A stretch of 35,592 nt of DNA from Vulcanimicrobiota bacterium. GTDB taxonomy: Bacteria > Vulcanimicrobiota > Vulcanimicrobiia > Vulcanimicrobiales > Vulcanimicrobiaceae. The stretch is taken from positions 1 to 35,592 of the forward strand of contig JAFAXS010000150.1 of the NCBI GenBank assembly GCA_019240755.1, read 5' to 3'. The notes beneath the pieces were generated by a model. That model worked only from the letters and a program-made list of their open reading frames with translations, made no database searches and was not told where the DNA came from. Position numbers and translations under genes: made by a program. Shown in pieces: positions 1 through 35,592 of this stretch; position 1 is the stretch's first letter, and every line of letters starts with the position of its first letter.

Positions 1-976
1 ACTGAAACCTGCGTCGCTTCAAACGCCCGCGTGCGCGCTACGAACCAACGACCTCTCGTACTTCAAGGTCGCGTGGGACAACGGCAAGATGGACGGATGG
101 AACCTGCTGAGCCGCAAGCACTCCCTCTGCCCGTACACCCGCCTGTCCAACGCGGATCGCAGGCCCTATTGGGAGCTGGCAAAGCAGTACGCGCTTGCCG
201 ACCATGCGTTCGCATCCACGCACTACGGCAGCTTCGTAAACATGCTCTATCTCATTGCCGGCAGCACGCAGTTGAATCAGCGTACCTACGTCGCCGGGCC
301 GCCGCTGATGACGTCGCCCTGGGGTGGCTGCGACTCGCCGCCTGGGGCGCGCACGACGATTCTCAAGAACGGCAAGATCCACCTATACGGTGGCCCGTTC
401 CCGTGCTTCAGCTTCCCGACGACCGCTCAACAGCTCGATAACGCGTCCATCACCTGGCGCTACTACTACGACTCGCAGACGTGGAATCCGTACGAAGCGA
501 TCGCGTACGTCTTCGAAGGCTCCGACTGGCGAACCGACATGAGTTATCCCCCCACGAACGTCCTCACCGACATCGTCAAGGGCAACTTGGCAACGGTCTC
601 GTTCGTGCAATCCGAGCCGAGCAACTCCGACGTGCCCGGATCTTGCTGCGGGCCGAAGTGGGTCGCGGCCATCGCCGATGCGCTGAAGAACAGTCAATAT
701 TGGCAGCATTCGGCGATGGTCGTCGTCTGGTCCGACGAAGGCGACGGCAACTTCTACGATAACGTCGCGCCGCCGCAGCTCGATCCGATGGGGCTCGGCT
801 TCCGCGTTCCCATCCTCGCCATCTCGCCGTATGCCAAGCGCGGCTACGTCTCGCACACCACGTACGAGTTCGGCAGCATCCTCAAGTTCATCGAAGAGAG
901 CTACAACCTGCCGTTCTTAAGTCAATTCTCCACGGACCGCCGCGCCAACAGCATCGCCGACATGTTCCGGTTCTAG
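1..976 (+). CDS. Secreted phosphoesterase family protein (PF04185-type), 5' end outside window
   Basis: The reading frame is open from base 2 to the TAG at 974-976, so the gene starts upstream of the window; the internal ATG at 89 is not a natural start because homologous residues precede it (WDNGKMDGWN matches DNGNMDHFH in the paralogue at 15082). The product belongs to the phospholipase C/acid phosphatase-like phosphoesterase family, which hydrolyses phosphate esters outside the cytoplasm. Visible landmarks are GCDSPPG, the late acidic motif WSDEGDGNFYDN followed by APPQ (a variant of the family's D-x-GG-x-x-DH-x-PP metal region), and the C-terminal SPYAKRGYVSHTTYEFGSILKFIEES shared in outline with the paralogue. 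The N-terminal ENRS metal motif would lie off the window. Substrate is unknown. It ends immediately before the stop of the convergent OsmC-type gene. Confidence 0.85.
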   Translation, partial: LKPASLQTPACALRTNDLSYFKVAWDNGKMDGWNLLSRKHSLCPYTRLSNADRRPYWELAKQYALADHAFASTHYGSFVNMLYLIAGSTQLNQRTYVAGPPLMTSPWGGCDSPPGARTTILKNGKIHLYGGPFPCFSFPTTAQQLDNASITWRYYYDSQTWNPYEAIAYVFEGSDWRTDMSYPPTNVLTDIVKGNLATVSFVQSEPSNSDVPGSCCGPKWVAAIADALKNSQYWQHSAMVVVWSDEGDGNFYDNVAPPQLDPMGLGFRVPILAISPYAKRGYVSHTTYEFGSILKFIEESYNLPFLSQFSTDRRANSIADMFRF

Positions 977-1456
977 TCAGTCGGCGGCGGAGCGCGCCGT
1001 CACCCCGGCCTTAATCTCGACCGGAAAATTCACCGACCGAGCGATGAAACACATGGTGTGTGCCCGTTCGTGGAGCGCAAAGGCACGCTCGCGGCTGCTG
1101 GCGCCGTCAACGACCACCCGCGGCCGCAGCTCGACTCGCACGAACTGCCCGCTTCCATCGCCCTCTTGTTTCATGGTTCCTAGCGCGTCGTCCGTATATT
1201 CCACGACCGTCACGCCGCTCGTCGCGCATAAGTGCAAGTACCACAGCATATGGCACGACGACAAGCTCGCCACCAACAACTCCTCGGGATTATACCGCGT
1301 GGCATCGCCGCGAAACGACGGATCGCTCGATGCAAGGATCGTCGCCTTGCCTTCAACGCCGATCGTGTGGTCGCGCCGGTACGCCGCATAACCGGTCGTC
1401 CCCGAACCTTCCTCGGCACTCCAATGAATCCGCGTGGAATATGTGTGCTGTGCCAC
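977..1456 (-). CDS. OsmC family peroxiredoxin-like protein
   Basis: OsmC/Ohr-family proteins reduce organic and other peroxides using two cysteine thiols in the cytoplasm. With the GTG at 1456 the product is 159 residues, normal for the family, and begins VAQHTYSTRIHW, a typical OsmC opening. Both expected cysteines are present: Cys68 in LSSCHMLWYLHL and Cys136 in HTMCFIARS. The frame stays open further upstream, but any longer form would run into the divergent exonuclease gene at 1503 and add no recognisable domain. No strong Shine-Dalgarno sequence precedes the GTG, so the start is a choice by homology. It is divergent from xth with a 46-base spacer and convergent with the phosphoesterase at the left edge. 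Confidence 0.88.
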   Translation of the reverse strand: MAQHTYSTRIHWSAEEGSGTTGYAAYRRDHTIGVEGKATILASSDPSFRGDATRYNPEELLVASLSSCHMLWYLHLCATSGVTVVEYTDDALGTMKQEGDGSGQFVRVELRPRVVVDGASSRERAFALHERAHTMCFIARSVNFPVEIKAGVTARSAAD

Positions 1457-1502
1457 TTCGAAGAGAGGCCCCTTTTGCGCCAACTCAAAAAGCGCCCTTC
1501 TG

Positions 1503-2276
1503 GTGCGAGTGATCACCCTCAATATCAACGGCATCCGCTCCGCGGTCGGCCGGGGCTTCTTCGATTGGGCCGCCGCCCAGAATGCCGACGTCATCTGTTT
1601 GCAAGAGACCCGCGCGCAGGAACATCAGCTCCCGCCCGAGGCGATGTCGCTACCGGGCTTCACGGGCTACTTTGCAGATGCGGCGCGCCGCGGCTACAGT
1701 GGCGTGGCAATCTATTCGCGCGAGGAACCGCGCGACGTCTGCCGGACGTTGGGCTGGGACGACATGGACGCGGAAGGGCGCTTCATTCAAGCCACGTTTG
1801 GAAACGTCGTTGTATCCTCACTCTACGTGCCCTCCGGCATCACGGGGCCGCCACGCCAAGCGTTCAAAATGAACTTTCTCGAGCGTCTGCTCACCGTGCT
1901 GGCGCGCATGCGGCACTCGGGTCGCGCGCACATTCTCTGCGGCGACTTCAACATCGCCCATAAAATGATCGACACTTATAATCCCTCGCGCAACAGTACC
2001 GTCAGCGGCTTTCTTCCCGAGGAGCGCGCGTGGATGGACGCGCTGATCGAACAGCTCGGCTGGGTCGATGCGTTTCGCGCGATCGACCAACGCCCCAAGC
2101 AGTACACCTGGTGGTCGAACTGGCCGACCGCTTGGGAACGCAACTTAGGCTGGCGGCTCGACTACCAGTTGATCACGCCCGACCTGCTCCCGCGCGTCAC
2201 CGCCGCCTCGATCTATAAGGAAGCGCGTTTGAGCGACCACGCCCCGCTGACGATCGACTACGATCTGAATGAATAG
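1503..2276 (+). CDS. xth: Exodeoxyribonuclease III
   Basis: This is an exonuclease III/AP endonuclease, which cuts DNA 5' of abasic sites and degrades 3' ends during base excision repair. I start it at GTG 1503, giving 257 residues beginning VRVITLNINGIRSA, the standard family opening; the frame is open back to 1434 but that part overlaps the divergent OsmC gene. Catalytic residues of the endonuclease/exonuclease/phosphatase fold are all visible: Glu35 in CLQETRA, Asp148 and Asn150 in CGDFNIAH, Asp220 in WRLDYQL and His246 in LSDHAPL. It heads an operon: its last 8 bases overlap the start of the amine oxidase gene. Confidence 0.95.
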   Translation: MRVITLNINGIRSAVGRGFFDWAAAQNADVICLQETRAQEHQLPPEAMSLPGFTGYFADAARRGYSGVAIYSREEPRDVCRTLGWDDMDAEGRFIQATFGNVVVSSLYVPSGITGPPRQAFKMNFLERLLTVLARMRHSGRAHILCGDFNIAHKMIDTYNPSRNSTVSGFLPEERAWMDALIEQLGWVDAFRAIDQRPKQYTWWSNWPTAWERNLGWRLDYQLITPDLLPRVTAASIYKEARLSDHAPLTIDYDLNE

Positions 2277-3603
2277 CCCCGAGACAATAGCGACTGCCGA
2301 CGTCATAGTCGTCGGAGGCGGCGCCGCCGGTCTGGCGGCGGCACGCGATCTGGCCGCACGTTCGTTTCGGGTCGTCGTGCTCGAGGCGCGCGATCGCCTC
2401 GGCGGGCGCATTTGGCCAATGGCGCCACACAAGGATCTTGTGCCGGCCGAGCTGGGCGCGGAGTTCATTCACGGACGCGCGCCGCAAACGATGGCGTTGC
2501 TGCGCGCCGCGAATCAACAAGCGATCTCGCTCACGGGCGCCTTCTTCGCATCGCACAATGGCGGCCGGCTGGAAAGCGGCGATCCACCGTTCAGCGCGGC
2601 TGCGACCCTCTTCGATGGCGTTCGCGACCTAGCCGAGGACGAAAGCGTGGATCGCTTCCTCCACCGTTTTGACGGTGATCCCCGGTTGCGGCGAACCGCC
2701 GAACTGGCGCGCGCCTTCGTTGAAGGCTTCGATGCCGCCGATCCGGCCGTCGCGAGCGCGCGCTCCATCGCCGCAGAGTGGGAGTCGGGAACCGACCTCA
2801 CGAGCACGCGCCCTAGCGGCGGCTACGCGCCCGCTCTCCAACAGCTGGTCAATGCGTGCACCGCGCACGGCGCAGAAATTCGCACGACGACCACCGTGCG
2901 CCGCATCGCGTGGCGGCGCGGACGAGTTTTGCTGGAAACCACGACATCCGGCAAAGCGGAAACCTTCGAATCGCGGGCCGCGGTCGTCACGCTGCCCGTC
3001 GGCGTCTTGCGCGATCCCGCTCCGGAGAACGCCGTGACCTTTGAGCCCGCTCTGCCCCCCGAGAAGCACGCGGCCCTCGCCGGCATCGAAATGGGACCGG
3101 TCGTGAAGGTCGCGCTGTGGTTCACCACGCGGTTCTGGGAGCGGCTCGCCGGCGGCCGATACCGCAATGCCGACTTCTTCCGCTCCGAAACCAATCCGTT
3201 CCCGGCGTACTGGACGCAGTATCCGCAGCGCAGCCCGCTCGTCGTCGCATGGGCAGGCGGCCCGCGTGCCGCCGCCTTGAGCGACCGCTCGCAGAGCGAT
3301 CTGGTCGAGTCCGCGCTCGATGGTTTCGGCAGCCTCTTCGGTGAAGCGGATTTGGCTCGCCGTGAGTTTCAATTCGGTAGCATGCACGATTGGGATCGGG
3401 ACCCGTTCTCGCGCGGCGCGTACAGTTACGTTCGAGTCGGTGCCGGCGATGCTCGAAGGAATCTCGCGCACGCCCTCGACGCGACGCTCTTTTTTGCCGG
3501 CGAAGCAACGTCGCTCGACAATCAAGGCGGCACGGTCAACGGCGCCCTGGAGACCGGCGAGCGCGCCGCTCGGGAAGTCGCCGCCGCAGTGAGCGCGCCG
3601 TGA
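2269..3603 (+). CDS. Flavin-containing amine oxidase family protein
   Basis: This 444-residue FAD enzyme resembles monoamine/polyamine oxidases, which oxidise C-N bonds with oxygen to give imine and hydrogen peroxide. The N-terminal dinucleotide-binding motif is VIVVGGGAAGLAAARDLA (residues 12-29), followed by LEARDRLGGRIW. Near the C-terminus FAGEATSLDNQGGTVNGA is the usual second FAD-contact region, and WTQYPQ with aromatic neighbours lines the substrate half. The ATG at 2269 overlaps the end of xth, and the last codons overlap the next gene by four bases (GTGA), so the three are very likely cotranscribed. No signal peptide is seen, so it should be cytoplasmic. The amine substrate cannot be told from sequence. 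Confidence 0.88.
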   Translation: MNSPETIATADVIVVGGGAAGLAAARDLAARSFRVVVLEARDRLGGRIWPMAPHKDLVPAELGAEFIHGRAPQTMALLRAANQQAISLTGAFFASHNGGRLESGDPPFSAAATLFDGVRDLAEDESVDRFLHRFDGDPRLRRTAELARAFVEGFDAADPAVASARSIAAEWESGTDLTSTRPSGGYAPALQQLVNACTAHGAEIRTTTTVRRIAWRRGRVLLETTTSGKAETFESRAAVVTLPVGVLRDPAPENAVTFEPALPPEKHAALAGIEMGPVVKVALWFTTRFWERLAGGRYRNADFFRSETNPFPAYWTQYPQRSPLVVAWAGGPRAAALSDRSQSDLVESALDGFGSLFGEADLARREFQFGSMHDWDRDPFSRGAYSYVRVGAGDARRNLAHALDATLFFAGEATSLDNQGGTVNGALETGERAAREVAAAVSAP

Positions 3604-4127
3604 TCTTCGCGTACGCGCCGCGGCTGCTCGCGCACTGGTCGAACTTCTACGTGATGATCGGCTCCTCAGCGGCCGCGCTCACGGGCCTGATGTTCGTCGT
3701 TATCACGCTCGTCACCAACATGGAGCGACCGAACCGCAGTCAAGACGGCGTGCAAACCTTCAGCACGCCGACGGTGCTGCATTTCGCGGCCGCACTGCTC
3801 GTCGCGGCGGTGTTGAGCGCACCGTGGCACTCGCTCGTCGGCCCCGCGGTGATTCTCGGGCTCACCGGTCTCTACGGCGTCATCTACGTGTTGCGCGTTT
3901 CGCTGCGCGCCAAACGCCTCAGCGAGTACGTTCCGGATCGCGAAGACTGGATTTGGTACTGGATTCTGCCGTTCGTCGCCTACGCCGTGATCTTGCTCGC
4001 TGCGATGGCCCTCGCGTTCGTGCCGTCGGCGGCGCTCTTCGCGCTCGCCGGCGCAACGACGCTGCTGATCTTCATCGGCATCCGCAACTCCTGGGACGTC
4101 GTCACCTTCCTCGCTACCCGGCAGTAG
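3600..4127 (+). CDS. Small multi-pass membrane protein of unknown function
   Basis: The product (175 residues from GTG 3600) begins VIFAYAPRLLAHWSNFYVMI and has about four to five hydrophobic segments: roughly residues 18-38, 58-75, 80-97, 120-140 and 144-162. The motif NFYVMIGSSAAALTGLMFV looks like a recurring uncharacterised inner-membrane family that I cannot name. The start is chosen because GTGA overlaps the amine oxidase stop by four bases, which implies translational coupling; the frame is open further upstream but only inside the oxidase gene. It is the last gene of the xth-oxidase operon and is convergent with the STAS gene 12 bases away. Function unknown. Confidence 0.7.
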   Translation: MIFAYAPRLLAHWSNFYVMIGSSAAALTGLMFVVITLVTNMERPNRSQDGVQTFSTPTVLHFAAALLVAAVLSAPWHSLVGPAVILGLTGLYGVIYVLRVSLRAKRLSEYVPDREDWIWYWILPFVAYAVILLAAMALAFVPSAALFALAGATTLLIFIGIRNSWDVVTFLATRQ

Positions 4128-4139
4128 CGCGCACCGCAA

Positions 4140-4418
4140 TCACTGCACCGTGAAGATTTTGTGCATGCTGGTAATCTCCAGCAGCCGGCGCACGGTCGCA
4201 TCTGCGCCAACCAAGGTTATCGAGTGATCGGGCAGACGCAGGCGAAGTTTCCCGAGCTCGTCCAGAAACGACGAATCGACGTACGTTACGCCGCCAAGAT
4301 CGAGCGTAATTTCCGGTTCGTCGCCGAGCGAAGCGAAGATTTCTCGCAGTTCGTCGCGCCGCAATAGGTCGTACTCGCCGCTCAGAACCACACGGCGAAA
4401 GTGCGGCTTTTCCGTCAT
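4140..4418 (-). CDS. STAS-domain anti-sigma factor antagonist
   Basis: This 92-residue protein is a single STAS domain of the SpoIIAA/RsbV kind. Such proteins bind and inhibit an anti-sigma kinase when unphosphorylated, and are switched off by phosphorylation of a conserved serine. The expected site is present in VTYVDSSFLDEL: Asp48 followed by Ser49/Ser50. The rest follows the family pattern, with VVLSGEYDL at the start and a C-terminal ITLVGADATVRRLLEI segment. It is transcribed away from the ATP-binding protein gene at 4551, with 132 bases between the starts, so the two could be coregulated from the shared spacer although not in one operon. No sigma factor gene is in the window. Confidence 0.85.
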   Translation of the reverse strand: MTEKPHFRRVVLSGEYDLLRRDELREIFASLGDEPEITLDLGGVTYVDSSFLDELGKLRLRLPDHSITLVGADATVRRLLEITSMHKIFTVQ

Positions 4419-4550
4419 GGCGAGCCGCCCAATCTCATGACGCCGCCAAAGTTTTTCGGACCTGGCGGCCGGACCCTTGGCGGAAACATTAGAGTCATCT
4501 AAGCGTTCGCCGCGTTTATTAAGACCAATTCGTGGAATCCTCGAAACAGG

Positions 4551-4943
4551 ATGTGCCGGTTGGGGCTGCTGTGGTCGTCGGAGTCCCCGGAAGGGCTTGC
4601 GATGCTACGGCGCCGCGACGCCTTCATGGACGTCGTGAAGCGCCATGTCGGCTGGGACCTCGACGAATATGCCGCCCGCGTCGTCTTTACGGAGCTCCTC
4701 TCCAATTCGATGCGCCACGGAAAGGGTCCAATTTCCGTGCGGCTTGAGTGCGACGGTTCGGCCTTACGGCTGCGAGTAACCGACTGCGGTGGTGGCTTCC
4801 ATCACGTGCCGGAGCCCCCGGCGCCGCTGAGCGATGGCGGCCGCGGGCTGTTTATCGTCTCCCGCTACGCCGACGATATCAAACTCGAAGGCGATCCAGT
4901 CGGCACGAGCGTCGTCGCGACGCTCGCTCGCAAGCACTCCTAG
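4551..4943 (+). CDS. RsbW/SpoIIAB-like ATP-binding protein (HATPase_c_2)
   Basis: This 130-residue protein has the GHKL ATPase fold used by anti-sigma factor serine kinases. The N box is FTELLSNSMRHG (Glu48, Asn52), the G1 box is VTDCGGGF (Asp78) and the G2 box is DGGRGLFIVSRYAD. Family members bind a sigma factor or response output and phosphorylate a STAS partner; the STAS gene immediately upstream on the other strand is the obvious candidate partner. The ATG at 4551 is the first in frame after a stop at 4500; the frame could begin slightly earlier, and the Shine-Dalgarno match is weak. It is convergent with the GloVer-repeat gene, two bases away. Kinase activity and target are inferred. 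Confidence 0.85.
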   Translation: MCRLGLLWSSESPEGLAMLRRRDAFMDVVKRHVGWDLDEYAARVVFTELLSNSMRHGKGPISVRLECDGSALRLRVTDCGGGFHHVPEPPAPLSDGGRGLFIVSRYADDIKLEGDPVGTSVVATLARKHS

Positions 4944-4945
4944 CG

Positions 4946-6115
4946 CTACGGCACCAGGGAAAACACCGTACCCTCTCCGTGCGCGCCGCCCGCGTACGTC
5001 GTTCCGTACAGCGTTCCGGCAACCCGCGTCAAACCGCTCGACGGATTCTGGCCGTCCGGCCGTTTGCCGAAACTGTACACGACGCGCTCCGTGCCGGATT
5101 CCGCGACGGAAAAGACGGTCCCGAAGTGGTTGGCGCCACCGGCCGACGTCGTGCCGTACAACTTGCCGTCGAACGCCACGAGCCCGCCCTCCGGCTTCGC
5201 ACCGTCGGGCGTTCCACCGAACGAGTGCACCACGGTCTCAGTGCCGCTCGGCGTCACGCGAAAGACGACTCCAAGATTGTGCGCGCCGCCCGACGGAGTG
5301 GTGCCGTAAATCGCGCCCTCAAAAAAGGTCAAGTTTGCAAACAGCGGACTAGCGCCGTCGGAGCCGCCGGCGAAGCTGTGCAAGATTCGCTCCTGACCCG
5401 ACTTCGCGGAAACGGCAAAGACGGTCCCAAGATTATTCGTGCCGCCAAAGTTGGTCGTGCCGTAGAGCGTCCCGTTGACGTCGATCACGCAGGAGAATGG
5501 ATCGGCGCCGTCCGTTCCGGGGCCAAAGCCGTATATAATCTTCTTCTTCCCGAGCGGCGTCACCCGAAAGACCGTTCCAAAATCGTTGGCGCCGCCGTAC
5601 TTCGTCGTTCCGTAGAGCGCATCGCCGGAGTCGATGACGCCCGCCACCGGGTGCGCGCCGTCGTGCGGCGTTCCCTTGAAGTCGTAGTCGTGGCTGAAGC
5701 TTCCCGACGTCGTGATGGTAAAGACCGCCCCGTCGTCCTTCGTTCCGCCGAACGCGATCGTCCCGTGCAGCGCGCCGTCCACATGCGCCAACGTCGTGCC
5801 CGGAAACGCATCCTGCGCCCCATTGAACGTGTGCAAAACTTTCTGCGAGCCCGACGGCGTCACGGCGAAGATCGTCCCATCCGAGTTCGCACCGCCCTGC
5901 AACGTCGTTCCGTACAGCGTGCCGTTGTAGTACAGCAGGTTTCCCGGATTCGGATTCAACTGCTGCTTCGATCCTGGAAAGCTGTAAATCACCATCTCTT
6001 TGACGGCACCGTATACCGCGTTCTGCGTCTGTGGCGCGCTGCCCATCGGCACTTGCGTGCCCGACGTACTGCACGCCGCCAGTGCGATAACCGAGGATCC
6101 GATCCATGCCTTCAT
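4946..6115 (-). CDS. GloVer-type tandem-repeat lipoprotein
   Basis: The 389-residue product is a predicted lipoprotein (MKAWIGSSVIALAACSTSG, acylated Cys15) followed by seven repeats of about 45 residues. Each repeat carries a version of LYGTTxxGGxxxxGTVF and then a V-x-x-F-x-G-x-x-DGxxP segment, the pattern known as choice-of-anchor tandem repeat GloVer, probably a beta-propeller. The function is unknown; an extracytoplasmic binding or structural role is inferred. The start is well defined: GGAGGT at 6123-6128 lies seven bases before ATG 6115, and this Shine-Dalgarno lies inside the longer open frame that begins at 6139. It follows pstB on the same strand after 49 bases, so readthrough from the phosphate operon is possible. 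Confidence 0.87.
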   Translation of the reverse strand: MKAWIGSSVIALAACSTSGTQVPMGSAPQTQNAVYGAVKEMVIYSFPGSKQQLNPNPGNLLYYNGTLYGTTLQGGANSDGTIFAVTPSGSQKVLHTFNGAQDAFPGTTLAHVDGALHGTIAFGGTKDDGAVFTITTSGSFSHDYDFKGTPHDGAHPVAGVIDSGDALYGTTKYGGANDFGTVFRVTPLGKKKIIYGFGPGTDGADPFSCVIDVNGTLYGTTNFGGTNNLGTVFAVSAKSGQERILHSFAGGSDGASPLFANLTFFEGAIYGTTPSGGAHNLGVVFRVTPSGTETVVHSFGGTPDGAKPEGGLVAFDGKLYGTTSAGGANHFGTVFSVAESGTERVVYSFGKRPDGQNPSSGLTRVAGTLYGTTYAGGAHGEGTVFSLVP

Positions 6116-6122
6116 GGGGGGC

Positions 6123-6128
6123 ACCTCC
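6123..6128 (-). promoter_or_regulatory. Strong ribosome binding site deciding the GloVer gene start
   Basis: On the minus strand the bases read GGAGGT, a near-perfect anti-16S match, seven bases before ATG 6115. It falls within the apparent N-terminal extension that would start at ATG 6139, which argues for the shorter protein with its lipoprotein signal at the very N-terminus. Confidence 0.75.
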
Positions 6129-6164
6129 GGGGGAGGCATTACCTAGGCGGCCCGCGGTCCCCCT

Positions 6165-6965
6165 CTACCCGAATCGGCCCGTAATGTAGTCCTCGGTTCG
6201 CCGGTCGCTCGGCTTCGTAAAGAGCTTGGCCGTGTCGTCAACTTCGATCAGCCGGCCCGTGCGGCTTTCATCGGCCAGCATGAATGCCGCGACGTCGGAA
6301 ACGCGCGCCGCCTGCTGCATGTTGTGCGTTACCGCAACGAGCGTGAACTGATTGGCGAGCGATGCCATCAGCTCTTCGATCACCGCCGTCGCGATGGGGT
6401 CCAACGACGCCGTCGGCTCGTCCATCAGCAACACGTCGGGCTCTGCGGCGACGGCGCGCGCGATGCACAGTCGCTGCTGCTGGCCGCCGGAGAGCTGCAG
6501 GGGACTGCGCGACAACTTGTCCTTCACTTCATCCCAGAGCGCCGCGGCGCGCAGCGCCCGTTCGGCGACCTCGAGCTTCGCCCGGCGGTTCAGGCGCCGT
6601 CCTCCGGCGGCCACGGCGTTGTCGAGAATCGACAGCGTCGGAAAAGGATTCGGACGCTGGAATACCATGCCGATGCGTCGGCGGATCGCCATCGGATCGG
6701 TGCCCCACTCGTAAATGTCGGCGTTATCGAACAACACGCGACCGGAGACGCACGCGTCGAACGCGAGCTCGTGAATGCGGTTGAGGCAGCGCAGCAGCGT
6801 CGTCTTTCCGCAGCCCGAGGGACCGATGAGCGCCGTTATCGCCTGGCGGCGAAACGCGATGGAAACGTTCCCCACTGCTTGATGCGTACCATAGTAGGCG
6901 CTCAAGTCGTCGGTGGCGAGCACCGTTTCGGGCGGCGCAATCGCGGGCGTAGCGGATGCCGTCAC
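6165..6965 (-). CDS. pstB: Phosphate ABC transporter ATP-binding protein PstB
   Basis: PstB hydrolyses ATP to drive inward phosphate transport through PstCA. From GTG 6965 the protein is 266 residues, normal for PstB. Walker A is GPSGCGKTT (residues 48-56), the Q-loop FQRPNPFP begins near residue 102 (diagnostic of PstB), the signature is LSGGQQQR (158-165), Walker B is VLLMDEP (178-184) and the switch histidine is His214 in VTHNM. The GTG is chosen because GTGA overlaps the pstA stop by four bases; the open frame upstream to 7151 lies wholly within pstA and adds nothing recognisable. It is the last recognisable pst gene; no phoU follows, a GloVer lipoprotein gene does. Confidence 0.96.
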
Positions 6966-7819
6966 GATTCCAGCCGCCGCGACGCCTGGCTTAACATGTA
7001 GCGCGCGCCCAAACTCAGGATCAACACCGCGACGATCAGGAGCAGCGCGCCGCCCCACGCCTGCGCCTGCCAGTTCGCGTACGGTGAAATCGCGTAGTTG
7101 AATACTTGCAGCGCGAGCACGGCCATCGGGCGACCGGGATTCGTCTCCCAAAACTGACTGCCGAACGCGGTGAAAAGCAGTGGCGCCGTCTCGCCCGTCA
7201 CGCGCGCGATCGCCAGCAACAGCGCGGTGATGATCGCGGGGCGTGCCGTCGGCAGTACCACGCGCATCGTCGCGCGGAAGTTCGACATTCCCAGGGCCAG
7301 CGCGCCTTCGCGCACCGTCTGCGGCACCGAGCGAATCGCTTGCTCCGACGTGCGCACCAGCAACGGCAGCATCAGCATCATGAAGGCAAACGACGCCGAG
7401 AAGGCCGAGAAGTGCTTGAGCGGCGCGACGAGCACCGTGTACGCGAACAGGCCAATGGCGATGCTCGGCACGCCCGACAGCACGTCGGAGAGAAAGCGGA
7501 GCGCTTCGGGAATCGTGCCGCGTCCGAAGAGCGCCAAGTAAATGCCGGTCAGCAACCCGAGCGGAATCGCCATCGCCGCGGCGATCGCGATGATGATGAT
7601 CGTCCCTAAGATGCCGTTACCCACGCCGCCGCCGGTCATGCCCACCGGCCGCGGCAACTGCGTCAGAAAGGCCCAGTTCACGGCGCCGATGCCTTGCACC
7701 ACGACGTAACCCAAAATCACCAGCAAGGCGCCGGCCGCGAGGAGCGCGCAGAGCAGCGTCAGGGCGGCGCCCGCCGACGCCGATACGCGGCGCCGGCGCA
7801 ATCGCGCGGTGCCGATCAC
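6962..7819 (-). CDS. pstA: Phosphate ABC transporter permease PstA
   Basis: This is one of the two membrane subunits of the high-affinity phosphate importer. From GTG 7819 it has 285 residues with about six transmembrane segments. The cytoplasmic coupling loop is recognisable as [20 protein letters not shown], and [10 protein letters not shown] and a C-terminal LSLGARYML segment fit PstA. The GTG start overlaps the pstC stop by four bases (GTGA), the same arrangement as at the pstA/pstB junction, implying translational coupling. The very long open frame reaching 8620 is an artefact of reading in the pstC region. Product acts in the inner membrane with PstC, PstB and PstS. Confidence 0.95.
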
Positions 7820-8757
7820 GCGCGCGACCCCCGGACGCTCCAGATCATGAGCCGTGCCACCGCGTTGACGACGATGCTCACGACGAACAGAATCAGGCCG
7901 AGCTCGATCAGCGCGCTGATGTACACCGCACTGGTCGCTTCGGTGAACTCGTTGGCAATCACGCTGGCCAGCGTGTACGACGGCGCAAATAGCGACGCCG
8001 AAATTTCCGGCCGGTTGCCGATCACCATCGTCACGGCGATCGTCTCGCCGAGCGCGCGCCCGAGCCCGAGCACGCACGCGCCGAAGATTCCGACGCGCGC
8101 CGCCGGCAACACCACGCGCGTTGCCGTCTCCCACTTCGTGCTTCCGAGCGCCATCGAGGCCTCGCGCAAGTCTCGGGGAATCGCGGCGATCACGTCGCGC
8201 GAAATGGCGGTGACCGTGGGCACGATCATGAGCGCCAAGATGATTCCCGCCGTCAACAATCCGACGCCGTAGATCGGGCCTGCGAACAGCGGCGTCCATC
8301 CCAAGAGATGCTGCAACACCGGGCCGATTGTCGTGCGCACCAAGGGCGCCAGCACGAAGAGTCCCCATAATCCGTACACGACGCTGGGAACCGCCGCCAG
8401 CAGCTCGATCAAGAATGACAGCGGCGCCGCGATCCAGCGCGGCGCAAAGTCGGCCAGGAACACCGCGGCCATGATCCCCACGAAAGAGGCCAGCAAGATC
8501 GCGATGAAGGAGGTCACCACGGTGCCGTAGATCATCGGCAGCGCGCCGAATTTGCTCGCTACCGGATCCCACGCGCTCTTCCAAATGAAGCTCGGCCCAA
8601 AGGCCCGCAAGGAGGGCCATGAGCCGAGCACGAGCTCGATGAACAGTCCGACGATCAAGACGGCGAACAGCGCGCTCCCGCCGTAGACGACCGCGGCAAA
8701 GCCACGGTCGACGGGGCTTACGAAGCGCGCAATGCGCCGAAACGCCGGCTCATCCAT
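7816..8757 (-). CDS. pstC: Phosphate ABC transporter permease PstC
   Basis: PstC pairs with PstA to form the phosphate channel. The 313-residue protein starts at ATG 8757 and has about six transmembrane segments. Family landmarks are LIELLAAVPSVVYGLWGLFVLAP, the coupling loop REASMALGSTKWETATRVVLP and GLGRALGETIAVTMVIGN. The ribosome binding site (AGGA, 8764-8767) is formed by a dispersed repeat that fills almost the whole 27-base gap after pstS. Expression is likely linked to pstS transcription, with the repeat possibly tuning the large stoichiometric difference between binding protein and permease; that last point is inference. Confidence 0.95.
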   Translation of the reverse strand: MDEPAFRRIARFVSPVDRGFAAVVYGGSALFAVLIVGLFIELVLGSWPSLRAFGPSFIWKSAWDPVASKFGALPMIYGTVVTSFIAILLASFVGIMAAVFLADFAPRWIAAPLSFLIELLAAVPSVVYGLWGLFVLAPLVRTTIGPVLQHLLGWTPLFAGPIYGVGLLTAGIILALMIVPTVTAISRDVIAAIPRDLREASMALGSTKWETATRVVLPAARVGIFGACVLGLGRALGETIAVTMVIGNRPEISASLFAPSYTLASVIANEFTEATSAVYISALIELGLILFVVSIVVNAVARLMIWSVRGSRA

Positions 8758-8767
8758 TTGTCATCCT
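8758..8767 (-). promoter_or_regulatory. pstC ribosome binding site supplied by a dispersed repeat
   Basis: On the minus strand the bases before the pstC ATG read AGGATGACAA, giving AGGA with a six-base spacer. These bases are the end of the repeat copy at 8760-8782, so the repeat appears to have donated the Shine-Dalgarno sequence. Confidence 0.6.
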
Positions 8768-8782
8768 GAGCTTGTCGAAGGA
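8760..8782. repeat. Dispersed palindromic repeat copy in the pstS-pstC gap
   Basis: The core GTCATCCTGAGCTTGTCGA followed by AGGA matches other intergenic copies at 29317, 35484 and partial copies elsewhere. The full palindrome would end AGGATGAC; here the right arm is degenerate (AGGACCTT). It occupies most of the 27 bases between the pstS stop and the pstC start. Confidence 0.75.
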
Positions 8783-8784
8783 CC

Positions 8785-9813
8785 TTAGTGTTGCATTTGT
8801 TTGAGGGTCGAAAGTGCGGAGGCCTGTATGCTGCGCGGCAGGGGAACGTAATCGAGAGACTTTGCATTCTCTTGTCCCGCCGAACTGACGAGCCATGAGA
8901 GCACGTCATAGAGCATCCGCGCGCGTCCGGAGTCCGCCGGCTTCTTGTAAACGACGACCCACGAGAAACCCGCAACGGGATACGAGTTGGCGCCCGGGGC
9001 GTCGACGATCGAGAAATCGGTGGGGCTCACGTGCGGTTTGTCGGCCGCTGCCGCCGCCACCGTCGCCTCCGAGCACGCGACCCACTTGCCCGCGCTGTTT
9101 TGCAGCGTCACGGCCGGCATGTGGTTCTCCACCACGTAGGCCAGCTCGACGTAGCCGATCGCTCCGGGCGTGCTGCGGATCTGTCCCGCGACGCCTTCAT
9201 TGCCCTTGGCTCCCACGGCGCTAGGCGCGGGCCACGACACGCTCTTGCCGACGCCGACGCGGCTCTTCCACTCCCCCGAGACGTGGCTCAGGAAGTCCGT
9301 GAAGATGTAACTCGTGCCCGAGCCGTCCGAGCGGTGCACGACCACGATCGCGGTGTCGGGAAGCTTCACGCCGTGGTTGGCGCGCGCGATCTGCGGATCG
9401 TTCCACTTAGTGATCTTGCCCAAGTAGATGTCTGCCAACGTCTGGCGAGTCAACTTGATCGTCGCGCTGACGCCGGGTAAGTTGTAGGCGATCGCCGCCC
9501 CGCCGAGCGCCACGGGAATCTGCAACACGGGCTGGCCCGCGCGCTGCAGTTCCTGCGCGTTCATCGGTACGTCGGTCGCGCCGAAGTCCACGTTCTTGGC
9601 GGTGAACTGCGCAATCCCGCCGCCGCTGCCGATGGACTGATAGTTCACCGTCACGTCCGGATTTTTCTGACTGTAGACGTAGAAGGCTTTGGAAAAGAAC
9701 GGGTAGTCGAAGCTCGATCCGGCGCCGGTCAGCTGCGTCGCGGCTGCCGCCGGAAGCGCCATGACGGCCGCGATAACGAGCGCCGCGCAGCCGCGCGTGA
9801 GCGATCCAAACAC
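8785..9813 (-). CDS. pstS: Phosphate ABC transporter substrate-binding protein PstS
   Basis: PstS is the periplasmic phosphate-binding component that feeds PstCAB. The 342-residue product starts at GTG 9813 with AAGGAG eight bases upstream. It has a cleavable signal peptide (ALVIAAVMALPAAAA, about residues 11-25). Phosphate-binding landmarks are TGAGSSFDYPFF, YQSIGSGGGIAQF and HRSDGSGTSYIFTDFL. It is the first gene of pstSCAB and is divergent from thrS across 164 bases, where a candidate PHO box lies 72-88 bases before the start. No lipobox is evident, so the protein is probably soluble in the periplasm. Confidence 0.96.
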   Translation of the reverse strand: MFGSLTRGCAALVIAAVMALPAAAATQLTGAGSSFDYPFFSKAFYVYSQKNPDVTVNYQSIGSGGGIAQFTAKNVDFGATDVPMNAQELQRAGQPVLQIPVALGGAAIAYNLPGVSATIKLTRQTLADIYLGKITKWNDPQIARANHGVKLPDTAIVVVHRSDGSGTSYIFTDFLSHVSGEWKSRVGVGKSVSWPAPSAVGAKGNEGVAGQIRSTPGAIGYVELAYVVENHMPAVTLQNSAGKWVACSEATVAAAAADKPHVSPTDFSIVDAPGANSYPVAGFSWVVVYKKPADSGRARMLYDVLSWLVSSAGQENAKSLDYVPLPRSIQASALSTLKQMQH

Positions 9814-9844
9814 GTGTAAGACTCCTTATAAAGGTGATGTCGGC

Positions 9845-9861
9845 GGCCTCTGGCAGAGGCC
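9845..9861. repeat. Perfect inverted repeat in pstS leader
   Basis: GGCCTC and GAGGCC are separated by five bases (TGGCA), a six-base-pair hairpin about 32 bases before the pstS start. It lies between the candidate PHO box and the ribosome binding site and could be an mRNA leader hairpin or a protein site; the role is not known. Confidence 0.45.
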
Positions 9862-9884
9862 TCGATATCTTTGTAGCGGAGCCC

Positions 9885-9901
9885 TATTAACGCTATATTA
9901 A
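9885..9901 (-). promoter_or_regulatory. Candidate PHO box upstream of pstS
   Basis: On the minus strand the sequence is TTAATA, five bases, TTAATA: two direct repeats at 11-base spacing. This fits the Bacillus-type PhoP half-site TT(A/C/T)A(C/T)A with five-base gaps. It stands in a GC-rich genome, so an AT-rich phased repeat at this place is noteworthy. Only two half-sites are clear, where typical boxes have more, and no phoP/phoR gene is in the window. Confidence 0.45.
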
Positions 9902-9908
9902 GAGCCCG

Positions 9909-9920
9909 GTCATCCTGACT
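9909..9920. repeat. Half copy of the dispersed repeat
   Basis: GTCATCCTGACT matches the left arm of the GTCATCCTGAG repeat, then diverges. It lies in the pstS-thrS intergenic region next to the candidate PHO box. At this length it could be chance. Confidence 0.3.
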
Positions 9921-9977
9921 CTGCTCGCCCTCACAGCAACTTTACAGCGAACCTATGCCATCCTAGGGTCTCCAAGC

Positions 9978-11690
9978 ATGCGTGCATCTCTGCCCGAACT
10001 GCGCCACACCGCCGCACACGTGCTGGCGTATGCCGTTCAGGATCTCTTCCCGGAGGCGAAGCCGACGATCGGCCCGGCGATCGAAAACGGCTTCTACTAC
10101 GATTTCGATCGCGCCGAGCCGTTCACGCCGCACGATCTCGAGCGCCTCGAGGGCCGGATGGCCGAAATCGTCGCGGCCGACTACAAGATGACCGGCCGCG
10201 AGGTCTCGCGCGACCAAGCGATCGCTTCCTTTAAGTCGAACCCGTACAAGGCCGAGATCGCCCGGGAAATTCCTGACGGCGAACCGATCACGCTCTACAC
10301 GATCGGCGAGTTCACGGACCTCTGCCGGGGCGGTCATGCCGAGTCCACCGGGGCCGTCGGCGCGTTCAAGCTCACGAGCGTCGCGGGCGCGTATTGGCGG
10401 GGCGACGAGCACAAGCCGATGCTCCAGCGCATCTACGGCACGGCATGGTACGACCGTGCCCAGCTCGACGACTATCTCGCTCGTCTAGAAGAGGCGCAGC
10501 GCCGCGACCATCGCAAGCTCGGCGCCGAGCTCGATCTCTTTTCAATTGAAGAAGATGCCGGCGGCGGCCTCGTGTTCTGGCATCCCAAGGGCGCGATCGT
10601 GCGGGAGATCGTCGAGAGCTTCATCCGCGAAGGCCTGCGCGAGCGCGGCTATCTGCCCGTCGTCACGCCGCACGTCGCGAGCGAGCGCCTCTACGAAATT
10701 TCCGGGCATCTCGAAAATTTTGCTGCGAACATGTTCGGGCCGCTCGAGGTGGAGACGCAGCGCTTTCGGCTCAAACCGATGAATTGCCCGGGACACATTC
10801 TGATCTATCGCAGCCGCCTGCGCAGCTATCGCGATCTTCCGTTGCGTTTCTCGGAGTTCGGTACGGTCTACCGGTTCGAGCGTTCGGGGGTGCTGCACGG
10901 ACTCAATCGTGTGCGCGGCTTCACGCAAGACGATGCGCACCTCTTCTGCACGCCCGAACAACTGCAAGGCGAGTTCGAGCAGACGCTCGACGAGGCGCTG
11001 CGCCTGATGAAAGCGTTCGGCTTCGCCGAATTTCAGTACGTGCTCTCGACGCGCGATCCAAAGGACCGCGCGGAGACCGATGCCGTTGCCGAGGCGGCCA
11101 TCCGGCGCGCGTTGGAACGCTACGATCTTCCCTTCGAGGTTGACGAAGGCGGCGGCGCATTTTACGGTCCGAAGCTCGACGTCAACGTCCGCGACGCGCT
11201 CGGCCGCCCGTGGCAACTCGGAACCGTCCAAGTGGATTTCGTGCTGCCCGAACGTTTCGAGTTGAAGTACCGGGGCGCCGACGGCGCCGACCATCGGCCG
11301 GTCATGATTCACCGAGCCCTCGCTGGCTCATTGGAACGTCTCTTCGGAAATCTCGTTGAACATTACGGGGGCGCCTTTCCGGCGTGGCTCGCGCCGGTGC
11401 AAGCGGTCGTCACGCCGATTTCGGAGCACCAAGTACCCTATGCGCGCGAGGTCGCGGCACGGCTGATCGGTGCGGGCTTCCGCGCCGAGGTGGACGAAAG
11501 TAACGAGAAGTTAGGTTATAAGATTCGGCACTGGAAGACTCAGAAAGTACCCTACATTTTAGTGGCAGGAAAGCAAGAGGTTGCCGATGGCACCGTTAAC
11601 GTCAACGCCCGCGGCAGCGACGAGAAGCGAACGATCTCGGTCGGAGCCTTCCTCGAAGAGTTGCGGGCCCGGGTAGAAGCGAAGGAATAA
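9978..11690 (+). CDS. thrS: Threonyl-tRNA synthetase lacking the TGS domain
   Basis: ThrRS charges tRNA-Thr with threonine. The 570-residue product begins directly at the editing (SAD) domain: HTAAH near residues 10-14 and CRGGHAEST are its zinc-like editing motifs. The class II core follows, with MNCPGH (catalytic zinc Cys), TQDDAHLFC, FYGPKLDV and MIHRALAGSLERL (zinc His), and then the C-terminal anticodon-binding domain from about residue 470. Bacterial ThrRS is usually about 640 residues with an N-terminal TGS domain of about 60 residues; that domain is absent here, and there is no room for it because only 164 bases separate the start from pstS. The Shine-Dalgarno match is weak. The lipoprotein gene follows after eight bases. 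Confidence 0.95.
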   Translation: MRASLPELRHTAAHVLAYAVQDLFPEAKPTIGPAIENGFYYDFDRAEPFTPHDLERLEGRMAEIVAADYKMTGREVSRDQAIASFKSNPYKAEIAREIPDGEPITLYTIGEFTDLCRGGHAESTGAVGAFKLTSVAGAYWRGDEHKPMLQRIYGTAWYDRAQLDDYLARLEEAQRRDHRKLGAELDLFSIEEDAGGGLVFWHPKGAIVREIVESFIREGLRERGYLPVVTPHVASERLYEISGHLENFAANMFGPLEVETQRFRLKPMNCPGHILIYRSRLRSYRDLPLRFSEFGTVYRFERSGVLHGLNRVRGFTQDDAHLFCTPEQLQGEFEQTLDEALRLMKAFGFAEFQYVLSTRDPKDRAETDAVAEAAIRRALERYDLPFEVDEGGGAFYGPKLDVNVRDALGRPWQLGTVQVDFVLPERFELKYRGADGADHRPVMIHRALAGSLERLFGNLVEHYGGAFPAWLAPVQAVVTPISEHQVPYAREVAARLIGAGFRAEVDESNEKLGYKIRHWKTQKVPYILVAGKQEVADGTVNVNARGSDEKRTISVGAFLEELRARVEAKE

Positions 11691-11698
11691 GAGCAGTG

Positions 11699-12622
11699 AT
11701 GCGTTGCGATAGCCGAGTTCTATTTGCGGCCATGGCGCTGGCGTTGGCCTCCTGTCAAGGCTCGGGGTTCGATTCCGGCATGGGCGGCATGGAGCCGCCC
11801 GTCACGCAGCCGGGCTCCATCGGCGGCATGAACGGCGGCATCGGCAGCATGAACGGCAACAACACGATGGCCGGTCCGACGATCGGACCGAACGGCCGCG
11901 AAGAGCTCACGAATCCGGGCGCGACGCTGGCCCCCAACGAAGCCCAATATCCGATCGGCCAGGCGCCGAGCGGCATGAACTGTCCCAGGCTGCTGGAGTT
12001 CAGTCAGCAATACACGTGCACGCTCGCGTTCAACATTCCGCCGTCGCCGGCGCCCGGAACCTCGGCTAAATCGAGCGCGAAACCAACGGCCAGCCCGACG
12101 CCGTCACCGAAACCGAGCGCATCGTCCGATGACGAGGACGCGCCCGATACGACCGACGGCGACAGCCCGACGCCGTCGCCCACGCCGCTCGGAACGATGA
12201 CGATGCAAGTCGAGCCGCTTCCACGCGACGTTCCGAACATGACGAATCCCAACCCGATGTTCATGCACATCACGCCGCTCGTCGCGATCCGGCTCCAAAG
12301 CAACACCGATTTCCAACTCAACGGCCAGGCGTCGGTGCAGTACACGCTTCCGGAAATTCAGTACGCGGGACGCGTCTTCACGCTGCAGCTGTACAACGAG
12401 ACCGTGCTGCGCGGAAAGCGCACGGATCAACTGCTCGGAAACTTCGAGAAGTTCACGACACCGCAGGCGCAGACGCTACAGTTCTCCTTCTCCACGCCGA
12501 AAGTGACGGTCCGCCATACCGCGATCTGGCTGCTCGCGCTCTACGGCGCACAACTGCCGCCGGGTTCTACACCGACGCCGTCCCCAACGCCGTCCCCAAC
12601 AAGCTCCCCAACAGGGCACTAA
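11699..12622 (+). CDS. Predicted lipoprotein with Met/Gly-rich and Pro/Ser/Thr-rich linkers
   Basis: A 307-residue lipoprotein candidate: signal LFAAMALALASCQ with acylated Cys19. Next comes a low-complexity stretch rich in Gly and Met (GMGGMEPP, IGGMNGGIGSMNGN), a short region with two cysteines (MNCPRLLEF, QYTC), a Pro/Ser/Thr-rich spacer (about residues 120-165) and a C-terminal beta-rich domain (LVAIRLQSNTDFQLNG to VRHTAIWLLALYG), ending in another PTPSPTPS tail. I do not recognise the family. The start could be GTG 11696 or ATG 11699; the difference is one residue. It lies eight bases after thrS, probably cotranscribed, and its TAA overlaps the stop of the convergent MFS gene. Confidence 0.72.
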   Translation: MRCDSRVLFAAMALALASCQGSGFDSGMGGMEPPVTQPGSIGGMNGGIGSMNGNNTMAGPTIGPNGREELTNPGATLAPNEAQYPIGQAPSGMNCPRLLEFSQQYTCTLAFNIPPSPAPGTSAKSSAKPTASPTPSPKPSASSDDEDAPDTTDGDSPTPSPTPLGTMTMQVEPLPRDVPNMTNPNPMFMHITPLVAIRLQSNTDFQLNGQASVQYTLPEIQYAGRVFTLQLYNETVLRGKRTDQLLGNFEKFTTPQAQTLQFSFSTPKVTVRHTAIWLLALYGAQLPPGSTPTPSPTPSPTSSPTGH

Positions 12623-13860
12623 CCCGAGCCGGTAAACGCCACCTCGCGCCCCTCGCGGCGCACGAGATAGCCGATCGCGGTCAACGCGACGACGCATGCC
12701 AACACGAGAACAACCACCATCGCCATGGCCGCGCCATAGTTGAATGCGCCGCCGGGAAGCACGAAGCGCTGTGCGTACGTGGCTTCGATCTGCGCGACGC
12801 CCGCCGCGAGCAAGTTGCCGAGCTGATACGTAAAGCCGGGAAAGGTACCGCGGACCTCGCCCGGTGAGAGTTCGTTGAGGTGTGCGGGAATCACGCCCCA
12901 CGCCCCTTGCACCATGAACTGCATCGCGAAGGCGCCCAACGCGAGCAGCGCAACGGTGTGGCTGAACGCCCATAGCGGAATCGCGCAGGCCGCGAGCACC
13001 GCGCAGGCGATGATCGTCGCGCGTCTGCCAAATCGCTGCGAGAGCGCGCCGCTGACGATTCCACCCGCAATCGCGCCGAAGGCCGCCACGATCGCAAGCG
13101 ACGACGTCACGCCGGGCGAAAAGCCGTGTTGCTTCTGCAGAAAGGTTGCATAGAGGTCTTGCGTGCCGTGCGACAACGCGTTGAACGCGCCCATGAATAG
13201 GATCGCGTAGAGCACGAGCGGCCAGTGCGCTGCGAACGACTTCAGCAGCGACGACGTCGAGAGCGCCACAGTCCTTGCGCGCCGCTCAAGCCACACCGGC
13301 GATTCCGGCACGTTTTTCCGAATGTAGAATATCAGCAGCGACGGCAACACGCCGATCACGAAGAGTCCCCGCCAATCCCAGTGCGTAAACCGAAAGATGA
13401 GGTAGTACGCGACCGCGGCCAACAGAAAGCCGACCATGTAGCCTTCCTGCAACATGCCGCTGAAAAGCCCGCGGCGCTTCGGCGGCAACGCCTCCATCGC
13501 CATCGCCGCTCCGAGTCCCCATTCACCGCCCATCGCGACGCCGTAGAGCGCGCGCAGAACCAAGAACACCGTGAAGTTGGGCGAGAAGGCCGTCAACAGC
13601 TCGATCAGCGAGTAGCAGGCGATATCCACCATCAGCGGCGTGCGGCGGCCGTAGCGATCGCCGATCCAGCCGAAGAGCAGCGCGCCGAGCGGCCGGCACA
13701 TCAGCGTCAAGGTGATGGCGACGGCGACCTCGGCGACGGTCCTTTCGAAACTCGTTGCGATGCGCGCAATCACGAAGGTGAGCAGAAAGAAATCGAAAGC
13801 ATCGAGCGTCCATCCAAGGAACGCCGCAATGAAGGTGCGTCGCGCCGCGCTCTCCACCAT
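12619..13860 (-). CDS. MFS transporter, carboxylate/sialate:H+ symporter type (SHS-like)
   Basis: The 413-residue protein has 12 predicted transmembrane segments and the major facilitator motif GWIGDRYGRR between segments 2 and 3. The opening GWTLDAFDFFLLTFV is typical of the sialate/lactate (SHS/Jen-like) group of proton symporters, and MGGEWGLGAAMAMEALP fits the loop region of the same group. A monocarboxylate such as lactate is a plausible substrate, inferred from similarity only. It is convergent with the lipoprotein gene, the two stop codons overlapping within four bases (12619-12622). The ATG at 13860 starts in a sensible place a few residues before the first helix. Confidence 0.87.
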   Translation of the reverse strand: MVESAARRTFIAAFLGWTLDAFDFFLLTFVIARIATSFERTVAEVAVAITLTLMCRPLGALLFGWIGDRYGRRTPLMVDIACYSLIELLTAFSPNFTVFLVLRALYGVAMGGEWGLGAAMAMEALPPKRRGLFSGMLQEGYMVGFLLAAVAYYLIFRFTHWDWRGLFVIGVLPSLLIFYIRKNVPESPVWLERRARTVALSTSSLLKSFAAHWPLVLYAILFMGAFNALSHGTQDLYATFLQKQHGFSPGVTSSLAIVAAFGAIAGGIVSGALSQRFGRRATIIACAVLAACAIPLWAFSHTVALLALGAFAMQFMVQGAWGVIPAHLNELSPGEVRGTFPGFTYQLGNLLAAGVAQIEATYAQRFVLPGGAFNYGAAMAMVVVLVLACVVALTAIGYLVRREGREVAFTGSG

Positions 13861-13887
13861 CGCCCCGTTTTCTTACAGCCCCGTATT

Positions 13888-13908
13888 GTCATGCTGACCT
13901 AGGATGAG
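13888..13908. repeat. Degenerate copy of dispersed repeat
   Basis: GTCATGCTGA followed by CCTAGGATGAG resembles the GTCATGCTGAG...repeat at 29317 but has lost the central part. It lies in the divergent spacer between the MFS gene and the beta-propeller lipoprotein gene. Confidence 0.35.
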
Positions 13909-13971
13909 CGGGCCAACTGCCTGTCGTAACAGGCGGTCCACAAATTACCCCAAGACTCGGAGGACCACCAA

Positions 13972-14988
13972 ATGTCGCAAACGACTTTACGACGTGCGCT
14001 CCTCGTAGGGGCCGCGCTCGCATTCGTGTCCGGCTGCTCCGGCAGCGGACCGAACTCGACACAAAATTCCTCTCCGGTAACGCCGTCTTCCCACGCCATT
14101 CCGGCGGGGATGCGCATGTTACCGGGACCGGTCGTCTCCGGACCACGCATCGTGCCGATCGTCCCCCTCAAGCCGAACGCGCCGCTTGGCTGGCCGCCGC
14201 GCCACCGGCACAAAGAGATTCTCTTCGTCGCCGACGGCTCCGGCGGCGTGTTGATGTACAATCCGCGCGTCGCCAACTCGGCGCCGACCGGCTCGATCAC
14301 CACAGGCGTCAACGCGCCGTCGCAAGTCGCCGTGGACGGCGCCAAGGCGCTCTACGTTGCTAACTCCGGCAACAACACGGTCACCGTCTATCCGAAAGGA
14401 GCGACGTCACCGAGCCTCACGATCACCGGAGGCTTGAACTCGCCCTACGGCGTCACCGTGGACTCTAAAGGTAACGTGTTCGTCAGCAACCTCGGCTCCA
14501 ACACCGTCACCGCGTATAAGGCGGGGCAGACGTCGCCCTACGCCACGATCAACTTCGGCGCGTTGGGTCAACCCGTCGGCCTTGGATCCGATGCGCAGGA
14601 CAACATCTGGGTTGCCTGCGATAGCACGAACAAGGTGTTCGAGATTCCCGCCGGCTCGACGACGCCGAAAGATGCCGGACTGAGCGGCCTCAACGGTCCG
14701 ATTAGCGTTTCGTTCGGCAAGAGCGACATCATGTACGTCTCGAACTTCGCCGCCTCGAACGTCAACGTCTACGCCTACGGCACGACCACGCCGTCGGCAA
14801 CGATCACGACGGGCATCGAGCACTTCGGTCCCACGCTCGGCGGTTTCACTGCCAAGGGCGCGTATTTCCAGTCGAATCAAGGCGACAACGTCGTCGGCTA
14901 TAAGCCGGGCGCAACGTCGCCGTTCTCCACGCTGACCGGCGCGACGAGTCCGCTCGGCGTCGCGTCCGAACCGCTCGTCACCAAGTAG
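13972..14988 (+). CDS. Beta-propeller (NHL/YncE-like) lipoprotein
   Basis: A 338-residue predicted lipoprotein: signal ALLVGAALAFVSGC with acylated Cys22. From about residue 80 it carries about six propeller blades with repeated elements such as ILFVADGSGGVLMY, ALYVANSGNNTVTVY, NVFVSNLGSNTVTAY and IMYVSNFAASNVNVY, each ending with a TSP-x-x-TI type segment. This is the NHL/YncE-like fold, used for binding outside the cytoplasm; no enzyme motif is seen. The ribosome binding site GGAGGACC precedes ATG 13972. A hairpin follows the stop. Related propellers are at 16571 and, decayed, at 17914. Confidence 0.82.
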   Translation: MSQTTLRRALLVGAALAFVSGCSGSGPNSTQNSSPVTPSSHAIPAGMRMLPGPVVSGPRIVPIVPLKPNAPLGWPPRHRHKEILFVADGSGGVLMYNPRVANSAPTGSITTGVNAPSQVAVDGAKALYVANSGNNTVTVYPKGATSPSLTITGGLNSPYGVTVDSKGNVFVSNLGSNTVTAYKAGQTSPYATINFGALGQPVGLGSDAQDNIWVACDSTNKVFEIPAGSTTPKDAGLSGLNGPISVSFGKSDIMYVSNFAASNVNVYAYGTTTPSATITTGIEHFGPTLGGFTAKGAYFQSNQGDNVVGYKPGATSPFSTLTGATSPLGVASEPLVTK

Positions 14989-14991
14989 CGC

Positions 14992-15024
14992 AAAGGGGCA
15001 CTCGGGTATTCCGGGCGCCCCTTT
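14992..15024 (+). terminator. Probable transcription terminator hairpin
   Basis: AAAGGGGC (14992-14999) pairs perfectly with GCCCCTTT (15017-15024) across a 17-base loop, followed by CTTA. It begins four bases after the stop of the propeller gene. The T tail is short, so termination is likely but not certain. Confidence 0.6.
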
Positions 15025-15081
15025 CTTAGCTTCGTCCGGCTTGCACAGGGGAGACAACGGCCACAAGGAACTCCGCGGAGC

Positions 15082-16443
15082 ATGATGCTCCGCAACTCGT
15101 GCGTTTTGGTCATGCTCGTCTTGATCGCGAGCTGCTCCGGACACACCTCGGCCGTCGGAATGTTGCCTTCGCCATCTGCCGCCGCGCTGGTGCGTCATAC
15201 GACCGGCAGTACCGGCAAGATCAGACACGTCGTCGTTATCATCCAAGAGAATCGCTCGCTCGAAAATCTTTTTGCGGGATTCCACGGCGCCAACGCGCCG
15301 ACGTACGGATACGCGTTCCACAACGGTCACCGGGTGCAAGTAACGCTGCACCAAACCACGTTCGAAACGAACCCGAACCTGCCGCATACCTGGGAGGAGG
15401 CCATTCGCGACTTGGACAACGGCAACATGGACCATTTTCACACGGGTCCTCGCCAGAACTTCGCCGCCTACGCCTTTCTCGATCACGCCGAAATCGCGCC
15501 GTACTGGGCGATGGCCAAGCACTACGTACTCGCCGACGAGATGTTTCCGACGGAGTTCGGCGGCAGCTACACGGCGCACATAACGGCGGTCGCGGGCAAC
15601 GACGACGTCACGGCGACGCAGGCGCTGGTGAACTTTCCCACACACGCCCCCAACGACTGCGACTCTCCGCCCGGCACGAAGAGCTCGCTGGTGAACTCGG
15701 CTCGCGTCGTGGGCGTCGGCAACGGCCCGTTTCCCTGCTACACGCAGTTCAATACGATGGCCGAAGTGCTCGACGCAGCCCACGTTTCGTGGAAGTACTA
15801 CGTCGAACGCCACCTCAACGGCGGCATCTATTCGCCGTTCGAGGCGATCTCATACGTGCGTTACGGCAGCGATTGGAACGCCGATGTGATCGCGCCCGAG
15901 ACCAAGGTGCTCAGCGATATCGCACATCACGAACTCGCCCACGTCAGTTGGGTGACACCCAACCACTACGATTCCGATCACCCGGGCGTGAAGAGCGATA
16001 AGGGCCCCTCCTGGGTCACCTCGATCGTCAACGCGATCGGTGAAAGCCGCTATTGGCAGTCGAGCGCGATCGTGATAATCTGGGATGATTGGGGCGGCTG
16101 GTACGATAACGCGCCTCCACCGCAGCCGGATTTTCGCGGCTTGGGAATACGCGTTCCCTGCATCATCATTTCACCGTACGCCAAGATCGGTCGCACGGGC
16201 AAGGGCTACGTCTCGCATACGCAATACGAATACGGCAGCATCTTGAAGTTCATCGAAGAGTCGTTCGGCCTGACGGCGATCGGTCCGCCGTGGCAAGGCT
16301 ACACGGATTCGCGCGCCTCAAGCCTTTCCGACGCCTTCAACTTCGCGCAGTCGCCCCGCGCGTTCACGCCGTTCCAGGCGAAGTATCCGGCGTCGTACTT
16401 CATCAACGAGCCGCCGTCAAACGCTCCCGTAGACGACGAATAG
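15082..16443 (+). CDS. Phosphoesterase family lipoprotein (PF04185-type)
   Basis: The 453-residue product is a predicted lipoprotein (LVMLVLIASCSG, Cys18) of the phospholipase C/acid phosphatase-like family. The N-terminal metal/nucleophile region is HVVVIIQENRSLENLFAGF (Glu56, Asn57, Arg58, Ser59), and the late metal motif is WDDWGGWYDNAPPPQ. GCDSPPG-like CDSPPGT, SPYAKIG and YEYGSILKFIEES are shared with the truncated gene at the left edge, so the two are paralogues. It probably releases phosphate or cleaves phospholipids on the outside of the inner membrane; substrate unknown. AAGGA upstream supports the ATG pair at 15082/15085. Confidence 0.87.
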   Translation: MMLRNSCVLVMLVLIASCSGHTSAVGMLPSPSAAALVRHTTGSTGKIRHVVVIIQENRSLENLFAGFHGANAPTYGYAFHNGHRVQVTLHQTTFETNPNLPHTWEEAIRDLDNGNMDHFHTGPRQNFAAYAFLDHAEIAPYWAMAKHYVLADEMFPTEFGGSYTAHITAVAGNDDVTATQALVNFPTHAPNDCDSPPGTKSSLVNSARVVGVGNGPFPCYTQFNTMAEVLDAAHVSWKYYVERHLNGGIYSPFEAISYVRYGSDWNADVIAPETKVLSDIAHHELAHVSWVTPNHYDSDHPGVKSDKGPSWVTSIVNAIGESRYWQSSAIVIIWDDWGGWYDNAPPPQPDFRGLGIRVPCIIISPYAKIGRTGKGYVSHTQYEYGSILKFIEESFGLTAIGPPWQGYTDSRASSLSDAFNFAQSPRAFTPFQAKYPASYFINEPPSNAPVDDE

Positions 16444-16449
16444 GCCTCT

Positions 16450-16470
16450 GTCATCCTGAGCCCTTCGACT
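16450..16470. repeat. Variant copy of dispersed repeat
   Basis: GTCATCCTGAG is followed by CCCTTCGACT instead of CTTGTCGAAGG. It lies six bases after the phosphoesterase stop in the 127-base gap before the next lipoprotein gene. Confidence 0.5.
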
Positions 16471-16570
16471 CGCGACGCAGCGCTACCGGCCCTGCCACGA
16501 TTCTCGACGATGATGCGTTCTCCGCGTCCTCTCATCGAGGGCCTAAACCGCGACTCTAGAAAACTTCGGC

Positions 16571-17605
16571 ATGCGCAAAAACGTCGTCATCGCGTGCCTC
16601 GTCGCACCATTGCTCGCGGCCTGCTCGAACGGCATCCCATCCGGCGCGGCCGGCGTGGACCCGTCAAAGTTTGGTGCCGCGCCCGGCAGCCGTCGCCTAC
16701 CGATAATCGCCGCGCCTGCGCAGAGCCTGCAAAACCCCTCGATGCCGGCCGCTAAGGGTATTCCGCGCGATCTCTACGTCGCGGATTTGGGCGCGAAGTT
16801 CGGGACCGGCGGCATCTTCATTCTCAAGAACCGCAGCTACAAGGAAGTTGGGGCCATCACGAACGGCATCAGTCAGGCAGACGGTATCTGGGTGGACCAG
16901 CATGGAAACGTTTATGCCGCGAATGCGAGCGGTGGAAACGCTACCGAATACGCGCCGCACGGCAGTTCGCCGATTTGTACGTACTCGGGCGCCACCGACC
17001 CGATCAATGTCTCAACCGACGCAAAGGATCACGTCTACGTCGCCGATTGGAACAATGGTTCGAACGGCGCAATCCTCGAGTACAAGCAGTGCAAGAACAA
17101 AATCATCAACCACTACTCGTTCAATAGTTACACCGCTCCGGAGGCCGCCGTCGCCGACGCTTCGGGCAATCTCTTCGTCGCCTACTACAACTCACAGGGG
17201 CCGCCGTCGGCCCAGGGCGCGTTCGAAGAGTTCGCGGCCGGGTCGATGACGCCGAAGCAGTTGAAAGCCACCGTGATGTTTCCCGGCGGAATGGTGGTCG
17301 ACAAGCACGGGGATCTGATCGTCGCCGACCAGGGTACGCAGGGGCAAACCAACGGGGCCGTGGACGTCATCGCGCCGCCGTACAAGACGCCAAAAGCGAT
17401 CGCCTCAAATCTTACCCAACCGTTCCATTTGACGCTGAACCACCGGGAGAAGCTGCTCTTCGTAAACTCGCTCTCGCTCTTCTCCGCCCATCCGACCGTC
17501 TGGGTAATGAGCTATCCCTCTGGAACGATCCTAACGACGCTCAACTCGTCAAACGGATTGCAATACCCAACCGGCGTCGCCGAATCTCCACCGGCCACAC
17601 TCTAG
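16571..17605 (+). CDS. Beta-propeller lipoprotein
   Basis: A 344-residue predicted lipoprotein: signal NVVIACLVAPLLAACSN with acylated Cys18. From about residue 65 it has propeller blades marked by DLYVADLGAKFGTGGIF, GNVYAANASGGNATEY, DHVYVADWNNGSNGAILEY, GNLFVAYYNSQG and GDLIVADQGTQG. The fold is a secreted NHL-like propeller; a binding role is inferred and no catalytic motif is visible. A damaged relative on the opposite strand (17914-18490) shares EYAP-G-SP, VDVI-PPY and other segments. The gene ends six bases before the stop of the convergent small repeat gene. Confidence 0.8.
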   Translation: MRKNVVIACLVAPLLAACSNGIPSGAAGVDPSKFGAAPGSRRLPIIAAPAQSLQNPSMPAAKGIPRDLYVADLGAKFGTGGIFILKNRSYKEVGAITNGISQADGIWVDQHGNVYAANASGGNATEYAPHGSSPICTYSGATDPINVSTDAKDHVYVADWNNGSNGAILEYKQCKNKIINHYSFNSYTAPEAAVADASGNLFVAYYNSQGPPSAQGAFEEFAAGSMTPKQLKATVMFPGGMVVDKHGDLIVADQGTQGQTNGAVDVIAPPYKTPKAIASNLTQPFHLTLNHREKLLFVNSLSLFSAHPTVWVMSYPSGTILTTLNSSNGLQYPTGVAESPPATL

Positions 17606-17610
17606 CTCCC

Positions 17611-17877
17611 CTAGCGACTGTGTTTGTTGACCGTCGCGTATGCAATCCGCTTGGCTTCGACCGCAGACTTTCCGCGCTCTTCCTCCGATTCGATGATATG
17701 TTCGGCTTGTCGCTTCTCTTTCGCGGTGTAGCGATGTTTGTCGGGATTCCCTTTGTTGACGGTCGCATAGCCGATCGCCTCGGCTTCCTCGCGAGGTAGC
17801 CCGCGCTTCTCTTCGCTTTCCGCGATGTGTTCGACTTGCCGGTGTTCCTTTGCCGAGTATCTGTGCTTCCTAGCCAT
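17611..17877 (-). CDS. Small basic protein of two tandem repeats (KHRYxAKExRQxEHI type)
   Basis: An 88-residue protein consisting of two copies of a roughly 42-residue unit. The copies open KHRYSAKEHRQVEHIAES and KHRYTAKEKRQAEHIIES, and each ends with a version of IxYATVNK. The unit resembles a small family often labelled plasmid stabilization protein (R-Q-x-EHI...RGKS...A-x-x-x-A-x-TVNK), normally a single copy; the label is not functional evidence. High Lys/Arg/Glu content and predicted helices suggest a soluble or nucleic-acid-associated protein. I start at ATG 17877; an in-frame GTG at 17907 would add ten residues. The function is unknown. Confidence 0.72.
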   Translation of the reverse strand: MARKHRYSAKEHRQVEHIAESEEKRGLPREEAEAIGYATVNKGNPDKHRYTAKEKRQAEHIIESEEERGKSAVEAKRIAYATVNKHSR

Positions 17878-17913
17878 GAAGATAGTCTGCCCGTCCGCAA
17901 TGCGCACGAACCA

Positions 17914-18490
17914 TTAATACACGGCATTAGGCCCATCAACTACGGCGGTCGGTTGTGATAGCCAGTTAGCGGTGCCGACAGTGGTTACGAGCGAGCCGGT
18001 CTGATAGTCGTAGACGAAAACCTCGCCGTGCCAGAAGTCGCTGAGGAATGCCAGATCGTCCGTGCAACGCTCGAGTACGGCGGGGGAATTACATCCACCG
18101 TGCCCTTACCGGCTTCGACGACGACCAGATCGTCGCTTATCGATCGCCATCGTGCCCTGATAGAGAAGCGACACGCCGAGCACGGTCTTGTTGCAGCCCT
18201 GCAGCCCGCCGGCATATTCCGCGATCTGCCCTTGGCCGCTGGGACCGGCATTGTAAACAACGAAGACGTCGTTGTTCGAATCCACGGTGACGCCGGAAAC
18301 GTAACTGCTGGTCACCGAGCAGTGCGCGATGACCGAGTTGACTCCCTGAAAGTATTGATTGACGTAGCCGTTGTAGTCCGCTTCGTAGACGTTTCCGTGA
18401 CGGTCGGTGGCCACGGCATACGGACTGGTAATCCCCGCGCTATACGTGAAGGACGGCGACGTTCCATTGGGAGCGTACTCCGTGCTTCAT
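17914..18490 (-). pseudogene. Decayed beta-propeller lipoprotein gene
   Basis: The minus strand has an intact ribosome binding site and start (GGAGGATACG then ATG AAG CAC at 18490), after which the sequence jumps, in another frame, to propeller blades: EYAPNGTSPSF, GNVYEADYNGYVNQYFQG, NDVFVVYNAGPSGQG. The signal peptide and first blades are therefore missing. The frame breaks again near 18134 (after GTMAIDK, before DDLVVVEAGKGTVDVIPPPY) and near 18060 (before DDLAFLSDFWHGEVFVYDY), and finally reaches TAA at 17914. Alignment with the intact paralogue at 16571 shows about fifteen residues lost at the 18060 break. Both downstream breaks adjoin the same ten bases, CCAGATCGTC on the plus strand (18051-18060 and 18125-18134). 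Confidence 0.8.
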
Positions 18491-18528
18491 CGTATCCTCC
18501 TTCACCCGGGAGGATAGCGGCGGTTCGT

Positions 18529-21500
18529 CTAGGCAGCGTCTAAAGGGAGACGCCGGGTATGAACGCCCGACGTTCGTCCGCGGTACGCGACGTAAACGAT
18601 CGGCACCACGAAGAGCGTGAGCAGCAGCGAGGTCGTCAGACCGCCGATCACGACCGTCCCCAGGGCGCGGCGGTACTCCGCGCCGGTCGTATCGCCCAGC
18701 GCCAGCGGCAGCATGCCGGCGATCATCGCAAACGTCGTCATCACGATCGGCCGAAAGCGCACGCGCGCCGCCTGACACACCGCGTCCAGCGCCCGGCGAC
18801 CGCGCCCAAAAGCGCGCTCGGAATACTCGATGAGCAGAATGCCGTTCTTCGCCACCAAGCCCACCAGCATCACGATTCCGAGCATCGAGTACAGATTGAG
18901 CGTTTGATTCTCCAGCACGCCCGCCGCGGGCCAAATGTTACGCAGCGCATTCAAAATGAAGAGCGTCCCGAACGCGCCCACCGCGGCAAGCGGAACCGTC
19001 ACCATCACGATCAGCGGCAGCGCATAACTACGATACAGCACGGCCAGGATCGCGTATACCAAACAGAGTGAAATCCCCAACGCGGCAAAAATTCGCACGA
19101 CCGCATCCAAAAATTGTTCCACGTCGCCGCGCGGCTCGATGCGCGCGCCCCCCGGAAGGAAACCCGGCTGCCGCAACGCGCGCGACACGGCCGACGTCAC
19201 GCGCCCGATCGGCGCGCCGGCCGCCGGGTTCGCGCTCACGGTGACGGTGCGGCGGCCGTCCTCGCGTTCCAGAATCACCGGCTGCTGCGACCGCGCGACG
19301 CGCGATACGTCGCCGAGCGGGATCGCGGTCCCATCGCTGCTGCGAACCAACTGTCGCTGTATCTCGTCCAGGTCGCCGTCGTGCGCCGCATCAGACTGCA
19401 CGACGACGTCAATCAGGCCCGAGGGCAATCTCGCCCGCGTCGCGATGGCCCCTGCGGTCCCGATGCGCGCGGTCTGCGCGGCATCGTTCGGATTGACGTC
19501 GAGCAGCTGCGCCTTCCGATCGTCGATCGCGATGGATACGTAGGGCGCCAACCCAAGATCGCTGCGCCGGACGTCCGTCGCGAACGGGTTTGCTTTCAAG
19601 ATGCCGGCGATGCGACCGGCAGCGACGTCCACGTCCGGTGAATCGCCGTCGCTGCCCGCGATGCTGTAGCTGATAGGAGCGGCCCCGCCCATGCCCTGTC
19701 CCGCCGCAGCAATCGTCGCGTCGGGAACCAGGTTGTTCAGCGCTTTCACCTCGCGGATCACGGCTTGTTCGTCGCCGTTTGGATCGCTCAAGATGATGCC
19801 GAGCTCGGCGACGTTCCCGGCGAATACGTCGGCATTGCCGTTGAAGGCGCGGCCCGCCGTCGCCTCGACGTGCGCGATCGCGGGGTCTTGCAGCAGCGCC
19901 TGCGTCACGCGCGATGCCGCGGCATCGGTTGTCGCGAGCGGCGTGCCGGCGGGCAAGGTCAGGGCGATCGTCGCCTTCCCTCGATTGATCGGCGGCGAGA
20001 ACTCCGTCGGAATCAAGCCGAAAAGCAGAACTGCAAGCGACGCGGCGCAGACGCCGATCACGGCCGCGGCCACGCCGAATCGCCGTCGCCACGCCCACGG
20101 CAGCCATGCGTCGGCATAACGCTGCGCCACGCGCGCTTCAAGCGCGCCGAAGGCATTGATCGCGCCGTGCCACGCCGCGATCAGATGCAGCAGAAGACCC
20201 TTACGGAACGTCCACGGCAGCGTGCGCGCTCGCGATCGGAGCGCCTCCACGACCGTTGCGTACGTCATCGCGTCGAACATCGGCGCGTGCTCCGGTAACG
20301 CCCAGCGTGCGCACAGCAGCGGCGTCAGCGTCAACGACACCAGCAGCGAGAAGGCCGTCGCGAACACGATTGCGAGCCCGAACTCGCGCATGAACTCGCC
20401 GATGATCCCCGGCATCAGGGCGACCGGCGCGAACACGGCGACGTCCACGAGCGTGATCGCGAACGCGGCGCCGCCCAACTCGCGTCGCCCTGCCAACGCC
20501 GCTTCATCGTTCGAGCGCCCGCGCCCCACGTTGCGCGCGATCGCCTCGATTATCACGATCGAGTCGTCAACCAAAATGCCGATCGTCAGCGAAAGGCCCA
20601 TCAACGTGAGCAGATTCAGGGTGAATCCGAACGCCCACATCGCCGCGAACGCGGCGCACAGCGAGCTCGGGATCGCAACCGCCGCGATGGCCGCCTTCCG
20701 CCACGAATGCAGGAAGAGGAGCATCACCACAACCGTTAGCGCGACGCCTTCGCCCAAAGTTTGAAGCACGCCGCCGATGGCGGCGCGCGTCGGCGGCTCG
20801 TCGGTGCGCAGCTCCTCGAAACGAACCGACGGCAACTGCGCGCGCAGCCGCGCAAACACGCGCCGAACGCCGGCGATCGTTCGCAGCGCGTCCGCGCCGG
20901 TCGACGCCGACACGGAGAGAATCGCCGACGAATCGCCGTCCACTCGCGAGATCGAGTTGCGCTCGGCGTAGCCGTCAACGACGTCGGCTACGTCGTGCAG
21001 TCGCGTCGCGGACGCCCCCGGAATGGTCACGGGCAACGCCTCCAACCGATCGGGTGCGACCGCCGACGCATCAATGCCGATCGCCGCCTCCGCCGTTCGC
21101 GACCGCAGAGTTCCGCCGGGAAAAACGTCGTTGCCCGCCGCCACGGCGCGAAACAAGTCCAGCGGGGTCGCGCGCAGCGCCGCAAGCGCCGCGGCGCGCG
21201 GCCGAATCGTGAACTGCCGCGTCTGCGCGCCGCCGACGACGACGCGCCCAACGCCCGGAGCCATTCGCACGGCGGGCGCTATCTGGCGCGAAAGTATCTC
21301 GGCGAGGCGGCCGTCGGAGAGCAGCGCCGAGCTGACGCCTTCCTCCACGATAGGCGCCTGCGTCGGATCGTCGTTTGAAACGACCGGCGCCACAAGATCG
21401 GCCGGCAGGTTCGCGCGCGCCGAGTCAACGGCTTGCTGCACGCCGGCCCGATCGGTCTCGATGCTGGAGCCGAAGCGGAAGCGGATCACGATCTGCGCCA

Positions 21501-21762
21501 GTCCGTTTTGCGCCGACGCCGAAACGCGCGCCACATCGGGCACGCTCTGCAGCGTCTCTTCGATGGGCTCCGCGATCAACCGCTCGATCTCCGCCGGCGC
21601 CGCGCCCGGATACGGCGCCGAGACCGACACGACCGGTATCGCGACGGGAGGCAGCATGCCGCGCCCCATGCGCGTGAACGCGACCAACCCCAGCAAACCC
21701 ACGAGCCCAAAGAAAAGCGTCGCCGCCACGGGATTGCGCAGGCAATATTTCGTGAGCCACAC
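18529..21762 (-). CDS. RND efflux transporter, HAE1/AcrB-like permease
   Basis: From GTG 21762 the protein has 1077 residues, right for a hydrophobe/amphiphile RND pump that exports drugs or other hydrophobic compounds using the proton gradient. It begins VWLTKYCLRNPVAATLFFGL, the usual first helix. The proton-relay residues are present: Asp399 and Asp400 in GILVDDSIVII, Lys972 in GLVAKNGILLIEY and Thr1009/1010 in IVMTTFAMIAGMLPLALG. Two large periplasmic domains follow helices 1 and 7. The cytoplasmic segment between helices 6 and 7 (about residues 490-560) is longer than in AcrB. No membrane fusion protein or outer-membrane channel gene is adjacent, so it must use partners elsewhere. The open frame continues upstream to 21936 without a plausible extra domain. 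Confidence 0.9.
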   Translation of the reverse strand: MWLTKYCLRNPVAATLFFGLVGLLGLVAFTRMGRGMLPPVAIPVVSVSAPYPGAAPAEIERLIAEPIEETLQSVPDVARVSASAQNGLAQIVIRFRFGSSIETDRAGVQQAVDSARANLPADLVAPVVSNDDPTQAPIVEEGVSSALLSDGRLAEILSRQIAPAVRMAPGVGRVVVGGAQTRQFTIRPRAAALAALRATPLDLFRAVAAGNDVFPGGTLRSRTAEAAIGIDASAVAPDRLEALPVTIPGASATRLHDVADVVDGYAERNSISRVDGDSSAILSVSASTGADALRTIAGVRRVFARLRAQLPSVRFEELRTDEPPTRAAIGGVLQTLGEGVALTVVVMLLFLHSWRKAAIAAVAIPSSLCAAFAAMWAFGFTLNLLTLMGLSLTIGILVDDSIVIIEAIARNVGRGRSNDEAALAGRRELGGAAFAITLVDVAVFAPVALMPGIIGEFMREFGLAIVFATAFSLLVSLTLTPLLCARWALPEHAPMFDAMTYATVVEALRSRARTLPWTFRKGLLLHLIAAWHGAINAFGALEARVAQRYADAWLPWAWRRRFGVAAAVIGVCAASLAVLLFGLIPTEFSPPINRGKATIALTLPAGTPLATTDAAASRVTQALLQDPAIAHVEATAGRAFNGNADVFAGNVAELGIILSDPNGDEQAVIREVKALNNLVPDATIAAAGQGMGGAAPISYSIAGSDGDSPDVDVAAGRIAGILKANPFATDVRRSDLGLAPYVSIAIDDRKAQLLDVNPNDAAQTARIGTAGAIATRARLPSGLIDVVVQSDAAHDGDLDEIQRQLVRSSDGTAIPLGDVSRVARSQQPVILEREDGRRTVTVSANPAAGAPIGRVTSAVSRALRQPGFLPGGARIEPRGDVEQFLDAVVRIFAALGISLCLVYAILAVLYRSYALPLIVMVTVPLAAVGAFGTLFILNALRNIWPAAGVLENQTLNLYSMLGIVMLVGLVAKNGILLIEYSERAFGRGRRALDAVCQAARVRFRPIVMTTFAMIAGMLPLALGDTTGAEYRRALGTVVIGGLTTSLLLTLFVVPIVYVAYRGRTSGVHTRRLPLDAA

Positions 21763-21886
21763 TCCCTGGAGATTTCGTGCCGGCGCGGAGCGCGGCTGCC
21801 GGAGCGTTGCCGTAATTACTTCATGCAGGAGTAAAACCGCGCCCGAACGGCGTTGCGTCGCGATCGAAACGTAGTATCTTTCCGGC

Positions 21887-22252
21887 ATGAAGAACATTCT
21901 ACTCGCCGTGGTCCTCGCACAAATGATGGGCCACAAGCCTCCGGTTCCAATGACGCCGCAGCAGTTCGCGCAACGCGCGCCGGGTCAAAGCGTTCAGATT
22001 GCGGTCCGCGTAAGGAGCGTGCAACGCACGACCGTGGTCGCCGAGCTGCTGGTGCACCAGACCGACACGCTGTCGCACCCGACGGGACAGTCGGTAAAGC
22101 TCTACGTCGCTTCGGGAACGCCCGTGATCATGGGGGCGCCCGGCGACATCGTTCCCGGCGCCGTCCTCTTCGTCTACGGCATCGTTACGAAATCGAACAG
22201 CGTTGACGTCAAACAAGTCGTCGTGGATACGAAATACGTGAAGGTTGAATAA
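21887..22252 (+). CDS. Small exported protein, possibly OB-fold
   Basis: A 121-residue protein with a short hydrophobic N-terminus (MKNILLAVVLAQMMG), probably a signal peptide or anchor, followed by a Met/His/Pro-rich stretch (QMMGHKPPVPM). The remainder has alternating beta strands (QSVQIAVRVRSVQRTTVVAELLV, GQSVKLYVA, AVLFVYGIV, VDVKQVVVD) that look like a five-strand OB-type barrel; this is by eye only. I do not recognise the family. Its TAA is one base before the GTG start of the putative diheme cytochrome gene, so the two are almost certainly cotranscribed. It is divergent from the RND gene across 124 bases. A role as redox or heme partner of the next gene product is speculation. Confidence 0.68.
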   Translation: MKNILLAVVLAQMMGHKPPVPMTPQQFAQRAPGQSVQIAVRVRSVQRTTVVAELLVHQTDTLSHPTGQSVKLYVASGTPVIMGAPGDIVPGAVLFVYGIVTKSNSVDVKQVVVDTKYVKVE

Positions 22253-22253
22253 C

Positions 22254-22637
22254 GTGAGCGGCTCGGATATCACGGCCTGGTTGGCGCTCGCGCTGATCCC
22301 GCTGACGGCCGCGATCGGTCGGGCGATCAGGCGCTGGGGTTCCGGCGCCTTCGCCCTTCGCATGCGGCCGCATTACGTGCTGGGATATCTGGCGCTGCTC
22401 GGCGCACTTTATCACACGATGGGAGCGATGTCCGCCACCGGTGGCGCGAATTCGAACGGCCTCTGGTTTGCGAGCCTCGCCACGCTCGGCCTCGGAGCGC
22501 AGGCCTTGCTCGGAACGAATCTGCAGGCTCCCGGCACGTACCGCAGGCCGTTGCGCCGTTGGCATATGATCCTCTTTTGGCTGACCGCCGCGTTGGCGCT
22601 CGCGCACGTCGTTCTCAATGGGCCGTTCCTCTCCTGA
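22254..22637 (+). CDS. Four-helix membrane protein with two HX13H motifs, probable diheme cytochrome b
   Basis: The 127-residue product has four hydrophobic helices at about 5-24, 40-58, 70-90 and 104-122. Helix 2 holds His40 and His54 (HYVLGYLALLGALYH) and helix 4 holds His104 and His118 (HMILFWLTAALALAH): in both, exactly thirteen residues separate the histidines. That spacing on two parallel helices is the bis-heme ligand pattern of cytochrome b and of ferric-reductase/NOX-type domains. The protein is much shorter than those families and has no flavin or NAD(P)H domain. GTG 22254 is chosen with AAGG nine bases before; TTG 22245 is possible. Its end overlaps the PadR gene by 20 bases. Heme binding is inferred from the pattern. 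Confidence 0.75.
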   Translation: MSGSDITAWLALALIPLTAAIGRAIRRWGSGAFALRMRPHYVLGYLALLGALYHTMGAMSATGGANSNGLWFASLATLGLGAQALLGTNLQAPGTYRRPLRRWHMILFWLTAALALAHVVLNGPFLS

Positions 22638-23199
22638 CGCAACCGCCGCAGCGGATCACCGCCGAGAGTTGCTCGTGCTAGGCATCCTTCGCTGGCAGGC
22701 GCTGTCGGCGTACGCGATCGACCGCGCCGTCCGCCGGCACACCGTGCTGTACCGCGGTCTGCGCCACGGCAACGTATACAATCTCGTCGGGCGCTTAGCC
22801 GAGTCCGGCTACATCGGCGGACGTTCCGGCAAAGCGAATCGCGGTCCCGCCGCGTCAAAGATCGTCTATCACGTCACGCCCAAAGGCGAACAGCGCTTTC
22901 GTCAAATTCTCGAAGCGGTTCTCTACGACACCGCCGCGGATGATTGCTCGCTGCAGATCGCGCTCGTTCTGCTCACGCAGCTCAGGCGTTCGCAGGCGAC
23001 TCGAATGCTCGAACGCCGGAACCGAGAACTCATTGCGCAGGAGCGTCGGCTCAAGCGCCTCTACGGCGACAGTTCCCGCTCCGCCGCCGCGTCGCTCGCC
23101 GGGGCGCACGCCGTTTCGCGCCTGCAATCGGAGAAGCGTTTTGTCAGTGACGCGCTGCGCCTCATTGCCAAGCGAAGTTCCTATCCGGATTGGGAATGA
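22618..23199 (+). CDS. PadR-family transcriptional regulator
   Basis: This 193-residue protein has an N-terminal winged-helix domain of the PadR type (about residues 15-100): RRELLVLGILRWQALSAYAI, then GNVYNLVGRLAESGYI and YHVTPKGEQRFRQIL, the usual recognition helix and wing. The C-terminal half (about 100-193) is helical and rich in Arg/Glu, consistent with a dimerisation coiled coil. PadR proteins commonly repress neighbouring efflux or stress genes in response to small molecules, so this one may control its own operon or the divergent RND pump; both are inference. The ATG at 22618 overlaps the end of the membrane-protein gene by 20 bases, implying cotranscription. Confidence 0.85.
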   Translation: MGRSSPDATAAADHRRELLVLGILRWQALSAYAIDRAVRRHTVLYRGLRHGNVYNLVGRLAESGYIGGRSGKANRGPAASKIVYHVTPKGEQRFRQILEAVLYDTAADDCSLQIALVLLTQLRRSQATRMLERRNRELIAQERRLKRLYGDSSRSAAASLAGAHAVSRLQSEKRFVSDALRLIAKRSSYPDWE

Positions 23200-23225
23200 G
23201 TCGCGCGCCGTCGAAGTAGCAAACG

Positions 23226-23243
23226 GCGCCGGCATCCCGGCGC
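23226..23243 (+). promoter_or_regulatory. GC-rich hairpin directly before a ribosome binding site
   Basis: GCGCCGG (23226-23232) pairs perfectly with CCGGCGC (23237-23243) around a CATC loop, and AAGGAG follows at 23244-23249, seven bases before ATG 23257. Without a T-run it is a poor terminator; it may separate the PadR operon from the next transcript or affect translation of the glycine-rich protein. Confidence 0.45.
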
Positions 23244-23256
23244 AAGGAGCGACCCG

Positions 23257-24213
23257 ATGAGGCTTTCCACGTTTGCATGGCGCGGCGCGTGCGCGGGCGT
23301 GGCGGCCGCGCTGCTGGCCGCCTGCGGACAAGTGTCGGGCCCGCTCGTGGCCCGGAGTGCGATCTCGCAAGTCAGGGCGCCGGCCACGGGCCATCACAAA
23401 TTCCGCTATACCGGCGGAGAACAGTTCTTCACGGTACCCGCCGGAATAACGCACGTGCGGATCGTCGCGCAAGGCGCCGGCACGCCTGCGGCCACCTATA
23501 TTCCTGGAAGCCGCGGCGGCACGGCGGAAGGAACCATTACCGTGACGCCGGGTGAGAAGCTGGCGGTCTTCGTTGGGGGCAAAGGGCTCCTCGGAGCCAA
23601 CGGCGGCGGCGGACTCGGCGGTTTCAACGGCGGCGGCGACGGCGGCAAAGGCGTGTACATGGGAAGCAACAGCAACGGCGGCACCGGCGGCGGGGGTGCC
23701 TCCGACGTTCGCCAACGCGGCGACGCGTTGACGAATCGTGTGGTCGTCGCGGGCGGCGGTGGAGGCGGAGGGATCGCGGTCGGATTCTATGGCGCCGGCG
23801 TCGGCGGTGAAGGCGGCGGAAACATCGGTCAGAACGGCCGCGGCGGTTATCCGGGCGGAGTCATCGGTGGCGGAGGCTACGGCGGTACGCAGCGCAAGGG
23901 CGGCAAAGGCGGCCTTGGCGCGCATTTCGGCTCATCCAGCCAGGGCGCACACGGCTATCGCGGGCGCTTGGGCCGTGGAGGCGCGGGCGGTCCCGGTTAT
24001 ACCAAGAGCGGTTATGGCGGCGGTGGCGGCGGCGGTGGCGGTGGTTACTACGGCGGTGGCGGGGGCGGCTCGGGCTCGAACCGCACGAGCGGTGTCGGCG
24101 GCGGCGGCGGCGGCGGAGGCGGCTCCGGCTACGTCACACCGCGCGCAACCCACGCGAAAACGATCCAAGGCGCGGGTTCACCGAAAAACGGTGGAGTCGA
24201 GATCTTTTGGTAA
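23257..24213 (+). CDS. Glycine-rich lipoprotein
   Basis: A 318-residue predicted lipoprotein: signal GACAGVAAALLAACG with acylated Cys23. A short beta region (KFRYTGGEQFFTVPAGITHV, residues about 48-67) precedes long glycine-rich stretches with loops such as GGGGLGGFNGGGDGGKG, GGGGASDVRQRGDAL and VVVAGGGGGGG. This order matches the glycine-rich domain found in many secreted bacterial proteins and in ALK/LTK receptors, which folds as polyglycine-II helices. It ends NGGVEIFW. A surface or structural role is inferred; no enzyme motif is present. AAGGAG supports the ATG. Its end overlaps the TTG start of the next gene by seven bases. Confidence 0.8.
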   Translation: MRLSTFAWRGACAGVAAALLAACGQVSGPLVARSAISQVRAPATGHHKFRYTGGEQFFTVPAGITHVRIVAQGAGTPAATYIPGSRGGTAEGTITVTPGEKLAVFVGGKGLLGANGGGGLGGFNGGGDGGKGVYMGSNSNGGTGGGGASDVRQRGDALTNRVVVAGGGGGGGIAVGFYGAGVGGEGGGNIGQNGRGGYPGGVIGGGGYGGTQRKGGKGGLGAHFGSSSQGAHGYRGRLGRGGAGGPGYTKSGYGGGGGGGGGGYYGGGGGGSGSNRTSGVGGGGGGGGGSGYVTPRATHAKTIQGAGSPKNGGVEIFW

Positions 24214-25325
24214 TACGCAAACGAACTTTCGCGCTCACGGCGATCGTGGCGTGCGCGGCGTGCGCCGGCGCGCAACCACCGCTGTCGTCGAGCGCAATGC
24301 AGCCGCGCAGCGCATCGATCGCGCATGACGCGGTCGGCAGCCTCGCGCGCGGAACCGGCGCGTCGCTCCTCTTCGAGGCGCAGGACACGGGAAGCAACGC
24401 CTATCTGTACCTCGCGAAATTACCGCACGGCCCGACGTATACGTTGACAACCGCCGCGTACGCTCCCGTCGGCGTAGCGTTCAATCGTGCGGGCACGACC
24501 GCATACGCGTGGTACGGCAACTATTATGGCTCGTTCGCCGCCGAACTCGACGTAATCAACGTGTCCGACGGAAAGCTCGTCGGCACGATGCCTGCAAACG
24601 GTTGCGGCGGAAGCCTCGCGCTGACGCCCGACGAAACAGTCGCGGTGGCCGACGACTCCTGCGAGAACGCGGTGCAACTCTTTTCGCTGCCGTCCCTCAA
24701 GATCACCGCGACCGTAGGACTGAATGGCCTGAACAACCCCACGGGCGTGGCGATCGATGCTTTCGGGAAGAAGGCCTACGTCGCCGGCAACGGTGGAATC
24801 GCAATCGTAGACATCCGGCACGCGCGCCAGACCGGCATTGTCACGCTCCCGGGCGGCAGTTGCTGGCTCGGCGCCATCACCGGCATCGCGCTCGTGCAAC
24901 GATTATCGCGGGCATATGCCGCAACGTGCGACCAATCCAACGAACAACCGCTCGTGGCCGTCGTTGATACGCGATCACAGAAACTCGTGAAAACCATCAA
25001 CGTCGGCAACGCCGCGAAGGAATGGCCCCTCGCCGTCGCTGCGGCGGCGCTCCACCACTACGTCTACGTTTCCGTGGAAAACTCTGACGGCATACACGGC
25101 GAGCTTTCCGCCATTGACACGCGCAGCGATACCGTGACGAAGATCAAACCCTTATCGTGGTCGCCGGACGCCGTAGCGATGAGCCCCAACGACACCGCCG
25201 TCTTCGCTACGTCGTGGAGGGGAGCGGTCTGGTATTCGCTCGGGCCTGGCGGTTTCAAGGGTAAGGAGAAAGGCCCCATCTGCTGCCAGACCGCGGTCGC
25301 GGCCTTCGGCGACTTCGTCCACTAG
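24207..25325 (+). CDS. YncE-like beta-propeller lipoprotein
   Basis: A 372-residue predicted exported protein. I start at TTG 24207, with GGAG about ten bases upstream and a seven-base overlap with the glycine-rich gene; this keeps an intact signal (RTFALTAIVACAACAG, lipobox IVAC at Cys16 or a later Cys19). From residue 50 it has propeller blades of the YncE/surface-antigen type: YLAKLPHGPTYTLTT, AELDVINVSDGKLVGTM, KKAYVAGNGGIAIVDI, QPLVAVVDTRSQKLVKTINV and GELSAIDTRSDTVTKI. The function is not known. The overlap suggests translation coupled to the glycine-rich protein. Its TAG lies within CTAG at 25322-25325, shared with the stop of the convergent flavoprotein gene. Confidence 0.77.
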   Translation: MVIRKRTFALTAIVACAACAGAQPPLSSSAMQPRSASIAHDAVGSLARGTGASLLFEAQDTGSNAYLYLAKLPHGPTYTLTTAAYAPVGVAFNRAGTTAYAWYGNYYGSFAAELDVINVSDGKLVGTMPANGCGGSLALTPDETVAVADDSCENAVQLFSLPSLKITATVGLNGLNNPTGVAIDAFGKKAYVAGNGGIAIVDIRHARQTGIVTLPGGSCWLGAITGIALVQRLSRAYAATCDQSNEQPLVAVVDTRSQKLVKTINVGNAAKEWPLAVAAAALHHYVYVSVENSDGIHGELSAIDTRSDTVTKIKPLSWSPDAVAMSPNDTAVFATSWRGAVWYSLGPGGFKGKEKGPICCQTAVAAFGDFVH

Positions 25326-26506
25326 AACGTATTCGCCCAAAAGCGCAACGCCTGACGGTAGAGGAACGCGCGCTCGGAAAAAGTTCGCTCGCAATCGTCT
25401 TTAAGCAGCACCTCCGCTAGCCGCGGCGTCGCCGCCATTTGCGCGAACAGGCGCGCGTAGCGGCTCGGACGCCGTTCCAAGTAGCGCATCAGCATCACCC
25501 GATGTTGTAGACGGCCTCTGAAGCGTTGCCCGATCGAGCGGGAGTAGCGTTCGGCGACGTGATCGCGCCGCGCAACGGCGTCTGCGGCGAGCCGCCCGCT
25601 CATCGCGGCCTCAAAAATTCCTTCGCCGTTAGTCGCGTCCACGAATCCCGCGGCCGTTCCGCCGACGAGTACGCGACCGTCCGCAACGCAGCGCCGGGCC
25701 GGACCGCCATACAACAAATGCCCTTCGACCTTCACGTGAGTCACTGCCGCGCCCGGATAGAGCCGCCGTTGCACGCGTTCGGTAAATCGCTCGAGCTCCG
25801 CGCGCAGCGAGGCGCCGTCGATCTTTCCCATCACGCCTAAGCCGATCGCGAGATGGTCGCGCTTCGGAAACATCCATGCAATCAACGGACGACCGTCGCG
25901 CGCGCAATAGTAGTGCAGTTCCAGCGTTTCGTAGGCGACGGCGGCGGCGGGTCGATCTAAGTAGACGCGATACTGCAAGGTCGTGATGAGGCCCTCGCGC
26001 CAGCGCGCCATTGCCAGCCGCCCAAACGCTGCGTCCTCGAGACGCGCGGTAGCGCCGGCGGCTAGGAACACGGTTCGGGCGGCGATCGTCCGTCGCTCTT
26101 CGCTCGCCAGGTCGGCGTACTCCACGAGCGCGCAATCGCCTTCGATCTTTAACGTTCGAAAGAGTGCCCGCGTGCGAATCTCCGCGCCGTCGCGCGCGGC
26201 CAAGGCTGCCATCGCGCCGTCGAGTTCCTCGCGCGTGCTCGTATGGCCGGGTCCGAAGAACGTCTCGTACTCTTGCGCCCCAGCATCAAAGAGCGCGAGG
26301 CGCCGCGTGTCGCAATGCACGAGCTCCCGCGGCAAGTCGAAGGTCCGGCAGAAGCCTGGGCGCAGGCCTGCGGCGCAGACGCGCTTGGCGCCCACGACGG
26401 AGTCGCGCTCCAAGACGACCGTCGCCACGCCGCGGCGCGCCGCCTCGCGCGCAGCAGTCGCTCCGGCCGGCCCACAGCCGACGATCAAGAAATCGGTGCG
26501 TTCCAT
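25322..26506 (-). CDS. Geranylgeranyl reductase-family FAD-dependent oxidoreductase
   Basis: The 394-residue flavoprotein starts at ATG 26506 (MERTDFLIVGCGPAGATAA), giving the FAD-binding GxGxxG motif at about residues 10-15. Family marks are CAAGL near residue 45, the substrate-region motif PLIAWMFPKRDHLAIGLGV (versus Y-x-W-x-FPK-x5-G in the family) and the second FAD motif VLVGGTAAGFVDATNGEGIFEAAMSG. Such enzymes reduce double bonds of isoprenoid chains, for example of quinones, (bacterio)chlorophyll side chains or lipids. The substrate cannot be assigned here and no pigment genes are nearby. No export signal is seen. The frame is open back to 26578 without further domain. Confidence 0.85.
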   Translation of the reverse strand: MERTDFLIVGCGPAGATAAREAARRGVATVVLERDSVVGAKRVCAAGLRPGFCRTFDLPRELVHCDTRRLALFDAGAQEYETFFGPGHTSTREELDGAMAALAARDGAEIRTRALFRTLKIEGDCALVEYADLASEERRTIAARTVFLAAGATARLEDAAFGRLAMARWREGLITTLQYRVYLDRPAAAVAYETLELHYYCARDGRPLIAWMFPKRDHLAIGLGVMGKIDGASLRAELERFTERVQRRLYPGAAVTHVKVEGHLLYGGPARRCVADGRVLVGGTAAGFVDATNGEGIFEAAMSGRLAADAVARRDHVAERYSRSIGQRFRGRLQHRVMLMRYLERRPSRYARLFAQMAATPRLAEVLLKDDCERTFSERAFLYRQALRFWANTF

Positions 26507-26625
26507 TGTGCTCGTTCGGGATGAAGACGGCGTTAAGATACGACTTTTCCTGCAGGCGGCGTTTTGCTGGATAGCCAAGCGGGAAACCTCTTACCTACCT
26601 AAGCGTACTTACAAAGGAGTAACGT

Positions 26626-27060
26626 ATGGAGTCCAGTCGGCACATACTTCGGCTGATCGCCGGATCCGCCGCATTCGTGCTGCTTCTCACGGCCTGCCAG
26701 GGGGGTTCACCCCCGAGCAACGGCCAGTACCTCCCGTCCGGCACCGCGGGCATGTCGGCTCCCAATGGCCCGGTCGTCACTCCGGCCGGCGGAGAACGAC
26801 GCGAGATCGTCTCAACGTGCGGCAACCGCATCAAAATCAAGGTTGCCGGCATTCTCAAATGCCGCTTCCACGAGCGCGGCTACGACGACAAGACGTTTAC
26901 GATCACTAATAACACGAACGGTCTGGTCTCGATCTCGCCCACCAAGGTCACCGACGATCATAGGATCACGATCGTCGGGGTCGCAGTGGGCTCGGGATAC
27001 TTCACCGTCGCGGGCAAGGGGAAGCATACCCTCGTCGTACACGTCAAGGTCTCCCTCTAG
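26626..27060 (+). CDS. Small lipoprotein with Ig-like domain
   Basis: A 144-residue predicted lipoprotein: signal LIAGSAAFVLLLTACQG with acylated Cys24. After a Gly/Ser/Pro linker (about 25-58) comes a compact beta-rich domain with two cysteines (STCGNRIKIKV, ILKCRF), then FTITNNTNGLVSISP, HRITIVGVAVGSGYFTVAG and HTLVVHVKVSL. The strand pattern resembles a bacterial Ig-like domain; this is a judgement by eye. A strong AAAGGAG lies before ATG 26626, and the divergent flavoprotein gene starts 119 bases away. Two hairpins follow the stop. Function unknown. Confidence 0.75.
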   Translation: MESSRHILRLIAGSAAFVLLLTACQGGSPPSNGQYLPSGTAGMSAPNGPVVTPAGGERREIVSTCGNRIKIKVAGILKCRFHERGYDDKTFTITNNTNGLVSISPTKVTDDHRITIVGVAVGSGYFTVAGKGKHTLVVHVKVSL

Positions 27061-27091
27061 CGCACCGCCCCCGCAAGAAGCCGCACACGCG

Positions 27092-27114
27092 AAGGCCCGC
27101 CACAGGCGGGCCTT
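27092..27114 (+). terminator. Perfect 10-bp hairpin after the lipoprotein gene
   Basis: AAGGCCCGCC and GGCGGGCCTT pair over ten bases with an ACA loop, 32 bases after the stop. The following CCATATAG lacks a T-run, so termination is likely but may be incomplete. Confidence 0.65.
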
Positions 27115-27158
27115 CCATATAGTAGGACTTGCGCTTCGGGCCGGAGTAGGCAAGCCGC

Positions 27159-27179
27159 GGGCCATCAGGCCCTATTTTT
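27159..27179 (+). terminator. Rho-independent terminator or attenuator before hppA
   Basis: GGGCC (27159-27163) pairs with GGCCC (27168-27172) around ATCA and is followed by TATTTTT. It lies only 26 bases before the hppA start, so it either ends the upstream transcript or acts as an attenuator in the hppA leader. Confidence 0.55.
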
Positions 27180-27204
27180 GCGCCACGCCTTCAAAAGGAA
27201 CGTA

Positions 27205-29310
<2,106 letters not shown>

Positions 29311-29316
29311 CCTAGT

Positions 29317-29343
29317 GTCATGCTGAGCTTGTCGAAGCATGAC
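29317..29343. repeat. Complete palindromic copy of dispersed repeat
   Basis: GTCATGCT (29317-29324) and AGCATGAC (29336-29343) are perfect inverted arms around GAGCTTGTCGA. The compensating C-to-G changes relative to the GTCATCCT...AGGATGAC form keep the stem, which suggests the RNA or DNA hairpin matters. It lies between hppA and a convergent gene and could help termination. Confidence 0.75.
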
Positions 29344-29358
29344 GCAGAATTCAGTTAA

Positions 29359-30351
29359 CTAGCAGTTGCACGGTCCGACGGCTTTTACGAGTGCCGCAGC
29401 GGTTGAACCCGGTACGCCGCTTTGTTGTAAATAGCGAACATCTGATAAACAGCCATTGCCGTCGATAGTTATGCTCCAGCCGGTCTTGTTAACAAGCAGG
29501 TATTGATCCGCCTCCTGCCCGCCTGCGCCCAACCGAGTCGCCATTGCGTACGAGCCAACCTGAACCATGGAGCTCACCGTGATTTTCCTCTGCTCCTCGT
29601 TTTCGATGGCGGCGATGATCGCCGATCTATCCGAGGGCGCCGGCTCATACGCAGCACTGCGTTGCGAGGACGGCGCGCAAAAATAACGATGAAGGGTCTC
29701 CCGGGTAGCATCGCTGAGATTTGCCTCCCGCACAATGCCGTCGAGTGCCGCGGCGTCGGACGGAACTCCTTTGGGCGACATCTCGTGGAGGAAGTCAATC
29801 CTGCCCTCAAACACGGCCATTGCCTCTTCATCGACAATTTGATGGCGTTGCCACTCTTCGGCTTTCGTTTTTTTCAGTTCATTCGCCTGAATGTCCCTAA
29901 TGTATTGTGCTCGTAGCTTGGGGTCCTTAACAGCGTCTGGGTCATCGCACGTCGGCATTTGCCCAGCAGCCTCCGGGGGTGGATAAAGGCACCTCTCGGG
30001 AAGGTTCGCGGGATCCATCGGATTCCAATTCGGATCGTAGGAGCGCTGAACAGCGAAGATGATTTGTGCCCATGCCCACACGAGGGTCCTGCGCCGGGCG
30101 ATCAAGTTTTCAGGCGTGAAAGTATAGCCCTGATACGCGGATTGCATCGTGCGAATCGCTTCCTCCGCGTCTTTTAGTGAGTGCGAGGAGTTAAAACGCT
30201 GCAAGATCTGCAACGCCGAGGATACTTTAGCACGATCCAAATCGTCGACCGGACTGCTGGTGTTACCGCTCGCCGCGGCGACCGGTGGGAGAAGGGCGAA
30301 GGCGCAAATGACGATGGATCGGAGCGCCACTCCGCCGACCGCACTTTTCAC
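29359..30351 (-). CDS. Exported protein of unknown function
   Basis: A 330-residue product with a signal peptide (LRSIVICAFALLPPVAAASG, about residues 10-29). I recognise no domain. The middle is helical and charged (QANELKKTKAEEWQRHQIVDEE), with PERCLYPPPEAAG and MPTCDDPDAV before it. A C-terminal region (GWSITIDGNGCLSDVRYLQQ) ends in VGPCNC, and several cysteines suggest disulphides in an extracytoplasmic protein. By eye its codon third positions are less GC-rich than those of neighbouring genes, so it may be a later acquisition. Start is GTG 30351 with AGG a few bases upstream. It is convergent with hppA and divergent from the DUF1330 gene. Confidence 0.68.
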   Translation of the reverse strand: MKSAVGGVALRSIVICAFALLPPVAAASGNTSSPVDDLDRAKVSSALQILQRFNSSHSLKDAEEAIRTMQSAYQGYTFTPENLIARRRTLVWAWAQIIFAVQRSYDPNWNPMDPANLPERCLYPPPEAAGQMPTCDDPDAVKDPKLRAQYIRDIQANELKKTKAEEWQRHQIVDEEAMAVFEGRIDFLHEMSPKGVPSDAAALDGIVREANLSDATRETLHRYFCAPSSQRSAAYEPAPSDRSAIIAAIENEEQRKITVSSMVQVGSYAMATRLGAGGQEADQYLLVNKTGWSITIDGNGCLSDVRYLQQSGVPGSTAAALVKAVGPCNC

Positions 30352-30431
30352 AAGACCTGCTTCGCCGTCGTCCCCGCTAGGCCCACCGCAAAAGCATGAG
30401 GTAGCAATTCGCGCTTAGAAAAGCAGCCAAA

Positions 30432-30734
30432 ATGTCTGCCTACATCATCGTCAACGTCGACACGACGCATCCCAAAGAGTACGAACGCTACAAGGAGATG
30501 GCACAGGAAACGGTCGCACGATACGGGGGTCGCTATATCGTGCGCGGCGGCACGATGCAAGTGCTGGAAGGCTCTTGGAATCCGACGCGGATCGTCGTGC
30601 TGGAATTCCCGTCGTACGAACGAGCGGTGGAGTGGTGGCATTCAACGGAGTACGGCCCGGCCAAAGCCCTACGCCAGCGGCTGAGCACGACCGACATGAT
30701 ACTCGTAGACGGCTACCTGCCGACGTCATCCTGA
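30432..30734 (+). CDS. DUF1330 domain-containing protein
   Basis: A 100-residue protein matching the DUF1330 family (dimeric ferredoxin-like alpha/beta barrel). The recognisable parts are SAYIIVNVDTTHPKEYERY at the start, GGRYIVRGGTMQVLEG in the middle and PTRIVVLEFPSYERAVEWW with the following S-x-EY segment. No catalytic role is established for the family; some relatives act as monooxygenase- or enoylase-like folds. It is cytoplasmic, without signal. The final codons and stop (TCA TCC TGA) coincide with a remnant of the dispersed repeat. It stands alone, divergent from the exported protein gene, with 105 bases before the next gene. Confidence 0.87.
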   Translation: MSAYIIVNVDTTHPKEYERYKEMAQETVARYGGRYIVRGGTMQVLEGSWNPTRIVVLEFPSYERAVEWWHSTEYGPAKALRQRLSTTDMILVDGYLPTSS

Positions 30735-30735
30735 C
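30725..30735. repeat. Repeat remnant forming the end of the DUF1330 gene
   Basis: GTCATCCTGAC matches the left arm of the dispersed repeat and contains the last codons and TGA stop of the DUF1330 gene. The right side has diverged. Confidence 0.35.
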
Positions 30736-30839
30736 CCGTCGACTCGGCGCAAAGCTTCTCGCTCAGGACCGCGCTTTGTGCGCTCGGCGGGAAGCCGACG
30801 GCAGGCGTTGCGGCAGCACGCCGAAAACCTCGCCGCACT

Positions 30840-33080
30840 ATGACTGCGCGTTACCGTTGTATCGCCGCCTTGGCCGTCTTTTTCTCAATAGCAACCGCCG
30901 CCGCTCTCCCCACCCTGGGCACCGTCGAAACCATCGTCGTGCCGAACGGCTGGCACATCGCGAAGCCTCAAAACTTGATGCGCCTGACCGGCACGATGCC
31001 GCAGGGCGAGGCCGCTTCGCCCGATGCCAAAGAGATCGCCGTCGTGGCATCCGGGTTCAACCCGCCCGCGCTAGAGGTCTATCGTGCGCGCGACCTCGCG
31101 CAAATCGCCTCCGTCCCGCTCAAGGGCGCCTTCGGCCGGCCGATCTGGCTCGATGCAACCCACGTCCTCGTCGCGGGCGCGAACGCCGACGCCATTTTTA
31201 ACGTTGACACTACAACGCGAATCGCCGCGGAAATCAAGCTTTCTAAAAATACCTACCCGACGGCCATCGCAGTCAGCGGTGGAACCTTCGCCGTCGCCAC
31301 CGACGACGACGAGTCCGTGCGCATCGGCACGCTCGAAACGCTCGCCTCGGCGAGACCGGTAAGGATCGGCGGCCACGTCGGCGGCCTCGCGTTTTCGTCC
31401 GACGGCAAAACGCTCTTCGCTTCGAATCGGTCATCGAACGTCGTCGAAGCGATCGACGCACAAAGCCTCGCCGCAAGGCCCATAGGCACCAGGCTTCATC
31501 CCTCCGATCTGCTCGTGCGCGGCAACACGCTCTACGTGGCGGAGTCCGACGACGACACCGTCGGCATCTACGATACGGCGACCGGAAGAACGATCCAGAG
31601 AATCTTCGTGGGCGACCGCACCACCGGCGCGCAGCTCATCGGCGCCTCCCCCAACGCGCTGGCGATGCGCGACCAAACGCTCTTCGTAACGCTCGGTGCT
31701 GCCAATAGCCTCGCAGTCATCCAAAACGGCCGCGTGACGCGGCGCCTCCCCACCGGCTGGTACCCCACCGACGTGCTGCCGATCGGCTCGCGGCTCTTCG
31801 TGCTCGACGGCAAGGGTGAGGGTACGCGCCCCAATCCCAACTTCAACGCGAAGCGCCGTGACTTTCACGACTACGTGGCTTCAATCCAGTACGGTTCGAT
31901 CCGCGTCATAGACACGGCGCGCGATTCACTCACCAACGGCAACCCGCTGGGCGTTCCGGGTTGGCGTAACGATCCGCCGCAAACGCTGCTGCGCAAAGGC
32001 GGCCCGATCCGGCACGTCTTCTTCATCTTGAAGGAGAACCGCTCGTACGATCAGGTGCTCGGCGACGTCGCCGGCGCGAACGGCGACAAGCGCCTCACCT
32101 GGTTCGATGCCAGAGTCACGCCGAATCAACACGCGCTCGCAGAACGCTTCGGCATCTTCGACAACATGTACGCGAGCGGCGAGGTGAGCGAGAGCGGCCA
32201 CAACTGGGCCGACGCCGCGTTCGATAACGACTACGTCGAACGCGTTTGGCCGATGACCTACGGCGATCGCGGCAGTCTGATCGACGACAGCCTATCGGGC
32301 GAAGGCGCGCCCCTCTCGCACAACGGGTATATCTGGCAAGAGGCCCGCGCCGCCGGCATCTCGTTCCGAGACTACGGCGAGCTCACGGACACGCCGAATC
32401 TCGCCAACACCGGCCGCAGCAGCGCGCCGAGCCTCGAGGGACTCTACGACCCGCAGTATGTCGGCTGGAATCTCGACTACAGCGATTTCGACCGCGTCAA
32501 AGAGTGGCGCCGCGAGTTCAATGCATTCGTCAAACGTGGCACGGTGCCGGCTCTCGAATACATTTGGCTGCCCAACGATCACACGGCGGGCAGCCGACCC
32601 GGCATGCTCACGCCCCTCTCATACGTCGCGACCAACGACTATGCGCTGGCGCAAATGGTGGAGACGATCTCGCGCTCGAGCATCTGGAAATCGTCGGCGA
32701 TCTTCATTACGGAAGACGACGCCCAGGCCGGCCCCGACCACGTGAGCGCGCAACGGACGACGCTCTTCATCGCTTCGCCCTACGCGACGGGTGGCTTGCA
32801 CCACGGACATTACTCGACGGTGAGCGTGCTGCGCACGATGGAACTGATCCTCGGGTTGAAACCACTCTCGACCTACGACGCGATGGCGCTTCCTCTATAT
32901 GCCGCCTTCGGAACGACGGCCCACCTGCAACCCTACACCGCGGTCGCGCCGCGCGTCAGCCTGACGGACCGCAACCAACGCGTCGCTTACGGGGCCGCGG
33001 TGAGCGCGCGCCTTGACTTCACCCGCCCCGACGCCGCGAACCCCGTGCTGCTCACGAACATCCTCGCGCACAACCATTGA
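30840..33080 (+). CDS. YncE-like propeller fused to phosphoesterase (bifunctional YncE/alkaline phosphatase-family protein)
   Basis: The 746-residue product has a signal peptide (CIAALAVFFSIATAAALP, about 7-24), a YncE-like beta-propeller (about 45-340; for example KTLFASNRSSNVVEAID, NTLYVAESDDDTVGIYD) and a PF04185-type phosphoesterase domain (about 385-710). The phosphoesterase opens HVFFILKENRSYDQVLGDV (Glu399-Ser402). It carries SGHNWADAA and a late metal motif FITEDDAQAGPDHV (Glu625-Asp627), with SPYATGG near the end. The order matches a known bifunctional family that is probably a secreted phosphate-releasing enzyme. It is the third phosphoesterase of the window. No clear Shine-Dalgarno precedes ATG 30840. 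Its stop is close to the start region of the GNAT gene. Confidence 0.9.
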   Translation: MTARYRCIAALAVFFSIATAAALPTLGTVETIVVPNGWHIAKPQNLMRLTGTMPQGEAASPDAKEIAVVASGFNPPALEVYRARDLAQIASVPLKGAFGRPIWLDATHVLVAGANADAIFNVDTTTRIAAEIKLSKNTYPTAIAVSGGTFAVATDDDESVRIGTLETLASARPVRIGGHVGGLAFSSDGKTLFASNRSSNVVEAIDAQSLAARPIGTRLHPSDLLVRGNTLYVAESDDDTVGIYDTATGRTIQRIFVGDRTTGAQLIGASPNALAMRDQTLFVTLGAANSLAVIQNGRVTRRLPTGWYPTDVLPIGSRLFVLDGKGEGTRPNPNFNAKRRDFHDYVASIQYGSIRVIDTARDSLTNGNPLGVPGWRNDPPQTLLRKGGPIRHVFFILKENRSYDQVLGDVAGANGDKRLTWFDARVTPNQHALAERFGIFDNMYASGEVSESGHNWADAAFDNDYVERVWPMTYGDRGSLIDDSLSGEGAPLSHNGYIWQEARAAGISFRDYGELTDTPNLANTGRSSAPSLEGLYDPQYVGWNLDYSDFDRVKEWRREFNAFVKRGTVPALEYIWLPNDHTAGSRPGMLTPLSYVATNDYALAQMVETISRSSIWKSSAIFITEDDAQAGPDHVSAQRTTLFIASPYATGGLHHGHYSTVSVLRTMELILGLKPLSTYDAMALPLYAAFGTTAHLQPYTAVAPRVSLTDRNQRVAYGAAVSARLDFTRPDAANPVLLTNILAHNH

Positions 33081-33121
33081 CGTTGATCTTGTCAATGCTG
33101 AGCGAGCCTAACCGACGTGCC

Positions 33122-33550
33122 GTGGCGATAATCAAACTCGCGCAAGCCACCGACGCCGCCGCCATTGTCAGACTCACGTCGCAGTTAGGCTACGACGTCA
33201 CCGCTGAACAAGTCGTCGCTGGCCTCGATCGTCGCGGTGATTCATGTGAAGTCTACGTCGCCACGGACGGCGATGCCGTCATCGGTTGGATCGCGCTTGG
33301 CGTCGAAGACCCGTTCGTAGCCGGGCGCGGCTGCCGCATCGAAGGCCTCGTGGTAGACGAAAAGCATCGCAGCGAAGGAATCTGGGCAGAACTTCTAGCG
33401 CAGGCCGAAACGTGGTGCCGCCAAAAAGGCTTAACCGAAGTGCGCGTTCACTCAAATGTGATCCGCGACCGTGCCCACCCATTCTACGAACGCAACGGCT
33501 ATACGCGCATCAAATCCCAGCACTACTTCACAAAGACCCTGCGGACCTGA
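33122..33550 (+). CDS. GNAT family N-acetyltransferase
   Basis: From GTG 33122 the protein is 142 residues, beginning VAIIKLAQATDAAAIVRL, a standard GNAT start; the open frame from 33077 (TTG) adds 15 residues that overlap the previous gene. The core strand and acetyl-CoA loop are EGLVVDEKHRSEGIWAELLAQAE, followed by VRVHSNVIRDRAHPFYERNGY, the usual C-terminal motif B. The acetyl-CoA loop normally reads R/Q-x-x-G-x-G/A; here the final position is Trp (RSEGIW), which is unusual. The substrate is unknown. It is in the same direction as the phosphoesterase fusion and the next gene, which starts 16 bases on. Confidence 0.82.
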   Translation: MAIIKLAQATDAAAIVRLTSQLGYDVTAEQVVAGLDRRGDSCEVYVATDGDAVIGWIALGVEDPFVAGRGCRIEGLVVDEKHRSEGIWAELLAQAETWCRQKGLTEVRVHSNVIRDRAHPFYERNGYTRIKSQHYFTKTLRT

Positions 33551-33566
33551 CGGAGAACAACGGCGC

Positions 33567-34163
33567 GTGAAACCGCCAGTGCGTCGCTTTGCGCTACTGT
33601 TCCTCGCCCCGTTTTTCTTTTGCGCCGCAGGGCCGCCGACACAACCCTCAACATCACCGTCTGTGGAGCCGTCGGCAAGCGCAACGCAGTCCCCAACGCC
33701 TCCCCCCGTGTCCCCCTCGCCCAGCGCATCGCCGGCAGGGAAGGTCGCGGCACTCACTCCGCCCCCGCATTGGGTCGTCCGAACGATGACGATTATCGTG
33801 GGTCCATTCAAGGCCGATAAGTTGTGGGTGGATCCGAATCACGGCGGCGGCCTTCTCTTAGCGCACGTCGACATGCCGCTGTCCGCCGGATCCGATCACG
33901 ACAAACTTGACGCAATTGACGCCGGCATGCGGAAAGGGCTCGCTGCGCTCGTAGGCGGCAAAGCTGTCAGTCAGTCAAAGCGCGTCAAGATCTGCAACGG
34001 CACGCAGACAGGAATGTATGCTAAAGTAGCGCTGCCAACAATCAAGGAAGACCTTGTGCTCTCCGTTTCAGATCGTGCCTACGTGGCCGAATACGTTCGT
34101 AAAGTCGGCACGCCCGACGATCCCGCCGCGCTGGATTCCTTAATGTCTCTCTGCGCACCGTAG
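33567..34163 (+). CDS. Exported protein with Pro/Ser/Thr-rich linker, unknown function
   Basis: From GTG 33567 (VKPPVRRFALLFLAPFFFCAAG) the protein is 198 residues with a signal peptide; FFFC is a poor lipobox. A low-complexity stretch of Pro/Ser/Thr (about 24-60) leads to a compact C-terminal domain of about 130 residues: WVVRTMTIIVGPFKADKLWV, GGLLLAHVDMPLS, KICNGTQTGMYAKVALP and DPAALDSLMSLCAP. Two cysteines could form a disulphide. I do not recognise the family. The start is chosen to place the hydrophobic segment at the N-terminus; GGAG lies 13 bases upstream. A hairpin follows the stop. Confidence 0.66.
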   Translation: MKPPVRRFALLFLAPFFFCAAGPPTQPSTSPSVEPSASATQSPTPPPVSPSPSASPAGKVAALTPPPHWVVRTMTIIVGPFKADKLWVDPNHGGGLLLAHVDMPLSAGSDHDKLDAIDAGMRKGLAALVGGKAVSQSKRVKICNGTQTGMYAKVALPTIKEDLVLSVSDRAYVAEYVRKVGTPDDPAALDSLMSLCAP

Positions 34164-34165
34164 GA

Positions 34166-34204
34166 CTTCCCTCTCAGCGCCGCCGTAGCGACGCTGAGAG
34201 GAAG
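34166..34204. terminator. Hairpin between convergent genes, probable bidirectional terminator
   Basis: CTTCCCTCTCAGCG (34166-34179) pairs with CGCTGAGAGGAAG (34192-34204) with a single bulged base. It fills the 48-base gap between two convergent stop codons and could stop transcription from both sides. Confidence 0.65.
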
Positions 34205-34211
34205 CCCGCAG

Positions 34212-35462
34212 CTAATTCGGCGCTGCCAAGAACGTCACGAAGGTGGCGCCCGACGATGGGCACGAGCCGCTGACCAACTCGCAGGCCTGCCCGGCAATCT
34301 CGCCGCGGTCGTTGATGCCGCCGACGCTCACGGGCTCGAGGTTCGGATACGCCGCTTCAACGATCTTGGTGAAGTCGGTCATCCGTCCATTCTGCCACAG
34401 GAACACGTGCGAGCTGGGGAATGACACGCCGAGCACGACGCCGCGATTGTTGATCGACGTCGGTTCGCTAAGCTGATCGCCCGGCAGCACCCCGATCTTA
34501 GTCGGTTTCGACGCGGGATCCGTCCAGATCACCGAGATGAAGTTTGGCGCGCCCTTCTTATCGGCGCTGCCGGGCCGATTCAAGAATCCTACGATCTGCC
34601 CATCGTCGTTGATCGCGGTCGGCGTGTTCCAGGATACGCCGCCGAGTGTCTTGAGCTGCGTCGCACGGCCGCCGTCTTTCCACAGCACCGCGTGATGCGC
34701 GGTGAAACGCCCCACCGCCACGTCGCAGATGCCCGAAATTCCCACCACGTCGCCGTCGCGATTCACCGCAGTGGCGGCGCCGTCGGGATCGAGTTTGCCG
34801 TTCACGCGCAGCGTCGCGAGCGCGCGCGCCTTGCGCTCCAGCGCGTTCCACCGCGCCGGCAGAAACTGCAGCACCTGCGGCGCTACGCAGGTCGAATCGT
34901 GCTTGGACGTTTCGGCCCAGCCTACGATCTCGTCGCGCTGATTCATTCCCGCGCCGTAGCCGTTGTTGCCGCCCAGAGTCCCGAGCGGCCGCATCTTTCC
35001 GTTATGCCACACGAAGGCCAGGCACGTCTTGCCTGAACTACCCCCGTCGGGTAAAAACGCGTGGCAACTCCACTGCGTGCTCTCGCCCAGCGGATCGGTC
35101 CGCGACGTCTCCGAGATGCCGGAAACGAAACCATCGTCGTTGAGCACCGGCCACTCCACCGCACTGTTCGGTCCGCCGAGGGTTCCCAGATCCACCACGC
35201 CGGCATCGCGCCACAACGCCGCGTGCATCGCCGTATTGCCCGACAGGAAAGACGTCCCCGCCGGCTCGCCGTTATCGTTGAGCGAATTGGCCGCGCTGTT
35301 CGTTCCGCCGAGCGACTGCAGCACGGACACCACGTATCCGGTGCTCGAACTTCCCGTAAAGTTGAGCGCGCGTGGAATATTGGGAGCGCCGCCTCCGCCG
35401 TTGGCGGCGCAACCCGCGGCCATCAGCATGCCGAACGCGGCCGCAAAATATCGCTTTCTCAC
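34212..35462 (-). CDS. HAF-repeat lipoprotein
   Basis: The 416-residue product is a predicted lipoprotein (VRKRYFAAAFGMLMAAGCA, Cys18) of the extracellular HAF-repeat type. Repeats begin with a version of LGTLGG and run to a N-x-x-G-x-x-x-G segment: LGTLGGPNSAVEWPVLNDDG, LGTLGGNNGYGAGMNQRDE, LKTLGGVSWNTPTAINDDG and GVLPGDQLSEPTSINNRG. The repeats probably form a propeller; no function is known. GTG 35462 is chosen because GGAGGT lies at 35467-35472, four bases upstream; the open frame back to 35519 reads through a dispersed repeat (LRQAQDD) and is not coding. It is convergent with the exported protein gene. Confidence 0.84.
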   Translation of the reverse strand: MRKRYFAAAFGMLMAAGCAANGGGGAPNIPRALNFTGSSSTGYVVSVLQSLGGTNSAANSLNDNGEPAGTSFLSGNTAMHAALWRDAGVVDLGTLGGPNSAVEWPVLNDDGFVSGISETSRTDPLGESTQWSCHAFLPDGGSSGKTCLAFVWHNGKMRPLGTLGGNNGYGAGMNQRDEIVGWAETSKHDSTCVAPQVLQFLPARWNALERKARALATLRVNGKLDPDGAATAVNRDGDVVGISGICDVAVGRFTAHHAVLWKDGGRATQLKTLGGVSWNTPTAINDDGQIVGFLNRPGSADKKGAPNFISVIWTDPASKPTKIGVLPGDQLSEPTSINNRGVVLGVSFPSSHVFLWQNGRMTDFTKIVEAAYPNLEPVSVGGINDRGEIAGQACELVSGSCPSSGATFVTFLAAPN

Positions 35463-35483
35463 ATAAACCTCCAATGCAACAAT

Positions 35484-35508
35484 GTCATCCTGAGCCTGTC
35501 GAAGGATG
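35484..35508. repeat. Copy of dispersed palindromic repeat upstream of the HAF gene
   Basis: GTCATCCTGAGCCTGTCGA followed by AGGATG matches the pstS-pstC copy with one base changed and has a nearly complete right arm. It lies 22 bases before the start codon of the HAF-repeat gene. The last 73 bases of the window (35520-35592) show no further recognisable feature. Confidence 0.7.
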
Positions 35509-35592
35509 GGCTTTTGCAAAAGCGTACCGGTGCGGCGATTCCCTGTCGCTCACATTCCGGCGAAGCCGAACACAATTGGGCACGGGTACGCC

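Follow-up and report, generated by a model that had tools for sequence, protein, structure and literature searches.

What could a membrane protein of only 127 residues, whose four histidines fall into two exact HX13H pairs, be doing between the genes for a secreted protein and a transcriptional regulator, next to an efflux pump? An earlier note, made from the letters of this DNA alone, had read the protein as a stripped four-helix b-type cytochrome that might carry electrons across the membrane. Our analysis of the whole stretch of 35,592 nucleotides (the window) and of related loci in other genomes, designated here by L numbers, supports a reading to which we assign a probability of roughly 0.6: the protein would be a minimal stand-alone diheme b cytochrome, repressed by PadR and induced by stress, that conducts electrons through the membrane.

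Protein and structural model

The gene (22254–22637, plus strand) encodes 127 amino acids from a GTG start, a start that is supported because the homologue in locus L007 begins with the same VSGSD sequence. Histidines occur in the protein at positions 40, 54, 104 and 118 only (codons 22371–22373, 22413–22415, 22563–22565 and 22605–22607, all on the plus strand) and form two exact HX13H pairs, whereas four histidines placed at random in 127 positions give two disjoint pairs of this kind with p = 0.0007. An AlphaFold2 model with 16 homologues as input is a four-helix bundle (pLDDT 85.3, pTM 0.77) with helices at residues 3–28, 38–61, 67–89 and 97–122; these limits place His40 and His54 in helix 2 and His104 and His118 in helix 4. 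Translation and model thus uphold the earlier description of a four-helix, 127-residue protein with 13-residue spacings in its second and fourth helices.

The first three Foldseek matches to the model are cytochrome b561 (4o7g), SpNOX (8qt6) and the designed diheme protein 4D2, with E values above 0.2. In VIA-align, cytochrome b6 matches the full 127 residues with a Z score of 13.2, ahead of 4D2 (12.1) and SpNOX (11.7), on a scale where helical bundles reach 13 by arrangement alone, without relationship, and in a list that also holds unrelated designed bundles. Over the aligned SpNOX range (28–151), simple interpolation, made without a residue map, puts H40, H54, H104 and H118 about two residues from the ligands H69, H82, H129 and H142. 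A predicted fold with the histidines on opposite faces or outside the membrane would have told against the earlier proposal, and no such fold was obtained; the predicted bundle of four helices finds its closest structural counterparts in diheme cytochromes, natural and designed.

Conservation and distribution

The family as assembled has 17 members, the window protein and 16 further homologues, of which one was found with the alignment profile after the 16-row alignment had been made. Identity ranges from 27 to 52% among the 15 aligned homologues. All four histidines and both 13-residue spacings are invariant in 17 of 17 members (the 16 aligned sequences and the later homologue), as a ligand role for these residues had led the earlier note to expect. 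Also invariant in the 16-row alignment are W9, R26, R38, A76, G87, L90 and R97, and almost invariant are R101 and G44, the latter a conserved glycine four residues C-terminal of H40. From this ligand pattern and its conservation, both directly observed, we infer that the four histidines bind two b hemes. Six-coordinate bis-histidine hemes are typical of electron transfer, and established knowledge of such proteins suggests that these would be bis-histidine b hemes that transfer electrons across the membrane.

Of 149 genomes searched in the phylum of the window, 7 carry the cytochrome, and these include 2 of the 18 own-genus genomes searched. One Dormibacteraeota genome is positive (a single-sequence scan of genome contigs gave one locus, L010), and 10 of 400 genomes sampled from the phylum of L010 carry the gene. 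Across the two phyla that this sampling spans, the distribution is patchy. No relative was found in plasmid and viral collections, the family profile matched no PDB sequence, and the open-access literature yielded no earlier description. The protein is best described as a stand-alone diheme b cytochrome whose family is small and apparently undescribed.

Predicted topology

Positive charges are concentrated in loops 1 and 3 (means of 5.2 and 5.2), whereas the two termini and loop 2 average 0.1 to 0.75. By the positive-inside rule, these basic loops would place both termini outside, the heme paired between H40 and H104 on the cytoplasmic side and the heme paired between H54 and H118 on the outer side.

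This orientation bears on the possibility that the protein acts like the superoxide oxidase CybB, passing electrons from superoxide at the outer side through two hemes to quinone at the inner side. CybB is also a minimal four-helix diheme bundle (PMC11869295) and belongs to PF01292, the family whose profile is nearest to the cytochrome; in addition, a designed diheme bundle shows some superoxide oxidase-type activity (PMC10120048). However, CybB relies on clustered positive residues at its outer side to collect superoxide (PMC11869295), whereas the outer segments of the present cytochrome are almost devoid of positive charge and its basic clusters are predicted to face the cytoplasm. The absence of a CybB-type positive cluster from the outer face makes such a role less likely; moreover, a profile built from CybB-like proteins only does not match the family (0.5% probability), and the ligand positions differ. 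We consider a superoxide oxidase role unlikely.

Relationship to known cytochrome families

Neither the window protein nor any family member reaches a curated Pfam or NCBIfam cut-off, and this holds for the families to which the earlier note had pointed, including ferric reductase, cytochrome b561, DUF4405 and cytochrome b. The label ‘stand-alone’ is right for that reason. Sub-threshold Pfam hits recur among 16 members, to Ni_hydr_CYTB in eight, Ferric_reduct in six, and DUF4405 and DUF4079 in four each. For Ni_hydr_CYTB (PF01292; gathering score 30.1 bits), the window protein scores 13.5 bits and the best among the members listed 24 bits. For PF01794 (gathering score 28 bits), the window protein has no hit and 6 of 16 members have weak ones (best E 0.0083); for DUF4405 (PF14358) and DUF4079 (PF13301), the window protein again has none, and the hits in 4 of 16 members each (best E 2.2e-4 and 2.9e-3) stay below the gathering scores.

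These recurrent weak hits to diheme families, together with the structural matches to diheme proteins, also bear on whether heme is present at all. The four histidines might instead bind a metal or be purely structural, and indeed the evidence for heme is indirect and no curated heme family is reached. Against this stand the exact HX13H pairs on alternate helices and the conserved glycine four residues past H40, and we regard a protein without heme as very improbable.

The best profile–profile match is to PF01292, at 82% hhalign probability with a score of 41 over 121 columns, colinear and full-length, compared with scores of at most 18.8 for block-shuffled controls. With the histidine columns masked, the register stays the same but the probability drops from 82% to 0.3%; what the two profiles share therefore lies in the ligands. 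The argument for descent from PF01292 by a ligand swap collapsed with this masking of the four columns, and such descent is retained as a possibility: from the sequences, shared descent with a moved ligand and convergence cannot be told apart. Ancestry from the ferric reductase domain (FRD) or from cytochrome b was set aside for want of a significant profile match (7–9% for the ferric reductase profile and 1.5% by hhalign for the cytochrome b profile), and 60 genomes of relatives yielded no PF01794 protein. The earlier reading of a stripped four-helix b-type cytochrome is supported, with a refinement: the protein is a stand-alone four-helix bundle that reaches no family cut-off, but its sequence points to no one known family from which it was stripped, the PF01292 match being lost with the histidines.

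Gene neighbourhood

Three genes flank the cytochrome closely in the window. A secreted OB-fold protein of 121 residues (21887–22252, plus strand) ends one base before the cytochrome start; a PadR-family transcriptional regulator (22618–23199, plus strand) overlaps the end of the cytochrome gene; and, divergently, an RND efflux permease of the multidrug (HAE1/AcrB) type occupies 18529–21762 on the minus strand, its start near 21762 being assigned from homologues within a frame open to 21936. The earlier note, sound on the cytochrome itself, had missed this conserved context of PadR, OB-fold and transporter genes. Of the 17 family loci, 13 have a related PadR gene no more than 1.5 kb away and 6 an OB gene (7 over the whole fetched locus), compared with 0 of 85 control loci for either; the control loci carry other cytochrome families, come from genomes unmatched to the family loci and exceed the 17 in total sequence.

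All four genes (multidrug-type RND permease, secreted OB-fold protein, cytochrome and PadR) are present in five of five loci from the taxonomic family of the window, and because gene order differs among these loci, the linkage has been kept despite rearrangement. In L008 and L009, from the same class, PadR and the cytochrome are found together with a small membrane protein and a UbiA prenyltransferase, and L009 also has the OB protein. Among the remaining loci, PadR is adjacent in six and the OB protein present in L037; other adjoining transporters are an MMPL protein in L031 and, in L038 and L134, open frames that our reading of the sequence names as MFS-type.

Several neighbours are of interest in their own right. 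The UbiA genes lie two genes downstream of the cytochrome (L008, 3987–4823, plus; L009, 9874–10698, plus); for the L008 copy, heme o synthase gives the highest score, though one below cut-off, and this may be a divergent paralogue. Beside PadR in L009, a minus-strand gene (7079–7975) combines MtrA (methyltransferase subunit A, PF04208) and PterinBD-DUF4346 domains, an unusual neighbour for a cytochrome cassette, and a protein similar to it by eye is encoded beside PadR in L008 (1504–2499, minus). Immediately downstream of the cytochrome, L034 (7412–7810, plus) and L036 (7434–7877, plus) encode small, mutually similar membrane proteins of no clear family. In the window, a secreted, very glycine-rich protein of 318 residues with no NCBIfam or Pfam match follows PadR (23257–24213, plus), and a geranylgeranyl reductase-type FAD protein below its subfamily cut-offs lies at 25322–26578 (minus).

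The OB protein has no Pfam match above cut-off and shows no cofactor motif. Its model (pLDDT 87.5) has five strands and resembles many OB folds, YgiW among them, with the heme chaperone CcmE lower in the ranking; CusF and other metal chaperones are absent from the structural matches listed. A Cus-like copper system of RND pump and OB protein was set aside, as the pump scores as multidrug rather than heavy-metal type.

The fold also invites the idea that the cytochrome holds heme, or passes it across the membrane, to a CcmE-like OB-fold chaperone. Beyond the fold and the lower-ranked CcmE match, the heme-O-synthase-like UbiA genes of L008 and L009 would fit such a role. OB folds are common, however, an OB profile search of PDB sequences did not return CcmE, there was no CcmE model hit, the OB alignment contains no conserved heme-linking histidine, and bis-histidine six-coordinate hemes are, as noted above, typical of electron transfer. 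Heme handling is thus an improbable function. Since four loci lack both PadR and operator and ten lack the OB gene, the OB partner is not universal.

Operator-like sites and a probable regulon

Between the divergent RND and OB/cytochrome genes lies a palindromic operator-like site, ATTACTTC-N5-GAAGTAAT, at 21815–21835 (plus strand), which reads ATTACTTCATGCAGGAGTAAA and carries two mismatches; it is the only match in the 35.6-kb window, where 0.01 are expected. The same pattern is found in four sister loci of the taxonomic family, exact in three, and throughout that family it fronts the cytochrome, the OB-fold protein and the RND pump. In two loci where the OB gene stands apart from the cytochrome there is a second copy, upstream of the OB gene in L007 (5812) and between the OB and PadR genes in L021 (8170). 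The other eight PadR-bearing loci carry a different pattern, AGTCAGTNNTGACT, frequently in two copies; seven loci match it exactly and L035 differs at one position, while 278 kb of control DNA hold no exact match to it. The classical PadR motif ATGT-N-ACAT was not found in the promoters. In L031, the operator at 8123 faces a stretch (7550–8123) in which an OB gene was sought and not found, and which may hold decayed gene remains.

PadR and one or other operator pattern occur together in 13 of 17 loci, and both are missing in the other four (L010, L033, L038 and L134, where neither pattern is present). This co-occurrence is the strongest argument we have for a single regulon of PadR, OB protein, cytochrome and pump, and on these sequence grounds the cytochrome gene probably belongs to it. 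PadR regulators generally control genes for detoxification and multidrug resistance (PMC3506622).

Could the cytochrome instead be a redox or ligand sensor that reports the state of the membrane to PadR or to the pump? It is small, has no catalytic domain and is tightly linked to PadR and transporters. But PadR repressors are soluble proteins that bind ligands and, as a rule, sense them directly, and four loci have the cytochrome with no PadR; we think a sensor role decidedly unlikely.

Proposed mechanism and implications

We propose that one heme, held by H40 and H104, lies close to the cytoplasmic face and another, held by H54 and H118, close to the outer face, so that the two would form an electron path across the membrane. 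The adjoining PadR-type repressor would bind the palindrome that precedes the cytochrome, OB-fold and RND genes, a step suggested by the observed site and linkage, and could leave it on sensing a toxic small molecule. Once made, the cytochrome would connect the quinol pool, or a donor in the cytoplasm, with an electron acceptor on the outer side. That acceptor would most likely be the OB-fold protein of the periplasm or its cargo, and the transfer could form the redox part of a response by detoxification or efflux. Heme binding and control by PadR have good support in the sequences; the direction of the transfer, its partner and its substrate are what we infer, and outward flow, the OB protein as partner and a role in detoxification are speculative. 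A more specific version, in which a four-helix diheme conduit oriented like NADPH oxidase, with no flavin domain, drives electrons outward to the OB partner alongside the efflux pump within a PadR-controlled detoxification regulon, is tentative, and we hold it with considerable doubt.

There would be several implications if these readings are true. First, the outward conduit would define a previously undescribed kind of envelope stress system, with a regulon that links membrane redox chemistry, drug-type efflux and a PadR sensor. Second, the cytochrome would rank with the smallest diheme proteins that span a membrane in nature; it would be the natural equivalent of the designed CytbX and could serve as a clean model of the way in which a bare bundle holds two hemes and tunes them. 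Third, NOX-like two-plus-two ligands would occur in a protein whose nearest profile has another ligand set, implying either that one of the heme ligands has shifted out of helix 1 into helix 2 or that the two-plus-two layout arose twice. Finally, unannotated genes of little-studied phyla would gain a testable function.

Comparison with known systems

PF01292 proteins likewise have four helices, and their helix-2 histidine and helix-4 HX13H pair align with H40, H104 and H118. However, their remaining ligand lies in helix 1 (a histidine in 22 of 22 members), where the present family has alanine or glycine (16 of 16) before the invariant tryptophan; here, helix 2 holds two histidines, H54 being additional to the PF01292 set of one in helix 1, one in helix 2 and the helix-4 pair. 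The charge topology of the PF01292 members examined is also opposite to that of the present cytochrome. One PF01292-type cytochrome, in L110, has a fifth histidine 14 residues past its helix-2 ligand, at the position of H54, while keeping that of helix 1, and is a possible intermediate for a ligand shift.

In ferric reductase domains, the cytoplasmic histidine comes first in the chain, with two histidines on each of two helices and one helix between them (PMC3591440). The present histidines likewise form two pairs on alternate helices with the cytoplasmic pair first, so that ligand layout and predicted orientation are those of the ferric reductase superfamily (PF01794: NOX, bFRE, MsrQ/YedZ and STEAP). 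Four-His bacterial FRD members share the H-x3-G-x9-H motif, and SpNOX is one of the top structural matches; by contrast, the FRD has six helices rather than four and a second spacing of X12 rather than X13.

Cytochrome b of the bc1 and b6f complexes carries HX13H and HX13–14H on helices B and D, and here too two such helices stand in a four-helix bundle; cytochrome b6 is the best natural VIA match. Sequence similarity is absent, however, and the present protein lacks the further helices and quinone motifs. The order of the histidines relative to the membrane is, moreover, reversed in bc1 cytochrome b.

The designed proteins 4D2 and CytbX are bare four-helix bundles for two b hemes, in the size range of about 110–127 residues, and this natural protein would be another. 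CytbX, an artificial protein of 113 residues, has its histidines on alternating helices and its hemes about 6 Å apart (PMC10120048).

By analogy, the nearest functional counterpart may be the LcoA–BcnA system of Burkholderia, a cytochrome b561 and a secreted lipocalin that are induced by antibiotics and oxidants and limit lipid peroxidation (PMC9113575). Both systems would pair a small membrane b cytochrome with a small secreted β-barrel protein, although the partner is a lipocalin there and an OB fold here, and ligand pattern and regulator differ as well.
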